Part shown: piece by piece, positions 1 to 64,000 of the stretch | How the letters are laid out: each line of letters begins with the position of its first letter | Numbering within the stretch: the stretch's first letter is position 1 | Source of the DNA: Parabacteroides gordonii MS-1 = DSM 23371 | Lineage (GTDB): Bacteria > Bacteroidota > Bacteroidia > Bacteroidales > Tannerellaceae | Assembly (NCBI RefSeq): GCF_000969825.1 | Contig: NZ_KQ033919.1 | Coordinates: forward strand, 2,283,088 to 2,347,087 | Reading direction: 5' to 3' | Length of the DNA stretch: 64,000 nucleotides | The notes under the pieces: model-generated | What the model saw: only the letters and a program-made list of their open reading frames with translations | Told to the model about the DNA's origin: nothing | The model's database searches: none | Program-made: the position numbers and the translations under genes

Positions 1-497
1 GTTTAGGCGAAGTTTATCTTAATTATGCGGAAGCTTTAAATGAACAAGGCAATATCAACGGGGCTTGTGAACAACTAAAAATAATCCGTCAGAGAGCTGG
101 CATATTGAATCCGGAAGTACCGGCAAAAAACAAAGCCAGTAAAGAAGCACTTCGCAAATTCATCCAGAACGAACGTTATATCGAGTTATGCTTCGAGCAG
201 AAGCGATACTGGGATTTACGGAGATGGAAAATAGCGACAAACCATCTCGGAGGACAAAAATTCTCCGGCATGAAAATATATCTGAACTTGTTGAATAATT
301 CAGATATCATATCTTCTGAACAATACAAAAAAGCATCTTTCACCGAACAACTGGATATGCTAAGAAAAAGCTGGACATACGAACGTTATACAGTGGACGA
401 AGCGCCCTATGTTTTTGATGAGAAAATGTATTTTATGCCTATCCCACGAAACGATATGGAAACAAATCCGAATCTGGAACAAAACAATGGTTGGTAA
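1..497 (+). CDS. SusD/RagB family glycan-binding lipoprotein, C-terminal part
   Basis: Partial gene running in from the left edge; the reading frame is open from base 3 to the stop at 495-497. It is the C-terminal part of a SusD-like surface lipoprotein, which binds glycan and caps a SusC porin in the outer membrane. Visible family signatures are LGEVYLNYAEALNE near the start, the ERYIELCFEQKRYWDLRRW block in the middle, and the terminal FMPIPRNDMETNPNLEQN, which matches the usual SusD ending. The N-terminus, lipobox and TPR part lie outside the window. It is followed 26 bp later by a DUF1735 lipoprotein, a common neighbour in such loci. An internal TTG at 105 is not a real start because coding similarity continues upstream of it. 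Confidence 0.93.
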   Translation, partial: LGEVYLNYAEALNEQGNINGACEQLKIIRQRAGILNPEVPAKNKASKEALRKFIQNERYIELCFEQKRYWDLRRWKIATNHLGGQKFSGMKIYLNLLNNSDIISSEQYKKASFTEQLDMLRKSWTYERYTVDEAPYVFDEKMYFMPIPRNDMETNPNLEQNNGW

Positions 498-523
498 TCG
501 ATTTGACAGAATAATAAAACTAA

Positions 524-988
524 ATGACGATGAAACATTTTATATATACTATATTTGTATGCCTGTTTGTATTAACGGGTTGTGACAATGAAGAGCCTGG
601 TTACGGATATAAAGATCCGGTCGTATATTTCTCTAGAGCAGGCATTCTGGAAACAAAGATCACCGGCAGTGAAATACCGGTATCCGTTTATTGCAGCGGG
701 AATCCGGATCGGGGATCGGTAACAGCATCTGCAGCAGTAGAGAGATCTCTATACGACTCTTTTACGGGGAAATCGGAATATCAATTAGTTCCGGAAGGCT
801 TCTATACCGCCTCTTCGTGGACAGTCGATATACCTAAAAAAGAACAAATAGGAATATTCAATATCCCTATACAGGCTTCTGTCTTAGGTAAAGGGAAATA
901 TGTATTGCCATTGAAGCTTACGGACTCGTCTCCTTTCGAACTGCTGAAAGATAAAGACATATTATACCTTACATTCGTAATAGAATAG
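524..988 (+). CDS. DUF1735 domain lipoprotein
   Basis: A 154-residue secreted lipoprotein. The N-terminus has a hydrophobic stretch ending in the lipobox LTGC (Cys about residue 20), so the protein should be anchored to the outer membrane or cell surface. The remainder resembles the DUF1735 (BT_3987-like) N-terminal beta-sandwich found at the front of many Bacteroidetes endo-glycosidases and surface glycan-binding proteins; here it stands alone. It lies just after a susD and before a putative glycosidase, so a role in glycan binding at the surface is inferred. Start could be 524 or the Met two codons later (530). A strong hairpin terminator follows. Exact function unknown. Confidence 0.75.
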   Translation: MTMKHFIYTIFVCLFVLTGCDNEEPGYGYKDPVVYFSRAGILETKITGSEIPVSVYCSGNPDRGSVTASAAVERSLYDSFTGKSEYQLVPEGFYTASSWTVDIPKKEQIGIFNIPIQASVLGKGKYVLPLKLTDSSPFELLKDKDILYLTFVIE

Positions 989-999
989 GAAATACCAAG

Positions 1000-1035
1000 A
1001 ATTACCTGCCTTACTTTAAGACAGGTAATTTTTTT
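1000..1035 (+). terminator. Rho-independent terminator after the DUF1735 gene
   Basis: Perfect 9-bp inverted repeat AATTACCTG (1000-1008) / CAGGTAATT (1022-1030) with a short inner CTTA/TAAG pairing, followed by a run of T to 1035. It ends the upstream susD-DUF1735 unit, so the next gene probably has its own promoter or receives only read-through. Confidence 0.8.
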
Positions 1036-1088
1036 ATATGAAAATACTAAATCTCATAATCAAAGGCAACACCTTAAAACTCAATATC

Positions 1089-3125
1089 ATGAAGACAAAA
1101 TTATTTCTTTTCTTATCTATCTTCGTCCTGTCCTCGACAGAAATAAATCTTTCTGCCCAAACTCCCTCAACGATCGGCCCTTCCGAAAATTCAGGGAAAA
1201 CATTAAGAAGGAGCGAAAGCTTCCTGGGATTTCATTTTGATTTTCATGCAGGTATGGATTGTCATGAAATTGGTAAAAGGCTCACAGAAGGAATGATCGA
1301 CTCCCTGCTTATCCTCACTAAGCCTGATTACATACAGGTTGATTGCAAAGGCCATGCCGGTTATTCCAGTTACCCGACCCAGATAGGTAATCAGGCTCCC
1401 GGTTTTGAAAAAGATATTCTGGATATATTCCGGAAAGTAACCCGAAAACATCATGTAGCCTTATATGTGCATTATTCCGGTGTGTGGGATACCCGTGCCA
1501 TGCAATTACACCCCGAATGGGCCATTGTTCATCAGGATGGTTCTTACGACCGCGACAAAGCAGCTTATTTCGGCCCCTATTCTGATAAGCTCCTGATCCC
1601 ACAACTAAAAGAAATAGCGGCCAAAGATATTGACGGAGCATGGATAGACGGCGATTGCTGGAGTGCCATACCCGATTACTCACGGTATATGCAACAATTC
1701 TATACCACTGAAACCGGCAAAAAAGCAATGCCTAAAAAGGGAGAAGAAGGGTATGAGGAGTTTCTGGAACTAAACCGGAAAGCCTTCCGCATATATATGA
1801 AAAAATATATCGATGCCATACATCAGGCTTACCCCGAATTTCAGATAACAAGTAACTGGTCATACTCATCCATGATGCCCGAAAAGATTGATACTCCCGT
1901 AGATTTTCTCTCCGGTGATGTAGCTGGCAGGAATGGGGTATACAGTGCAGCCTGGGAAGCCCGTTGTCTGGCTTTACAAGGAAAGCCCTGGGATTTAATG
2001 TCATGGGGATTTAACTACAATCAGGGGTTGCCTTCTTCCAAATCACTGGTTATGTTACAGCAGGAAGCAGCAGAAGTGATCGCCATGGGCGGAGGTTTTC
2101 AAACTTATTATCAACAAAACAGGGATGGTTCATTAAAAACAATCTATTTTGATCAAATGGCAGAACTGGCCTCCTGGTGTCGTGACAGACAAACATTTTG
2201 TCATCATAGCAAACCTATACCACAAATAGCCTTATGGTATTCCACACATGCTTGGAAAAAAGCTCAATCAAGCTTATATACCAGCGAACAGAGTTGGCGG
2301 ATGGCAGAAACATTAAATATGTTACTGGATGGCCGACAGACTGTCGAAGTACTAATGGATCATTACCTGAAAGAGCATATAAACGAATATCCGTTAGTTG
2401 TTTTACCAGAATGGGCAGAGATCGGTACGGAGATGAAAAAGATCGTCCTTCAATATGTTGAGAATGGAGGAAACCTGCTTATTTCAGGGGTTGAGGCAAG
2501 CCAGGCTTTCGCAAATGAAATAAAAGTCGAATTGACAGAGTATCCGCAAAACAGCAATGTATTCCTATTTGCAGATAATGAATCAGCGGCATTGAATACT
2601 CGGTGGCAAAAAGTTATTCCTTCAAAAGAGGTCGTTTCTTTCGGCGTTATCAAAACATGTGATGATCCGAACTATGGTAATGAATCTTATCCGGTAGCTA
2701 CCATAGCTCCTTATGGAAAAGGGAAAATAGCTGCAATATACTGTGATCTGGCTGAACCTTATCGCTCAAATCGTTCCTCGAATGTCGCTGCGATCTTCAA
2801 TTCTTTAGTAAGAACCTTACATCCGGAAGCATTAGCAACCCTAGAAGGCAATGGCCGTATGCACCTTGTATTAGCTCAAAAAGAGGATAACTGGATTGTC
2901 AACATCATTAATATCGACGGAGAACATAACAACAGCCAGGTCTCGGTCTACGATACGGTTCTACCAACAGGCTCCGTCGAGTTAGTAATGAATACAAACA
3001 GAATTATAAAAAAGGCAGTCCTTCAGCCGGAAGGAAAAAGACTATCCATAAAAAAAGAAAAGGGAAAATACATTATTCCCGTTCCGCCTGTCGCCATTCA
3101 TAGCATAGTGGAACTATCCTTCTAA
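1089..3125 (+). CDS. Putative glycoside hydrolase, GHL6/GH151-like
   Basis: About 678 residues from the preferred ATG at 1089; the frame is open from an ATG at 1038, but 1089 begins directly with a signal peptide (MKTKLFLFLSIFVLSS, cleavage near LSAQ). The N-terminal half looks like a TIM-barrel of the hypothetical glycosyl hydrolase 6 type: KPDYIQVDCKGHAGYSSYPT, then VALYVHYSGVWD and IDGAWIDGDCW, where the D-G-D is a likely active-site region. The second half (about 400-560) has VVLPEWAEIG and YVENGGNLLISG, typical of the beta-galactosidase trimerisation/GATase-like domain. This domain order is that of GH151 alpha-L-fucosidase relatives, but I cannot confirm substrate. Periplasmic or surface location. 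A terminator follows at 3150. Confidence 0.65.
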   Translation: MKTKLFLFLSIFVLSSTEINLSAQTPSTIGPSENSGKTLRRSESFLGFHFDFHAGMDCHEIGKRLTEGMIDSLLILTKPDYIQVDCKGHAGYSSYPTQIGNQAPGFEKDILDIFRKVTRKHHVALYVHYSGVWDTRAMQLHPEWAIVHQDGSYDRDKAAYFGPYSDKLLIPQLKEIAAKDIDGAWIDGDCWSAIPDYSRYMQQFYTTETGKKAMPKKGEEGYEEFLELNRKAFRIYMKKYIDAIHQAYPEFQITSNWSYSSMMPEKIDTPVDFLSGDVAGRNGVYSAAWEARCLALQGKPWDLMSWGFNYNQGLPSSKSLVMLQQEAAEVIAMGGGFQTYYQQNRDGSLKTIYFDQMAELASWCRDRQTFCHHSKPIPQIALWYSTHAWKKAQSSLYTSEQSWRMAETLNMLLDGRQTVEVLMDHYLKEHINEYPLVVLPEWAEIGTEMKKIVLQYVENGGNLLISGVEASQAFANEIKVELTEYPQNSNVFLFADNESAALNTRWQKVIPSKEVVSFGVIKTCDDPNYGNESYPVATIAPYGKGKIAAIYCDLAEPYRSNRSSNVAAIFNSLVRTLHPEALATLEGNGRMHLVLAQKEDNWIVNIINIDGEHNNSQVSVYDTVLPTGSVELVMNTNRIIKKAVLQPEGKRLSIKKEKGKYIIPVPPVAIHSIVELSF

Positions 3126-3149
3126 ATAAAAAATTATTATTAATCTTTA

Positions 3150-3190
3150 TCGGGTTCATACTGATCTGTAATAAGTATGAACCCGATATT
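3150..3190 (+). terminator. Terminator hairpin after the GH151-like gene
   Basis: Perfect 11-bp inverted repeat TCGGGTTCATA (3150-3160) / TATGAACCCGA (3176-3186) followed by TATTTT. It separates the first glycan locus from the second. Confidence 0.75.
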
Positions 3191-3208
3191 TTCAACTATC
3201 ATTTTGAC

Positions 3209-3270
3209 ATTAGTATAGCGACTAATTGGGATTAATATAGCGGGTAAATGAAATTAGTATTGCGACTAAT
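3209..3270. repeat. Tandem palindrome array A (3 units, 22-bp period)
   Basis: Three 18-bp units start at 3209, 3231 and 3253, an exact 22-bp period with 4-bp linkers (TGGG, TGAA). Units 1 and 3 are ATTAGTATAGCGACTAAT and ATTAGTATTGCGACTAAT, each with perfect 6-bp arms ATTAGT/ACTAAT around 6 bp; unit 2 is degenerate in its right arm. The array lies between the terminator of the preceding gene and the putative invertible promoter of the ECF sigma gene. Function unknown; one of five arrays with the same geometry in this window. Confidence 0.75.
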
Positions 3271-3364
3271 ATTTTTTAACATATCATATAGACAGGTACA
3301 AAACAAATTATCTATCAAATTGTCTTTTCGGTAAATTGAAATAATCAGATGAGAAATAGACATA

Positions 3365-3552
3365 GTTCTAGAAGAACTATTGTATTTTATTCAGTGCAAA
3401 TATAATCTATTTATAGTATAAGTGGTTAATATTGTGCACTAAATCCGAGAATAGAAAAAAATGAATATATAGCAGAATAATTCTACTAAAATACCTATAT
3501 AACAGACAATCAATATAATGCCGTATCGCTTAAGATTGAGTTCTTCTAGAAC
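3365..3552. promoter_or_regulatory. Candidate invertible promoter upstream of the ECF sigma gene
   Basis: A 14-bp sequence GTTCTAGAAGAACT at 3365-3378 recurs in perfect inverted orientation at 3539-3552, enclosing 160 bp of AT-rich DNA. On the minus strand the enclosed DNA holds TATATTTG (3404 to 3397), a good match to the Bacteroidetes -7 element TAnnTTTG; no such element is seen on the plus strand. As drawn, the promoter points away from the sigma gene that starts at 3564. Inversion would put TATATTTG at about 3513-3520 facing it, with a leader of about 40 bases. The -33 box is weak. Each 14-mer is itself nearly palindromic, so a pair of operator sites is an alternative. The rest of 3126-3563 holds only the terminator and array A. 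Confidence 0.45.
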
Positions 3553-3563
3553 AAAGTTAACTT

Positions 3564-4142
3564 ATGGCAACAGAAGCATTGACTGATCAAAAAGAAAATA
3601 TCAAATTTGAAGATATTTATCTTTCTTACTTCTCCAAAATGAAGTACTTTGCCCTGGAGTATGTTATACGAGAAGAAGATGCAGAAAATATCGTTCAGGA
3701 TGTATTCACCGAACTTTGGGAAAAGAAGGAAATGCTCTCTATGCACATAAACCTGGTTGCATATCTATTCACTACAGTCAAGAATAGATGCTTAAACCAC
3801 TTACGCCACAAAACAATCGTTCAGGAAACAGCCACTCTGATACAAGAAGAATATCTTATCACGCTACGAATGAACCTGAACTCATTAGAGGCATTCGATC
3901 AAAATTTATTCTCTGATCAGGATATTGAGAAACTAATAACGCGTGCGCTCGATACCTTATCTCCCAAATGCAGAGAAATATTTGTTATGAGCAAAATAGA
4001 AGGGAAAAAGCAGAAACAAATAGCTGCGGAATTGAATATATCAATCAATACCGTTGAAACTCAGATAGGTATAGCCTATAAAAAATTAAGAACAGAACTA
4101 AAAGAGCACCTTCTCTTATTCATATTTTTCTTCTATCTTTAA
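3564..4142 (+). CDS. ECF-type RNA polymerase sigma factor of the glycan locus
   Basis: 192 residues, normal length for a SusC-associated ECF sigma factor. Region 2 is seen in EEDAENIVQDVFTELWEKK (about residues 35-55), which contacts core polymerase and the -10 element. Region 4 is a helix-turn-helix in QKQIAAELNISINTVETQIG (about 150-172), reading the -35 element. The Phe-rich C-terminal tail (LLLFIFFFYL) is unusual but short. It is followed 76 bp later by a FecR-type anti-sigma factor and then by susC, so the expected circuit is that the SusC STN domain signals glycan arrival through FecR to release this sigma. Its own expression may be gated by the candidate invertible segment just upstream. 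Confidence 0.92.
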   Translation: MATEALTDQKENIKFEDIYLSYFSKMKYFALEYVIREEDAENIVQDVFTELWEKKEMLSMHINLVAYLFTTVKNRCLNHLRHKTIVQETATLIQEEYLITLRMNLNSLEAFDQNLFSDQDIEKLITRALDTLSPKCREIFVMSKIEGKKQKQIAAELNISINTVETQIGIAYKKLRTELKEHLLLFIFFFYL

Positions 4143-4218
4143 AAAATACAGAAAAACAGGGTTCGTCCTTTAGCGGATTTTTTCGGCATAGGTGTTTACA
4201 TTATAACAAGCCGATCAT

Positions 4219-5193
4219 ATGGACGAACAAATAAGAAAATATTTCCAGGGAGAACTTGACGCAACCGAAAGGTTGAAATTGCTAAGACAAGTTGAATCCG
4301 ACGATAAATTGAAAGAACAATTTATCGAGTATAAAAATATGTATGCTTTATTATCCCTCTCTAACGAGGTAAATGATAAAAAAGCAAATCAGGACGGATA
4401 TATTCGCTTCAATACTAAAATCAAAACGAGAAAAATTAGACGACTATTATTAAAAGCAGCAAGTTGTGCCGCTATCGCAATATTATTAATAGTATCAACC
4501 TATTGGGTTACCGTCAATCATCAGTCAACCATGTCTTCAGCTATTGCAGACAACAGACTATATGTACCTGCCGGTCAGCGGGTCAAATTAACATTGCAAG
4601 ATGGGACAGATGTATGGTTAAATGCACAGACCACATTAGTCTATCCGGCCGTCTTCTCTGATAAAGAGAGACGGGTATCCGTTGAAGGAGAGGCATTTTT
4701 CGATGTTGCCAAAAATGCGGACAAACCTTTTATCGTTTCTTCACGAGGAATAGATATGAAAGTATTAGGTACTAAATTCAATGTACACAGCTATCCCGGA
4801 GAAAAAGATATTCAGACGAGTTTGATAGAAGGTTCCTTACATGTCTATTTTTCACGGCCGGATAAGAAGGGTGTTATTCTAAAACCGAATGAACAGGTAA
4901 CAATAAAGAATGGAACCATGAAAGTCGGTTCTATCCCACATTACGATCACTTTTTATGGAGAGATGGCATCTACAGCTTTGAGAACGAGCTACTTTTTGA
5001 TATTCTTAAAAAGTTGGAACTCTACTACGACGTAAAAATAGAGGTGAAAGATCCTTCCATATTCAAATGGGAATACACCGGAAAATTCCGTCAACGTGAC
5101 GGAATCGATGAAATTCTCCGTATGATCCAAAGGATACACAAATTTAACATCGAGAAAAACGAAAAAAACAATATTATCACTTTAAGTAAATAA
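4219..5193 (+). CDS. FecR family anti-sigma factor
   Basis: 324 residues. The N-terminal 75 residues form the cytoplasmic anti-sigma part (starting MDEQIRKYFQGELDATE), a single membrane helix follows at about 78-98 (CAAIAILLIVSTYWVTV), then a periplasmic FecR domain (RLYVPAGQRVKLTLQDGT, then VSVEGEAFFDVAKNADKPF) and a C-terminal DUF4974 secretin/STN-like domain (LLFDILKKLELYYDVKIE). It should hold the upstream ECF sigma inactive at the inner membrane until the STN domain of the SusC receptor engages it. It lies between sigma and susC, the usual order. Length and domain order are normal for the family. Confidence 0.93.
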   Translation: MDEQIRKYFQGELDATERLKLLRQVESDDKLKEQFIEYKNMYALLSLSNEVNDKKANQDGYIRFNTKIKTRKIRRLLLKAASCAAIAILLIVSTYWVTVNHQSTMSSAIADNRLYVPAGQRVKLTLQDGTDVWLNAQTTLVYPAVFSDKERRVSVEGEAFFDVAKNADKPFIVSSRGIDMKVLGTKFNVHSYPGEKDIQTSLIEGSLHVYFSRPDKKGVILKPNEQVTIKNGTMKVGSIPHYDHFLWRDGIYSFENELLFDILKKLELYYDVKIEVKDPSIFKWEYTGKFRQRDGIDEILRMIQRIHKFNIEKNEKNNIITLSK

Positions 5194-5244
5194 AATGTAT
5201 AACCCCTAAATAGTAATGCCTATGATAAAATCCATGTAAGAAAA

Positions 5245-5274
5245 TAACGGCAGATGCTGTAACATCCGCCGTTA
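5245..5274 (+). other. Hairpin in the susC leader
   Basis: TAACGGC (5245-5251) and GCCGTTA (5268-5274) with inner GATG/CATC pairing around a six-base loop form an 11-bp stem with one mismatch. There is no T run, so it is more likely an mRNA structure or processing/attenuation site between fecR and susC than a full terminator. Confidence 0.4.
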
Positions 5275-5333
5275 ATAAACTAAGTAAACATCAAGTAGTT
5301 AATTTTAATATTCACCTAATATTCAGCAAAGAT

Positions 5334-8300
5334 ATGAAAAGAAAAGCTTTGTTACCACTCTTTACTGTAGATCATAAACACATTAAAGAATATTACAGAA
5401 TCATGAAAATATCACTGTTTATACTTTTCGCCTGTGTGTTTCAAATGGTCGCTGTCAATTCAGAGGCACAAAATACCATTATAAAACTTGAAACAGACGT
5501 ACTTTCCATCGGTCAGCTTATCAGCCAAATAGAAAAGCAAACAGATTATCTGGTTGTATTCAGGAACCGGGAAGTTGATACTGAACGTGCAATTACCGTA
5601 CACAAAAAGTCCGGTAAAATAATCTCTTATCTGGATGAAGCTTTTAAAGGAACCGACATCTCCTACGAGCTCGATAATAAGTACATTTTATTATTAAAGA
5701 ACAAGAGTACAGACAAATCGGAACTCATCAATCAGCAAACCCGAAAAATAACGGGTACGGTTACTGACTCCAATGGAGAACCCATTATCGGTGCTAATGT
5801 CGTTATAAAAGGTACCACAACAGGTACTGTCACCGATTTTAACGGGAAATACACATTGGAAGTACCACAAAGTGCCGTTTTACAAATTTCCTACATCGGT
5901 TATTTGACAAAAGAGTTTGCTATCAATAATAACAAATCGGCAGACATTAGTTTGATAGAAGATATGCAAAGCATTGATGAGGTAGTAGTAGTAGGTTACG
6001 GTACACAGAAAAAAGGAGAAGTTGCCAGTTCTATTTCCACAATCAAGTCTGATAACTTTGTTAAAACTCCAACGACAGATGCTGCCCAATTAATTAAAGG
6101 CCAGGTTCCCGGTTTAAGCATTATCATGCCGGATGCCAACCCAACATCGACTTCACAAATCTCACTGCGTGGTATCACGACCTTAAAAGCCAGTGCCAGC
6201 CCGCTAGTATTGATCGATGGTATCCCGGGGGATCTGAATTCGGTATCTCCCGATGATATAGAACAGATCGATGTATTAAAAGACGGATCGGCTGCAGCTA
6301 TCTACGGAACACGCGGTACAAACGGTGTTATTTTGATCACCACCAAGAATGCAAATGGAGAAATGCCGACAGAGGTAGATGTTAATGCGTACATTTCAAC
6401 TCAGCAGATAACAAAGACCCTTCCGTTTATGAACGCGGAAGAATATCGCCAGCGCGTTAAGGAAGGATGGCCGGGCGGTCAGGATGACGGTGCTTCTGTC
6501 GACTGGTTGGATGAAATTACCCGAACTCCCCTTACACAGATTTATAATATCAATCTACGTGGTGGCAGCCGTACGACAAATTATGTTGCCAGTTTCGAAT
6601 ACAGAGGGCTGAACGGTTTAATTAAGCGGACAAACAACCAGATGTTCTATCCGCGTATTGAAGTAACACACCGGATGTTTAACAACAAACTAAAACTGAA
6701 TGCCAGTTTAAGTGGATATAAACAGACTTATTTTTCCGGTTCAGATGGTGGCAGTTATAACAGTGAAGTATATAGAAATGCGTTGATATATAATCCTACT
6801 ACACCTGTATATGATAAGGAAGGCAATTATTCCGAAAGTTCTAAAAATGAATATTACAACCCTGTTTCACTATTAAATGAAGTAGAAGGTGAAAACCAGG
6901 CCACAAACTTAAAAATGTTTGCCAATGTGACTTATTCCCCGATCGAAGGATTAGATATCAAATATCTGTTTTCTTCAAACACTTATAATCAAACCAGAGG
7001 ATATTATGAGACTCAAAAACATAAATCCAGCTGGCGGGATGGTAAAAACGGGTATGCTTCACGTGGTGCAACACGGAGTACGGAAGATTTGTCGGAATTA
7101 ACCGCTCAATGGAGAAAAACATTGTGGGAAGATCATTCATTCACCTTGCTAGCGGGCTATAGTTGGCAGAAGACAAATTATCAGAATTTCTATATGCAGA
7201 ACTTCAACTTCCCTTCTGACGATTATACATACAACAATATGGGGACAGGCCAGGCTTTAAAAGATGGACGAGGAACTGAGTACTCAGAGGCTAATGAAAG
7301 TAAACTGATCGGTTATTTCGGTCGTTTGAACTATAGCTACAAAGGTAAATATATGTTTGCCGCAAGTATTCGCCATGAAGGTTCTACCAAGTTTGGAGCC
7401 GATCATAAATGGGGTAATTTCCCCTCTGTATCCGCAGCATGGAATATAAAAGGAGAAAACTTCTTAATGGATATAGATGCGCTGTCTATCTTGAAATTAC
7501 GTGCCGGATACGGAGTAACAGGTACAGTGCCGACTGATCCCTACATGTCACTAAACACATTGAACTTTGGTACATATGTTTACTACAACAATGAATGGAT
7601 CAAGACTATCCGACCGGATTCAAATGCCAACCCCGATCTGAGATGGGAAAAGAAGAAAGAGATCAATGTCGGTTTAGACTTCGGCTTCTGGAATGACCGG
7701 ATCACCGGTAATATCGATTATTATAATCGTAAGACAGAAGATCTATTATGGGATTATGACGTTCCTTCCCCGCCTTACTTATTCTCCAATATGGTGGCGA
7801 ATGCCGGTTCAATGAGAAACCAGGGTATAGAAGTTGGCGTCACAGTGATTCCCGTACAGACAAAAGATTTCCAATGGACAACATCCATGAACTATTCTAC
7901 AAATAAAAATGAATTGTTGTCATTGTCAAACGACCAGTTTATTTCAAGTGGTTATTCTGACCAGGGATCAACAGGAGAACCTTTGCAGACAACTACCCAC
8001 CGTATTCAGGAAGGTCAGCCTATCGGTAACTTCTGGGGATATAAGAGTATCGATATCGATGAAAACGGCCATTGGATCATTGAAGGAGCGGACGGTAACC
8101 CCAAGTCAATCTCAGAACAACAGCCTACAGATAAACAAATCATCGGTAACGGCCTTCCCAAGCATTATCTGAACTGGAACAATTCGTTATCATGGAGAAA
8201 CTTCGATTTCAATGTAACGATGCGTGGTGCTTTCGGTTTTGATATTTTGAATATGCCACGCTTGCAGTATGAAGCTCCGGTTATGTTAGCCAGAGGAAAT

Positions 8301-8618
8301 GTCCTGAGTGCCGCTTTCGATAAAAAATTCGGAAAAGTACCTTTGGCAGCCGATCAGGAATTACAGTATGTCAGCTATTATATTGAAAAGGGAAATTACT
8401 GGAAAATCGATAATGTAACCTTAGGATATACTTTTAAGTTTAATTCATGGATCAAGAATCTAAGACTCTATGGAACGATATCCAATCTGGCAACTATCAC
8501 CGGTTATTCCGGTATCGACCCGGAAGTCAGTATCAGTGGACTGAATCCTGGTGTGGATAACAAAAACCGTTATCCGTCTACACGAACCTATACTTTAGGA
8601 GTTTCCGTTAAATTTTAA
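5334..8618 (+). CDS. SusC/RagA family TonB-dependent outer-membrane transporter with STN domain
   Basis: 1094 residues if begun at the ATG at 5334; an ATG at 5403 gives a cleaner signal peptide (MKISLFILFACVFQMVAV, cleavage near SEAQ), so the first 23 residues may not be translated. Domains in order: STN (about 50-125, LSIGQLISQIEKQTDYLVVF), carboxypeptidase-regulatory-like beta domain (about 135-210, ITGTVTDSNGEPIIGANVVI), the DEVVVVGYGTQKKGE TonB-box region, plug with the SusC signature GTRGTNGVILITTK, and a 22-strand barrel ending TRTYTLGVSVKF. It imports oligosaccharides across the outer membrane using TonB energy with the lid protein SusD encoded 12 bp downstream. The STN domain marks it as a transducer for the FecR/ECF pair upstream. 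Confidence 0.96.
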   Translation: MKRKALLPLFTVDHKHIKEYYRIMKISLFILFACVFQMVAVNSEAQNTIIKLETDVLSIGQLISQIEKQTDYLVVFRNREVDTERAITVHKKSGKIISYLDEAFKGTDISYELDNKYILLLKNKSTDKSELINQQTRKITGTVTDSNGEPIIGANVVIKGTTTGTVTDFNGKYTLEVPQSAVLQISYIGYLTKEFAINNNKSADISLIEDMQSIDEVVVVGYGTQKKGEVASSISTIKSDNFVKTPTTDAAQLIKGQVPGLSIIMPDANPTSTSQISLRGITTLKASASPLVLIDGIPGDLNSVSPDDIEQIDVLKDGSAAAIYGTRGTNGVILITTKNANGEMPTEVDVNAYISTQQITKTLPFMNAEEYRQRVKEGWPGGQDDGASVDWLDEITRTPLTQIYNINLRGGSRTTNYVASFEYRGLNGLIKRTNNQMFYPRIEVTHRMFNNKLKLNASLSGYKQTYFSGSDGGSYNSEVYRNALIYNPTTPVYDKEGNYSESSKNEYYNPVSLLNEVEGENQATNLKMFANVTYSPIEGLDIKYLFSSNTYNQTRGYYETQKHKSSWRDGKNGYASRGATRSTEDLSELTAQWRKTLWEDHSFTLLAGYSWQKTNYQNFYMQNFNFPSDDYTYNNMGTGQALKDGRGTEYSEANESKLIGYFGRLNYSYKGKYMFAASIRHEGSTKFGADHKWGNFPSVSAAWNIKGENFLMDIDALSILKLRAGYGVTGTVPTDPYMSLNTLNFGTYVYYNNEWIKTIRPDSNANPDLRWEKKKEINVGLDFGFWNDRITGNIDYYNRKTEDLLWDYDVPSPPYLFSNMVANAGSMRNQGIEVGVTVIPVQTKDFQWTTSMNYSTNKNELLSLSNDQFISSGYSDQGSTGEPLQTTTHRIQEGQPIGNFWGYKSIDIDENGHWIIEGADGNPKSISEQQPTDKQIIGNGLPKHYLNWNNSLSWRNFDFNVTMRGAFGFDILNMPRLQYEAPVMLARGNVLSAAFDKKFGKVPLAADQELQYVSYYIEKGNYWKIDNVTLGYTFKFNSWIKNLRLYGTISNLATITGYSGIDPEVSISGLNPGVDNKNRYPSTRTYTLGVSVKF

Positions 8619-8630
8619 TGCGCAATAAAT

Positions 8631-10244
8631 ATGAAAACCTATATAAAGTTATTTTTAGCACTATGTTGTTCAGGCTCCATTTTATCCTGCAGTAACGATT
8701 TAGATGAAAAGGTTTATTCCAAGATCACTGAACAAACATACAATTATACAACTGAAGATTTTGTCCCCTCTGTGGCCAGCATTTACAGTTATTTACGCAG
8801 CTCCACCGATCATTGGGGATATTTTGCAGCTCAGGAAGTAGCAGCCGATGCCATCGTTATGCCGCCAAATGCATCCGGATGGGATGACGGTGGAGTCTAT
8901 CGGCGTATGCATTATCAGACATGGAACTCTGAGCAGGATCATGTTAAAAACATTTGGTCCTGGTTCTATCAGGGCGCTTTACTTTGCAACAAAATAATCG
9001 AACAGATTGAAACAGGAGTACTTCCTGCTCCTTCTGATGCGGAAAAAACAGTAGGATTAGCCGAGTTACGAGCCATGCGAGCCTATTACTATTGGCAAAT
9101 ATGTGATAATTTCGGTGATGCTCCGTTAGTAGTCACTACCGCAATGGATCTGCCTGCTAAAAACACACGCAAAGAAATTTTTGACTTTGTCGTTAAAGAA
9201 CTGCAGGAAGTTATTCCTTCATTGAGTGAAGAACAAAATGGCAATAATTACGGTCGAATGACCAAATGGGCAGCCAAAGCTCTTCTCGCCAATGTATATT
9301 TGAATGCGAATGTTTATGTAAATGAAACCCATTGGGATGAGTGTATCCAACAATGCGATGACATCATCAACAGCAACCGGTTCGCATTGTCGGAAAACTA
9401 TAAAGATCCTTTCCGTACAACAGGTGTAGAAAACTCCAAAGAGGTTATATTCACAATACCTTTTGATGAAAACCTGGCAGGAGGACAAAGTATCTTTATG
9501 TTCTCCTGGCACGGCGAACTAAAGAAAAAATATGAAACGGAAGCAACTCCGTGGGGATGCGGTTCTGCAATGGGAGTCAGCCAGTTTATCGATACCTATA
9601 ATGTGGAAGATTCCCGTTTGGCAGATTCCTGGTTGATGGGACAGCAACTAGCAGCCGACGGTTCCATCTTATACGGTACCTATGACAAAATGGGAGAACC
9701 TCTTATTTATACCAAAGACTTACCGGATGGTAACTACACCAGTGAAATGGAAGGATATCGTATGAATAAATTCGAAGTGGCCAAAGGCTCACAAAGTTCA
9801 TCCGGTACAGATGTCCCCATATTCCGTTATGCTGAAATATTAATGATGAAGGCAGAATGCCTGTTACGTTCGGGAAAATCGGGGGCAGGTGCACTGGTAA
9901 CAGAAGTTCGTAAACGGGCTTTTAAAAACAATCCTGAACTGGCGACTGTAACAGATGCTCAACTAAGAGAAAACTCCTCTTACCAGTATGGAACCGTACA
10001 AAACTACAAGATTGTCGATAAGGGTAACACCGATCCTGTTGAGTTTGGCAGAATGTATGATGAGTTAGGCTGGGAATTTGCCTGGGAAATGCATCGAAGA
10101 AGAGATGCCATCCGCTTTGGTGTATTTACCAAGAAAAGTTGGCTATCACACAAACCTCAAGGGGATTATAGAACTGTATTTCCTATACCGGAAAAGGTGT
10201 TGACTTCTAATCCAAACCTGGAACAGAATCCCAGCTACAAGTAA
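8631..10244 (+). CDS. SusD/RagB family surface glycan-binding lipoprotein
   Basis: 537 residues, normal for SusD. The signal peptide ends in lipobox ILSC (Cys about residue 20), followed by SNDLDEK. TPR-type helices and the family blocks are visible: AELRAMRAYYYWQICDNFGDAP (quoted in two parts, AELRAMRAYYYW and NFGDAPLV), FRYAEILMMKAECLLRSGK, WEFAWEMHRRRDAIRFG and the ending VFPIPEKVLTSNPNLEQNP. It forms a lid on the SusC barrel encoded 12 bp upstream and is co-transcribed with it. Ligand cannot be read from sequence; the enzymes downstream suggest arabinofuranose- and rhamnose-containing oligosaccharides. Confidence 0.95.
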   Translation: MKTYIKLFLALCCSGSILSCSNDLDEKVYSKITEQTYNYTTEDFVPSVASIYSYLRSSTDHWGYFAAQEVAADAIVMPPNASGWDDGGVYRRMHYQTWNSEQDHVKNIWSWFYQGALLCNKIIEQIETGVLPAPSDAEKTVGLAELRAMRAYYYWQICDNFGDAPLVVTTAMDLPAKNTRKEIFDFVVKELQEVIPSLSEEQNGNNYGRMTKWAAKALLANVYLNANVYVNETHWDECIQQCDDIINSNRFALSENYKDPFRTTGVENSKEVIFTIPFDENLAGGQSIFMFSWHGELKKKYETEATPWGCGSAMGVSQFIDTYNVEDSRLADSWLMGQQLAADGSILYGTYDKMGEPLIYTKDLPDGNYTSEMEGYRMNKFEVAKGSQSSSGTDVPIFRYAEILMMKAECLLRSGKSGAGALVTEVRKRAFKNNPELATVTDAQLRENSSYQYGTVQNYKIVDKGNTDPVEFGRMYDELGWEFAWEMHRRRDAIRFGVFTKKSWLSHKPQGDYRTVFPIPEKVLTSNPNLEQNPSYK

Positions 10245-10274
10245 ACAATCCATAAATACCTAACATTAATACAG

Positions 10275-10303
10275 GCTCCCCGTCCATACAAAAGATGGGG
10301 AGC
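10275..10303 (+). terminator. Hairpin after susD
   Basis: GCTCCCCGTC (10275-10284) pairs with GATGGGGAGC (10294-10303) with one G-T wobble and a nine-base loop. No long T run follows, so it may be a processing or partial termination site that lowers transcript of the enzymes relative to susCD. Confidence 0.45.
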
Positions 10304-10322
10304 ACTAAACTCTATTGCTTCC

Positions 10323-10610
10323 ATGAATAAATATATTGTATTCATTGCGTTACTCTTATGCAGTCTGGTACGGCCTCCTGATACGATCAGTCATGAGTGT
10401 CAGTGGAATGGCCCATTCTGGCCGTACGCCACATCCATGACATTAACGGGTTTGGCCAATTTATTAAATAATCAGGAGCAATCCTTTATTTGTTCACGCG
10501 ATTATGTAACTTTACTTTCTGTTTATGCGCGAAGCCAATATAGACAGAGCGTTGACGGCAAAAAGGTAATTTCTTCTCCTTCATTGAAGAAACTAAGTTG
10601 TGAATTATAA
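10323..10610 (+). pseudogene. Remnant of an MGH1-like (GH63-clan) glycoside hydrolase
   Basis: A 95-codon reading frame that looks like the two ends of a deletion. Residues 1-20 are a signal peptide (MNKYIVFIALLLCSLV). From about residue 24 the sequence is SHECQWNGPFWPYATSMTLT followed by GLANLLNN, a conserved block normally found deep inside MGH1-like alpha/alpha-toroid glycosidases of 700-900 residues. The match continues through the VTLLSVYARSQYRQSVDGKK block and then turns into unrelated residues before the stop. The catalytic domain is thus nearly all missing. Position between susD and GH127 fits an ancestral enzyme of this locus that has decayed. It might still make a short secreted peptide but I would not assign it a function. 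Confidence 0.6.
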
Positions 10611-10626
10611 CATTAAATTTAAGACC

Positions 10627-12483
10627 ATGAAACAGTATCTCGTATTGTCTCTAGCTTGTTTGGCTTTATGGGGATGTGCCGAACAAAAACAAATAGCAGA
10701 TCAGCCCCGTTTGAAAATGATAGACCAAATTGACTTCTCCCATGTCCACATACAAGACAATTTCTGGTCTCCGCGCTTAAGCAAGCATATCTCGGCTACA
10801 CTGCCCGTTTGCATCGATCAGATAGAAAATCAAACAGGCCGTATGCAGAACTTCGTCAATGCATCTAAAGGGGAAGGAGAACATTCCGGAATCTTTTTTG
10901 ACGACTCGGATGTTTATAAAGCGCTCGAGGGAATAGCCTACAGCCTGATCAATAACCCGAACCCGGAATTAGAGAAGAAGGCTGACGAGTGGATCGATAA
11001 GATCGCTGCGGCACAACAACCCGATGGATATATCAATACATATTATACACTGACCGGACTGGATAAACGGTGGAAAAATATGGATAAACATGAGATGTAT
11101 TGTGCCGGACACATGATGGAGGCTGCTGTAGCTTATTACCAGGCTACCGGAAAACGGAAACTACTGGATGTAAGTACACGGATGGCAGACCATATGATGA
11201 GCTTATTTGGCCCGGGCAAACGCCATTGGGTTCCGGGGCATGAAGAAATAGAGCTGGCACTCGTAAAACTTTATCAAACCACTCAAGAGCAAAAATACCT
11301 CGATTTCGCGAACTGGCTATTGGAAGAAAGAGGCCATGGGCATGGAACCAAAGGCGACGAAGGCAAATGGGATCCTGCTTATTATCAGGATGTCCTTCCT
11401 GTCCGGGAATTGACAGATATCTCCGGCCATGCCGTTCGTTGCATGTATCTTTATTGCGGAATGGCCGACGTTGCCGCACTAAAGAAAGATACCGGCTATG
11501 TAGCTGCACTAGATCGCTTATGGGACGATGTAGTCCTGCGCAATATGTATGTGACCGGTGGTATCGGTTCTTCCAGACACAACGAAGGATTCACCGAAGA
11601 TTACGATCTGCCGAACCTGGATGCCTATTGCGAAACCTGCGCATCCGTCGGTATGGTCTACTGGAACCAACGAATGAACCAGTTCACGGGCGATTCCAAA
11701 TACGTAGATGTGCTGGAACGTTCCATGTACAACGGAGCATTAGCCGGTGTATCCCTGGCCGGAGACCGTTTCTTCTATGTCAACCCGCTGGAGTCGAAAG
11801 GCGACCACCACAGACAAGCCTGGTACGGCTGCGCCTGCTGTCCAAGCCAGATTTCCCGCTTCCTGCCTTCTATCGGCAATTACATTTACGGAACTTCCGA
11901 CAAAGCATTGTGGGTAAATCTTTATATGGGAAATACGACACAAATCCAGATCGATAATAAAGAGGTCACTTTAAAACAGGAGACTAACTACCCGTGGGAC
12001 GGACAGGTTAAACTAACGGTTACATCTGCACAGCCATTGAATAAAGAACTCCGCATCCGTATCCCAGGATGGTGCAAAAACTATACACTATCAGTAAACG
12101 GCAATCAGGTAAAAGCATCGACCGATAAGGGATATGCAGTGATCAAAGACTGGAAATCCGGTGACCGGATCGACCTGAATATGGAAATGCCGGTAGAGAT
12201 CGTTTCTGCCGACCCGCGTGTAAAACAGAATATCGGTAAACGAGCCATACAACGTGGCCCGCTGGTATATTGCCTGGAAGAAATCGACAATCCTAAAAAC
12301 TTTGCCAACTCCAACCTGACAGCCTCCACCTCTTTCGAAGTGAAAGATGAACCCGGCAAGTTGGGCGGGATTAAATCGGTAGAAGCAACCACCGGTGATC
12401 AGAAACTCTCTTTAATTCCTTATTACACATGGGATAACCGGGATGCCGGAAAGATGGAAGTATGGATCGACTATAAAGAGTAA
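10627..12483 (+). CDS. GH127 beta-L-arabinofuranosidase (DUF1680), lipoprotein
   Basis: 618 residues from ATG 10627; the frame extends upstream to 10600, but 10627 is followed at once by a lipoprotein signal (MKQYLVLSLACLALWGC, Cys17). The body is an (alpha/alpha)6 barrel with beta-sandwich domains of the GH127 family, which removes beta-L-arabinofuranose from oligosaccharides. The catalytic zinc/cysteine set of GH127 is present: Glu336 and Cys338 in YCETCASVGM, and Cys404/Cys405 in WYGCACCPSQISR, lining up with Glu338, Cys340, Cys417 and Cys418 of the characterised HypBA1. Length is close to that enzyme. Likely tethered to the outer membrane facing the periplasm or surface. Followed 19 bp later by a second DUF1680 protein. 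Confidence 0.9.
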   Translation: MKQYLVLSLACLALWGCAEQKQIADQPRLKMIDQIDFSHVHIQDNFWSPRLSKHISATLPVCIDQIENQTGRMQNFVNASKGEGEHSGIFFDDSDVYKALEGIAYSLINNPNPELEKKADEWIDKIAAAQQPDGYINTYYTLTGLDKRWKNMDKHEMYCAGHMMEAAVAYYQATGKRKLLDVSTRMADHMMSLFGPGKRHWVPGHEEIELALVKLYQTTQEQKYLDFANWLLEERGHGHGTKGDEGKWDPAYYQDVLPVRELTDISGHAVRCMYLYCGMADVAALKKDTGYVAALDRLWDDVVLRNMYVTGGIGSSRHNEGFTEDYDLPNLDAYCETCASVGMVYWNQRMNQFTGDSKYVDVLERSMYNGALAGVSLAGDRFFYVNPLESKGDHHRQAWYGCACCPSQISRFLPSIGNYIYGTSDKALWVNLYMGNTTQIQIDNKEVTLKQETNYPWDGQVKLTVTSAQPLNKELRIRIPGWCKNYTLSVNGNQVKASTDKGYAVIKDWKSGDRIDLNMEMPVEIVSADPRVKQNIGKRAIQRGPLVYCLEEIDNPKNFANSNLTASTSFEVKDEPGKLGGIKSVEATTGDQKLSLIPYYTWDNRDAGKMEVWIDYKE

Positions 12484-12502
12484 CTACTTAACCTAAATAA
12501 TC

Positions 12503-14542
12503 ATGAATATACTAGCAAAAGCATTTATAGCCTCTTTCGCATCCATTGCGATCGCTTCGGCTGCCCCTGTTGGAGAAGTGTCCGTATCAGGGAATTATCA
12601 AAACAACCGTCAGCCTTTGTTGCAAAAAACTTATATAGAGTTACCGTTGGGAGCGATAAAAGCAGAAGGCTGGATGCAGGAACAATTAGTTCGTATGAAA
12701 AACGGGATGACCGGCCATCTGGACAAAGTCTATGAGAAAGTAATGGGTTCCCGCAACGGATGGCTTGGCGGCGATGGCGATGTATGGGAACGTGGCCCTT
12801 ACTGGATCGACGGGCTCCTGCCTCTGGCGTATATACTGAACGATCAGGCTCTGATCGAAAAAACAAAGCCCTGGGTGGAATGGACGCTGGCTTCACAAAA
12901 ACCGGACGGATACTTCGGGCCGGATACCGACCGGAGCTACGAACCGGGACTTCAGCGTGATAATGCCCGCGACTGGTGGCCTAAGATGGTTATGTTGAAA
13001 GTCATGCAACAATACTATACAGCCACAAATGATACCCGTGTGATAGACTTCATGACAAAATACTTCAAATACCAGTTAGCTGAATTGCCCGTAAACCCGC
13101 TGGGAAAATGGACATTCTGGGGCGAACAACGTGGTGGAGACAACCTGATGATCGTTTACTGGCTCTACAATATCACCGGAGATAAATTCCTGCTCGATCT
13201 GGGCGAACTCATCCACAAGCAGACGTTTAACTGGACTGATATCTTCTTAAACCAGGATCACTTGTCGCGCCAGCACAGCCTGCATTGCGTCAACCTGGCA
13301 CAAGGTTTCAAAGAACCCATCGTCTATTATCAGCAGAATAAAGACCCGAAACAGATACAGGCCACTAAAAAGGCGGTACACGATATCCATAATACGATCG
13401 GGCTACCTACAGGATTATGGGGAGGTGACGAGTTACTGCGCTTCGGAAAACCGACAGCCGGCTCCGAACTATGTACAGCTGTAGAGATGATGTATTCGCT
13501 GGAAGAAATGCTGGAAATAACAGGTGATGTACAATGGGCCGATTATCTCGAACGGGTTACTTATAACGCATTACCCACACAGGTAACCGACGATTATTCC
13601 GCCCGCCAGTATTATCAGCAAACCAACCAGGTAGCTGTAACCCGCGACTGGAGAGAATTTTCCACCCCTCACGAAGATACCGATATATTGTTCGGTGAAC
13701 TAACCGGTTACCCCTGCTGCACCTCTAATCTTCACCAGGGCTGGCCTAAGTTTGTCCAGAACTTATGGTATGCGACAGCCGACAACGGAATTGCAGCCTT
13801 GGTATATGCGCCCTCTCAGGTATCCGCTAAAGTAGCCAATGGCATCCAGGTAAATATAAAGGAAGAAACGGCTTATCCTTTTGAAGAAACGATCCGTTTC
13901 CATGTCTCTTTTGCAGACAAAAAGGTAAAGCAAGCCTTCTTCCCTTTCCATATCCGCATACCAGGCTGGTGTAAAGAACCTGTTATCAAGCTGAATGGTG
14001 AAGTCATTTCCGCCGACACCTATCCGGGTGCTGTTGCAAGAGTGAACAGGGAATGGAAAAACGGTGATGTCTTAAGTGTGGAACTTCCTATGGAAGTAGC
14101 TGTAAGCCGGTGGTATGACAACAGTGCCGTCGTTGAACGCGGCCCACTGCTGTATGCACTAAAGATGAATGAGAAATGGGAAAAGAAATCTTTTGAAGAA
14201 AAAGCAGCCGGTATATATGGCAAATGGTACTACGAAGTAACTTCGGATACTCCCTGGAACTATGCACTATCAGGCCGTTCACTTTCAGCAGACCGGATTA
14301 AAGACGCTTTCAGCGTAGAAAAGTCATCTACCGTTCCTGCCTATCCGTGGAATGTAGAAAATGCCCCTGTCCGCATTAAAACAAAGGCAAAACGGTTAAA
14401 CGGCTGGACACTGGTACGGGGATCTGCCGGGCCTATCGCCTATTTCACACAACAAGGTTTGGATTTCAGCGATGAAGAAACGATCGAACTGATACCTTAC
14501 GGTTGTACAACGCTCCGTATTACCGAATTTCCGGTAAGATAA
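12503..14542 (+). CDS. DUF1680/GH127-like glycoside hydrolase, secreted
   Basis: 679 residues with a signal peptide (MNILAKAFIASFASIAIASA). It belongs to the same DUF1680 superfamily as the gene before it but to a divergent branch: the equivalent metal/catalytic residues appear as Glu322 and Cys324 in SELCTAVEMMYS and Cys405/Cys406 in GYPCCTSNLHQGWP. Other landmarks are WERGPYWIDGLLPLAY and the C-terminal beta domain with FHIRIPGWCKEPV. Expected reaction is release of beta-L-arabinofuranosyl or related pentofuranosyl residues in the periplasm; exact linkage is not certain and may differ from the neighbour. A strong terminator follows, ending the susCD-GH127 transcript. Confidence 0.8.
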   Translation: MNILAKAFIASFASIAIASAAPVGEVSVSGNYQNNRQPLLQKTYIELPLGAIKAEGWMQEQLVRMKNGMTGHLDKVYEKVMGSRNGWLGGDGDVWERGPYWIDGLLPLAYILNDQALIEKTKPWVEWTLASQKPDGYFGPDTDRSYEPGLQRDNARDWWPKMVMLKVMQQYYTATNDTRVIDFMTKYFKYQLAELPVNPLGKWTFWGEQRGGDNLMIVYWLYNITGDKFLLDLGELIHKQTFNWTDIFLNQDHLSRQHSLHCVNLAQGFKEPIVYYQQNKDPKQIQATKKAVHDIHNTIGLPTGLWGGDELLRFGKPTAGSELCTAVEMMYSLEEMLEITGDVQWADYLERVTYNALPTQVTDDYSARQYYQQTNQVAVTRDWREFSTPHEDTDILFGELTGYPCCTSNLHQGWPKFVQNLWYATADNGIAALVYAPSQVSAKVANGIQVNIKEETAYPFEETIRFHVSFADKKVKQAFFPFHIRIPGWCKEPVIKLNGEVISADTYPGAVARVNREWKNGDVLSVELPMEVAVSRWYDNSAVVERGPLLYALKMNEKWEKKSFEEKAAGIYGKWYYEVTSDTPWNYALSGRSLSADRIKDAFSVEKSSTVPAYPWNVENAPVRIKTKAKRLNGWTLVRGSAGPIAYFTQQGLDFSDEETIELIPYGCTTLRITEFPVR

Positions 14543-14551
14543 CAACACTTT

Positions 14552-14587
14552 AAGCCACCTTCAAATAAAAGAAGGTGGCTTTTTCTT
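14552..14587 (+). terminator. Rho-independent terminator after the second GH127-like gene
   Basis: Perfect 11-bp stem AAGCCACCTTC (14552-14562) / GAAGGTGGCTT (14571-14581), eight-base loop, then TTTTCTTTT. Confidence 0.88.
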
Positions 14588-14659
14588 TTATGATCAGCAT
14601 AAAGCCAAAATGCATAACAATAATATCAGAATTGAAACATTACTCTCCTGATTAGTAAG

Positions 14660-14667
14660 TACTTTTG
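14660..14667 (+). promoter_or_regulatory. Promoter -7 element for the GH106 gene
   Basis: TACTTTTG matches the Bacteroidetes -7 consensus TAnnTTTG, 30 bp before the ATG at 14697 and just after a strong terminator. The -33 box is not clear. Confidence 0.5.
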
Positions 14668-14696
14668 TTCCATTACAGATTATAAACTGATCAGCC

Positions 14697-17600
14697 ATGA
14701 AAAAACTCTTTATTTTAACCTTATGTGCTTTATCCCAACTTCTTTCCGCCCAGGTAAAACAATTACTTCCGGGACATCCGGATCGTTCTGCCAAAATAGA
14801 TTTGAAAAGCGGTTTTACAACGCCGCCTAAAGGATACGGTGAAGTACCCTTCTACTGGTGGATGGGAGATACATTGACCCGGGAGCATCTTACCTACCAC
14901 CTGGATCAAATGGCAGCCAAGAAGGTAACCAGCCTACAAGTTAATTATGCGCATTCAGACAAAGGAGGAGTCAGTTACGGCCTGACTTTCCCGTCCCGTC
15001 CGGCTCTTTTTACAGAAGAATGGTGGGATCTGTTCGGCTGGTTTATGGGAGAAGCCAAAAAGCGGGGCATGACCGTCAGCCTCAGCGATTACACACTGGG
15101 AGTCGGACAAGGTTCTTATGTGGATGACGCACTGAACGAAAATCCGGAACTGAGAGGAGCCGAACTGAAATTCGAGAGTGATACCATTCAGGGAAACTAC
15201 GATAAAACATGCCGGAATAACCTGCTTTCCCTATATGCCTATCGATTGGGAACAGACAGTAACATCATAGAAAACTCCGGTATCGACCTGATCAAGGAAC
15301 TCACAAACAACAGAATACAATGGCATTCGCCGGAAGGTAAATGGATCGTAACCCAGGTGTACAGTGCCGAGAAGAAACCTTCGCTCGATCCGATGCATCC
15401 TCTCTCCGGTAAAAGCTATGTCAAACATTTCTTCCAGCGGTTTGAAGACCGTTTCCCCGAACAATCCAAAGGCGGACTGAACTTCTTCTTCTCCGACGAA
15501 CTGAACTTCAACCTGCAGGGCTGTATATGGAATTCAGTCTTCCGGGACGAGTTCCGGAAACGGAAAGGATATGATGTCGTCCCCTACCTCGCCGCCCTCT
15601 TTACCGATATCGGTTCGATCACCCCGAAAATACGGTTGGATTATAACGATGTAATGGTCTCCCTCAGCGAAGAAAACTTTTTTATCCCCGTATACCAATG
15701 GCACGAAGACCGCGGCCTGATCTACGGTTGCGACCACGGCGGACGCGGAAGGGATGTGAGCGAGTTTGGCGATTACTTCCGTACCCAGCGATGGAACCAG
15801 GCACCGGGTTGCGACCAGCCCGACTTCTCGAAAGACATTATCAAGAATAAAGTAGCCTCTTCCATCGCCCATCTTTACGAGCGTCCCAGGGTATGGCTCG
15901 AAGGTTTCCACAGCAGTAAATGGGATAGCAATACGGCCAGTGTCATCGACGCGATCTTTTCAAATTTCGCGATGGGACAGAACCTGCTCAGCCTGCATGG
16001 TTTCTATTACAGCACGGTAGGTGGCTGGTGGGAATGGGCTCCGCCCTGCAATCACACCCACATGCCCTATTGGGAGCAAATGGGGCCGTTACTGGAATGT
16101 TCCGAACGTCTGAGTTATGTGCTTCCCAGGGACATCACCGGGCTGATATTGCGCTCCTATACCCGGTAGAACCGGTAGTGGCCGGATACGGTAACGAGTC
16201 CGTGCAAAAGGCATTCAGCCTGGGCGACTATCTCTATAAGAAAGGTATCGACTTCGACTTTATGGATTACCAATCGCTGGATAAGGCAACTGTCAAGAAC
16301 GGGAAACTCCATATCTCCAGGGAAGAGTTCAAAGTCCTTATTATCCCCTCTATGAAAGCCATCCGCCATTCTTCCTTGGAAAAGGCGCTGAAGTTCAAAC
16401 AAAACGGAGGTATCGTCATCAATCTGGGTGATCTGCCCGAAGCAACGGAAAAGAAAGGGCTGAATGACGCCCGCGTAAAAACAGTACTCGACAAACTATT
16501 CAAAACAACTGGTAACAATGCCTTTATCGCAGCCGATAACCAGGAGGTGCTTCATATGCTCGACTCGCATCTCACCCGCGACTTCCGCATTACTTCCCAA
16601 CAGGATAACCAGGAAGTACCTTATATCATGCACCGGAAAATAGCAGGCAAAGACCTCTACGCCGTCTATAACGTACCGAAAGATACAGAATGCTTTTTCC
16701 GTGCGACAGGTAGCATAGAACTATGGGATCCGTGGACTGGAACCTCCCATGAAATATCCGCCTCATCCGTTAACGGCGAAGGTACCTGTATCCGTATGCC
16801 GCTCAACAAACAGGATATGCACCTTTTTGTATTCGACCCGACAAAAAAAGCAACGATCTCCACACCGGCAGAACGCAAAGTTGTTGAAACAGTCGTTCTC
16901 GACGGTGAATGGTCATTCGAACTCAAGCCCAGCCTGAACAATGAATTCGGTGATTTCCATTGGCCTGCCACCCCGGAAATGCTGGGTGCCTATATCTATA
17001 AAGCCCGTTACAACCAGAGTTTCACACCGACAGATGGCTGGCAATCCCCCTCTTTCGACGACAGCGACTGGACTGCCCAAACTTTTACATTCGGCTCCCG
17101 TTTCATGTTGCTGGAAGCGACTCCTGATCTGTCGGAAGAACTTATTTTCAGCAATCTGCCGGGAACGTCCACCGGTGTCGTTGCCGATAACAAAGAATAC
17201 CGGTGGAAACCCTATGAATACTCCTGGCGCTGGGGAGTAGAGAACGATTACGGCCATCAGGGATGGCACGGTCTGAAAGCAACCGTACATGATGAATTTA
17301 TCCGCCTGGGAGAACTCAAACAGGAATTCAGGGAAACCAAACGGGTAGAAGATCCGAGCGGCAACAAAAACTATTATCTCTATTCCAATGTATTGGCTCC
17401 GGAAACAGGGATGTACCAACTCTCACTCGGAGAACTGAAGCCGGCTGCCGTCTATATCAACGGCAAACGGATAAAAGACCTGTCGGCAGGCATCGCCCTG
17501 AACGAAGGGCCGAACGAAGTCGTACTGCATTATGATACGTTCGGCATTACCTGGTGTGTCATACGCAAACAAGGCGACAACCCGCGTGTAATTAAAGAAC

Positions 17601-18310
17601 TAACAACCGAAAAACCGTTGGCAACGAACTTCAGAGGAGATTTGTCGATACTACCGTTCGACACCCGGGCAACCAGAAGGACGACCTACGGACAATACCG
17701 CTTCACATCGGCTCCGGGACTCGAAAAGTTCGTATTCTCCGCCTTTGGAAAGCCCGAAGTCTGGGTAGATGGAAAAGCCTGCCCGCTGACCACGACAGGA
17801 AAACGCCCCGATGGTTGCATCACGTACGAAGCGACAATCGCGACCCCCAACAAACGGATATCCACAGTAGCTATCCGCATAGAAGAAGAGTGGGGTAACA
17901 CAGGAGGAGCCGCCATAGACGGCCCGATCAAACAAATATGCGGAGAGGGGTTGATCTCCATAGGCGACTGGTCACGGATAGAAGGTATATCCACCTATTC
18001 CGGTGGTGCCCGGTACCGTAAGAGTATCCGACTGACGGAACTAAAAGACGGCCAGAAGGCATTTTTAAACCTCGGCAAAGTCGTTTCGACAGCCGAAGTT
18101 CGGGTAAACGGCAAAAAGGCCGGATTGAAGCTGATAGCCCCCTGGCAATTCGATATAACAGACCATGTAAAAGTCGGAGACAATGAGATAGAAGTGCTGG
18201 TACATAACACGGCAGCCAACTACTATCTCTCCGTCCCGACCCAATACCGCGGAGACACGGCAGCCGGACTTTTGGGTACCGTCTCGGTAGAAATCACGGA
18301 CAGTAAATAA
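14697..18310 (+). pseudogene. GH106 alpha-L-rhamnosidase, broken by a one-base frameshift
   Basis: Two overlapping frames together encode one protein of about 1204 residues, normal for GH106. Frame 1 (14697-16169) has a signal peptide (MKKLFILTLCALSQLLSA) and the N-terminal barrel (GEVPFYWWMGDTLTREHL, KRGMTVSLSDYTLG, FFSDELNFNLQG, VWLEGFHSSKWDS). Frame 2 carries on from about 16126 to 18310 with the rest of the barrel (DIALLYPVEPVVAGYGNES), a beta-sandwich domain and the C-terminal galactose-binding-like domain (GDNEIEVLVHNTAANYY). The join is at GTGCTTCCCAGG (16119-16130): one extra T after CTT would restore SYVL-SQGHHRADIA. As written, the first product stops after 490 residues, so the enzyme should be inactive unless this is a sequencing error or ribosomal slippage. 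GH106 enzymes cleave terminal alpha-L-rhamnose, for example from pectin. Confidence 0.85.
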
Positions 18311-18320
18311 AGACAAATAA

Positions 18321-18354
18321 GGGACAGAACCGTTCAGGTTCCGCCCCTCTTTTT
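18321..18354 (+). terminator. Terminator after the GH106 gene
   Basis: GGGACAGAACC (18321-18331) and GGTTCCGCCCC (18337-18347) form an 11-bp stem with two mismatches and a five-base loop, followed by CTCTTTTT. Confidence 0.65.
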
Positions 18355-18386
18355 AATAGGTAGAATAGAAATTACATAAGTATTTA

Positions 18387-19946
18387 TTATGCTTGTGTAT
18401 TATTCGTCGTAGTCGTATTTGTTGTTGCGTTTGTACTATTTGTGTTGGCAGTCGGAGTAGCAGCAGTTGTACCGGCAACAGGAGCCTGTACTTTTGCTTC
18501 TTCCCAATGGAACGGTTCGAACTGTGCGTTCGGATCGACCCACGATGCTTTCTTAGAAGCAAAGATAATGAACGGAGCAGCCACAACAACAATAGCACCG
18601 ATAATCAATACGGCAAACCAGACAGTATTACTACCGACAGAGATCTGACTCGGTGGAATAAAGCTCAATATAAACGCCAGTAAAGATCCGCAGAAACCAA
18701 GACCACCGATAAACCACATCAATCCGTTACCACTTTTACCGATACGGAACGGACGGTTAGCCTTTTTCATCCGGTAACGCAAAGCAATAGCGCCGGAGAA
18801 CATCAGCAGATACATCACCAGGTAAAGGATCACGGTCAACTGTGACAGGATCTGGTAGAAACTCTGTACGGAAGGCATTACCACGAACAGTAAGCTCAAC
18901 AGAGTAACGGCACATCCCTGTACCAACAAAATATTTTTCTGTACCCCGATCTTATTTGTTTTCTGGAAGAAAGGAGGCAGATAACCGGCCTTACCCACTG
19001 TAAAGATACCTTTTGACGGACCGGCAACCCATGTCAATACACCGGCCAACACACCGAATGCCAAAGCAACGGCAATGATCGGAGACAACCAGGAAGCATG
19101 GATAAATTTAAAGTAATTGTCGAAGCCGACCAACAAACTCTGTGTCAGGTTAATATCCTTTTCTGGGATAATAACACCCAGCGCAAAAGTACCCAGCACA
19201 AAGATAACAACAGTGATCAACGCACCGATAAATACAGCTTTCGGATAGTTCTTGGAAGGATTATCAACATCCTTTACGTGGATACCGCCCATCTCCATAC
19301 CTGCATAAAACAGGAAGATACTGGAAGCAAGCACCAGATTATCGAACTTAGAGAAATCGGGGAAGAAATTACCGTGGAAGTCCATGTTGGAATGACCGCC
19401 CATAGACAGGTAAACAATTCCGAGAATGATCAACAAGGCAGCGGGAAGGATCGTACCGACGATACCACCTACTTTAGCCACTTTACCAACCCAACTCAAA
19501 CCTTTCAATGAAATAAAGGTAGCCAGCCAGTAGATGATCAACACCACAGCTAATGTGTACATTTTGTTTGAAGCCAGTGTCATGTCGTGTGCATCGTTCA
19601 TCCCGATAAAGGCGATGGATACAGCACCGAAGGTCAACACAGTCGGATACCAGATCGTACTTTCAATCCACTGCACCCAAATAGCGAGGAAACCCCATTT
19701 CTTACCGTAGGCCTCCCCGACCCATCGGAAAACCCCACCTTGTTTATCCTGGAACATGGCCGCCAACTCAGCTGCCACCAACGACGTCGGGATCAAAAAG
19801 ACAATTGCCGCAAAGAGATAATAAAAGGCTGAACTCAATCCGTATACAGCCTCGGCTGGTAGTCCGCGGAGAGACACTACCGCCGTAACATTCATAATCG
19901 CAAGAGTAAAAACTCCAAGTTTTACTGCTTTTCCTACATTTGCCAT
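18387..19946 (-). CDS. gadC: Glutamate/GABA antiporter of the APC superfamily
   Basis: 519 residues with about 12 membrane helices, typical of GadC. Landmarks: GVFTLAIMNVTAVVSLRGLP at the start, the EYGLSS-like YGLSSAFYYLFAA, GGVFRWVGEAYG, and FYAGMEMGGIHVKDVDNPS. It exchanges extracellular glutamate for intracellular GABA, exporting the product of GadB and so consuming protons. The C-terminal extension after about residue 475 (WVDPNAQFEPFHWEEAKV) could be the pH-gating plug known for GadC; the last 30 residues are a low-complexity Ala/Thr/Asn tail, longer than usual. It is transcribed away from the potassium channel gene and lies about 8 kb from gadB, because other genes sit between the two halves of the locus. 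Confidence 0.9.
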   Translation of the reverse strand: MANVGKAVKLGVFTLAIMNVTAVVSLRGLPAEAVYGLSSAFYYLFAAIVFLIPTSLVAAELAAMFQDKQGGVFRWVGEAYGKKWGFLAIWVQWIESTIWYPTVLTFGAVSIAFIGMNDAHDMTLASNKMYTLAVVLIIYWLATFISLKGLSWVGKVAKVGGIVGTILPAALLIILGIVYLSMGGHSNMDFHGNFFPDFSKFDNLVLASSIFLFYAGMEMGGIHVKDVDNPSKNYPKAVFIGALITVVIFVLGTFALGVIIPEKDINLTQSLLVGFDNYFKFIHASWLSPIIAVALAFGVLAGVLTWVAGPSKGIFTVGKAGYLPPFFQKTNKIGVQKNILLVQGCAVTLLSLLFVVMPSVQSFYQILSQLTVILYLVMYLLMFSGAIALRYRMKKANRPFRIGKSGNGLMWFIGGLGFCGSLLAFILSFIPPSQISVGSNTVWFAVLIIGAIVVVAAPFIIFASKKASWVDPNAQFEPFHWEEAKVQAPVAGTTAATPTANTNSTNATTNTTTTNNTQA

Positions 19947-20145
19947 GAATTTACTGTTTAAATGTGAATTTTGTATTGTTTAGTTTCGCTTTAAATATGA
20001 CAGTAAAACAAATCGGTATTGTGTTAGTTTGTCAATAGGATGTCAAACTAGGTTAATTAACAGAATAGTGTTAAAAACAAAATCAGGGGATTCGCTGTTA
20101 GATAACCTAAAATATTTCTGTCTAAACGCCTAAATATGAAACGCA

Positions 20146-20898
20146 ATGAAGTCTGCACTGAATGATTTTATTTATGAGAAGAAAGGGATCTATGGAATAC
20201 TGCATGTTATCATATTGCTACTTTCATTATTTCTTATTGTAACAATTTCAATCGATACGTTCAACAATATCCCTTTCCTGACACAGGGGTCTTACCTGAA
20301 AATACAGTTCTGGATCTGTATGTTCTTTATCGCCGATTTCGTTTTGGAGTTTTTCTTATCAAAACGTAAAATATATTACTTGCAGACTCACCTCATTTTC
20401 TTAATTGTATCTATTCCTTATCTTAATATTATCAATTATTACGGGATCGAATTCTCACCGGAGATCACTTATTTCCTTCGCTTTATTCCGTTGGCACGTA
20501 GCGGTTACGCACTGGCTATCGTGGTGGGATGGCTATCTTCCAATAAGGCTTCAGGGCTGTTCGTATCCTACCTGACCATGTTGCTGGCTACCGTCTATTT
20601 CTCCAGCCTGATATTCTTCGTGATCGAACATAAAGTAAACCCACAGGTAGTAGCCTATGACGATGCCCTCTGGTGGGCGTTCATGGATGTAACGACAGTC
20701 GGTTCGAATATTTACGCCGTTACGCCCACAGGCCGAATACTGTCTGTCCTGCTGGCAGCCCTGGGAATGATGATGTTCCCCATCTTCACCGTTTATGTAA
20801 CCAGCCTCGTACAGAATGCGAATAAAAGAAAGAATGAGTTATATAACGGGGAGGATGCACCGGAAACAGACACAAAACAAAAGTCTCAAAATGGATGA
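20146..20898 (+). CDS. Potassium-channel family membrane protein
   Basis: 250 residues with six predicted membrane helices and a pore loop, the layout of a voltage-gated-type K+ channel subunit. Helices are clear at about 18-38, 50-70, 78-95, 115-130, 145-165 and 195-220. The pore region reads ALWWAFMDVTTVGSNIYAV, so the selectivity filter is TVGSN rather than canonical TVGYG. The S4-like segment (FLRFIPLARSGYAL) has only two or three basic residues. Channels of this kind sit next to gad genes in Bacteroides and are thought to balance charge during acid stress. It is divergent from gadC with a 199-bp shared promoter region. A bidirectional terminator follows. Confidence 0.85.
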   Translation: MKSALNDFIYEKKGIYGILHVIILLLSLFLIVTISIDTFNNIPFLTQGSYLKIQFWICMFFIADFVLEFFLSKRKIYYLQTHLIFLIVSIPYLNIINYYGIEFSPEITYFLRFIPLARSGYALAIVVGWLSSNKASGLFVSYLTMLLATVYFSSLIFFVIEHKVNPQVVAYDDALWWAFMDVTTVGSNIYAVTPTGRILSVLLAALGMMMFPIFTVYVTSLVQNANKRKNELYNGEDAPETDTKQKSQNG

Positions 20899-20925
20899 TA
20901 AAAGTCAAAACAATTTATAATAATA

Positions 20926-20972
20926 AAGGCTGTGCCCTGATTCCGTATGGAAGGATGGCACAGCCTTATTTA
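20926..20972. terminator. Bidirectional terminator between the K+ channel and the surface-protein gene
   Basis: AAGGCTGTGCC (20926-20936) pairs perfectly with GGCACAGCCTT (20957-20967), and an inner TTCC/GGAA stem lies in the loop; TTATTTAT follows. The two flanking genes are tail to tail. Confidence 0.82.
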
Positions 20973-20987
20973 TGTAAGAGCAGATAG

Positions 20988-22730
20988 TTATTCGCTTATG
21001 CTAACTTTATAGCTCTGGTCATTCAAACGGACAACGTAAATGCCCTGCGGCAATTGCATTTGGGTATCACCGGAGATCATGGCTGATTTTATCAGCCGGC
21101 CTTGCATATTAAATACACTTACCTTAACAGGGGCTTCCGGTTGGATATACAAAACTCCACCTGTCACATAGACCTTTGAGCCCGTTATTATCTTTTCGTT
21201 GGCAGTTGCCGTATTCTTAACAATGCCAGTGATTTTGATAACCATATCCGCAGTTACCCTATCTGTTACGTAATTCATATCGGCATCCGGTTCCAGCGTC
21301 TTGTCACCAACGGTAACAACCGGTTTCGACTCGTTGTATTCTTCATCCAATGTCAATGAGAAGCGGAAACGTTCGCCATCTTCTATTTTAGATATACCTT
21401 CACTCGGCGTGGTTGTTGCACCTGTCAGGAGAGGAAGCGTTACATTGCGCAAGGCTTGAAGAGCCGGGTAATCATCTTTTCTCAATTGCCATGTAAGAGC
21501 TCCTTCCGGCAGGTTTTTATTGAGTTCACCAACAAACTCCTGGCTCTTCATCGATGCTTCGCTCGCTTCGTCTTTAGAATAATAACAATTGCTAATCGTT
21601 GATTCTCCTGTTGATAAACAGCAAGTAGGGTCAACGTAAGATCCAGTAATAGCTTGACTCTTTAATGCTGGAACAACACTCCAACTATTTGAAAGTATAC
21701 TCTTAGCAAGTAAACCAGGAACTATCCCTGCTGTATATGCATAAGATGTACCACCCTCCTGTTTGTTTTCCACTTTCGCGCTAAGCGACTCACCTCGACT
21801 ACCACAGTTCAGGATTTTACTACTGTTATTGGCATAAGATGCGATTCCGCCAGCATAAGCAACTAACTGGTCGGCATCTCCGGAACCATAACTTTCTATC
21901 TTACCATAGCTAATGCAATTAATAACTTTCGTACCATTGTCCACAATTCCGACAATACCAGAAGCCTCTGCGGTGCTGGAACCGCCTGTCGAAATAACTT
22001 CACTACGAAAACTGCCATAACTACGACAATTGTCAATCGTACTATTATATGCTTTAGCAACCAAACCAACAACATCACACCAAGCATTCTTACCGGTTAT
22101 CCGTACGGAATAAGTACCTTCTGTCGTGCAATTGATTATTTGACCATCCCAAAAATTACCAGCTAACCCTGCTACCGACCAACTGATGCTGACAGCTTTC
22201 CCTTCGATATCGATTTTTGTATCAACCATGCGGATGTTTTTAAGGATAGCCCCTTTCGAGTTATTGAATAAAGCTGTAGAGACACTATGATTAGCCTCAT
22301 CTTCATAAATCCTACTAAATTTTAAATTACAATTCTTTATGGCGTACCCGTCGCCATCATACGTCCCTGCAAACCATGCACCATTACCGATCCTAGGCAT
22401 ATCTTCTCCATCCTCATAAACGATATCAGCAATTTGCTTAAAATAAACCCCTTCCAATATTTTAGGCCAATTACCGGAAGCATCCTTAGCCAATGTCTCA
22501 AGACTACTTAAATGTTCCTTGGTAGCAATCAGATAGGGATCCGCTTCCGTACCGGAACCTCCGGCGAAAGAGGAAGCATCTGCCTTGGTTGTGATTTGTG
22601 GAATGGCGCTGTCAAACATGACGGGTTCACCAAGTTTCATTGACGCAAATGCACCTGCATTTGTCTGTGCCTGGGCACAATAGATACCCAATACAAGGGT
22701 AACAAGCGTTAAAATCTTTTTCATACGCAT
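20988..22730 (-). CDS. Secreted repeat (GLUG-like) surface protein with Por-like C-terminal domain
   Basis: 580 residues with a signal peptide (MKKILTLVTLVLGIYCAQAQ; an upstream MR gives a start two codons earlier). Residues about 55-380 hold the GSGTEADPYLIATKEHL motif and repeated short units such as INCTTEGTYS, IDNCRSYGSF, INCISYGKIES and LNCGSRGES, the pattern of GLUG-type or right-handed beta-helix adhesins. A domain around 440-510 precedes a C-terminal segment (VSVFNMQGRLIKSA, then LPQGIYVVRLNDQ) like the type IX secretion sorting domains or Parabacteroides DUF6383. Probably a surface or secreted adhesin. It is the last gene of a minus-strand series beginning with the HU-like gene at 24890 and may be under the same switch. 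No enzymatic residues recognised. Confidence 0.75.
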   Translation of the reverse strand: MRMKKILTLVTLVLGIYCAQAQTNAGAFASMKLGEPVMFDSAIPQITTKADASSFAGGSGTEADPYLIATKEHLSSLETLAKDASGNWPKILEGVYFKQIADIVYEDGEDMPRIGNGAWFAGTYDGDGYAIKNCNLKFSRIYEDEANHSVSTALFNNSKGAILKNIRMVDTKIDIEGKAVSISWSVAGLAGNFWDGQIINCTTEGTYSVRITGKNAWCDVVGLVAKAYNSTIDNCRSYGSFRSEVISTGGSSTAEASGIVGIVDNGTKVINCISYGKIESYGSGDADQLVAYAGGIASYANNSSKILNCGSRGESLSAKVENKQEGGTSYAYTAGIVPGLLAKSILSNSWSVVPALKSQAITGSYVDPTCCLSTGESTISNCYYSKDEASEASMKSQEFVGELNKNLPEGALTWQLRKDDYPALQALRNVTLPLLTGATTTPSEGISKIEDGERFRFSLTLDEEYNESKPVVTVGDKTLEPDADMNYVTDRVTADMVIKITGIVKNTATANEKIITGSKVYVTGGVLYIQPEAPVKVSVFNMQGRLIKSAMISGDTQMQLPQGIYVVRLNDQSYKVSISE

Positions 22731-22807
22731 TAATATATTTGTTGATAAAATAGAGTTAGGCCAACTGTTGAGTGTGGTCTGTTTTAGTAGTTAACATATT
22801 CTAAGTG

Positions 22808-22838
22808 CACCGTCTAACCAATGTTGGTTAGACAGGCT
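22808..22838 (-). repeat. Intercistronic palindrome, copy 1
   Basis: 22812-22833 is a perfect dyad: GTCTAACCAA, TG, TTGGTTAGAC. The surrounding 31 bases (starting CACCGTCTAACCAA) recur with about four changes at 24031-24061. In both places the element lies 70-80 bp upstream of a minus-strand gene start. Likely an mRNA hairpin or a protein site shared by the two genes. Confidence 0.55.
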
Positions 22839-22854
22839 GCAAAAAACTATATAA

Positions 22855-23967
22855 TCAGATTCTTACTTTAACTATCTTTTGGTTGATACGGATCAGGTAG
22901 ATACCTGACTGCAGGTTTGATATTTGTGCTGATCCATTAACGAACGCATTATAATAACATCCACCAAGGATCGAATATACTTGAACTGACATATTTTCCG
23001 GAGTTTCTACATAGAGAATACCATCTTGACTATAAACACGTACATTCTCCAATACAGGAGTTTCCACCTGAGTAGATGAGTTTTCCGGGTAATAGGTATA
23101 AGTCTGACTTGTAACTACCCATTCCGGAGTTTCATTATCCCAATAGTTTTTTACTTTGACAGTAGTAGTTACCGGATTTTCCCCTTCCGTCTCAGTCAAT
23201 GTCTCTGATAAAAGAGCCAAATCTGCGTCTGCAGAAAATCGTTGATAAAGTTGCATTAATTCACTGTTATCCGTATAACTATATATCCATTTCCCTAATT
23301 GATATGTGGCATTATCCAAGCTTGTTTCAGACAACCGTCCCTGATCATCATAAGTATATGTCAGCTTATTATTAAACACCCATTCGTCTTTATCTGCTTC
23401 ATTACTATTTTTGTTATAGTTTATATAACTCTTTATTTGTCCGTTTTCCATATATTCCGTTTCTATTTTTCCCCGAATAACAGTAAAAGCTGTTTCACTT
23501 GTCCGGGTTGTATCAACATATATTTCAACACCATTCAATCCATTATATGTATACTCTTCCACACGATGACGATTAACCAACAGATCTCTCAAATCATAAC
23601 TCAAAATATGCCCCTGATCATTATATGTAGAAGTTATCTTTATTGAATCATTCCAGACTTTACCATCCTATTTCTGAGTAATGACCGCTGTTTTATTACC
23701 AGCTGCATCATAGGTATTAGATGTTTTAGAAAAATTAGTCCAATCCTTTGACAAAGCATTCCAGGTATACACCAATTCTTCCGACACCTTTTTATCGTCA
23801 GTATACGTATAAACCGTTTTGGATACATTCTCCGCAGCATTGCGTTGGATAATGCTATCGACATTTTGTGTAGCATTACTTTTTACAAGAGGATTACTGA
23901 CTTGTGCATTTACAGTTGAATTAAAAGCTAATCCAATAGCTACTAGTGCGATGTAATAATGTTTCAT
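22855..23967 (-). pseudogene. Secreted YD-repeat-like protein interrupted by an in-frame amber codon
   Basis: One reading frame from ATG at 23967 to the stop at 22855 (371 codons), broken only by TAG at 23670-23668 (codon 100). Residues 1-22 are a signal peptide (MKHYYIALVAIGLAFNSTVNA). Before the stop: VYTYTDDKKVSEELVYTWN and TSNTYDAAGNKTAVITQK; after it: DGKVWNDSIKITSTYNDQGH and further TYDDQGRLSETS units, so the same repeat pattern continues across the stop. The end (PENMSVQVYSILGG, then LQSGIYLIRINQKIV) is a Por-like sorting domain. A CAG-to-TAG change would explain the stop. The part after it has no good start of its own (TTG at 23604). Unless the amber is read through, a 99-residue fragment is made. 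Confidence 0.72.
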
Positions 23968-24030
23968 GATAAATTTACTTGATTATTAAATGAAATATAT
24001 TCTCTTTCTTGTTTTAACATTCTTTAGGCG

Positions 24031-24120
24031 CACCGTCTAACCAACGTAGGTTAGGCAGGCTAAGTGCCTTTAGTGAGTGTGTGTAAGTGCCGTTGGTTAG
24101 ACAGTCTATCCAACGGCACT
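24031..24120 (-). repeat. Intercistronic palindromes, copy 2 plus a large hairpin
   Basis: 24035-24056 is an imperfect dyad (GTCTAACCAACG / TAGGTTAGGC) matching the element at 22808-22838. Next to it, 24086-24120 is a 35-bp hairpin with arms AGTGCCGTTGGTTAGAC and GTCTATCCAACGGCACT (one mismatch, single-base loop). On the minus strand the hairpin follows the HU-like gene, so it may be its terminator or an mRNA-stabilising structure. Confidence 0.55.
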
Positions 24121-24128
24121 GAGGAAGA

Positions 24129-24890
24129 CTATTCAATAACAGGACGGTCATCCTCACCACCGCCACCCGGTTTTTCGCCTACATAAAGCAGTACCGGGAA
24201 CGTATAGGTACGTGGTTCTTTTACCAGCTTGTTGCCGGCAGCAGACTGGGTAACAATGCTTAGCGTGTATTCGCCGTCTTCAAGAGCAGGCAACATTACA
24301 GTCAGTTCAGAAGGATTGTTATGAACTAGCAACGGGCTTTTCTGTGCCGTGCCGCCCGCCTTGGTGAAGAAAACACCTATACCGGCATCGTCGCCGGCTA
24401 CTTTGATGTTCGATCCGGAAATAACGACAGGAGCAGCAGAAGTGAGTTGTGTGTTCATCTCGCCGGTCGTAGAGTCGATAATCGAGTTGATGACCGGGCC
24501 GGTGACGGCGGGACGGGTATCTATCTCTACGTTCTTCAACGTATCACGCAGCAGTTTAGCGGGTACATAGCTGGCTGTGAGTTTGTTTTTAGCAGGATCG
24601 AAAGCGGCTTTTTCGCCTTCGAAAGGGCCTGTGATGGTTGCCATATACTGGCCTACACCGTCAACGACACTTTTACCTTCCGCAATAGCGGTTACCTTTT
24701 CCTGATCGCCCATCCCCAGGATGTATTCGATCGTATCCAGTCGCAGTTCGGAACCACGAGCCAGGATGCGTTCGGCGATTTGCTTGTTACGTACTGTTCC
24801 GGTTATACGGGGCTTCGCTGTGTAATCGCCTTTACGCTCGGTAACGGCATTGTCGTAAAGATCGGCAGTTAAAATGATTTTTTCAGCCAT
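24129..24890 (-). CDS. HU-like DNA-binding domain protein with DUF4469 Ig-like domain
   Basis: 253 residues, no signal peptide. The N-terminal 120 residues resemble the Bacteroidales HU-type DNA-binding domain (starting MAEKIILTADLYDNAVTE, then RNKQIAERILARGSEL and the YVPAKLLRDTLKNVEI end). The C-terminal part (about 135-240, APVVISGSNIKVAGDDAGIG, then ELTVMLPALEDGEYTLSI) is a beta-sandwich of the DUF4469 type. Proteins with this architecture (HU-HIG group) are often found beside site-specific recombinases in this order. It begins 55 bp from the left arm of the invertible segment at 24945-25370, so it is the first gene that segment would drive. Role unknown; a nucleoid or regulatory role is inferred. 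Confidence 0.8.
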   Translation of the reverse strand: MAEKIILTADLYDNAVTERKGDYTAKPRITGTVRNKQIAERILARGSELRLDTIEYILGMGDQEKVTAIAEGKSVVDGVGQYMATITGPFEGEKAAFDPAKNKLTASYVPAKLLRDTLKNVEIDTRPAVTGPVINSIIDSTTGEMNTQLTSAAPVVISGSNIKVAGDDAGIGVFFTKAGGTAQKSPLLVHNNPSELTVMLPALEDGEYTLSIVTQSAAGNKLVKEPRTYTFPVLLYVGEKPGGGGEDDRPVIE

Positions 24891-24944
24891 AATACTTTGA
24901 ATTATACCCGCTGGTTGGGCAGGGAGTTACCTTTGATACTTAAA

Positions 24945-25370
24945 CCTTATTTGTGAAATAAGGGTCGGTTTATCTTAGGGTTTAATATTGACAGATAGTA
25001 ACTTACTCCCCTCTGGAGAGGGGGTAGGGGGTGTGTAATTTGCCGAACTAAAGCACGAACTATATAGATTGAGCGGATTTTATCTGTGATTTTCTATCTG
25101 GATAGTCTTTATTTGAAGCTTTAACACACCCCCTGCCCCCTCTCCAGAGGGGAAAAGTTACCCTCCGCCCCACTATGCCCATACCCCACGAAAAACCGCC
25201 TGGATTCAGTCTTTTTAGCGAAATCGTCCCCCACCCACCTAAATATAAGCAGACAAGTTTGTTTTGTTTAAAAGAAAATACATATCTTTGCCCCGTTCCC
25301 ACACTAGTACAAGCCGTGATTTTCAAGATTGGCTTCAAAGGGGGCAACATACCTTATTTCACAAATAAGG
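24945..25370. promoter_or_regulatory. Candidate invertible promoter segment (OFF orientation)
   Basis: CCTTATTTGTGAAATAAGG at 24945-24963 is repeated in perfect inverted orientation as CCTTATTTCACAAATAAGG at 25352-25370. The arms are the same palindrome but the 3-base centre (GTG/CAC) shows the inverted order. Between them, on the plus strand, TATCTTTG (25283-25290) with TTTG at 25258-25261 forms a good -33/-7 promoter that faces the 3' end of the recombinase gene. Inversion would move the -7 box to about 25032-25025 on the minus strand, pointing at the HU-like gene. No such promoter is seen toward that gene now. A nested 28-bp inverted repeat lies at 25008-25035 and 25125-25152. These elements fill the 484-bp gap. 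Confidence 0.7.
25008..25152. repeat. Nested 28-bp GC-rich inverted repeat
   Basis: 25008-25035 (beginning CCCCTCTGGAGAGGGGGTAG) and 25125-25152 (ending CCCCCTCTCCAGAGGGG) are reverse complements with one mismatch. Each holds its own palindrome CCCCTCT-GG-AGAGGGG. The high GC differs sharply from the AT-rich surroundings. It resembles a small intergenic palindromic element rather than coding DNA. Confidence 0.7.
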
Positions 25371-25374
25371 TTCC

Positions 25375-26307
25375 TTAAGCCCTCATCCCTACCAGGCCAT
25401 CCAGTCCTTTTGTGATTATCTTATTGGCAGCATCGAGCATCGACTGATCTAGTTTTGCCAGATAGTGCCGTGTCGTGCGCTCCGACGTATGGCCGAGCAT
25501 CTGACCGATGAGGGCTACCGGTGTACCGTTACGCAGCGCTTCTGTTGCCCAGGTATGACGGAAGACATACGAGGTAAGGTGGATCGGGATGGATAACTGC
25601 TCGCCGATCTCCGTCAGATAACCGTTATACCGGTGCAAGGCACGTTTATAGGCTTCGTAAAGCTGTTCGCTGTCACCGGTTTCGGGCAATACCGGAAAGA
25701 GGTAACGGCTGGCGGGTGAAGCGTATTTATCGAGCAGTCGCTGCATACCGGGGGTGATATGGATGTGTATCAGGGTACCGGTTTTGCAGCGGTTGTACAC
25801 CAGTTCACCGTCCACAATATTCTCGCGGGTGAGGTGTGCCAGGTCGACAAACGGCATACCGCAGGCCAGGAAGGAGAAAAGACCGAAGTCTTTCGCCTGT
25901 TGCAGACCGGGATCACCGGAGACGTCGAGCCGGGCAATTTCTTCGAGCGTTTCGATACGCAGCGCACGTTTGGCGGTCTCTTCCGCCCGGAGGATGAGGT
26001 GGGCGAAAGGCGACAGACGGCCGACCGGGGCAACGCCTTCGCGCACGGCTGTGTTGCAGATGGCGCGGAGATTGCTTAGGTAGCTGTTTATCGAGTTGGT
26101 TTTCAGATGTCCACCGGCTTGCAGCCAGTAGAGGAAGCGATCGATCATACCGGGGGTGATGTCGGCAAAAGACAGTTCGGCGTTGCCGCAGAACCGCAGG
26201 AACCAGTTGGAGGAAGCCCGGTAAAGGTCGGCGGTAGCATGTTTGCCCGCCTTGCGTTTGCGTTTCACCAGCGTGTCGGTGTAGGTGAAAAAGGTTGTTG
26301 TTGTCAT
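25375..26307 (-). CDS. Tyrosine-type site-specific recombinase
   Basis: 310 residues from the ATG at 26307 (MTTTTFFTYTDTLVKRKRKA); the open frame goes further up but that part is not like the family. The N-terminal SAM-like DNA-binding domain spans about 5-95 and the catalytic domain about 110-290. Catalytic boxes: Lys in YNRCKTGTLIHI, Arg in TSYVFRHTWATEAL, His in LGHTSERTTRHYL and the Tyr nucleophile in RHYLAKLD. The first catalytic Arg, normally in RGMxFVDxAYL, is replaced by Cys149 in ACGMPFVDLAHL. Length and type match Bacteroidales recombinases that flip invertible promoters. The stop codon is 5 bp from the right arm of the inverted repeat at 24945-25370, so that segment is its likely target. 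Confidence 0.88.
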   Translation of the reverse strand: MTTTTFFTYTDTLVKRKRKAGKHATADLYRASSNWFLRFCGNAELSFADITPGMIDRFLYWLQAGGHLKTNSINSYLSNLRAICNTAVREGVAPVGRLSPFAHLILRAEETAKRALRIETLEEIARLDVSGDPGLQQAKDFGLFSFLACGMPFVDLAHLTRENIVDGELVYNRCKTGTLIHIHITPGMQRLLDKYASPASRYLFPVLPETGDSEQLYEAYKRALHRYNGYLTEIGEQLSIPIHLTSYVFRHTWATEALRNGTPVALIGQMLGHTSERTTRHYLAKLDQSMLDAANKIITKGLDGLVGMRA

Positions 26308-26385
26308 AAATAATATATTAATGTGGCAATATGCCGATAATGAGAAAAAGTGAAACAATTTGTCTTGCATATCAATTGAAAATAA

Positions 26386-26393
26386 TATCTTTG
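26386..26393 (+). promoter_or_regulatory. Promoter for the ORF6N gene
   Basis: TATCTTTG fits TAnnTTTG; a TTTG and a TTG lie 18-23 bp upstream. Start codon at 26425. The region is shared with the divergent recombinase gene. Confidence 0.6.
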
Positions 26394-26424
26394 CCTTCAT
26401 ATTAACAATCAAAACATATTAATT

Positions 26425-27006
26425 ATGAAAGACAAAGATGAAATCCAATTAATTCAAAACAAGATCTATGAAATAAGAGGCCGGAAGGTTATGATCGATA
26501 GCGATCTAGCTGAATTATACCAAGTCGAAACACGCGTGTTAAATCAAGCAGTAAAGCGTAATATAGATCGGTTTCCCGAAGATTTCATGTTCCAATTGAC
26601 AAGCCAGGAATGGGAAAATATGTCATCACAAATTGTGATGACATCACGTACCAAACGTCCCAAATCAGCTATTCCACTTGTTTTTACCGAACATGGTGTA
26701 GTAATGCTGTCAAGTGTACTTCGCAGTAATATAGCTGTACAAACAAGTATTCTGATAACACGTGCTTTTGTTGCTATCCGGCATTTAATAATTGATACTC
26801 CTGCAAACAAAGTACAGGAACTTCAACATGAATTGAAAGAACTAAAGGAATATATAGAAGATGTATTTACCGACTACAACGACATCAACGAAGACACCCG
26901 TATACAACTGGAACTGATCAATAAAACATTGGCAGAGCTACAGGTACAAAAGGGACTATCCGACAAGCCTCGCAATCCGGTAGGATTTGTTAAACCCAAA
27001 CAATAA
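26425..27006 (+). CDS. ORF6N domain DNA-binding protein
   Basis: 193 residues. The N-terminal domain is ORF6N, a phage/mobile-element DNA-binding module related to KilA-N: IYEIRGRKVMIDSDLAELYQ, VETRVLNQAVKRNIDRFPEDF and FTEHGVVMLSSVLRS. Residues 125-170 are a likely coiled coil (VQELQHELKELKEYIEDV). Such proteins are common cargo of Bacteroidales mobile DNA. It is divergent from the tyrosine recombinase with 117 bp between them, and closes the block that lies inside the gad locus. Function unknown; possibly a regulator of the recombinase. A hairpin terminator follows. Confidence 0.85.
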   Translation: MKDKDEIQLIQNKIYEIRGRKVMIDSDLAELYQVETRVLNQAVKRNIDRFPEDFMFQLTSQEWENMSSQIVMTSRTKRPKSAIPLVFTEHGVVMLSSVLRSNIAVQTSILITRAFVAIRHLIIDTPANKVQELQHELKELKEYIEDVFTDYNDINEDTRIQLELINKTLAELQVQKGLSDKPRNPVGFVKPKQ

Positions 27007-27011
27007 CCAAA

Positions 27012-27050
27012 CAAGCCTCCCACCCTCTGAACGAGGGATAAGGAGGCTTG
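27012..27050. terminator. Terminator hairpin between ORF6N gene and glsA
   Basis: CAAGCCTCC (27012-27020) pairs with GGAGGCTTG (27042-27050), with an inner CCCTC/GAGGG stem. It separates the convergent ORF6N and glsA genes. Confidence 0.7.
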
Positions 27051-27071
27051 CCAATTAAAAGAACAAACTGT

Positions 27072-28037
27072 TTATTCAGTAATTGTTACCCGGTCGCCAT
27101 TGAAAATGGACAGACCCAGTTTATTCATTATATATTTGATAGCCAATTGAGCTTTTACAGAATTACCTGCACTGTCAATTGGAGGGGCAAAGGCTGAGAT
27201 ACCGAACAGACCGGGCATCACACCCATCACACCACCACCTACACCTGTTTTTGCAGGGATACCGGAAGTGTACAACCAGTCGCCGGTATGTTCATAGAAA
27301 CCTACGGTAGCGATCAGCGAAGTGATCTTCGGCGACAATGATCCGTCGAATATCTGCTTTTTCGATACCGGGTTCAGACCATCGTTGGCAATAGTAGCTC
27401 CGCAGACAGATAATTGAGTTGCTGTAATTCCCAGCGAACACTGACGGGTATAGAGGTCGAGCGACATATCCGGATCGTCGTAGATACGGTTATAGTTCTT
27501 CAGCAACCAGGCAATGGAGCGGTTGTTGAAATTGGTGGCAGACTCCGATTTGTATAACTCGTCGATCAGCTGGGGGGCACTGCCGCAAAGGTCGGTGATA
27601 TTCGCAACAATGGCATCCCATTTCTTGGCGGAGTCGCCTATCGGTTGAACCATACTGTCGGCGGTAATCGCACCGGCATTGACCAATGGAGTAGACGGAT
27701 GGTCTTTTTCCAGCAGGATCGCCATGATTGAGTTGAAAGGCAGTCCGGTAGCATCGGCACCGATCATTTGCAGTAACTTCTCTGCACCGTATTGGCGCAA
27801 GGCCAGTATGGCGGTATGCACTTTCGATACAGACTCTATACCGAAGCGGTATTCGGAATCGCCCAACTGGATGAGTGTCCCGTCCATCAGACAGATACTG
27901 ATACCGAACAGGTTCTTATCTATATTGGCCAGATAAGGGATGTAATCGGCATTCTTACCGTCTGTGTTCGTCTTGAACATCTCGTAAGCTTCCCGGGCTG
28001 CTTCCTTGATTTGTGAAACGGAAATCTTCTTATCCAT
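27072..28037 (-). CDS. glsA: Glutaminase
   Basis: 321 residues from the ATG at 28037; a TTG three codons earlier is less likely. Serine-type glutaminase of the beta-lactamase fold that hydrolyses glutamine to glutamate plus ammonia in the cytoplasm. The Ser-x-x-Lys pair is in FGIESVSKVHTAI (Ser69 and Lys72), with FNNRSIAWLLKNY and the glycine-rich KTGVGGGVMGVMPG also typical. It begins 10 bp after the gadB stop, so the two are co-transcribed: glutaminase supplies ammonia and glutamate for GadB, a known two-step acid defence. Length is usual for the family. Confidence 0.95.
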   Translation of the reverse strand: MDKKISVSQIKEAAREAYEMFKTNTDGKNADYIPYLANIDKNLFGISICLMDGTLIQLGDSEYRFGIESVSKVHTAILALRQYGAEKLLQMIGADATGLPFNSIMAILLEKDHPSTPLVNAGAITADSMVQPIGDSAKKWDAIVANITDLCGSAPQLIDELYKSESATNFNNRSIAWLLKNYNRIYDDPDMSLDLYTRQCSLGITATQLSVCGATIANDGLNPVSKKQIFDGSLSPKITSLIATVGFYEHTGDWLYTSGIPAKTGVGGGVMGVMPGLFGISAFAPPIDSAGNSVKAQLAIKYIMNKLGLSIFNGDRVTITE

Positions 28038-28047
28038 ACTAAACAAA

Positions 28048-29487
28048 TTATTTAGTTGATTTAGGAGAACCGGTATGAGTGAAGACAGAGCCTTTTACGG
28101 GTTGTTGTTTGTCTTGTGCGATACGGGTTGGAGTAGGATATTCCAGTTTTTCCAGGTCGGCAATCGCATTGCTGATGTCACCCAGTAACTGGTCAGCCAT
28201 GTCGCGGCTGAAGCCCTGACGGACAACGATACGCATAACTACCCAGTTTTCGAGGTTGTCAGGCAATGTATAAGCAGGAACCATCCATCCGCTTTGTTTC
28301 AGTTTATCCTGCAGGTCGTAGAGTGTCCATTTGGCTGTCTTGGCATATTCCGGTTTCAGGTACCAGATGAACAATGGATTCACTACTTCTTTACTGTAAT
28401 TCTGGAACGGAGCGAACTTAGCGATTTCAGCATGCAGATAATCGGCAATAGCCAGACTGTTCTGCTGTACTTCCTTGTAACCCTGGAATCCAAGACGGAT
28501 AAACTGATAGTATTGTCCCAGGATCTGAGCAGCAGGACGAGAGAAGTTCAAACCAACCTGAGTGATGTTTGCGCCTAAATAATTCACACTGAAAGACATG
28601 GAGCCCGGCAGGTATTTTTTATCTTTCCAGACAACCCAACCCAGACCCGGATAAACCAGACCGTATTTGTGGCCGGAAGTACTGATGGAAAGTACCCATT
28701 TCAGACGGAAGTCCCATTTTACTTCCGGTTTCAGGAACGGCAGGATGAAACCACCGGAAGCGGCATCTACGTGGATAGGAATATCGTAGCCTGTCTTTGC
28801 ATTATATGCGTCGAGGGCAGCGTCCAATGCTTCCACATCGTCGTTCAGACCTGTCCATGTAACACCCTGGATAGGAACGATACAGATAGTATTTTCGTCA
28901 CACATATTCAGGGCATCCTGCGGGTCGAGTGTGATATGTTCCTGTGTCAACGGTACCTGGCGCATTTCGATCTGCCACAACTGGGCAAACTTTTCCCATA
29001 CAACCTGGAATCCAGCAGAGATCACAAAGTTAGGTTTGTCGACCGGTTTGCCCTGAGCCAATCTTTTTTCACGCCAGCGCAACCAGGCTGCAACACCACC
29101 CAACATACATGCTTCGGAAGAACCGATAGCTAAAGCTCCGGCTTTCCACTGTGCCTGTTCGGGGCTGTTCCACAGGTTAGCCATGATGTTGATACATTTA
29201 GCATTCATCACAGCGATACGCGGGTACTCAGTTTCGTCGATATAGTTGATGTTGATTGCTTCGTTCATCAACTTGGTTGCGTAATCGTCCATCCAGGTGG
29301 TAACAAATGTAGCCAGGTTCAAACGGGGTTGAGTCTGTGCATAAGTTTCATCTTTTACCATCTGGTAAGCGATCTCCGGAGTAGTTGGTCCGTCAGGGAT
29401 CACGTCTACTGGAGCCGGGTGCAACATCGCGTTCGAGCCAAAAATTGCGGTTTTGGCATCACCTTCTCTAAAACTTGAATCTTTCAT
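28048..29487 (-). CDS. gadB: Glutamate decarboxylase
   Basis: 479 residues. PLP-dependent decarboxylase converting glutamate to GABA with consumption of a proton. The PLP lysine is in STSGHKYGLVYPGLGWV; the PLP and substrate region HVDAASGGFILPFL is intact. Other family blocks: DETEYPRIAVMNAKCINIMA and IGSSEACMLGG. Full length relative to E. coli GadB (466). First gene of the gadB-glsA unit; its product GABA is exported by GadC encoded at 18387-19946. Upstream DNA (29488-29800) holds a palindrome array instead of a clear consensus promoter. Confidence 0.97.
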   Translation of the reverse strand: MKDSSFREGDAKTAIFGSNAMLHPAPVDVIPDGPTTPEIAYQMVKDETYAQTQPRLNLATFVTTWMDDYATKLMNEAININYIDETEYPRIAVMNAKCINIMANLWNSPEQAQWKAGALAIGSSEACMLGGVAAWLRWREKRLAQGKPVDKPNFVISAGFQVVWEKFAQLWQIEMRQVPLTQEHITLDPQDALNMCDENTICIVPIQGVTWTGLNDDVEALDAALDAYNAKTGYDIPIHVDAASGGFILPFLKPEVKWDFRLKWVLSISTSGHKYGLVYPGLGWVVWKDKKYLPGSMSFSVNYLGANITQVGLNFSRPAAQILGQYYQFIRLGFQGYKEVQQNSLAIADYLHAEIAKFAPFQNYSKEVVNPLFIWYLKPEYAKTAKWTLYDLQDKLKQSGWMVPAYTLPDNLENWVVMRIVVRQGFSRDMADQLLGDISNAIADLEKLEYPTPTRIAQDKQQPVKGSVFTHTGSPKSTK

Positions 29488-29641
29488 GTCTTTTTGTTTT
29501 TAAATTATTAAGAATTGGCGCAACCGACATTCGTGCGTCGATTTGTAGTGCAAAAACAGCCTCTAAAAAGAATTGTTCTTCGATTTTAGTTAATCCTGTA
29601 AGATTTGGAGTTTATTATCACAATGTTATATAAAAGAAGTT

Positions 29642-29729
29642 AGTGCGCTCACCGCACTCGAGAGGGTGCGGTGCATGCGCATTAGTTAGTGCGGTGCGTG
29701 CGCACGGGAGGGTGTGGCGACCGCACTCG
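29642..29729. repeat. Tandem palindrome array D (4 units, 23-bp period)
   Basis: Four 19-bp units start at 29642, 29665, 29688 and 29711, linked by AGAG, AGTT and GGAG. Unit 1 AGTGCGCTCACCGCACTCG, unit 3 AGTGCGGTGCGTGCGCACG; arms are of the GTGCG...CGCAC type. GC-rich, unlike other intergenic DNA here. The array lies between divergent gadB and the MFS gene. The rest of 29488-29800 shows no other clear element; a weak TGTTTTTG on the minus strand (29558-29551) could be the gadB -7 box. Confidence 0.6.
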
Positions 29730-29800
29730 CTGGCCTGAATATGCAAAATGAACATTCAGCCCTAATAATTGTTTTCTGTCTTATAAAACAGCCATTTAAT

Positions 29801-31021
29801 ATGAGAATAAAAACCGGACAGGGGACGATCCCCCTTATCACACTAATAGGCATATGGTCGATCTCGGCGCTGAATGCATTGCCGGGGCTGGCAGTCTCTC
29901 CTATCCTGGGGAAGCTTTCGGCCATCTTTCCGCATTCGACGGAGCTGGATATACAGATGTTATCTTCCTTGCCTTCCTTACTGATCATACCTTTTATTAT
30001 ATTGTCCGGCAAACTGACGGAGAAGATCAATAATATATGGTTGTTACAGATCGGTCTGGGGATTTTCGCCGTCAGCGGTCTCCTGTATCTGCTTTCGACG
30101 AAGATGTGGCAACTGATTGCCGTCAGTGCATTGCTGGGAATCGGTTCGGGGCTGATCGTTCCGCTGTCGACCGGGCTTATATCGAGGTTCTTTATCGGAG
30201 CTTACCGGACAAAACAATTCGGATTGAGTTCGGCCATCACCAATGTGACGCTGGTGCTGGCAACCATATTGACCGGTTACCTGGCGGAGATCAACTGGCA
30301 TCTGCCGTTCCTCGTTTATCTGTTCCCGCTTGTTTCGATCGTCCTGTCGTTCTATCTGAAAAAGAATATAGATCCCCTACCCGTCCACGCAACGACTTCT
30401 TCGAAAAGCAAAACGACCCCGACCGATCCTTCATTCGGGAAACGGGGCATACAGATCAGGCATTTGATGCAGATCATGGGGTTCTACGGGCTGGCCACTT
30501 ATCTGGTGATCATCGTCAGCTTCAACCTGCCTTTCCTGATGAAGGAATATCATTTCACCAGCGGTAACTCGGGCATTATGATCTCGCTCTTCTTTTTGGC
30601 TATCATGGCTCCGGGATTCGTTCTGAACCAGATCGTCGATTATTGCGGGAAGAAAACCAAGTTCTACAGCCTTCTTTCCATCGCCCTCGGCATGGGTTTG
30701 ATCCTTATCTCCCGGACAGAGTGGCTGATCGGGCTAGGTTGTATCTTTACCGGATTAGGTTACGGCATTATTCAGCCTGTCGCCTACGACAAAACGACCC
30801 GCACGGCTATCCCGGAAAAGGTGACATTGGCACTGGCTTTCGTCATGGCGATGAATTACCTGGCTATCCTGCTTTGTCCGTTCATTATAAATGTATTCAA
30901 AGATTTATTACATATAGAAACACAACAGTTCGCGTTCATATTCAACCTGATCATAGCCCTGGTGGCTGCCGCATGGGCTTATATCAAACAAGACTCGTTC
31001 CTGTTCAATGATAGTATGTAA
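29801..31021 (+). CDS. MFS transporter
   Basis: 406 residues from ATG 29801 (MRIKTGQGTIPLITLIG); the open frame extends upstream from 29714 but through the palindrome region and without similarity. About 12 membrane helices. The loop LSGKLTEKINNIW after helix 2 matches the MFS A-motif position, and KKTKFYSLLSIALGMG lies at the equivalent site of the second half. Substrate unknown; an efflux or metabolite permease of the inner membrane. It is followed 23 bp later by a DMT transporter gene on the same strand, probably one transcript. Confidence 0.82.
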   Translation: MRIKTGQGTIPLITLIGIWSISALNALPGLAVSPILGKLSAIFPHSTELDIQMLSSLPSLLIIPFIILSGKLTEKINNIWLLQIGLGIFAVSGLLYLLSTKMWQLIAVSALLGIGSGLIVPLSTGLISRFFIGAYRTKQFGLSSAITNVTLVLATILTGYLAEINWHLPFLVYLFPLVSIVLSFYLKKNIDPLPVHATTSSKSKTTPTDPSFGKRGIQIRHLMQIMGFYGLATYLVIIVSFNLPFLMKEYHFTSGNSGIMISLFFLAIMAPGFVLNQIVDYCGKKTKFYSLLSIALGMGLILISRTEWLIGLGCIFTGLGYGIIQPVAYDKTTRTAIPEKVTLALAFVMAMNYLAILLCPFIINVFKDLLHIETQQFAFIFNLIIALVAAAWAYIKQDSFLFNDSM

Positions 31022-31044
31022 ATTACTTAAAAACGTCAAACAGT

Positions 31045-31956
31045 ATGAAGAATAAAAAGACAGAAGCCAACCTTAGTATGATCGTATCGAAGACTTTCAG
31101 CGGTCTGAATGCGAATGCACTCAAATATCTCCTACCCTTATGGATCGCTCCGCTGACAGGGGTTATGTTCCGTTGCGTATTCGCTGCTGTCGTGTTCTGG
31201 ATCATCAGCCTGTTCTGGAAACAGGATAAAACGACCCGGCGGGAGAAGATAACCCTGTTCCTGCTGGGGGCGATCGGTTTATATGGCTTTATGTTCTTCT
31301 ATCTGCTCGGGGTCAGCAAGACGACACCGGTATCCAGTTCACTGTTCAGCAGCCTGCAACCGATCTGGGTATTTATCCTGTCGGTCATCTTCCTCAGGGA
31401 ACGGATCACGGCGATGAAGGTCATCGGTATCGTGATCGGGTTGGGCGGTGCATTGCTCTGTATCATGACACAGAAAAGCGATGATCTGGCTTCGGATGCT
31501 TTCACGGGTAATATGCTCTGCCTGCTCAGTTCGATCGCTTATGCGGCCTACCTGATTGCGAGCAATGTGGTACTGGGCAAGGTCAGTTCGCTCAATATGT
31601 TGCGGTATAGCTTTCTGGGGGCGGCCGTTTCCTCTTTGATCGTGATGGCCTTTACCGGCTTCGACGGCCACTTGTTCAGTCATTTCGAATGGCAACCTTT
31701 CCTGATCCTGATGTTCGTCCTGATCTTCCCTACCACGATCAGTTACCTTTTAATTCCGATAGGGCTCAAATACCTAAGTACTACGCTGGTCGCTTTATAC
31801 GGTTATATTATATTGATCGTTGCTACCATCGTCTCCCTTTCCATCGGCCAGGATCGTTTCAGCTGGTATCAGATGATCGCCATCGCACTGATCTGTTCGA
31901 GTGTCTACTTCGTTGAAATAGCGGAAAGTAAGGATAAAGCAACCGCCTCAAAATAA
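31045..31956 (+). CDS. DMT superfamily (EamA) transporter
   Basis: 303 residues with ten predicted membrane helices in two EamA repeats: repeat 1 about 15-140 (MFFYLLGVSKTTPVSSSLFS, SLQPIWVFILSVIFLRERIT) and repeat 2 about 155-290 (IPIGLKYLSTTLVALYGYI). The ERIT motif at the end of helix 4 is typical. Inner-membrane permease for an unknown small metabolite, perhaps an amino acid exporter. Follows the MFS gene closely. No terminator of note; the next 160 bp hold the ECF promoter of the following operon. Confidence 0.85.
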   Translation: MKNKKTEANLSMIVSKTFSGLNANALKYLLPLWIAPLTGVMFRCVFAAVVFWIISLFWKQDKTTRREKITLFLLGAIGLYGFMFFYLLGVSKTTPVSSSLFSSLQPIWVFILSVIFLRERITAMKVIGIVIGLGGALLCIMTQKSDDLASDAFTGNMLCLLSSIAYAAYLIASNVVLGKVSSLNMLRYSFLGAAVSSLIVMAFTGFDGHLFSHFEWQPFLILMFVLIFPTTISYLLIPIGLKYLSTTLVALYGYIILIVATIVSLSIGQDRFSWYQMIAIALICSSVYFVEIAESKDKATASK

Positions 31957-32008
31957 TCAGCACATTGGGCTGTTAACACATTGCCGCATTATTTTTTTCC
32001 CTTTCTTT

Positions 32009-32036
32009 GTAACAACTTATTCTCTGTTCCCGTCTA
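32009..32036 (+). promoter_or_regulatory. ECF-type promoter of the DUF4252/sigma operon
   Basis: GTAACA (32009-32014), 16 bp, CGTCTA (32031-32036). This is the classic -35/-10 pattern read by ECF sigma factors rather than the TAnnTTTG pattern used elsewhere here. It lies about 80 bp before the first gene of an operon that itself encodes an ECF sigma, so autoregulation is likely. Confidence 0.65.
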
Positions 32037-32115
32037 CCTTATGAAGCCGCTCCGAAGTGCGCACGAGGAAAGGCCGGAACAAACAGAATTAGTAATCATT
32101 TAATACAATAGAAAG

Positions 32116-32562
32116 ATGAAACGATACTTTGTTATCCTGGCGCTGATAGTGATCTGCCAGGCAGGAAACAGCCAGACAATGAGCCAACTGTTCAACGAGT
32201 TCTCCAAAATAGAACAGATCAACCATGTTAAACTAGGTAATATCACCATGAAACTTGCCGGCATGTTCACTGAAACAATGGGAGTGAACGGCATTGAAGT
32301 TCTTGAATTCGGCGATTGCAAGAGAGAGATAAAAGAACGTTTCGAACAAGCGATCAAAGAACTGAAAGACCCTAACTTCGAGACTATGGTCACCTCTAAC
32401 GAAAAAGGCCGTCGCACAAAGGTTCTGATACGCATTGAGAATGATATGATCCGCGAACTGGTAGTCCTTACCTCCGGCAGCAGTAATGCTCTGGTACGTA
32501 TCAAAGGGAAAATCAAACCGTCCGATATAGATAAAGTAATGAAAGAACATGGAAAAGGATAG
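32116..32562 (+). CDS. DUF4252 protein, secreted
   Basis: 148 residues with a signal peptide (MKRYFVILALIVICQAGNSQ). The mature part matches DUF4252, a small Bacteroidetes family of unknown function: LFNEFSKIEQINHVKLGNIT, ENDMIRELVVLTSG, and LVRIKGKIKPSDIDKVMK. First gene of a four-gene operon; its last 14 bases overlap the start of the sigma gene, implying translational coupling. A second DUF4252 protein ends the operon. Presumed periplasmic or outer-membrane-associated target of the sigma factor. Confidence 0.85.
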   Translation: MKRYFVILALIVICQAGNSQTMSQLFNEFSKIEQINHVKLGNITMKLAGMFTETMGVNGIEVLEFGDCKREIKERFEQAIKELKDPNFETMVTSNEKGRRTKVLIRIENDMIRELVVLTSGSSNALVRIKGKIKPSDIDKVMKEHGKG

Positions 32563-33067
32563 TGAGAACTTTAAACGAAAGTTCCTCTCTTTCCACCCCA
32601 AGCTTTTTCGAATCGCCTATGCACTTGTCGATAACAAATCGGATGCAGAAGATATCCTCCAGGATGCTTACTATAAACTATGGAATAAGCGGGATGAGCT
32701 GCCTGACATAGAGAATCCGGAAGCCTTCTGTGTCACACTGGTCAAAAACCTCTGTCTCGATTTCCTCCGGTCGCCCCGTGCCAATCGCCGGGAAGAAGAT
32801 ATAGAAAGCGTATTTACGCTGGACACCGGTTCTTCACCGGAAAAGGAACTGGAAACGAAAGACAAGGAACAACAGATCCGGCAGTTGATCAACCGATTAC
32901 CCGAGAACCAGCGGCAAGTGATCAGACTGAGAGGCATCGAAGATTGCTCGATGGATGAGATAGAACGAATTACCGGCCTGAGTGCCGTAAACATACGCGT
33001 GCTGCTTTCCCGGGCACGAAAAGTAATCAGGGAACAATTTGAAAAATTATACGAATATGAACGATAA
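32549..33067 (+). CDS. ECF-type RNA polymerase sigma factor
   Basis: 172 residues. Region 2 is seen in VDNKSDAEDILQDAYYKLWN (about 27-46), region 4 in MDEIERITGLSAVNIRVLLS (about 133-152) with RARKVI after it. It overlaps the DUF4252 gene by 14 bp and the next gene by 11 bp, so all are one tightly coupled operon. Not linked to a susC; the operon type sigma plus small anti-sigma plus DUF4252 is a separate envelope-stress-like circuit. The promoter at 32009-32036 fits its expected recognition pattern. Confidence 0.92.
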   Translation: MEKDSENFKRKFLSFHPKLFRIAYALVDNKSDAEDILQDAYYKLWNKRDELPDIENPEAFCVTLVKNLCLDFLRSPRANRREEDIESVFTLDTGSSPEKELETKDKEQQIRQLINRLPENQRQVIRLRGIEDCSMDEIERITGLSAVNIRVLLSRARKVIREQFEKLYEYER

Positions 33068-33473
33068 ACAGATAGATGAATTAATCAACAAGGTTCTCCG
33101 GGAGGATCAGACATTGCCGGAAGGACTTTCCGAGCGGTTGGAACAGCAGATAGATGCCTGGGCTGCCGCCGAAAAGAAAGAGACGATCCGTTCATCTTTC
33201 CGCCAACGTTCCCTTTACTGGCTCAGCGGAGCGGCTGCCGTCGCACTGTTATGTATAGGTATCTTCCAGTTTGTTGCCCCCGAAAAGGAACATCAGTTGG
33301 CAGACACGTATACCAATCCGCAGGAAGCCGCCATTGCCGCCCAGGAAGCACTCGCTTTCCTGTCTGTAAACCTGAATAAGGGCATCGAACAAGTAAATGA
33401 AGCTCAACAGGAAATGAATAAAGTAAACGAGATCCTGAATATACATTTAAAAGACAAACAAGATGAAAACTAA
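33057..33473 (+). CDS. Putative anti-sigma membrane protein
   Basis: 138 residues from ATG 33057, overlapping the sigma gene; the open frame starts slightly earlier (33039) but 33057 begins with the anti-sigma-like MNDKQIDELINKVLRED. One membrane helix at about 54-73 (SGAAAVALLCIGIFQFV) separates a cytoplasmic N-terminus from a periplasmic, helical C-terminus (EAAIAAQEALAFLSVNLNKG). This topology and its place right after an ECF sigma gene suggest it restrains that sigma. No named family recognised. Ends overlapping the next gene by 11 bp. Confidence 0.7.
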   Translation: MNDKQIDELINKVLREDQTLPEGLSERLEQQIDAWAAAEKKETIRSSFRQRSLYWLSGAAAVALLCIGIFQFVAPEKEHQLADTYTNPQEAAIAAQEALAFLSVNLNKGIEQVNEAQQEMNKVNEILNIHLKDKQDEN

Positions 33474-33924
33474 AAATATATTGCTTATTTTCTTTCTATG
33501 CTGCACAAGCATCTGCTTTGCACAGAACAAACTTTTCGACAAATACTCCGAAATGGATAACGTCACTTCCGTCTATATCTCAAAGAAAATGTTCCAGATG
33601 ATGCCCTCTTTCGACACCAACGGGCTCAACCTGATGAACATGAAAGGTAAGATAGAAGGCCTGCAAGTGCTCTCGACCGAAGATAACACCAAAAAAGAAA
33701 ACATGCGCAAAGACTTTAAAGGGCTGATCAGTAAAGACCATGAGGAATTAATGCGTGTAAAAGACGGCAACACCCGTGCTACTTTCTATGTAAAACAAAA
33801 AGGAGACTTGATCAGCGAACTGATCATGCTGGCCGATACGGATAAAAGTTTCAGCGTTATCCAACTGATAGGAAACTTCACCCTCCAGGACATACAGGAG
33901 ATCACCAAAGAGATGAATAAATAA
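33463..33924 (+). CDS. DUF4252 protein, secreted (second copy)
   Basis: 153 residues with signal peptide MKTKNILLIFFLCCTSICFA. The mature part is a DUF4252 domain (LFDKYSEMDNVTSVYISKKM, LISELIMLADTDKSFSVIQL, TLQDIQEITKEM). It is a distant paralogue of the first gene in the operon and starts within the end of the anti-sigma gene. Function unknown. Confidence 0.85.
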   Translation: MKTKNILLIFFLCCTSICFAQNKLFDKYSEMDNVTSVYISKKMFQMMPSFDTNGLNLMNMKGKIEGLQVLSTEDNTKKENMRKDFKGLISKDHEELMRVKDGNTRATFYVKQKGDLISELIMLADTDKSFSVIQLIGNFTLQDIQEITKEMNK

Positions 33925-33965
33925 AAAAAGAACTCATAATAGGCTATCTAACCGCTTCAAAATAT

Positions 33966-33973
33966 TATATTTG
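33966..33973 (+). promoter_or_regulatory. Promoter for the PagL-like gene
   Basis: TATATTTG fits TAnnTTTG. Transcription would begin near 33980, just before a 13-codon open frame at 34001-34042 and the gene at 34033. Confidence 0.5.
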
Positions 33974-34032
33974 CGAAATATAGGGTACCTATCCCTTTAC
34001 ATGAATCAAATAACAAACGAGTGGAGCGGCGT

Positions 34033-35283
34033 ATGGAAATAGAGAGGTTGAAAGTAATGGTCGTTTTGATTACCATGCTTTTCTTGTCTGATATAGCACT
34101 TGCAGAAGAAAGAAACAAAGATATTTTACCGGGTGGCGGGGTAGACTCCGTCGCTTATTCACGGCGATTGATTCACCGGTTGGGGATCGACGGCCGGCCG
34201 GCTTATATTTTCCCTACCAACTCTTTTCTGCGGGGAGACAATATGGATATGAAACCGATCCGAAAATCGATCTCTGCCCATTTGAAATATTCCTTTCAAT
34301 ATTATCCGAACAGTTACACGGACCGGATCTACAGAGGTTCTTACCAGGGACTCGGACTGGCCATGTATTCGTTTGATAATAAAGAGGAAATAGGAAACCC
34401 TTTTGCCCTTTACCTCTTTCAGGGTGCACGTATTGCCCAGTTCAATCCCCGCCTGTCGTTCAACTATGAATGGAACTTCGGAGCCTCTTTCGGCTGGAAG
34501 CCTTATGAAGAATATGATAATCCGTACAACAAAGTGATCGGTTCGAAAATCAACGCTTATATCAATGCTAATTTCTACCTGAACTATATTCTTTCAAAAG
34601 AGTTGGATCTCACAGCCGGAGTGGATTTAACACATTTCTCAAATGGAAATACTCGGTTTCCGAATGCGGGACTGAATACGATCGGACTGAAAGTGGGACT
34701 GGTATATAACTTCAACAGGAATGGCGATTGCTTCTCCAAACCTTTCTTCCGGTCACCCGTACCGAATTTCCCCCGCCATATCAGTTATGATGTAGTCTTG
34801 TTCGGTTCCTGGCGACGGAAAGGGGTGTATTTCGGAGAAGGACAAGTTGCCGCACCAGGAGCTTTTGCGGTAGCAGGATTCAACATCAACCCGATGTATA
34901 ACTTCGGATACAATTTCCGGGCAGGAGTATCGCTGGATGGTGTTTACGATGAGAGTGCCAATATCTACACTGAAGATTATATCGTTGGAACCGAACAGCC
35001 TTTTTATCGTCCGCCGCTCAGTTATCAGCTGGCATTGGGACTTTCCGCACGGGCAGAGTATGTGATGCCTTACTTCACTGTCGGCATCGGTCTGGGTGGA
35101 AACGTTATCCACCGGGGAGGTGATTTGAAAGGTTTGTACCAGGTACTGGCACTCAAGATTGAAGTAACCCGAAGCTCATTCATCCATATAGGATATAACC
35201 TGCAGAACTTCCATACTCCTAACTATCTGATGCTGGGTATCGGATACCGGTTCCATAACAAGTATCCGACGTTTCATAGGTAA
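34033..35283 (+). CDS. PagL-like lipid A deacylase / acyloxyacyl hydrolase, outer membrane
   Basis: 416 residues from the ATG at 34033 (MEIERLKVMVVLITMLFLSD, signal peptide to about ALA); a GTG at 34021 is possible. The PagL catalytic His-x-Ser is present in DLTHFSNGNTRFPNAGLNT, with the HFSNG block exactly as in lipid A 3-O-deacylases. The rest is rich in beta-barrel strands ending in IGYRFHNKY. It is longer than classic PagL (about 170 residues) because of a large N-terminal barrel part, as in other Bacteroidetes homologues. Likely removes an acyl chain from lipid A in the outer membrane. A palindrome array separates it from the convergent mutS. Confidence 0.75.
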   Translation: MEIERLKVMVVLITMLFLSDIALAEERNKDILPGGGVDSVAYSRRLIHRLGIDGRPAYIFPTNSFLRGDNMDMKPIRKSISAHLKYSFQYYPNSYTDRIYRGSYQGLGLAMYSFDNKEEIGNPFALYLFQGARIAQFNPRLSFNYEWNFGASFGWKPYEEYDNPYNKVIGSKINAYINANFYLNYILSKELDLTAGVDLTHFSNGNTRFPNAGLNTIGLKVGLVYNFNRNGDCFSKPFFRSPVPNFPRHISYDVVLFGSWRRKGVYFGEGQVAAPGAFAVAGFNINPMYNFGYNFRAGVSLDGVYDESANIYTEDYIVGTEQPFYRPPLSYQLALGLSARAEYVMPYFTVGIGLGGNVIHRGGDLKGLYQVLALKIEVTRSSFIHIGYNLQNFHTPNYLMLGIGYRFHNKYPTFHR

Positions 35284-35291
35284 GAAGAAAA

Positions 35292-35375
35292 GTTTCATGC
35301 TTATGGAACTTTTGTTTCTCTAGGGTGAAACTTTTGTTTCATGCCTATGAAACTAATGTTTCTTCCTAATGAAAC
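35292..35375. repeat. Tandem palindrome array E (4 units, 22-bp period)
   Basis: Units start at 35292, 35314, 35336 and 35358: GTTTCATGCTTATGGAAC, GTTTCTCTAGGGTGAAAC, GTTTCATGCCTATGAAAC, GTTTCTTCCTAATGAAAC. Linkers TTTT, TTTT, TAAT. Arms are GTTTC/GAAAC (unit 1 has one mismatch). The array fills the space between two convergent genes, so it is not a promoter operator for either. Confidence 0.85.
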
Positions 35376-35380
35376 AGTTA

Positions 35381-38029
35381 CTACTTCCCTGAAATGATCT
35401 TACGGATCTCGCTTAGTTTGTTCAGTGCTTCGATTGGAGTAAGGTTGTTTACATCGAGGTTCTTTATCTCGTCGCGTACCTGGCTTAATACGGGGTCGTC
35501 GAGCTGGAAGAAGCTAAGCTGATAGCCTTCGGCGGCGGATGCAATCTCTTTGACAGGCTTTGCTTTCACCTTGCCTTTTCCTTTCGCTTTGTCTTTGCAG
35601 TCGATCCCCTCCTGACGGTTATCCGTTTCCAGTTGCTTCAGGATCTCGTCGGAACGTTTCACGATGCTCTTCGGCATTCCTGCCATCTTGGCCACATGGA
35701 TACCGAAGCTATGTTCGCTACCGCCGGGAACCAGCTTACGCAGGAAGATCACCTTGTTGGAGACCTCTTTCACCGATACATTATAGTTCTTGATACGTTT
35801 GAACGAGCGCTCCATCTCATTCAACTCATGATAGTGCGTGGCAAAAAGCGTCTTGGCACGGGCATTCGGATGCTCATGGATATACTCGACAATCGCCCAG
35901 GCAATCGAGATACCGTCGTAAGTACTCGTACCACGCCCCAACTCATCGAACAGCACCAGGCTGCGCGACGACATATTATTCAGGATATTCGAAGCTTCGT
36001 TCATCTCCACCATAAAAGTAGACTCACCGACAGAAATATTATCGGAAGCACCTACACGGGTAAATATCTTATCAACAATACCGATGCGGGCAGACTCAGC
36101 GGGCACGAAGCAACCGATCTGTGCCATCAGCGTGATCAATGCCGTCTGACGAAGTAAGGCAGACTTACCCGCCATATTCGGCCCTGTTATAATAATGATC
36201 TGTTGCTTTTCGCTATCCAGATACACATCATTGGCGATATAAGGTTCTCCCAGCGGCAATTGCTTTTCAATCACCGGATGACGACCCGACTTGATATCGA
36301 TCACCTCCGAATCATCCACCAGCGGACGGATATAACGATTGTTTTCGGCTACCTTGGCAAAAGACAACAGGCAATCCAGCCGTCCGATCAGGTTCGCATC
36401 CAACTGGATAGGAGGAATAACCTCAGCCAGGCAAAGTACCAGGTCATTAAACAGACGTCCTTCCAATGCCAGGATCTTCTCCTCCGCACCTAATATCTTT
36501 TCTTCGTATTCTTTCAGTTCCTCAGTGATATAACGTTCGGCATTCACAAGGGTCTGCTTACGTATCCATTCTACCGGAACCTTATCTTTATGGGCATTAC
36601 GCACTTCGATATAATAGCCGAATACGTTATTGAAAGCAATCTTCAGACTGGGGATACCGGTCTTTTCACTTTCGCGCTGTTGCACCTTCAACAAATAATC
36701 TTTACCGGAGTAAGCAATCGCACGCAGATCATCCAATTCGGCATTTACTCCTTGGGCAATAACGCCTCCCTTATTCAACAAGGCGGGCGGATCGTTGTTT
36801 ACTTCCTTTTCTATCCGCTCACGGATCTCCAGGCAGGCATTCAACTGTTCTCCGATACGGCAGAGACTGGGCTCGTCGCTATTCATACAGGCCTCTTTGA
36901 TCGGCTCGATAGCGCGAAGAGCAACTTTCAACTGAACCACTTCACGGGGCGAAACACGTCCTACGGCCACCTTCGATATAATACGCTCCAGGTCGCCTAT
37001 CTGATCGATATGTTCGTCCAGAAGCTCTTTTACCTCCGGGTGACGGAAGAAATAATCCACCACATCCTGCCGTTCCTGTATCGGTTTCACTTCCTTCAAC
37101 GGGAAAAGAACCCAACGTCTCAGCATACGCGAACCCATCGGCGAAACTGTCTTATCGATCACATCGAGCAGACTGGTTCCTTCATCATTCATCGTACCGA
37201 CCAACTCGAGGCTGCGCACGGTGAACTTATCCAGACGTACATAACGGTCTTCCTCAATACGCGACAGGCCGGTGATATGCGAAATATGTTTATGTTCCGT
37301 CTGATCCAGGTAATAGAGGATAGCTCCCGAAGCGACGATACCCAATTTCAGATGCTGCACGCCGAAACCTTTCAGGTTCTTCGTTTCGAAATGCTTCAGC
37401 AGGCGGTCGTTAGCAGCTTCGTCGGAGAAAACCCAGTCGTCCATCTCAAAAGTAAAAAAACGGGGGCCGAACGATTCTTCAAAACGCTTCTTATTGTTGC
37501 GCTCTATCAGCACCTCTTTCGGGGAGAAGTTATTCAGTAGTTTGTCGATATAATCGACCGTTCCCTCAGCTGTCAGGAACTCACCGGTGGAAATATCCAG
37601 CAATGCGATACCACAAACATCCTTTCCGAAATGAACGGCTGCGAGGAAGTTATTTTCTTTATGATTAAGAATATTATCGTTGATGGAAACACCCGGCGTA
37701 ACCAATTCCGTCACCCCACGCTTCACCAGTTTCTTGGTCAACTTCGGATCTTCCAACTGGTCACAGATGGCAACACGTTTACCGGCTCGCACCAGTTTAG
37801 GCAGATACGTATCGAGGGCATGATGCGGGAAACCGGCCATTTCGATAAACTGTCCCGGCCCGTTGGCTTTCTTCGTCTGAACGATCCCGAGAATTTCAGC
37901 ACCAATCACGGCATCCTCACCATACATTTCGTAAAAGTCTCCTACACGGAACAGAAGGACAGCATCAGGGTGTTTCGCTTTAATATCGAAATACTGCTTC
38001 ATCAATGGGGTTTCAACGATCTTTGCCAC
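35381..38029 (-). CDS. mutS: DNA mismatch repair protein MutS
   Basis: 882 residues, standard length. The N-terminal mismatch-binding domain carries the Phe-x-Glu motif in [14 protein letters not shown] (the F-Y-E wedge, near residue 35). The core and clamp follow, then the ATPase domain with Walker [14 protein letters not shown] (about residues 614-626), the signature [14 protein letters not shown], Walker [17 protein letters not shown] and ATHYHEL. It recognises mismatches and starts repair with MutL. Lys/Gly-rich linker at about 800-825 ([18 protein letters not shown]) before the C-terminal helix-turn-helix. Monocistronic, with a promoter at 38064-38071. Confidence 0.98.
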
Positions 38030-38063
38030 GGGATATATCTTTTATCATTTTATTTAAACCGTA

Positions 38064-38071
38064 CAAAGGTA
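38064..38071 (-). promoter_or_regulatory. Promoter of mutS
   Basis: On the minus strand TACCTTTG fits TAnnTTTG, 35 bp before the mutS ATG, with a TTTA about 20 bp further upstream at the -33 position. Confidence 0.6.
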
Positions 38072-38114
38072 CAATTTTTTACGAGAGTATAAAGGAGGAG
38101 AATATCGCTTTACC

Positions 38115-39632
38115 TTATTGTTGCCAAAAGTTACGGATCGCCTGTTCATTCACGAAAACACCTTCTATGCCCGCAATGGTAATCGTATCCATTAATTGCG
38201 ACAAGCCGCCAAAGCCATCATTTGCTTTATCTACTATCTTCTGATAAGCTTCTGATGAATAACGGGCATTGGCATCTTCCGGCTTCACCATGAACTTACC
38301 CAGATAATAATTACCGTCGAACGTATTATTTGTCGACTCTGTGAAGTTGAACGTTGTGCTTTCAGCCGTATAGAAAATATTATCTTTTACCAGCGTACTG
38401 TCGGAGAAACCGCCCCAGGAGTCGAATGTCATCATGCTGCGGTCTACTTTTCCTTCCGGCTTTTTATTCACATGGAGGATGTTGTTACAGATGGTCGTGT
38501 TCTTTACAGGGCCTGCCAGATGAATATTAGGCGAGAAGGTTCCTACCCGGGTAAGGCGCGTACGGATACCGTCATTGATACTGATATTGTAGCGGACGAT
38601 TGTTCCCCGGTTACCGATATTGGACGGCTCGGAAACTTCACCGGAATTGCAGATCAAGACCATGCCGCCTTCGTTATCGTGACTGTAATTATACTCGATC
38701 ACCGTGTTCGTACAGTTCCAGTCCGAATCGAATCCCTGGGCATCCCAGGGAGCCTTATGATCGCTAACTTCGTTGAAACGAATGATCGTATTGTCACAGC
38801 TCCACGGCCAGATACCGGCTGCGGCTTCCGTATCAGGAAGTATGGCCGGACAATTACGCATCACATTATATTCAATCAGCGTGCTGTCGCAACCGATCGG
38901 AACGATACCGTCGCCGGGTACTTCTTCAATCAGGTTATTACGAACAACCGTATGTTTGCTCGGGTGCCAGTTGCGGCGGTCGCTGTAAGCCGACCATATC
39001 ATCGCATTACGGGAACAACGGCGTATGCAGCAGTTCTGGATGGTCAGGCTGTCGAACATGGAGATCACCTCTTTTCCCCCGTTGACGATCAGGATACCGC
39101 TGCCGCCGCCTTCCGCTTTCACCAACGAACCGTTGACATCCCGTATATCAATCCCATCTACTATAATATTATGTGACACGCCATAGTCGGAAGCTTCTAT
39201 CTTCAAGCCGGTACGGAAAGGTTTACGTTCTTTGCCTGTATTCACTATTTCAATATCACGGAATGTGACGTAATCGGAGTTGTGGATACGAACGGCATAC
39301 AGGGAACTGTCGTTTCCAACAATACATGGCTTACTTCCTTCACCATAAGCTTCTACATATATCCTATTATCTGAAGTTCCCTGTCCTGAGATTTCCAGTT
39401 CGCCGGAGTAAGTATCTCCCCTCTTCAACAGGATACGGTCACCCGGTTTCAGTTGGAGAGATTGAAGTTTGGAGAGGCTCTTCCAGGCAGCCTGTTCGGA
39501 ATGTCCGTTATTATTATCATTTCCGTTCACAGCATCCAGATAGTAGCAGGAGGTATCCGGCGCACAGCCGACACAAAGAAAAACAAGGAAAAAGAACAAT
39601 AAGTAACTGTTTACATGCTTTGTCATAGCCAA
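38115..39632 (-). CDS. Right-handed parallel beta-helix lipoprotein (pectate-lyase-like)
   Basis: 505 residues (503 if the second Met is used). Signal peptide ends in lipobox CVGC followed by APDTSCYYLD. The N-terminal part LKPGDRILLKRGDTYSGELE is the usual opening of parallel beta-helix polysaccharide-acting proteins, and repeated short strands (TLIEYNVMRNC, NTVIEYNYSHDNEGG, NTTICNNILHV) continue through the body. Surface-anchored lyase or glycan-binding protein; no catalytic residues could be assigned. It lies between mutS and a sulfatase gene, and shares a 128-bp divergent promoter region with the sulfatase. Confidence 0.78.
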   Translation of the reverse strand: MAMTKHVNSYLLFFFLVFLCVGCAPDTSCYYLDAVNGNDNNNGHSEQAAWKSLSKLQSLQLKPGDRILLKRGDTYSGELEISGQGTSDNRIYVEAYGEGSKPCIVGNDSSLYAVRIHNSDYVTFRDIEIVNTGKERKPFRTGLKIEASDYGVSHNIIVDGIDIRDVNGSLVKAEGGGSGILIVNGGKEVISMFDSLTIQNCCIRRCSRNAMIWSAYSDRRNWHPSKHTVVRNNLIEEVPGDGIVPIGCDSTLIEYNVMRNCPAILPDTEAAAGIWPWSCDNTIIRFNEVSDHKAPWDAQGFDSDWNCTNTVIEYNYSHDNEGGMVLICNSGEVSEPSNIGNRGTIVRYNISINDGIRTRLTRVGTFSPNIHLAGPVKNTTICNNILHVNKKPEGKVDRSMMTFDSWGGFSDSTLVKDNIFYTAESTTFNFTESTNNTFDGNYYLGKFMVKPEDANARYSSEAYQKIVDKANDGFGGLSQLMDTITIAGIEGVFVNEQAIRNFWQQ

Positions 39633-39720
39633 AAGAATATTAGATTAAAACGACAGTAAATATAATAACTATCTGTAACAAAGAACCCAAATGAATAATT
39701 ATTATTCCGGATAAATAATA

Positions 39721-39728
39721 TAACTTTG
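39721..39728 (+). promoter_or_regulatory. Promoter of the sulfatase gene
   Basis: TAACTTTG fits TAnnTTTG, 32 bp before the ATG at 39761. Confidence 0.5.
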
Positions 39729-39760
39729 TCGACAATCTGACAAGAAATAACTAAAAAATC

Positions 39761-41200
39761 ATGAAAAAAACTATTTTACTCGCTTCCGGCCTTATCCTGG
39801 CCGTTCCTTTTGTGCAGGCGCAAAAGAGCAAAGACAAAAAACCAAATGTTGTATTTATCCTGGCCGACGACCTTGGATACGGCGACTTAAGCTGCTACGG
39901 ACAAGAGAAGTTTAATACACCGAATATCGACCAACTGGCTCAAAACGGTATGCGTTTTACGCAATGCTACTCAGGTACTACCGTCAGTGCCCCTTCCCGC
40001 TCCTGCCTGCTGACAGGTACACATAGTGGACATACTCCCATTCGCGGAAACAAAGAACTTGACCCGGAAGGACAATTCCCGTTGCCCGAAGGGGCACGTA
40101 CCATTTTCCACGTCATGCAGGATGCCGTATATAAGACTTCGGCTTTCGGTAAGTGGGGACTGGGCTATATCGGTACTTCCGGTGACCCTAAAAACCAGGG
40201 ATGCGAAACATTCTTCGGATATAACTGCCAGCTACTGGCACACAGCTATTATCCCGATCATCTGTGGGACAACGACCAGCGTGTCGAACTGAAAGATAAC
40301 GTATTAGAAGTCGAATACGGAAAAGGTACTTATTCACAAGACCTGATCCACTCGAAAGCACTCGACTACCTGGATAATTTGAAGGAAGACGAACCTTTCT
40401 TCATGTGGTATCCGACCATTCTGCCTCATGCCGAACTGATCGTACCGGAAGACAGCATCATCCAGAAATTCCGTGGCATGTATCCGGAAAAGGCACATAA
40501 GGGTACCGAACCGGGCAGTCCGGCTTTCCGCAAAGGTGGCTATTGCACACAACTATATCCCCACGCTACATTTGCCGCAATGATCTACCGTCTGGACGTA
40601 TATGTGGGACAGATCGTGCAAAAACTGAAAGACAAAGGTTTATACGACAATACAATCATCATCTTCGCCAGCGACAACGGCCCTCACATGGAAGGTGGAG
40701 CCGATCCTGATTTCTTCAACAGCAATGGCATCTACCGCGGTTACAAACGCGACCTGTATGAAGGTGGTATCCGTGTACCGATGATCATTTCATGGCCGGG
40801 ACATATACAGCCGGGAACGGAAACGAATTTCATGTGTTCGTTCTGGGATGTGTTGCCCACATTCGAAGAGATCATCCATCCAAAAGCTAAACAGAAAGAG
40901 ATGGACGGTGTAAGTATGTTGCCGCTGCTACAAAACCGTAAAGGACAGAAAGAACATGAGTTCCTGTATTTCGAATTCCAGGAAATGAACGGCCGTCAGG
41001 CTGTACGCCAGGGCTCATGGAAACTGGTTCATATGAATATCCGTGGCGATAAACCGTATTACGAGCTTTATAACTTAGCAGCCGATCCTTCGGAAAAGTA
41101 TAACCTGCTGGACAAATATCCGGAAAAGGTAGCCGAACTGAAAGAGATCATGGTACGGGAACATATCGAAGATCCGAACTGGCCGTTACTGAAGAAATAA
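39761..41200 (+). CDS. Arylsulfatase, S1 family, Ser-type
   Basis: 479 residues with signal peptide MKKTILLASGLILAVPFVQA. Alkaline-phosphatase-fold sulfatase: metal-binding NVVFILADDLGYGDL near the start, the active-site motif SAPSRSCLLTGTHSG (about residues 76-90) in which the Ser is expected to be oxidised to formylglycine by an anaerobic maturase encoded elsewhere, and FASDNGPHMEGGADPDFF. The protein would remove sulfate esters from sulfated glycans in the periplasm. The S-x-P-S-R form is the usual Bacteroides type. The neighbouring beta-helix lipoprotein may act on the same glycan. Confidence 0.93.
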   Translation: MKKTILLASGLILAVPFVQAQKSKDKKPNVVFILADDLGYGDLSCYGQEKFNTPNIDQLAQNGMRFTQCYSGTTVSAPSRSCLLTGTHSGHTPIRGNKELDPEGQFPLPEGARTIFHVMQDAVYKTSAFGKWGLGYIGTSGDPKNQGCETFFGYNCQLLAHSYYPDHLWDNDQRVELKDNVLEVEYGKGTYSQDLIHSKALDYLDNLKEDEPFFMWYPTILPHAELIVPEDSIIQKFRGMYPEKAHKGTEPGSPAFRKGGYCTQLYPHATFAAMIYRLDVYVGQIVQKLKDKGLYDNTIIIFASDNGPHMEGGADPDFFNSNGIYRGYKRDLYEGGIRVPMIISWPGHIQPGTETNFMCSFWDVLPTFEEIIHPKAKQKEMDGVSMLPLLQNRKGQKEHEFLYFEFQEMNGRQAVRQGSWKLVHMNIRGDKPYYELYNLAADPSEKYNLLDKYPEKVAELKEIMVREHIEDPNWPLLKK

Positions 41201-41208
41201 AGATATGA

Positions 41209-41234
41209 CCATTTCGTTGACGTCAACGAAATGG
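41209..41234. repeat. Perfect 26-bp palindrome
   Basis: CCATTTCGTTGAC (41209-41221) is followed directly by its reverse complement (41222-41234) with no spacer. It stands 8 bp after the sulfatase stop. It could be a protein-binding site or a strong mRNA hairpin; the terminator proper follows at 41252. Confidence 0.7.
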
Positions 41235-41251
41235 ACAAGGCATTGAAAAAG

Positions 41252-41298
41252 GCAGGCTGAATTGTAATTAATAGAACAATTCAGCCTGCTTTTGTTTT
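41252..41298. terminator. Terminator between sulfatase and C10 protease genes
   Basis: A 14-bp perfect stem, GCAGGCTGAATTGT (41252-41265) / ACAATTCAGCCTGC (41276-41289), followed by TTTTGTTTT. It serves the convergent genes on either side. Confidence 0.9.
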
Positions 41299-41314
41299 AT
41301 CTAACCATTATATA

Positions 41315-43135
41315 TTACTTCTTTACCACCTTATGGCTGCTTCGTCCTTCCGCAGTCTGTACTTCCATCACATAAATACCTGACGGATAGCCGCTGTAAG
41401 AAAATGTAACAGCCGAATTATCGCTTCCCGGCTGCTTTTTCAACAGGCGGCCGTTCATATCATACAAAGCGACTTCCCGGATAGCGACAGGAGAAGTTAT
41501 GTAAGCCGTTCCGTTTGTATCGTAGGAGACAGAGATATTCGTCTCTGCTGATATCTCTTCCGTTGAGGTCGGATCGCCGGCTACCAGGATCTCACCGGTC
41601 GTATTGCCGCCACCTCTCACCCATTGCCAATCCTGCGCGTCGCTGCTCTTATATAGCAGACGGATACGGTCGCCGGGAACCATTTGTTGCGTGATCGTGC
41701 AAGGTACTTCCTGAGCTACTCCCTGTTCAATCTGTATGCTGACAGGCTCTTCACTCGAAATGAACTCTTTGGTATTACCATCCTTATCGACAAGGGCGAC
41801 AACCAGATTACCGGAAAAATCACGGATACTCATATTACCCACATAGCCGTATTCAACACCAAACAGTTTGTTTGGTTCGAAAGTATCCGTTGTTGCTTCA
41901 AGGCCGGCAAAGACCGTTCCGCTGTTCTCACCATAGAAAAAGGCCAGTACGTCCTGATAGGTGGAACCTTCCACCGGTTTCTTCATACTGATGATAGCAT
42001 CCTGATCGAGCGAGAAACCGCCAATGTTACCACCTGTTCCCTGTTCTTCGGGTTCAAGTACCGCCAGCAGGTAATAACCGTTGGCCAGTCCGCCCCAGCC
42101 CCAGTTCACATGATAATAATCCGCTTCGTTATAACCGTCGATGATAAACTGGTGGCCTTCGTTCTGATCGTTTTCACCCCCGTAAATCACAGGGCGGTTA
42201 TCATCCAGTTCACCTTTGATGATAGACTCCCATTCGGCTGTCTGGTAGTTTTCACGTTGCAGGACATGAAGGGATTTATCGTATTTCATATAATTGACAA
42301 GGCCCTGGGCGGCTGTCAATGTCAGTGCACCACTGTTTCCGGGGGCATAATTCATATCGGACATAACACCGACATCATACATCAGGGTAGCTATGTTCTG
42401 TGCCTGTTCAGTAGTATATTGCCCAGCCGTATAGGTAGAAGGCATGTTATCCCACTGGTAAGGAGTATCGAAGGTAGCCGAAAGGGAGAGGTTGTAAGTC
42501 TGGGAAGTATAAGAATGGCTGCCCTCACCCACATCCGGCCATTTATGATACTGCATGGCAATAGATGTCGAGGTGGCGACACATCCGGTCGGTGTGCGCT
42601 GGCTGTTCACTACGGGACACAAATTGTTATAAGGTGTCATTTGATCCCATAGAACGGTTGTCAGAGATACTCCGCCCGACTTCAACTGCATAGTTCCCTG
42701 GCGAACCTGATTCCAAGCAGCCGAAACTTCACGGGATGCTTCCCGCTTATTCTCACGTACCCAGTTGATCTGGCGTTGGTAACTATCAAACCATCCGCGC
42801 AGATTCGACGGCATGGAGTCTTTTTCAAACAGTTGCTGCATGCCATATCCCAGGATAGGATAAACGGCATCGTCACCCGCCACGACGACAAAGCCGTCGG
42901 CATCTTCGCGGTTGAATACGTAAAAAGTAGCATCCTGCACGGAACCGGCTGACTTGGTAGTTGTTCCGGCATCCGACCAGACCAGAGTCAATGCGGGTTC
43001 TGAAGCTTTTGTCTGCGGAGAATTCGCTTTCAGGAAACTGAGGGCTACGCTCCGTGCCTGCTTCACATCAATAGGTGCGGCACTTATCGACATAGTCAAT
43101 AAGGCGATAAAGAAAACAAAAGTACATCTTCTCAT
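41315..43135 (-). CDS. C10 family cysteine protease (streptopain-like), secreted
   Basis: 606 residues with signal peptide MRRCTFVFFIALLTMSISA, an N-terminal propeptide (about 20-150, Spi-like, VKQARSVALSFLKANSPQTK), and a C10 catalytic domain: Cys nucleophile in TPTGCVATSTSIAMQYHKWP and active-site His in NWGWGG context (EGHQFIIDGYNEADYYHVNW). Beta domains follow, and the last 70 residues (VALYDMNGRLLKKQ, then YPSGIYVMEVQTAEG) form a Por-type C-terminal sorting domain. This architecture is that of secreted proteases such as bacteroidal fragipain-like or prevotellal interpain-like enzymes. Single gene; the terminator at 41252 follows it. Confidence 0.9.
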   Translation of the reverse strand: MRRCTFVFFIALLTMSISAAPIDVKQARSVALSFLKANSPQTKASEPALTLVWSDAGTTTKSAGSVQDATFYVFNREDADGFVVVAGDDAVYPILGYGMQQLFEKDSMPSNLRGWFDSYQRQINWVRENKREASREVSAAWNQVRQGTMQLKSGGVSLTTVLWDQMTPYNNLCPVVNSQRTPTGCVATSTSIAMQYHKWPDVGEGSHSYTSQTYNLSLSATFDTPYQWDNMPSTYTAGQYTTEQAQNIATLMYDVGVMSDMNYAPGNSGALTLTAAQGLVNYMKYDKSLHVLQRENYQTAEWESIIKGELDDNRPVIYGGENDQNEGHQFIIDGYNEADYYHVNWGWGGLANGYYLLAVLEPEEQGTGGNIGGFSLDQDAIISMKKPVEGSTYQDVLAFFYGENSGTVFAGLEATTDTFEPNKLFGVEYGYVGNMSIRDFSGNLVVALVDKDGNTKEFISSEEPVSIQIEQGVAQEVPCTITQQMVPGDRIRLLYKSSDAQDWQWVRGGGNTTGEILVAGDPTSTEEISAETNISVSYDTNGTAYITSPVAIREVALYDMNGRLLKKQPGSDNSAVTFSYSGYPSGIYVMEVQTAEGRSSHKVVKK

Positions 43136-43357
43136 TACTCGTAATTTTTAAGTTTACATTCAGTTTGCGCTTATCAGAGGCCTGGTTAAAGGTGTTTTTA
43201 TAACAAGGAAAGGAGAGAAATAGTTTCTGTCTTTTCACACCGGCAGATCAACAACTATTGCTTGCCAAAAAACTCCTTCCGGAATCTATCCTGCCCATTT
43301 TGAAATGTCGACATTGCAAAATACCCTATAATTTATACTTCCCGATAAATATTATTG

Positions 43358-43365
43358 TATCTTTG
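43358..43365 (+). promoter_or_regulatory. Promoter of the SulP transporter gene
   Basis: TATCTTTG fits TAnnTTTG, 30 bp before the ATG at 43395. Confidence 0.6.
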
Positions 43366-43394
43366 CATCACAATTTAACACATTAGGCAGAAAA

Positions 43395-45071
43395 ATGAAA
43401 AGCAAAATTGATTTTCAGCCCAAGCTTATATCGGCGCTGAAAAATTATTCCAAAGAAAAGTTCATGACCGACCTGATGGCAGGGATCATCGTGGGTATTG
43501 TTGCCCTTCCATTGGCCATCGCATTCGGTATTGCTTCGGGAGTAAGTCCGGAAAAAGGATTGATCACGGCAATAATCGGTGGGTTTATCGTTTCTCTTCT
43601 AGGAGGAAGTTCCGTGCAGATCGGTGGGCCGACCGGAGCTTTCATTGTAATCGTATACGGTATTATACAAAGTTTCGGTATCGAAGGACTAGCCATAGCA
43701 ACAGTTATAGCCGGAATTATATTGGTGGTAATGGGAGCTTTAAAGCTGGGAACGGTCATCAAGTTCATTCCTTATCCTATCGTAGTCGGTTTTACCAGTG
43801 GTATTGCGCTGACTATCTTTACCACACAGATGAAAGACCTGTTCGGTTTGACGATGGAAAAGGTTCCGGCCGATTTTATCTCCAAATGGATTGCTTATTT
43901 CGAACATTTCCATACAATTAATCCCTGGTCGTTCGTCATCGGGATTATTAGCATCGTCATTATAGCCGTTTCACCCAGATTCTCGAAGAAGATACCGGGT
44001 TCGCTGATCGCTATTATTGTGATGACAATTATTGTCTATATCATGCGTAACCATCTGGGTATTGCAGGCATAGAAACGATCGGCGACCGTTTTACCATCA
44101 ATGCCTCTCTCCCACAGCCGGAAGCTATTTCTTTCAATATGGAAACGATCAACCTGTTGCTTCCTTCTGCATTTACCATTGCCATGCTGGGGGCGATCGA
44201 ATCGCTTCTTTCTGCAACAGTGGCAGATGGTGTGACAGGAGACAAACATAATTCCAATACCGAACTGATTGCGCAAGGGGCTGCCAATATCATTGTCCCT
44301 ATTTTCGGTGGTATTCCGGTTACCGGTGCTATTGCCCGTACGATGACGAATATCAATAACGGTGGCCGTACGCCTGTTGCCGGTATTATCCATGCAATTG
44401 TATTACTATTGATCCTCTTATTTCTGGGCCCGCTGACCAAACATATCCCAATGGCCTGCCTGGCGGGTGTATTGATCATCGTTTCTTATAATATGAGTGA
44501 ATGGCGCACATTCCGTTCGTTGATGAAGAATCCGAAAAGCGATGTTTCCGTTTTGCTGGTAACCTTCTTCCTGACAGTGATATTCGACCTGACTATCGCT
44601 ATCGAGATAGGTCTGCTAATCGCCATGTTCCTGTTTATGAAACGGGTAGCTGAAACAACACATGTTTCAGTGTCCAAAGATGAAATAGACCTGTCCGATG
44701 AAGGTGAGATACACCATGACGAAGAGGTGCTGACTTTACCGAAAGGGGTTGAAGTGTATGAAATCGACGGCCCATTCTTCTTCGGTGTCGCCAATAAATT
44801 CGATGACGTAATGAAAGTCATAGGCGATAAACCTAAAGTGCGTATTATCCGTATGCGTAAAGTTCCGTTCATGGATTCAACAGGGCTGCATAACCTCGAA
44901 AGTTTATTCCGCTTATCGAAAGCGGAGAATATCCACATGATCCTATCCGGGGTAAATGAAGATGTACGCCGTGTATTGATCAAATCAGGCTTCGACCAAA
45001 AGATCGGTGCGGAAAATATTTGTTCCAATATTAACGAAGCGGTCAGAAAGGCAGAAGAGGCAGTAAGGTAA
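43395..45071 (+). CDS. SulP/SLC26 family anion transporter with STAS domain
   Basis: 558 residues. The membrane part has 12-14 helices: MTDLMAGIIVGIVALPLAIA, GSSVQIGGPTGAFIVIVYGI and IPVTGAIARTMTNINNGGRT, all SulP signatures. The C-terminal STAS domain (about 445-555) has GVEVYEIDGPFFFGVANKFD and PFMDSTGLHNLESLF, with the D-S-T-G loop. Inner-membrane transporter for sulfate, bicarbonate or a related anion; the substrate cannot be told from sequence. Monocistronic with its own promoter and a bidirectional terminator after it. Confidence 0.93.
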   Translation: MKSKIDFQPKLISALKNYSKEKFMTDLMAGIIVGIVALPLAIAFGIASGVSPEKGLITAIIGGFIVSLLGGSSVQIGGPTGAFIVIVYGIIQSFGIEGLAIATVIAGIILVVMGALKLGTVIKFIPYPIVVGFTSGIALTIFTTQMKDLFGLTMEKVPADFISKWIAYFEHFHTINPWSFVIGIISIVIIAVSPRFSKKIPGSLIAIIVMTIIVYIMRNHLGIAGIETIGDRFTINASLPQPEAISFNMETINLLLPSAFTIAMLGAIESLLSATVADGVTGDKHNSNTELIAQGAANIIVPIFGGIPVTGAIARTMTNINNGGRTPVAGIIHAIVLLLILLFLGPLTKHIPMACLAGVLIIVSYNMSEWRTFRSLMKNPKSDVSVLLVTFFLTVIFDLTIAIEIGLLIAMFLFMKRVAETTHVSVSKDEIDLSDEGEIHHDEEVLTLPKGVEVYEIDGPFFFGVANKFDDVMKVIGDKPKVRIIRMRKVPFMDSTGLHNLESLFRLSKAENIHMILSGVNEDVRRVLIKSGFDQKIGAENICSNINEAVRKAEEAVR

Positions 45072-45119
45072 ATCTATTTTTTCAGTTTTGAAAGTTACTA
45101 AAGAAATAAATATGTATGA

Positions 45120-45149
45120 ATGGGGAGAACTTTAGGAAAGTCTCCCCAT
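45120..45149. terminator. Bidirectional terminator
   Basis: ATGGGGAGA (45120-45128) pairs with TCTCCCCAT (45141-45149), with inner CTTT/AAAG pairing. It separates convergent SulP and barrel genes. Confidence 0.75.
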
Positions 45150-45155
45150 CAATTC

Positions 45156-45824
45156 TTATAAATTGAATTTATATCCAATAGTTATAGCTACGCTTCTATT
45201 CTTATACTTAAAATAATTATCCGGATCAAATTCTTTCCATGTCTTTTTAAGCCCTAAGTCATAAGCCAAAGATAAATTAAACTTATATACCTCGGCACTT
45301 AGAGCAAATCGTAAACCGGAATCAAAGCGTTCAAAAGGTTCTATGTATTCATTTTTTCCCGTCTTTAAATCAAAACGTTCAAACGGATTATACCATATCC
45401 CATCTGTATTACCGATTCCCGTATGTACAAAATTGGCCCCAAACTCTCCATATCCATTTACTCCACAAGCAAAATAAGCCCCTAGCTGAGGAACTAAAGA
45501 TATATGTTCAACAACCGGAATACGGTAGCCAAACATGACAGGCAATTCCAGATACCCCAAACGAACCATTAATTCACGACTGCCATCCACCAAACCATTG
45601 GCACCTTTCGTTGTATGATAGATTCCACTTAAAAGCATTATATTATTCCCTAACTGATAGTCAATTGTCAAACCACCTACAGGCAGAACCTGCCTATGAT
45701 CTCCTTTCACTCCTAACCTAGCCATATTAACACCAACCTCAGCCCCCAAACGAACTTGAGCACTCAACTTCACTACACTCATACCAATGAGCATACTTAA
45801 AATAATACACAACTTTGTTTTCAT
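45156..45824 (-). CDS. PorT-like outer-membrane beta-barrel protein
   Basis: 222 residues. Signal peptide MKTKLCIILSMLIGMSVVKL with cleavage near SAQ. The mature part is an eight- to ten-strand barrel of the outer-membrane beta-barrel (PorT) type: LGAEVGVNMARLGVKGDHRQ, LSGIYHTTKGANGL, LELPVMFGYRIPV and the last strand VAITIGYKFNL. Function unknown; small OM barrel. It lies downstream of the regulator gene at 45982-47672 on the same strand, with 157 bp between, and could be controlled by it. Confidence 0.8.
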   Translation of the reverse strand: MKTKLCIILSMLIGMSVVKLSAQVRLGAEVGVNMARLGVKGDHRQVLPVGGLTIDYQLGNNIMLLSGIYHTTKGANGLVDGSRELMVRLGYLELPVMFGYRIPVVEHISLVPQLGAYFACGVNGYGEFGANFVHTGIGNTDGIWYNPFERFDLKTGKNEYIEPFERFDSGLRFALSAEVYKFNLSLAYDLGLKKTWKEFDPDNYFKYKNRSVAITIGYKFNL

Positions 45825-45981
45825 AATTTTTTATCATTTTAAATCCACTACAAACATAGATGTTTACAGAAACAAACACCTCATATTTTCCCCAAATGTA
45901 CAAGGACAATCACCTTATGAAAATCAATAATTTAAAACAATACCTTATGGACAAGCATAAAGATACCTACCTAATAACCAA

Positions 45982-47672
45982 TTATTTACAAACACACTCA
46001 TAAAATGACACTTCACTTCCCGCATAACCCAGCTTCTGGCGTATGCGTAACCTACGTTTACTTATGGATTCCGGATTTATATTTAGTAAGATGGCTTCCG
46101 AGTTTATATCCAGTTTCAAAAAAGAAAGGTAACAATATTGTATTTCTGTTGGGGTTAATCCACGGGGAGTATTAGATATAAACTCATCAAACGAATGATA
46201 TGTCTGGTTAATCAATTCCATAAGACTATGCCAATCTTTATTTGTCAATAATGGCTCTTGGTTACCGGCAACCACTTTAGAGGATAGTTTAATTATCTTT
46301 TTCACAATAGTAGCATTCTTCATTTTTTCCTCTTTTAGTAAATTCAGCTCTTTCTCTATGTTTACTATATTATCTTTTAATGAACTCAATTTTGATTCAC
46401 TATTATGTATAGATTCCTGTAGGATTACTTCTTTTTTTTTTCCTCTAGTTCATAAGACAATACGGATATTCTTTCTTCATTTTCTTTTAGTTTGACTTCT
46501 TGTTCATATAACATTTTGTTTTTCCTATTATTGTAATACAAAACGATAATACATAGAAACGAACCAATAACTATAATAGTAATAATAATAAGAAGATTGC
46601 TGTTATGAAGTTTAGTATTCTCATTCAATAATAATACATGATTATATCTTTTTTCCGCATCTAATACATCCAAATGAATAGTGGAATTATAAATAGAATT
46701 GACCTGTTCCACATATTGTTCCAAAATAGATAAAGCAAGTTCTGTATTACCACACTTTTTCTCTATTTCATATTCTGTATACAAAGAAGAAATCGGAGTA
46801 TATGGATTAGTTATAGGCACTCCTCTTGATTTTTCCAAATACAAACGCGCTTTTTCCAAATCTCCTATATCCATATATAATCCACTTAATGCCGAATAAC
46901 TGGTAGCCATCTCCAATGAATCGGTTTCTAAAGACTTTAAAAGATACATTTCCGCTTTTTCCGTATCTCCCAACATACTATACACATTACCCAACCCATT
47001 GGCAATAGAAGGCATTGCACTCGAATCTTGTATGCTTGTTACTATGGAATCCGCCTTCAACAAATAATCCAACGCCAGCGAGCAGGAATCCTCAAATGCC
47101 AGTGTTTGAGCCATGAACTTCAATGCCAACGCATAACTTCGTTTATTATCGGCTTTAAAAAAATAATCAGCAGATTGGTTATACTTGTCTAAAGTTTCCT
47201 GGAAGAATCCTTTCAATTCATATAAATCCCCCATATACGAACAAATATACCCGGCCACATTATACTCCTTTGCCCTTTCAGCCACATCCAATGCCTGTGT
47301 ATACGCATCCATAGCTTTCATATATTCTCTATCTTCTACGTATGATCGTCCTAAAAACAAACCGATCTGTGCCTGCTCGTAAGGTGTTCCATGTTTTTCA
47401 TACCAGGTTCGTGCCCTTAATAATTGAGATACATAAGGCATATCTTTATGTACTTTATCAGCAGCTTTTCCATATAGCATACACCACCGGGCTAATAACT
47501 TATCACTTAGATTATCGGCCATTGTTATGCTATCTAACAATAAATAAGTACTATCCGAATCAATTTCTAATAAAGTTTCAGCACGGTCAATCAATTGCTG
47601 TTCTTTGATTTCGTTTCGGCAACCTGTAAAAAATACAGTTAATAATAATACTAGATAAATCGTATTTTTCAT
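45982..47672 (-). pseudogene. TPR/LuxR-type transcriptional regulator, split at an A10 tract
   Basis: Two frames form one protein of about 563 residues. Frame 1 (47672-46425, 415 residues): lipoprotein-like signal (lipobox VFFTGC), TPR repeats (about 80-330, YEQAQIGLFLGRSYVEDREY and similar), a membrane helix at about 360-382 (LLIIITIIVIGSFLCIIVLY), then a coiled coil ending LSYELEEKKKK-stop. Frame 2 continues with EVILQESIHNSESKLSSLKD, more coiled coil, and a LuxR-like helix-turn-helix (LTPTEIQYCYLSFLKLDINS, then INPESISKRRLRIRQKLG). The frames meet at ten A residues (plus-strand T at 46432-46441). Eleven A would join them as EEKKKEVILQ. This domain order is common in Bacteroidales membrane-bound regulators of about 560 residues. 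The tract may slip reversibly (phase variation), slip in transcription, or be a sequencing error. Confidence 0.8.
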
Positions 47673-47837
47673 AAACGTTATATTATCGACACAATATTAA
47701 TCAATAAAAAAGAAACAGCAAAAGGATAAATAATACAAATTCTATACAACATGGTTTGATCTCAGCAGACAACTCAGCTATATAAGCATTCCTTAAAAGA
47801 CCAGATATATTTCCAATTACCCTACTTATTAAATAGA

Positions 47838-47943
47838 ATTACTATGGCGACTAATCAGCGGTTAACAACCATCAACCGTATGGCTTATAATCATCAACCA
47901 TACGGTTGATAATTATCGGCCATACGGCTCACAATTGTAAGCC
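47838..47943. repeat. Tandem palindrome array B (5 units, 22-bp period)
   Basis: 18-bp units start at 47838, 47860, 47882, 47904 and 47926, linked by CAGC, GTAT, ATAC, ATAC. Units: ATTACTATGGCGACTAAT, GGTTAACAACCATCAACC, GGCTTATAATCATCAACC, GGTTGATAATTATCGGCC, GGCTCACAATTGTAAGCC. Unit 1 matches array A units in 16 of 18 bases; units 2-5 share GGnT...CC arms. A degenerate sixth unit may start at 47816. The array sits between divergent genes (47672 minus, 48077 plus). The rest of the 404-bp gap holds the promoter below. Confidence 0.8.
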
Positions 47944-48041
47944 ACTAAAAAATGCCGTATAAATGTACAAAAACATAAGGTTGATTGTACTGAAAGTTCG
48001 TGTTTTATTTTTTAATAATACTACCCTATTCTTTTTTCCAT

Positions 48042-48049
48042 TACATTTG
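48042..48049 (+). promoter_or_regulatory. Promoter of the DUF5009 acyltransferase gene
   Basis: TACATTTG fits TAnnTTTG, 28 bp before the ATG at 48077. Confidence 0.55.
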
Positions 48050-48076
48050 CGTCTTTACAAACCTAAAATCTAAGAT

Positions 48077-49180
48077 ATGGCACAATCAGGAAGATTACTC
48101 TCGTTGGATGTAATGAGAGGTATCACAATTGCAGGAATGATCATGGTGAATAATCCCGGAACCTGGGAATATGTATATGCTCCTTTACGGCATGCATCCT
48201 GGAACGGTCTCACTCCTACCGATCTGGTCTTTCCGTTCTTTATGTTCATCATGGGAGTTTCGATGTTCTTTTCATTGCGGAAATATAATTTCAAACTATC
48301 CAAAGAAAGTGTTACGAAGGTATTGAAGCGGACAGCACTTATCTTTCTGGTCGGATTCGGACTGAACCTTTTCTCCCATATCTGTTATAACGGATTCACC
48401 CACTTTGAAAACCTTCGTATCCTCGGTGTTATGCAACGCCTTGCATTGGCTTATGGTGCAGGTTCACTGATCGGGTTGGCTGTCAATCATAAATATATCC
48501 TGCAAACGGCTACCGTGATACTCTTATTCTACTGGATACTCCTGGCCCTAACAGGAAGCACCACATTATCGGAAGATAATATCATTGCCGTTGTAGACCG
48601 TGCCCTGTTTGGCAACACACATATGTATCACGATTATCTGGCCGACGGAACACGTATTGCTTTTGATCCGGAAGGATTGTTAAGCTGTTTCGGAAGTATC
48701 GCACATGTATTATTAGGTTTCTATGCCGGTAAAATAATTCTGGACAGCAAAAAGAATAATGAATTAATTATCAGGAATTTGTTTATCTTTGGAAGCATTA
48801 TTCTGTTTCTGGGATTTCTATTCAGTTACGGTTGTCCGATCAATAAAAAGTTATGGAGCAGTACTTTTGTTTTAACCACTTGTGGATTCGGTTCATTGTT
48901 CCTGGCCTTATTGATCTGGATTATCGACATTAACGGTAAAAAGAAATGGTCATTATTTTTCGAATCATTCGGGATTAATCCGTTATACCTGTATGTACAA
49001 GGCGATATACTGGCTGTCATACTGGATAAAAGCGGTATAGCATCTTATATTTATACGGATATATTGGCTCCCTTATTCGGAAACTTCGGCGGTTCATTAG
49101 TATGGGCTATTTTCTTTGTTATTCTGAACTGGATCCCCGGATATTGGTTATATAAGAAACGTATCTATATTAAATTATAA
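48077..49180 (+). CDS. DUF5009/HGSNAT-like membrane acyltransferase
   Basis: 367 residues with about ten membrane helices. The opening RLLSLDVMRGITIAGMIMVN and the following LTPTDLVFPFFMFIMGVSMF are signatures of the heparan-alpha-glucosaminide N-acetyltransferase/NagX group, and ILGVMQRLALAYGAGSLIG matches as well. The active-site His expected near the first lumenal loop is probably that of APLRHASWNG. Likely acetylates amino sugars across the inner membrane, but the acceptor is unknown. Its stop codon overlaps the next start by one base (TAATG), so the two genes are translationally coupled. Confidence 0.85.
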   Translation: MAQSGRLLSLDVMRGITIAGMIMVNNPGTWEYVYAPLRHASWNGLTPTDLVFPFFMFIMGVSMFFSLRKYNFKLSKESVTKVLKRTALIFLVGFGLNLFSHICYNGFTHFENLRILGVMQRLALAYGAGSLIGLAVNHKYILQTATVILLFYWILLALTGSTTLSEDNIIAVVDRALFGNTHMYHDYLADGTRIAFDPEGLLSCFGSIAHVLLGFYAGKIILDSKKNNELIIRNLFIFGSIILFLGFLFSYGCPINKKLWSSTFVLTTCGFGSLFLALLIWIIDINGKKKWSLFFESFGINPLYLYVQGDILAVILDKSGIASYIYTDILAPLFGNFGGSLVWAIFFVILNWIPGYWLYKKRIYIKL

Positions 49181-51636
49181 TGAATAGTAAAAACCTCTTT
49201 TGCCATTACATTTATATAAGTATTGTCTGTTTATTTTTGTTTTGCACTAATAAGGTAAAATCTCAAATAAGCGAAGGGGGAATGCCAGCCAGTTTCAATG
49301 AACAGAATACATTGAAAAGCCAACTACCGGTAGTTGACATTCCTATAAACTTCAGTGTGGAAGATATGAAAGTGGTGGATGCCTGGCAAGTAAGCCAGGG
49401 AGCACCATTAACAGTCTCTACCTTGATAGATACAGATCTGAATATGGATAATGCCGGCCATTGGCTTACCTTGTCTTCCGGACAAAAAATATGGCAACTG
49501 CATCTGCAGGCAAAAGGGGCTATCGCATTAATGCTTTATTATGATACATTCTACATACCTGAAGGAGGAAAACTGTTCATTTATAATGCAGAGAAAACTC
49601 ATTTACTAGGGGCGTATACTTCACGAACTAATCCAGCAGGAAAATCGTTTGCTACCGAATTCGTAGCCGGCGATAATATCACGCTGGAATATGAACCCTC
49701 GCCTTCCGGTGAACCAGCCTGCATAAAAATCAATCAGATAGGATATGGATACAATCATCTATCCGTTTTCTCCGGGTTAAAAAGTACCGGCCCCGGAACA
49801 TCCGGTTCCTGTATGGTGAATATCAATTGCGAAGAAGGAGAGGAGTGGCAGACTGAAAAGAACGGGGTCTGCCAGATGGTTCAGAAGATAGGAACAGCGG
49901 CTTATCTTTGTACAGGCTCCTTAATAAATAACACGGCTTTGGATATGAAACCTTATATTTTATCCGCTTTCCATTGTTCTCAAGATCTTAAGAACAATAC
50001 CATTGCTTCGGATGAGGATCTGAACCAATGGGTATTTCATTTTCATTTTGAACATTCCGGATGCGATAATTCTTCTCCCGTAACGGAACAGAAATCGATG
50101 GTAGGCTGTACCCGTAAAGTCAGTATCCCACTCGACGGTGGTTCCGACGGACTTTTAGTATTACTGAATAATGATATTCCTAAAGATTATAATGTCTATT
50201 TCAATGGTTGGGACAGGAGGGACACACCTGCAAATTCAGGTGTAAATATTCATCATCCATCCGCCGATTACATGAAAATATCAACCTTCGGCAGTTATCC
50301 GGTTGAAACAGTCACTTGGCTGGATGATACTAATACAACGGGAGCTCAAAATGCACACTGGAATGTAGTGTTCGATCCGACTCCCAATGGACATTCTATA
50401 ACCGAAGGTGGCTCATCCGGTTCCCCTCTATTAAACCAAAACAAACTGATAGTAGGCACCTTAACCGGTGGTAACTCCACCTGCCGCTATACGGACGGGC
50501 GAAATATATACGGTAAACTGTTTTATCACTGGAATAAATACGGTAAGTCGGATAACGAACGCATGGATATCTGGCTCGATCCACTGAACACAGGTACAGT
50601 CAACCTCGCAGGATTATCTCAGACAGGTGAGGAGGGGACTTTAATAAATTATCAACCGCCAACAGATGTGACTTCAAAAACCATATCTTCCAATAATATT
50701 CTGATTGAATGGAATGCTCCTTTATACAAACAAGTTATCGGATGGGGAACTCAAAATTCATCAAAACAGATAGGTTATACAAACACTCCATTCTATTTCG
50801 GTCAAAGATGGGATACCAAAGATTTAAAGGATTTTCATAAGAAAAAGTTGATCAGTGTTAACTTTATTCCGGCTTCCAACGCTTTCTATGCTATTTATAT
50901 TAAGCAGGGGGAACGTACTTACAGCCAGGAAATAACTAATCCGGTAGCTAATAAATCAAATTCGGTTCAGTTGAGAACTCCATTTGTAATAGATGCCGGA
51001 CAGGAGTTGATTGTCTCTATCCATGTAAAAAAATATAGTCGGTCGACTCCCGCATTTATGGACGGTGGGCCGTCCATTCACGGAAAAGGGAATCTTATTT
51101 CTTTTGACGGAGAGAAATGGGAATATTTGCAAAATGAGAAAACGGACAATAACTTTATCTTATCAGCGGTTGTAACTTCCGAAGAGGGAACCCTTACACG
51201 CAGCAGTGCTTTCCCTGTTATCACAGGATATAATATCTACAAAAATCAGCAAAAACTGGCTTCCGTTTCTGCTTCTACATTACAATATACAGACAGAAAC
51301 ATCACTTCAGGCACACATTCTTACAGTGTTTCAACATTGTATGACAAAAATGAAAGTAGACAAATTACAGCTGCTAACGAAATAAAAGTAAACTCTGAAA
51401 AACTTACGGAAGCTGATGAAATAACCATCACTCCGACAATATTCAAGGATCAATTACGGATCATTAATCATCAACAGGTAAAATCTATCGAAATCTATAC
51501 CGCCGATGGAAAAATGATCCGGAAAATAAATAACCCGTCTGAACAGATAAATCTAAGCAATCTATCACAGGGCGTTTATTTCTTCAGGTTATACGCCGAT
51601 AAAACAGTAAAAACGATTCGCTGTATCAAACAGTAA
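49180..51636 (+). CDS. Lysyl-endopeptidase-like secreted serine protease with Por-type C-terminal domain
   Basis: 818 residues. Hydrophobic signal at about 8-28, then an N-terminal domain resembling the propeptide of bacterial lysyl endopeptidases. The chymotrypsin-fold domain shows His in ILSAFHCSQD, Asp in GGSDGLLVLLNND and Ser in TEGGSSGSPLLNQNK, with several paired Cys. Beta-rich domains of about 550-700 follow, and the last 75 residues (IEIYTADGKMIRKINN, LSQGVYFFRLYADK) are a sorting domain of the type IX kind. Secreted or surface protease. It overlaps the DUF5009 gene upstream by one base; why an acyltransferase and a protease are coupled is not clear. Confidence 0.85.
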   Translation: MNSKNLFCHYIYISIVCLFLFCTNKVKSQISEGGMPASFNEQNTLKSQLPVVDIPINFSVEDMKVVDAWQVSQGAPLTVSTLIDTDLNMDNAGHWLTLSSGQKIWQLHLQAKGAIALMLYYDTFYIPEGGKLFIYNAEKTHLLGAYTSRTNPAGKSFATEFVAGDNITLEYEPSPSGEPACIKINQIGYGYNHLSVFSGLKSTGPGTSGSCMVNINCEEGEEWQTEKNGVCQMVQKIGTAAYLCTGSLINNTALDMKPYILSAFHCSQDLKNNTIASDEDLNQWVFHFHFEHSGCDNSSPVTEQKSMVGCTRKVSIPLDGGSDGLLVLLNNDIPKDYNVYFNGWDRRDTPANSGVNIHHPSADYMKISTFGSYPVETVTWLDDTNTTGAQNAHWNVVFDPTPNGHSITEGGSSGSPLLNQNKLIVGTLTGGNSTCRYTDGRNIYGKLFYHWNKYGKSDNERMDIWLDPLNTGTVNLAGLSQTGEEGTLINYQPPTDVTSKTISSNNILIEWNAPLYKQVIGWGTQNSSKQIGYTNTPFYFGQRWDTKDLKDFHKKKLISVNFIPASNAFYAIYIKQGERTYSQEITNPVANKSNSVQLRTPFVIDAGQELIVSIHVKKYSRSTPAFMDGGPSIHGKGNLISFDGEKWEYLQNEKTDNNFILSAVVTSEEGTLTRSSAFPVITGYNIYKNQQKLASVSASTLQYTDRNITSGTHSYSVSTLYDKNESRQITAANEIKVNSEKLTEADEITITPTIFKDQLRIINHQQVKSIEIYTADGKMIRKINNPSEQINLSNLSQGVYFFRLYADKTVKTIRCIKQ

Positions 51637-51644
51637 AAAAAATA

Positions 51645-52424
51645 TCAATAAGAAACCGTTACATCGAAGCCTTCTTTGCGGGCACGATCGGCTATTTCAT
51701 CCAATGTTTCTTTTGAAACTTTCTGAAGACCTTTCAGCGGAGTTTCACGATCGATAGTATAGATCATTACCTGTTTCGGTTTTATTTTCTTCAAAGCCTC
51801 GAGCCAGCCTTCCAGTTCCGTTTCTGTGGTGTTATCAACCGACTGACCGTTAACTTCCCCTTTCAGAAACATGGTCTGGATGATCAGGTTTCCTTCGAAA
51901 CGGCAAAGTTGTTCCATCAATCTGTCGAATGTAAATGCGGGAGAATTCGGAACATTCAACTGCTGTATACGGCTGTCCAGTACAGAGTCGAGTTTAAGGA
52001 TATTATCTTCGATCTTATTCAATGCCCGGAATACACCTTCTTTATGAAGCATTGTCGAATTCGATAAAACCGCAATCTTTGCCTTCGGGAAAAAACGGTT
52101 ACGGGTAGCAATCGTATCTTCAATAACTCCTTCAAACTGAGGATGCATAGTTGGTTCCCCATTACCTGCAAAAGTAATCACATCGGGAGCAATCCCTTCA
52201 CTTTGCATAGTTGATAACTTTTGTATCAATGCTTCTTTCACCTCTTCACGAGTCGGCAGTTTGGTATACGTACGGCGTTCTCCATTCAGGCCGCATTCGC
52301 AATAAATACAATCGAAAGAACAAAGCTTCCCGTCCACCGGAAGCAAATTCATACCCAAAGAAACTCCCAACCGACGGCTGTGCACCGGGCCGAATACTAT
52401 CTTATCAAAGAGAATTGTTGACAT
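51645..52424 (-). CDS. Radical SAM protein
   Basis: 259 residues. The iron-sulfur motif is CSFDCIYCECG (Cys-x3-Cys-x2-Cys), preceded by RRLGVSLGMNLLPVDGKLC. The glycine-rich SAM site is ITFAGNGEPTMHPQFEGVI, and FLKGEVNGQSVDNT also fits the small wyosine-synthesis-like radical SAM group common in anaerobes. Cytoplasmic; substrate unknown. It is not a sulfatase-maturing enzyme: the extra cysteine clusters of that group are absent. Convergent with the protease gene (8 bp between stops). Its promoter is at 52506-52499. Confidence 0.88.
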   Translation of the reverse strand: MSTILFDKIVFGPVHSRRLGVSLGMNLLPVDGKLCSFDCIYCECGLNGERRTYTKLPTREEVKEALIQKLSTMQSEGIAPDVITFAGNGEPTMHPQFEGVIEDTIATRNRFFPKAKIAVLSNSTMLHKEGVFRALNKIEDNILKLDSVLDSRIQQLNVPNSPAFTFDRLMEQLCRFEGNLIIQTMFLKGEVNGQSVDNTTETELEGWLEALKKIKPKQVMIYTIDRETPLKGLQKVSKETLDEIADRARKEGFDVTVSY

Positions 52425-52498
52425 AATTATATTGGTTTTTATCTATCAAGTTCTTTATATAACAAAGAACACTCCTATATTTCCATAAATTATGGATG

Positions 52499-52506
52499 CA
52501 AAGCTA
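52499..52506 (-). promoter_or_regulatory. Promoter of the radical SAM gene
   Basis: On the minus strand TAGCTTTG fits TAnnTTTG, 75 bp before the start codon at 52424. Confidence 0.5.
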
Positions 52507-52691
52507 CAAAAGACCCTAATACTACCAATGAAGAAGCATATAAAAATTAGATAATTATCCATTACTTTATTAAAACATAATTTATTATTAATTAAACAGA
52601 TGATGAAATTATGTTTCGCTATTTTTGTAATTAAATATAATCGCGCTATCAGCGATATTTATAATAGAAAGCGTCTGGCTTTATTCTTTTC

Positions 52692-52800
52692 AATTTATAT
52701 TTCATAGTTTATAGTATTATTTACTCGCTACTATTTCGCGTTTACCTGTTCATAGGTAAGCGTGTATATATTAGCGCGTATAAACTATGTATTATAAATT
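52692..52800. repeat. Long nested inverted repeat upstream of the first MBOAT gene
   Basis: 22-bp arms at 52692-52713 and 52779-52800 (core CATAGTTTATA / TATAAACTATG, two mismatches) enclose 65 bp, inside which TTACCT (52742-52747) and AGGTAA (52754-52759) form a second dyad flanked by CG pairs. No TAnnTTTG promoter is seen inside on either strand. It lies about 100 bp before the MBOAT start, so a leader hairpin, a cruciform or a small transposon remnant are possible. The rest of 52425-52902 is AT-rich with no other signal found apart from the promoter at 52499-52506. Confidence 0.6.
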
Positions 52801-52902
52801 ATGAGAATGAACTATTGAATAGATAAATCTGGTCAATTCCTACGTTTTCTTTCTTAACAATTGTCACTTCAGGGAGTTGAGGACAGTAATTGTTTACTTA
52901 TT

Positions 52903-54342
52903 GTGCTATTTAATTCTATAGAGTTTATCTTCTTCCTGCCAATCATATTCCTATTATATTGGTTAGCAAATAAGAATTTAAAGTGGCAAAACTGTCTTGT
53001 TATACTGGCAAGCTATATATTTTATGGCTGGTGGGATGTTCGTTTTCTTCTTCTTATCATACTGACCAGTGCCTTTTGTTTTGTTAGTGGCCTGCTTATC
53101 GAACAAGCTGAAGGCCACCGAAATAAACAAAATATAATCAATACGATTAATATATTACTTAATATTGGCATCCTGGGGACTTTCAAATACTTTGATTTCT
53201 TCAGTGCAAATATTAAAGTAGCATTGAATGCACTGGGATTTGAACCGGATTGGATTACATTAGATATACTTCTCCCTGTTGGTATAAGTTTTTATACCCT
53301 TCAAGCATTAAGTTATAGTATCGACGTATATCAAAAGAAAATATCCGCTTGTCATGATCCAGTTGCATTTTTTGCTTTTGTCAGCTTTTTTCCACAATTA
53401 GTAGCAGGCCCTATAGAAAGAGCTACCGGCTTACTTCCTCAATTTTACAAACAACGTACATTCGATTATCATAAGGCAATAGATGGTTGTCAGCAGATGT
53501 TATGGGGGTTTTTCAAGAAAATGATAATTGCAGATAACTGTGCAATAGCAGTCAATGAAATCTGGAACAGCTATCAATACCAAAGTAGTTTTACTCTTCT
53601 GCTTGGAGGTATTTTATTTGCTTTTCAAATATATGGAGATTTTTCCGGGTATTCGGATATTGCTATCGGATGTTCCCGCTTATTTGGTATCGATTTAATG
53701 AAGAATTTCAATTATCCTTATTTTTCAAGAGACATTTCTGAGTTTTGGAGACGTTGGCATATTTCATTAAGTACTTGGTTTCGCAATTATATTTATATAC
53801 CTCTGGGTGGAAGTCGCTGCCAGAAAACGAAAGCAATAAGAAATACATTTATCATATTCATTATCAGCGGACTTTGGCATGGGGCAAACTGGACATTTAT
53901 AGTATGGGGTATTTATCATGCACTCTTATTCATACCTCTCCTATTACTCAACAAAAACCGAAGATATACAAAAAACATTGTAGCCGAAGGCAAATTATTA
54001 CCTTCTTTGAAAGAAACCGTACAAGTACTTTTAACATTCTTCTTTGTCGTTATTGGATGGATTATTTTTCGGGCAAATAATATAACCGAAGCATCTGACT
54101 ATCTGTTACGAATTCTTTCTCCCTCTTTGTTTGAAATATCATTTCCATACGGTAAACGAGCCCTGATATATTGTCTGTTGTTATTTATCATTGAATGGAT
54201 ACAGCGGGAAAAAGAACATGGTTTACAGATAAATGGGGAAATAAAATCACCTGCAATCCGCTGGGGAATTTATTATATACTGATTTTTGTAATTGTCTTT
54301 TTACAAGGTACACCTACTGACTTTATTTACTTTCAATTCTGA
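52903..54342 (+). CDS. MBOAT family O-acyltransferase (AlgI-like), first copy
   Basis: 479 residues from a GTG at 52903, chosen because the paralogue at 61571 begins MLFNSIEF at the same point; the open frame goes back to a TTG at 52861. About ten membrane helices. Family motifs: LASYIFYGWWDVRFLLLII, FFPQLVAGPIERATGLLPQF, FQIYGDFSGYSDIAIG, FWRRWHISLSTWFRNYIYIP and HGANWTFIVWGIYHALLF, which contains the conserved MBOAT His. It moves an acyl group, usually acetyl, across the inner membrane toward an exported polysaccharide or other acceptor. The SGNH protein encoded 6 bp later is its probable partner. Confidence 0.9.
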   Translation: MLFNSIEFIFFLPIIFLLYWLANKNLKWQNCLVILASYIFYGWWDVRFLLLIILTSAFCFVSGLLIEQAEGHRNKQNIINTINILLNIGILGTFKYFDFFSANIKVALNALGFEPDWITLDILLPVGISFYTLQALSYSIDVYQKKISACHDPVAFFAFVSFFPQLVAGPIERATGLLPQFYKQRTFDYHKAIDGCQQMLWGFFKKMIIADNCAIAVNEIWNSYQYQSSFTLLLGGILFAFQIYGDFSGYSDIAIGCSRLFGIDLMKNFNYPYFSRDISEFWRRWHISLSTWFRNYIYIPLGGSRCQKTKAIRNTFIIFIISGLWHGANWTFIVWGIYHALLFIPLLLLNKNRRYTKNIVAEGKLLPSLKETVQVLLTFFFVVIGWIIFRANNITEASDYLLRILSPSLFEISFPYGKRALIYCLLLFIIEWIQREKEHGLQINGEIKSPAIRWGIYYILIFVIVFLQGTPTDFIYFQF

Positions 54343-54348
54343 TTTGTC

Positions 54349-55242
54349 ATGAAAAACTTTATAAAACAATTGGTTATTTTTATCATTCCCCTTATAGTGA
54401 TATTCATCATATTAGAGTATGCAATCCGGCAAATACCAAATACTTACAAATATAAAAATGAATGGATGTTACAACATGCCAACAATTTGAATACGCTCAT
54501 AGTGGGTAATTCACATTGCATGTCGGGAATCAATCCTTTCTTTTTAACGAACAATGCCTTTAACTTCGCAAACTCTTCTCAGGATCTGGAGCGTGACTAT
54601 TTTATATTGACTAAATATGAAGACATATATGCTGAATTAAAACAAGTGATCCTTTCTTTTTCTTATTGTACGCTTCAGGATAAAATGGATTATACAGATA
54701 AGCCACGTTTAAAATATTACGGGATTTATATAGGATATGAAAAATACAAATACAGTATGGAAATCACAAGCAACATTACTTATGAAAAAGTAAGGGAATA
54801 TTTAAGAGATGGTTCTCTACAATGCTCTCCATTAGGATTCAGAGTGAATATTCCTTCAAAAGACGATTTGAACATAAGTGGCATAAAAGCAGCAAAACGG
54901 CATACGCTAAATAATCAGGAAAGTTTGACTGATAACCTTAAATTTCTGAATAAGATCATTCAGTTTTGCGAAAACCGGCAGATAAAATTAATCCTCGTCA
55001 CTACACCAACCTGGCACACTTACTATGAACACCTGGATGAACATCAGCTTAATCAAATATATTCCATAGCAACAGAGATAACTGAAGATCACAAAAATGT
55101 ATTCTATCTTGATTTTCTGAAAGATGTTAGATTCAATGATAAAGACTTTAGCGATGGCGATCATTTATCAGAAGAAGGAGCTGAAAAATTCACTAAAATA
55201 TTGAAGGACTCTCTTGACCATACCTTCAAAATAAAATTATAA
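54349..55242 (+). CDS. SGNH-like (AlgJ/DltD-type) acylation partner of MBOAT
   Basis: 297 residues with one N-terminal membrane helix (about 5-27, QLVIFIIPLIVIFIILEYAI) and a periplasmic SGNH-hydrolase-like domain: TLIVGNSHCMSGINPFFL carries the GNSH block I and DKDFSDGDHLSEEGAEKF the Asp-x-x-His of block V (here DGDH). Proteins of this form work with an MBOAT to transfer the acetyl group onto a glycan. Co-transcribed with the MBOAT gene 6 bp upstream. The two proteins are likely a surface polysaccharide O-acetylation unit; the acceptor is unknown. A second pair lies at 61571-64000. Confidence 0.8.
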   Translation: MKNFIKQLVIFIIPLIVIFIILEYAIRQIPNTYKYKNEWMLQHANNLNTLIVGNSHCMSGINPFFLTNNAFNFANSSQDLERDYFILTKYEDIYAELKQVILSFSYCTLQDKMDYTDKPRLKYYGIYIGYEKYKYSMEITSNITYEKVREYLRDGSLQCSPLGFRVNIPSKDDLNISGIKAAKRHTLNNQESLTDNLKFLNKIIQFCENRQIKLILVTTPTWHTYYEHLDEHQLNQIYSIATEITEDHKNVFYLDFLKDVRFNDKDFSDGDHLSEEGAEKFTKILKDSLDHTFKIKL

Positions 55243-55303
55243 GGCTTAGAAATAAAAAAATCATACAATATTTCAGTGAATTATTAAAGCCACAAAACCT
55301 ATT

Positions 55304-57367
55304 CTAAAATTTATATCTTAGAAGAACATACAAATCTGTTTTATTATGTCCTTCTATTTCTTCCTGGTCTGTACCTATCAAGTCCCGGTCTGCGTAATAA
55401 GTGTGAGCCAATTTAGCTGAAAGGGATAACTTTTTCAACAGATCCCAACGAAAGGAAACAGAAAGCCGGATACCCTTTCCATAAAAAGAAGGCATATTGA
55501 AAGCATAAAGAATATTCTTTTCATAGGAACTTATCCGACTGTAATAATCATCAGTATGGAAGTAACCAATATAAAAATCAGACTGAAAGGGAAGGGAAGA
55601 CGGTTTCCAGCCTGCACTCTGCGAAACCATCCATCCAAAGCTATGTTTACCTTTATGTTCATCATAATAAACACCATCTACCGAAGTTTTCAACATCCAT
55701 GCCGGTTGCGATCCATATAATAGTTGAAACCGGAAACGTTGCTGTGAATAAGGTAATATACTTTGTGTCGATTCATTTTCCAATGTCTGGTTCTTTTCCT
55801 TCTTTCTATATTTATAACGCACGTAAGCTGCAAGATTCTTACCCGAATTATAATCCAATTGTACCATGTATTCCTTCCCGGAAGAAGGTGAGTCAACTCC
55901 ATATTTTAACCAGGGAAAACGAAATAAGTCCGCATATAAGGATAGTTTAAAATGAGCGAACGGTGTCCATTGCATTCCGGTATAAACACCCTGTTCGTTC
56001 TGAACGGTAGAGTTCTGACCAAAAGCATTTCCAAAGAAAGTTTGATAACGTCTGTCATAATAACGATGGAGCAATAATAACGATAAATAGGAGACAGGCG
56101 TCAATTGGAAAGCATTCAAAGTAGCTATTGCCTTATTGGATGATACGGCTGTTTCTCCATAAAACTTAAGCTTATTCGTTTTCAACATATAATCTACACT
56201 GATGTTCATATTCCTGTTTCCACGAAAATAAAAAAGATTGTACGGTTTTAAATCCGGCTGTATCTGATAATTCCCAAAAGAATAGGATAGTACGGTTACT
56301 CCGAAATGAACATGAGAAGTTGCATATCGAATATTTCCTCCATACGTATGCATAGGTACTGTCCGTAACTTCTCCCGGTCACGTACCAACCGATGCAGAC
56401 CATCTGTTTTAAACGAACTTACTTCGTAGTTATTAACACCTGCGTCCAGTTTCCTAAAAGAATAGAACAGGCTGATATCAAAATCTTTAATTGAAATGGT
56501 AGAAGCCACTCCACGAAAATAGTCATTTTCATTCGTTGATAAGTGACGGCGAAATCCATTTGTACGTCGTTCGGCCTGAGCTACAATAGAACTGCGGCTA
56601 GGAGAGAAATCATTACTGATAACCAATCCCTGCCCAAAAGATATCTTATAATCACCGACTGCAAGACTTTTCAACCACTTATTCATATCTTTCAAAAAAA
56701 GATGTACCGAATAATAATCATACCCTTTATGATATTGGTTCCAAAAAGGTTCACCGGCATCTTTTTCCGCTACAACTCCAAATTGAAGCCTTTCATCAAA
56801 AGCATATGAATAACGAAGGGAATGATAAAAAGGTTCACCCAAATATTTCCGGTTCGGATATTGCTGTAAAATACTATCCGGATATGAACAATATCCCTTT
56901 TTCTGTTGAAAACATTGATCATATCTGATTTGCAATTCATTAGAACTGTACTTCAACATGTTCTTAACAGAAAACGGACGTTTATCAACAGAAATATCTG
57001 CAATATAAACAAAAGAGAGTAAAAGTGATATTGTCTGGAAATCTAACCCTTCGACATTTTTCAGTTCATAAAGGGTTACCAACTTTCCATACTCGTTCCG
57101 GTAAAAGATAACCTGTTCTATTTGCTGATCCGATAAAAAGGGCAGACGACTTAACTCCTCTTTAGTTACACTATTCAGTTCAAAAGGATGTTCAGCCAGA
57201 TAAGAAAGGTCGGAATAAAGATTTTCAATACGAGCTTCATCATCTGTTTCAGAAGCCATTTCTTCTATATATTCCATCCACTTATCAACAGAATATATGT
57301 TCTGACTATTAAGATGATAACTATTTATCAACAGATATACCAACAGGGTTATAAACAACTTTTTCAT
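55304..57367 (-). CDS. Helix-hairpin-helix plus outer-membrane barrel protein
   Basis: 687 residues with signal peptide MKKLFITLLVYLLINSYHLN. Residues about 50-130 contain ComEA-like helix-hairpin-helix repeats (LNSVTKEELSRLPFLSDQQI, LYELKNVEGLDFQTISLLLS). From about 150 the sequence is a large beta-barrel with many aromatic strands (FGVVAEKDAGEPFWNQYHKG, SLAVGDYKISFGQGLVIS) ending LYVLLRYKF. The combination is known in Bacteroidetes as helix-hairpin-helix domain-containing outer-membrane proteins with no assigned role. It follows the barrel gene at 57380-58186 by 12 bp on the same strand, so the two are an operon. Confidence 0.82.
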   Translation of the reverse strand: MKKLFITLLVYLLINSYHLNSQNIYSVDKWMEYIEEMASETDDEARIENLYSDLSYLAEHPFELNSVTKEELSRLPFLSDQQIEQVIFYRNEYGKLVTLYELKNVEGLDFQTISLLLSFVYIADISVDKRPFSVKNMLKYSSNELQIRYDQCFQQKKGYCSYPDSILQQYPNRKYLGEPFYHSLRYSYAFDERLQFGVVAEKDAGEPFWNQYHKGYDYYSVHLFLKDMNKWLKSLAVGDYKISFGQGLVISNDFSPSRSSIVAQAERRTNGFRRHLSTNENDYFRGVASTISIKDFDISLFYSFRKLDAGVNNYEVSSFKTDGLHRLVRDREKLRTVPMHTYGGNIRYATSHVHFGVTVLSYSFGNYQIQPDLKPYNLFYFRGNRNMNISVDYMLKTNKLKFYGETAVSSNKAIATLNAFQLTPVSYLSLLLLHRYYDRRYQTFFGNAFGQNSTVQNEQGVYTGMQWTPFAHFKLSLYADLFRFPWLKYGVDSPSSGKEYMVQLDYNSGKNLAAYVRYKYRKKEKNQTLENESTQSILPYSQQRFRFQLLYGSQPAWMLKTSVDGVYYDEHKGKHSFGWMVSQSAGWKPSSLPFQSDFYIGYFHTDDYYSRISSYEKNILYAFNMPSFYGKGIRLSVSFRWDLLKKLSLSAKLAHTYYADRDLIGTDQEEIEGHNKTDLYVLLRYKF

Positions 57368-57379
57368 AGTTATATAGTT

Positions 57380-58186
57380 TTAAAATGAATACTTCAAACC
57401 TATACCGGTACTAATACCTAACATCGGATGATACACGGTCGCAACATCAGCAGTGAAACCGGAAAATCGATATCCGACACCGATAGTGGGAAGGAGAGGG
57501 GTTGTCTGCATTCCAGCCCGCACATAGAATTGTTTATACAATTGATATTCTAAACCGATGTTACCTGTTAATGTAGTATGTTTATTCGTTCCCACATTTC
57601 CTATTATCAACAAGCTGTTAATTACTTCCCATTGAAAACCTATTTGCAAAGAATATCCCCTAAAATAATCTATTTCAGTATTTTCTTTCTTAACAGCAAC
57701 AGAAGGAAAATCCATTATCAACATACCAATCAACAGCTTTTCAACCGGAGAATAACTGATACCGATATCAGTTGACAAGTATTGTGGATGTTCTTCCGTC
57801 AATTCTGTCTGTACGATCGAATACTGGATACTTATGCCGATACTCCATTTATCATTTAAAGATCTTCCGAAGAAAAGCCGGAACATACTTTCCCTATATT
57901 GATCATACCCGAAAGAAGAGATATTAACACCAAAAGGAAGAACATTATTAGGATAAGAAAATGAAAGACCAACAGTTCCCAGCTCCTTTAGTCCATAACG
58001 GTTAAAATAGTTGATATCGATACTCTTACAAGATTCCAACCCAATTAGTGCTGGATTAAAAAGGAAAGATTGAGTCACAGCACATCCGCCCATTCCCATG
58101 CTACGCATGTCAGGCAAACGTAAGTTATTAACAGCATACAAACAAGGGAAAACTCCCAATAACAGGGATAGGATTAATAGTTTCAT
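57380..58186 (-). CDS. PorV/FadL-like outer-membrane beta-barrel protein
   Basis: 268 residues from ATG 58186 (MKLLILSLLLGVFPCLYA); the open frame reaches 58237 but the shorter form starts with a proper signal peptide. The mature part LRLPDMRSMGMGGCAVTQSF followed by LFNPALIG is the common N-terminal hatch of PorV/PorQ and FadL-like barrels, and the end MLGISTGIGLKYSF is a last barrel strand. Probable outer-membrane protein; role unknown. It forms an operon with the helix-hairpin-helix barrel protein downstream. Confidence 0.75.
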   Translation of the reverse strand: MKLLILSLLLGVFPCLYAVNNLRLPDMRSMGMGGCAVTQSFLFNPALIGLESCKSIDINYFNRYGLKELGTVGLSFSYPNNVLPFGVNISSFGYDQYRESMFRLFFGRSLNDKWSIGISIQYSIVQTELTEEHPQYLSTDIGISYSPVEKLLIGMLIMDFPSVAVKKENTEIDYFRGYSLQIGFQWEVINSLLIIGNVGTNKHTTLTGNIGLEYQLYKQFYVRAGMQTTPLLPTIGVGYRFSGFTADVATVYHPMLGISTGIGLKYSF

Positions 58187-58396
58187 AGATAAGATATTTT
58201 TGGTTGTTAATATATAAGTGCAATTAAATGCTAACAATATTATTCAATGTTCATAGTCAATTTGTTTTGTTATAATTCAGAATTGCCACAAATATAATGA
58301 AACTTATTAAGTTGACAACTTATTAACAAGTAAATCATCATTTCCATATAATTAGTCAAATTCTGTAAAACCTGCACAGGCTATTACTAAATCACC

Positions 58397-58404
58397 TATT
58401 TTTG
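58397..58404 (+). promoter_or_regulatory. Promoter -7 element very close to the DUF4294 start
   Basis: TATTTTTG fits TAnnTTTG and ends only 6 bases before the ATG at 58411, so the transcript would start at or within a few bases of the start codon. Confidence 0.45.
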
Positions 58405-58410
58405 TAGGCT

Positions 58411-59016
58411 ATGACAAAGGTGAGATGGTATAAGATTGTGGTTATGTTTTTACTCTGTGTTACAGCTGGTCAAGCACAGAAACTAAAAATAAACACACTT
58501 CCCGAAGGAGTGCAAAGAGCTTATCTGGACGGGAAGGATACGGTTCCCGTTGTCAATCTTCAGGAAGTATTTATATTTCCGCAGATGCGTTTTAAGAACA
58601 ATCGTGAACAACAGAAATATAATAAACTGGTTCGAGATGTAAAACGCACATTACCCTATGCCAAAATGGTATATGAAACTTTAATAGAGACATACGAATA
58701 TATGGAAACGCTCCCTGATGACAAAGCACGCCAGGAACATTTGAAACGTATGGAAAAAGATCTGTTCAAAGAATATAAACCGGAGCTTAAAAAGCTGACC
58801 TTCTCACAAGGTAAATTACTTATCAAGCTGATTGACAGGGAATGTAACCAATCCAGTTATAACTTGTTGAAAGCTTACCTGGGCGGTTTCAGGGCAGGCT
58901 TCTGGAATTTGTTTGCCGGAATGTTCGGAGCCAGCCTGAAATCCGAATACGACCCGAAAGGAAAAGATGCCATGACCGAACGGGTCGTTATTATGGTTGA
59001 AAGAGGATTAATCTGA
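58411..59016 (+). CDS. DUF4294 protein, secreted
   Basis: 201 residues with signal peptide MTKVRWYKIVVMFLLCVTAG. DUF4294 is a Bacteroidetes family of unknown function; landmarks are NLQEVFIFPQMRFKNNREQQ, NKLVRDVKRTLPYAKMVYET and LIKLIDRECNQSSYNLLKAY. Periplasmic or outer-membrane-associated by inference. Its last 9 bases overlap the end of the convergent methyltransferase gene. A -7 promoter element almost touches the start codon. Confidence 0.85.
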   Translation: MTKVRWYKIVVMFLLCVTAGQAQKLKINTLPEGVQRAYLDGKDTVPVVNLQEVFIFPQMRFKNNREQQKYNKLVRDVKRTLPYAKMVYETLIETYEYMETLPDDKARQEHLKRMEKDLFKEYKPELKKLTFSQGKLLIKLIDRECNQSSYNLLKAYLGGFRAGFWNLFAGMFGASLKSEYDPKGKDAMTERVVIMVERGLI

Positions 59017-59538
59017 TAATTGCTTAAAGAAATCCCAGATAACAATCCCGGTCGTTACCGATACATTCAGCGAGTGTTTAGTTCCGTATTGGGGTATTTC
59101 AATACACATATCACAGTTATCAACAACAGATTGTTGAACGCCTTTTACTTCGTTTCCCATGATAACAGCATATTTTTTATCTCTGTCTAACAGCAATTTA
59201 TCAAGCATAACACTACCTTCAGCCTGTTCTACTGCACAAACGATATACCCTTGTTGCTTCAGGTTATCAACAGCATCGTGTGTATCTTTAAAATATTTCC
59301 AGTCTACAGTTTCTTCAGCTCCTAAAGCTGTCTTATGGATCTCCGCATGGGGCGGACAAGCCGTAATACCACATAAATAAATAGCCTCTACCTTAAAGGC
59401 ATCTGAAGTACGAAAGACAGATCCGACATTATTCAGACTCCTAACATGGTCGAGCACAACGATTAACGGTATCTTCTTACTTTCTTTAAAGGCCTCCGGA
59501 GTAAGACGGTTCAGTTCTGTTATTTTTAATTTACGCAT
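59008..59538 (-). CDS. SpoU/TrmH family RNA 2'-O-methyltransferase
   Basis: 176 residues, a minimal SPOUT enzyme. The three motifs are clear: motif 1 SLNNVGSVFRTSDAFKVE, motif 2 YAVIMGNEVKGVQQSVVDN, motif 3 EIPQYGTKHSLNVSVTTGIV, which form the knotted SAM site. It methylates ribose in tRNA or rRNA; it lacks the N-terminal substrate domain of TrmB/RlmB types, so the exact target is not known. Convergent with DUF4294, with a 9-bp overlap of the coding ends. The upstream side faces the 1-kb gap. Confidence 0.9.
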   Translation of the reverse strand: MRKLKITELNRLTPEAFKESKKIPLIVVLDHVRSLNNVGSVFRTSDAFKVEAIYLCGITACPPHAEIHKTALGAEETVDWKYFKDTHDAVDNLKQQGYIVCAVEQAEGSVMLDKLLLDRDKKYAVIMGNEVKGVQQSVVDNCDMCIEIPQYGTKHSLNVSVTTGIVIWDFFKQLSD

Positions 59539-60546
59539 AACTTTTTCTTTAGCTGCAAAAGTAGCTAATTAATGTGGATATGCCGTTGAAAAGGTATTGA
59601 TAAGTAGTGAACAGAAAATGAAAAAAAGTTCTTGCATTATTCAGATTCTTATCTATACTCCTCCTCATTCCGAACACGCAACATTTATAACCTATTATTT
59701 ATGAAGAGCTATTAACAGTGGTTATACACGTATCAACACCCATCAACAGAGATAAACTTTTTCACACGACCAGTTATCAACATAAAACTAATAAAGTCCA
59801 TAAAATAAAGAAAAACAGTACAGAAGCTATCTTTTATATTGTTGGTATCGTTTTGATAAGTAGTTCATATACTTTAATAACTCCTCAGGCAAGTATTGTA
59901 ACAAAAATGTATTAACTGTTTCAACAGCATATCATATACATCATATTTTATTTTTAAATTAAAGATTAATATTAATATAATATATAATTGTGGATAACTA
60001 GGAGAGAGGCAAGGAAGAACCGGTAGCATTATCGAAGACCGATCTACTCTTTTACAATTTCATATCAGGTATTGAAGTCGGGTAGGATAAGAGTTGTATC
60101 ACAATATATGATACTCCATTATTACAATATATGCTAAACCAGTATCATATATTGTGATACTATTCTTATAACTTGTGAACATCTGGTTGGTAAACAGTAA
60201 TAAAATTAGTTTGTTTTAGTCATTGAAGATATTGTATAAGAGAATTATCGGAATGGCTGATAACTATGAATCGATACTTTCCCCGTTCTTTTAAAGATTG
60301 TTTTACACTGCTTTCGATGGCTGAAATGAATAAAGTTTTTACCTTTGCATATTATCAACAGTGAGTTGATAAGTATATTAATATAAAGATTATCAGCTAT
60401 AAAGCCTGATGATAACTTTGTTGATATACTATTTATATCCTCGGAATGAGGTATGGGCGATTATTATATGAACCATTTTAACAGGATATTATATACATCC
60501 TATTTATCTTTAGAATTAAAATTAAGAATAATATAATAGATAAATC
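59539..60546. other. Large AT-rich gap with DnaA-box-like sites; candidate replication origin
   Basis: No gene-like frame in 1008 bp. DnaA-box matches: exact TGTGGATAA at 59989-59997; TGTGGATAT at 59573; TTATACACG at 59722; TTATCAACA at 59774 and 60352; its inverse form AGTTGATAA at 60364. TTATCAAC and GTTGATAA face each other at 60352-60372. TTGATAAGTAGT occurs twice (59597, 59853). An almost pure AT stretch at 59939-59988 abuts the exact box, as a DNA-unwinding element would. Flanking genes point away on both sides. The region also holds array C and a duplicated nadA leader. The origin reading is inference. Confidence 0.45.
60096..60160. repeat. Tandem palindrome array C (3 units, 23-bp period)
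   Basis: 19-bp units start at 60096, 60119 and 60142, linkers TCCA and ACCA. Unit 1 GTATCACAATATATGATAC and unit 3 GTATCATATATTGTGATAC are perfect reverse complements; unit 2 TTATTACAATATATGCTAA keeps the centre of unit 1. Lies inside the large gap upstream of nadA. Confidence 0.75.
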
Positions 60547-61533
60547 ATGTTGACAAATCAATCGATCGGATATATGGATGCACCGGTTCCCAAAGATATG
60601 GATCTGAAGGAAGCCATTGATAAACTTCGCAAAGAAAAGAACGCTATTATTTTAGCGCATTATTATCAAACTGGTGATATACAGGATATAGCAGACTTTG
60701 TTGGGGATAGTTTGGCTTTAGCCCAGTGGGCTGCCAAGACTACGGCAGATATAATAGTTCTCTGTGGCGTTCATTTTATGGGTGAAACGGCTAAGATATT
60801 GTGTCCGGATAAAAAAGTTCTGGTTCCTGACCTGAATGCCGGCTGTTCTCTGGCAGATAGTTGTCCGGCTCCGGAATTTGCTGAATTTGTAAAGCAGCAT
60901 CCGGATCATGTGGTTATTTCGTATGTAAATACGACAGCTGCGGTAAAGGCTGTTACGGATGTGGTAGTAACTTCTACGAATGCCCGTCAGATCGTAGAAA
61001 GTTTTCCGGAAGGAACAAAGATGATCTTCGGCCCGGATCGTAACCTGGGGAATTATATAAACAGTATTACCGGACGTAATATGTTGCTTTGGGATGGTGC
61101 TTGCCATGTCCACGAAGAATTCTCGTTAGAAAAGATACTGGAAGTAAAGAAACAATATCCGGATGCGGATGTGATTACTCACCCGGAATGTAAACAGCCT
61201 ATTATACAGGTGTCAGACTTCGTTGGTTCGACTGCCGCTCTTTTGAAGCATACTATCAAGTCGGATAAGAAACAGTTCATTGTAGCGACGGAAAGTGGTG
61301 TTATTCACGAAATGAGAAAAAAGAGTCCGGATAAAGAGTTTATTCCGGCTCCTCCCAATGATAGCACATGTGCCTGCAACGAATGTAATTTTATGCGTTT
61401 GAATACGATGGAGAAGCTTTATAACTGTCTGAAGTTTGAAATGCCTGAAATATTTGTGGACGAAGAGGTACAAAAGAAAGCAATCAGACCGATCAGAAAG
61501 ATGCTGGAGATTTCTGAGAAGTTAGGATTGTAA
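60547..61533 (+). CDS. nadA: Quinolinate synthase A
   Basis: 328 residues, normal length. It condenses iminoaspartate with dihydroxyacetone phosphate to quinolinate in NAD synthesis, using a 4Fe-4S cluster. Family blocks: AIILAHYYQTGDIQDIADFV, VLCGVHFMGETAKIL, LVPDLNAGCSLADSC, MIFGPDRNLGNYI and TCACNECNFMRLNTMEKLY. The three cluster cysteines are expected in LCGVHF, HPECKQP and the CNEC segment. nadB and nadC are not in the window. The leader immediately upstream (60476-60545) resembles a second copy at 59919-59989. Followed 37 bp later by the second MBOAT gene on the same strand. Confidence 0.97.
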   Translation: MLTNQSIGYMDAPVPKDMDLKEAIDKLRKEKNAIILAHYYQTGDIQDIADFVGDSLALAQWAAKTTADIIVLCGVHFMGETAKILCPDKKVLVPDLNAGCSLADSCPAPEFAEFVKQHPDHVVISYVNTTAAVKAVTDVVVTSTNARQIVESFPEGTKMIFGPDRNLGNYINSITGRNMLLWDGACHVHEEFSLEKILEVKKQYPDADVITHPECKQPIIQVSDFVGSTAALLKHTIKSDKKQFIVATESGVIHEMRKKSPDKEFIPAPPNDSTCACNECNFMRLNTMEKLYNCLKFEMPEIFVDEEVQKKAIRPIRKMLEISEKLGL

Positions 61534-61570
61534 TAGTATAATTGTCCCATCATCCGCAGAACAGAGACAT

Positions 61571-63031
61571 ATGTTATTTAATTCGATAGAGTTTCTAATT
61601 TATCTTCCTATTGTATTTTTGTTATACTGGTTTGTATTCAACAGGAAGATAAAATTACAAAATCTGTTTATAGTAATTGTCAGCTATCTGTTTTACGGAT
61701 GGTGGGACTGGCGTTTTCTGATATTGATTGCATTTACTTCCTTTTGTAGCTGGTTGAGCGGTGTAGCGATTGAAAAGGCGAGAGAGGGAAACTCATTATC
61801 GGAAGATACGCCATCTGTCCGAAAGAAATGCAGATGGATAACCGGAACCAATATTTTCCTGAATTTAGCTATCCTAGGATTTTTTAAATACTTCAATTTC
61901 TTTGTTGATAACTTTGTTGAAGCTTTTTCATTTATAGGGATCGCTTTGCATAAATCAACCTTACAGATTATTCTTCCGGTTGGTATAAGTTTTTATACTT
62001 TCCAGGCTTTAAGCTATACGATCGATGTATATAGAAGGAGATTGAAACCTACTAAGGACATTGTAGCTTTCTTTGCTTTTGTAAGTTTTTTCCCTCAATT
62101 GGTTGCCGGGCCTATCGAAAGGGCTACTAATTTGTTGGTTCAGTTTTATAAACCGCGGGTGTTTACTTATGGGGAGGCTGTAGATGGTATGCGGCAAATC
62201 CTGTGGGGATTTTTTAAAAAGATGGTAATTGCTGATAACTGTGCATTGGTAGTCAATGATGTATTCGGTAATTATATGAATTATTCAGCCAGTACGTTGG
62301 TCTTAGGTGCTGTTTTGTTTGCTTTCCAGATATATGGGGATTTTTCCGGCTATTCGGATATTGCGATTGGTACAGCCCGGTTGTTCGGCATAACATTAAA
62401 GCAGAATTTCAACTATCCTTATTTTTCAAGAAATATTATTGATTTCTGGCGTAGATGGCATATCTCATTAAACACCTGGTTTGTCGATTATGTGTATATA
62501 CCTTTGGGAGGTAGCAGAAAGGGCCAGTATAAACATATACGTAATATTCTGATTATATTCCTATTGAGTGGATTATGGCATGGAGCAAACTGGACATTTG
62601 TAACCTGGGGAATATATCATGGTCTTTTATTTATTCCTTTGTTATTGCTGGATAAGAGGAAACAAGCTGATTCTGGTATGTTTCCTCCCGTTGTTTCGAT
62701 GTTAATTACTTTTGGGTTCGTTACCCTGGGATGGATCGTGTTCAGGGCTGAAACGCTTTCTGTTGCGTTCGATTATATTAATAATATATTTTCGTCTTCT
62801 TTGTTGAGAATACCTAAAGTGAGTGGTGCTAATAATGTAACTGCTATGTTATCACTCGCATTCATCGTTATTCTGTTGTGTGTAGAATGGGTGAACAGGA
62901 ATAAACCTTTTGGGTTGGATATAGAGAATATACAAAGTTCATTTGTCAGATATTCAATCTATGCCGGTATACTCTTTTCTATTTATTTCTTTGGGGCTGA
63001 TTCTTCCAATTTTATTTATTTTCAATTTTAA
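61571..63031 (+). CDS. MBOAT family O-acyltransferase (AlgI-like), second copy
   Basis: 486 residues, about ten membrane helices. It is a close paralogue of the protein at 52903-54342: shared blocks include FFPQLVAGPIERATNLLVQF, FQIYGDFSGYSDIAIGTARL, FWRRWHISLNTWFVDYVYIP and HGANWTFVTWGIYHGLLFIP with the conserved His. The role is transfer of an acyl group across the inner membrane to an exported glycan. Start at MLFNSIEFLIYLPIVFLLYW. It is followed 6 bp later by an SGNH protein gene, the same order and spacing as in the first pair, which suggests duplication of the two-gene unit. Confidence 0.93.
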   Translation: MLFNSIEFLIYLPIVFLLYWFVFNRKIKLQNLFIVIVSYLFYGWWDWRFLILIAFTSFCSWLSGVAIEKAREGNSLSEDTPSVRKKCRWITGTNIFLNLAILGFFKYFNFFVDNFVEAFSFIGIALHKSTLQIILPVGISFYTFQALSYTIDVYRRRLKPTKDIVAFFAFVSFFPQLVAGPIERATNLLVQFYKPRVFTYGEAVDGMRQILWGFFKKMVIADNCALVVNDVFGNYMNYSASTLVLGAVLFAFQIYGDFSGYSDIAIGTARLFGITLKQNFNYPYFSRNIIDFWRRWHISLNTWFVDYVYIPLGGSRKGQYKHIRNILIIFLLSGLWHGANWTFVTWGIYHGLLFIPLLLLDKRKQADSGMFPPVVSMLITFGFVTLGWIVFRAETLSVAFDYINNIFSSSLLRIPKVSGANNVTAMLSLAFIVILLCVEWVNRNKPFGLDIENIQSSFVRYSIYAGILFSIYFFGADSSNFIYFQF

Positions 63032-63037
63032 GAAGTT

Positions 63038-64000
63038 ATGGAACTGACAGGTAAGCAGATAAAGAGGTTAGTATTTTTTCTATTATTTGTAATAGTTCTA
63101 ATGGCTTGTTTGAATAGGGTAACTCCCTGCTTTTTCAGAATGCTGCCAAATGATTATGCCCGTACTAAACTTATACTGAATACAATAAGGGATACAACAC
63201 AAACTCCTGAAGTTGTTATCTTCGGTAATAGTAGAGGAATGAGTGGAGTAGATGGTTATCTGTTGGAAAGGGAGTTGAGTGATCATCCTGTTGTATACAG
63301 TTTTACTTCTACCGGGCAGAAACTGAGTGAGAGTGCTTTATATTATACTTCTTTGCCAGCTTCTGTAAAAACGGTTATTCAATGTCTCGATATAGATGCT
63401 TTATCCAAGCCGGTTGATATGGATATACCTAATCAGGTTGCTTTACATATGTATGGTTATAAAATGGATGATCAGACAAAATTGTTGGTACCTGCCTTAT
63501 ATGACGAATTGAATAAATCGGACTGGTACTATAATTATAAGGCCAGGAATTGTTTGTTTTCAGGATTCTCATTTGTTCTTCGTAATCTGTTAGATGATGA
63601 TGCACCTGAAAATTCTATGGACAATGAATTACGTTATCCGGCGTCTCAGGCTTCCTATAGAAATGAAGCTGTTTATCAACGTGGCCTGGATGAACAGAAT
63701 AAAGAAAACAAGTTTGAAGCATATAAAATCACTGCTGAATGGAAACGGTTGCTAGAAGAGTCTTATGCTTTTTTTAAAGCGAAAAATATTCAATATTACC
63801 TGGTATTAATGCCGTACAATCCTGATATTATATCAGCAAAAAAGACTGAAAAGCAGGAAGCTCTTCAGTCTTATATAAATGAATTGGGATATATTCCCTA
63901 TATAAATTGTTTTGATTTACTGGAAGCATCCGATTTTTATGATGCAATTCATCCTAATGATAAAGGTGCTAAAAAGATAACCAGGCAGATACTTATTTCA
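63038..64000 (+). CDS. SGNH-like acylation partner of MBOAT, truncated by the window end
   Basis: Starts at ATG 63038 (MELTGKQIKRLVFFLLF) and stays open to the last base, 321 codons. One membrane helix at about 10-27 (RLVFFLLFVIVLMACL), then a periplasmic domain with block I EVVIFGNSRGMSGVDGYLL and block V DFYDAIHPNDKGAKKI, the D-x-x-H of SGNH hydrolases. It corresponds in place and type to the protein at 54349-55242, but overall similarity is low. Presumed to receive the acetyl group from the MBOAT encoded 6 bp upstream. The C-terminus is outside the window. Confidence 0.8.
   Translation, partial: MELTGKQIKRLVFFLLFVIVLMACLNRVTPCFFRMLPNDYARTKLILNTIRDTTQTPEVVIFGNSRGMSGVDGYLLERELSDHPVVYSFTSTGQKLSESALYYTSLPASVKTVIQCLDIDALSKPVDMDIPNQVALHMYGYKMDDQTKLLVPALYDELNKSDWYYNYKARNCLFSGFSFVLRNLLDDDAPENSMDNELRYPASQASYRNEAVYQRGLDEQNKENKFEAYKITAEWKRLLEESYAFFKAKNIQYYLVLMPYNPDIISAKKTEKQEALQSYINELGYIPYINCFDLLEASDFYDAIHPNDKGAKKITRQILIS

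Follow-up and report, generated by a model that had tools for sequence, protein, structure and literature searches.

The window, a 64,000-nucleotide stretch of the Parabacteroides gordonii genome (G000), carries on its reverse strand a gene for a tyrosine recombinase (25375-26307), identified from Pfam matches and a family alignment, presumed to be an invertase and comprising 310 aa from a likely ATG at 26307. The gene ends beside the right-hand member of a pair of inverted repeats, where the initial annotation had placed it, with its stop codon (25375-25377) four bases past the 19-bp arm, and its product contains the Pfam domains Phage_int_SAM_5 and Phage_integrase, in agreement with its earlier identification as a tyrosine recombinase. 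NCBIfam yielded no match above cut-off for the recombinase and no match for the HU-like protein encoded on the other side of the repeats, and the sole PDB match by sequence was XerA (5hxy), over 61 residues. At E <= 1e-60 the recombinase matched two of 198 genomes of the order, both from the same genus, and at E <= 1e-3 it matched 37 of the 38 genomes of the genus. An ORF6N gene (26425-27006, forward strand) lies between the recombinase and a glutaminase gene, and it appears to have been inserted in the window, since the ORF tables of two related genomes, G012 and G037, place the glutaminase directly beside the recombinase.

The inverted repeat had been reported as perfect and 19 bp long; it is indeed perfect, with arms that measure 21 bp (24943-24963 on the gene side and 25352-25372 on the recombinase side), and the spacing between them (24964-25351) is the 388 bp originally given. 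The 64-kb window contains no other inverted repeat of 19 bp or longer with arms within 800 bp, 30 first-order Markov resamplings yielded none, and a search for the 19-bp arm with up to three mismatches identified two places in the window, both of them the repeat arms. The arms are 8-3-8 palindromes in their own right, CCTTATTT-GTG-AAATAAGG, a feature absent from the initial annotation. Because the arms are palindromic, only the asymmetric centre (GTG versus CAC) distinguishes the orientation of one site from that of the other. A second, REP-like inverted repeat lies inside the segment (25007-25036 and 25124-25153, CCCCTCTGGAGAGGGGG...GGGGGTGTGT), still visible at the corresponding locus of G012 (L048) and decayed in that of G037 (L049). 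Rfam models at gathering threshold had no match anywhere in the window.

Within the segment, a single match to TTTG/TAnnTTTG, which we take to be the promoter consensus, points away from the HU-like gene, as previously described. This candidate promoter (25258-25290, forward strand), identified by sequence match only, consists of a TTTG box at 25258-25261, a 21-nt spacer and TATCTTTG at 25283-25290, and in the assembled orientation it faces the recombinase, so that the switch would be OFF for the HU-like gene, as had been proposed. Upon inversion, the -7 box would stand about 135 bp from the HU-like start codon, close to the 130 bp estimated earlier. No TTTG/TAnnTTTG match was visible in the 52 nt that separate the gene-side arm from this start codon. 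A sigma-70 scan, which gave 14 matches versus 14.6 in shuffled sequences and hence no excess, served only as a negative and likewise listed none in these 52 nt on the strand of the HU-like gene. The position of the HU-like gene, together with the lack of a promoter match in the 52 nt before its start codon, indicates that it is likely to be controlled by the switch.

The HU-like gene (24129-24890, reverse strand), the first gene facing the segment, encodes a 253 aa protein with HU-DNA_bdg and DUF4469 domains (Pfam), which bears out its original designation, and it occupies the same place in genomes G012, G037 and G004. It is followed by strong hairpins (24032-24120, reverse strand), identified by repeat search and folding, which have no visible U-tract in the window; the interval from the HU-like gene to the next gene folds at -43 to -69 kcal/mol in all four loci folded. 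Next come two same-frame ORFs of 99 and 249 aa (22855-23967, reverse strand), the second of which has a T9SS-type tail just under cut-off (22.4 versus 23 bits), and a gene (20988-22730, reverse strand) for a 580 aa protein with a T9SS type A sorting domain above it (30.5 versus 23 bits) and a DUF6383 match just below (22.6 versus 23.7 bits). The two ORFs are parted by a single TAG (23670-23668) and may represent either a broken gene or a case of stop read-through; G012 and G037 have no such gene between the HU gene and the DUF6383 protein. Copies of a 48-nt sequence, 83% alike, stand at 22791-22838 and 24014-24061, forming a TCTAACCAA...GGTTAGA-type hairpin behind consecutive genes.

The 580 aa protein has counterparts in G012 and G037, where the HU/DUF4469 gene precedes a protein of 574-575 aa with DUF6383 and T9SS-tail matches both above cut-off. 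Since this pairing of an HU-like and a DUF6383-type protein is conserved in both genomes, control by the switch of surface genes as far as 20988 is plausible; the hairpins that separate the HU-like gene from the one behind it may halt or attenuate read-through, and the dependence of the second gene on the switch is presumed. Other genomes vary on this theme. In G004, the HU gene is followed by a gene for a 1166 aa LRR_5 protein with a DUF6383 match below cut-off, and a TonB-dependent receptor lies behind the switch in G032. Inspection of G001 by eye shows the leader and an HU-like start with no long HU frame, and the gene behind them encodes instead a 1295 aa DUF6383/pectate-lyase-like protein; the HU gene there looks broken.

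A conserved 5' leader element (GGnAACGnC...ACCA...) containing a 5-bp hairpin lies outside the segment, past the gene-side arm and ahead of the HU start (24894-24937, reverse strand), and was delineated by folding, model R1 and pair counts. In the eight sequences aligned, 92.5% of cells pair and three pairs are changed on both sides. The covariation score was matched by one of 500 shuffles, slid versions scoring far lower, whereas on weaker measures 23 of 500 shuffles reached the number of pairs changed on both sides and 133 of 500 reached that of further pair types, the structure having been derived from the same eight sequences used for scoring; the hairpin shows signs of covariation. Searching with the leader model, in which at most 150 candidates per genome were scored, identified at least 13 places in at least 11 of 38 genomes (E <= 0.001), comprising the eight training sequences, two further copies at G023 contig ends and three new ones (G013, G008 and G017). 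Seven of the eight training leaders lie behind recombinase-linked segments, and for the leaders of G014 (training) and G013 (new) the preceding 700 bp contain no repeat pair.

An open version of the site pattern (CCTTATTTnnnAAATAAGG), with up to two mismatches allowed, gave 32 forward matches in the 6.79-Mb genome versus 12 for a control pattern. Twenty-four of the 32 fall into 12 pairs, their starts separated by 393-539 bp, the remaining eight being lone, and every pair either overlaps the stop codon of a tyrosine recombinase paralog or sits no more than about 20 bp from it. The seven central bases are identical in all 12 pairs once one site is reversed, and eight different types of centre occur across the 12 loci; when partners were dealt at random, centres matched in 1.8 pairs on average and in at most eight of 12. 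Tyrosine recombinases require identity in the strand-exchange region, and the reversed identity of the centres means that all 12 pairs are arranged as inverted repeats, with none direct. Matched centres were likewise seen in 47 of 47 segments of a wider set, which were left out of the evidence because those segments had been picked by exact repeats, whereas the 12 pairs of G000 were found with the centre left open.

The first genes behind the other G000 switches encode DUF3575 proteins at L036 and L041 (profile-scanned) and L037 and L040 (by visible similarity), Glycos_transf_4 enzymes at L042 (scanned) and L043-L045 (by similarity), an HTH_18 regulator at L038, and HU/IHF proteins at L039 and L046 (both scanned), with a fimbrillin gene coming after the one at L039. 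HU-type first genes stand at three of the 12 switches, that of the window included. With 60 matches to PF00216 in the genome and 25 to PF14848 (22 of them above cut-off; overlaps kept in), this share is probably above what random genes would give. Just past the gene-side arm at L042-L045, visual inspection revealed a short conserved frame (SPxGMGLTTFV...) before the first capsule gene, which could be a leader peptide or an RNA element.

Orientation was compared across 66 recombinase loci from 22 Parabacteroides genomes, mostly the best of the matches listed. At 55 loci, an exact inverted repeat 12 bp long or longer starts within about 140 bp of the end of the recombinase match; of the 11 others, five have a contig end within about 170 bp and six have about 1 kb of sequence. 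Six of the 61 loci with enough sequence therefore lack a pair, and the association between recombinase and repeat is not universal among the more distant paralogs. After dropping four segments shorter than 250 bp, the remaining 51 were assigned an orientation from a TAnnTTTG box that faces an arm at a distance of 40-140 bp, which yielded 37 OFF, two ON, one both and 11 without a box, compared with 3.4 OFF and 3.9 ON for resampled segments under the same criterion. In G000 the -7 box points to the recombinase side in 12 of 12 segments, all of them OFF. Orientation is biased toward OFF across these segments, which are not independent, being paralogs and including two exact duplicates (L120 and L121).

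Comparing orientation in related genomes, as the initial annotation had suggested, did reveal the reverse arrangement across species for switches of the same type. Locus L051 of G023 is ON and L052 of G004 is OFF; their recombinases are identical at 282 of 299 positions, and leader and HU/DUF4469 start are common to both, the L051 contig ending within the HU gene. Their inner 236 bp align in reversed orientation only, with 189 of 224 positions identical and a score of 148 versus 14.5 in the same orientation, 100 shuffles reaching at most 21. A second pair, L111 of G004 and L112 of G005 (recombinases 277/284 identical), also lies in opposite orientations, its segments matching at 363 of 444 positions when reversed (score 273 versus 34.5 in the same orientation; shuffle maximum 22.5). 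For each pair, the blastn matches of the sequences flanking the segment on its two sides lie on one strand (85-88% and 97% identical), and that of the segment itself lies on the opposite strand. The closest evidence for flipping is comparative, a switch of the same make-up that appears reversed between two species.

The L051/L052 recombinases are 52-53% identical to that of the window and the G004 HU protein 46%, and the upstream neighbours of these loci differ from those of the window and from one another, so that they are not syntenic. Synteny with the window is seen in G012 and G037, which have glutamate decarboxylase and glutaminase genes upstream and recombinases 72% identical to the window's (222/308 and 223/309, respectively). 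Both segments are OFF, as in the window, and orientation could therefore be fixed in the window's lineage; that the segment of the window itself flips in its own species is what we infer from the reversed pairs. A further G023 contig carries a repeat-free promoter, 81% alike to the ON segment over 74 bp, before the same leader and HU start and behind what we take to be a miaA-like gene. The three G023 contigs concerned, L157 (G023:C175), L147 (G023:C178) and L158 (G023:C7), overlap: the switch contig and the repeat-free-promoter contig share their final 127 bases, which are also the beginning of the HU contig, which may mean that the gene is present twice, that two strains are represented or that a rearrangement has occurred.

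Taken together, these results make it highly probable that the 388-bp segment carries an invertible promoter, flipped site-specifically by the adjacent tyrosine recombinase and assembled in the OFF orientation. This remains the best reading of the locus, as the initial annotation had it, and 11 paralogous loci in the genome share its anatomy. The recombinase would bind the two palindromic 19-21 bp sites and exchange strands inside their matching asymmetric centre, causing the segment to flip. In the OFF orientation the promoter would fire toward the 3' end of the recombinase gene, antisense to it; in the ON orientation, transcription would cross the 52-nt constant leader, conserved hairpin included, enter the HU/DUF4469 gene and probably continue into the genes for the secreted DUF6383/T9SS-tail protein or proteins beyond. 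The role of the recombinase as inverter, the firing of the promoter and the dependence of the surface genes are inferred parts of this model. A more speculative extension, which we regard as improbable, is that the switch is self-coupled, with the HU-like protein made in the ON state acting on the synapse or on the other eleven switches, and the OFF state holding itself through transcription antisense to the recombinase gene. HU-type first genes at three of 12 switches and a uniform OFF state would follow from such coupling and, if it were true, the flip of one promoter would shift the odds of flipping across the whole family.

Could the palindromic arms instead be terminators or binding sites around a fixed promoter that does not flip? 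The arms of the window do fold as hairpins (-5.6 to -7.3 kcal/mol), and the uniform OFF orientation of the 12 G000 segments, the count of 37 OFF and two ON among 51 segments of the genus and the OFF state of both syntenic orthologs would all be expected of a fixed promoter. Yet two segment pairs (L051/L052 and L111/L112) are reversed against conserved flanks, the centres agree within and differ between loci at all 12, and a recombinase gene ends beside every one of the 12 pairs, which together make this explanation very unlikely. As simple terminators the arms were rejected, given the reversed pairs, the locus-matched centres and the absence of a T-run behind the arms of the window. Least probable of all, and likewise rejected, is that the repeats delimit a mobile element that inserted together with an integrase. 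The recombinase is indeed a member of the integrase superfamily, but it lies outside the repeats, the ORF table has no recombinase-like frame in the 388 bp, and relatives hold a segment of the same kind in both orientations between conserved flanks.

Two other alternatives accept inversion. The switch may be real and govern the HU-like gene alone, the hairpins behind that gene stopping transcription and the secreted proteins having their own promoters. We consider this possible, if somewhat unlikely: the intergenic folds of -43 to -69 kcal/mol at four loci fit it, whereas the large hairpins of the window have no visible U-tract, and the pairing of the HU gene with a DUF6383-type secreted protein gene persists in G012 and G037, with a sub-cut-off DUF6383 match also present in the LRR_5 protein that follows the HU gene in G004. 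The DUF6383 protein behind the apparently broken HU gene of G001 and the TonB receptor of G032 likewise argue against it, as though the switch existed to control the surface gene.

The other alternative is that inversion occurs in trans, catalysed by a paralogous recombinase, with the linked enzyme inactive or regulatory. This genome does contain twelve related enzymes and site arms that resemble one another closely, and the first catalytic Arg of the linked enzyme, at a position we assigned from the XerD motif, is missing. All 23 recombinases aligned have Pro, Ala or Thr, and not Arg, at this canonical position (GMPFVDL), in which they depart from canonical tyrosine recombinases. The absence is common to all 23, so the recombinase of the window is not singled out by it, and the notion of a lone inactive enzyme was rejected on this count. 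The motifs YxRxKT, R[HR]xWA and GH...Y are retained in all 23, a relocated Arg is described for the CTnDOT integrase and its IntCTnDOT group (PMC8138268), and each of the 12 loci has kept its own recombinase, all of which renders inversion in trans doubtful.

Recombinase-linked invertible promoters are a well-known kind of element in gut Bacteroidales, of which the switch in the window is very probably a further case; three hallmarks of invertons, inverted repeats around a promoter, an adjacent recombinase (12/12 pairs) and matching inverted cores (12/12), were found in this family. Fletcher in 2007 reportedly described phase-variable glycoproteins of Parabacteroides distasonis, surface proteins under invertible promoters. 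The capsule switches of P. distasonis APCS2/PD, which belongs to the same genus as the window, have the repeat GCTACTYRGNRAGTAGC and a NusG-like antiterminator gene ahead of the capsule genes, whereas the first gene here encodes an HU-DNA_bdg/DUF4469 protein, which also sets the locus apart from UpxY/NusG-led capsule operons. The Escherichia coli fim switch shares inversion by a tyrosine integrase but works with two recombinases (FimB/FimE) and short repeats. FimB is described as a tyrosine integrase that inverts the 314-bp fimS (PMC9993118). The S-layer switch of Bacteroides thetaiotaomicron (BT1927 family) also operates by promoter inversion, and its ON state is described as rare, with the protein made in about 1 of 1,000 cells (PMC12548429); it differs in repeat sequence and in its first gene, which here is the HU/DUF4469 gene. 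Surface loci are likewise inverted in the Bacteroides fragilis Mpi regulon, where one serine-type master invertase acts on at least thirteen regions (PMC5903667), whereas here a tyrosine enzyme with Phage_integrase and Phage_int_SAM_5 domains stands beside each site pair. The nearest described systems combine palindromic sites with a linked integrase and have other repeat sequences (PMC12118408). In a limited search of the open-licence literature, we did not meet sites of this family together with an HU/DUF4469 first gene, a combination that may well be published, nor any mention of the word DUF4469, and 'HU family DNA-binding' was not found among the best matches.

In the genome of the window, 12 or more promoter segments, all OFF in the assembly, are each accompanied by a dedicated recombinase and bounded by palindromic sites that are much alike, and some of these switches precede genes for HU-type DNA-binding proteins that themselves stand before surface genes. 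The family poses the question of how a dozen related recombinases stay specific for their own sites, and the L051/L052 pair, naturally ON and OFF, provides a ready test system. The recombinase-side arm of L112 in G005 extends over 49 bp and holds the palindrome twice, and the more distant paralogs L128 and L130 have a different palindromic repeat, TTCTGTCTCTTGGTAAGAGACGGAAC, with copies 428 and 440 bp apart, a second class of site.
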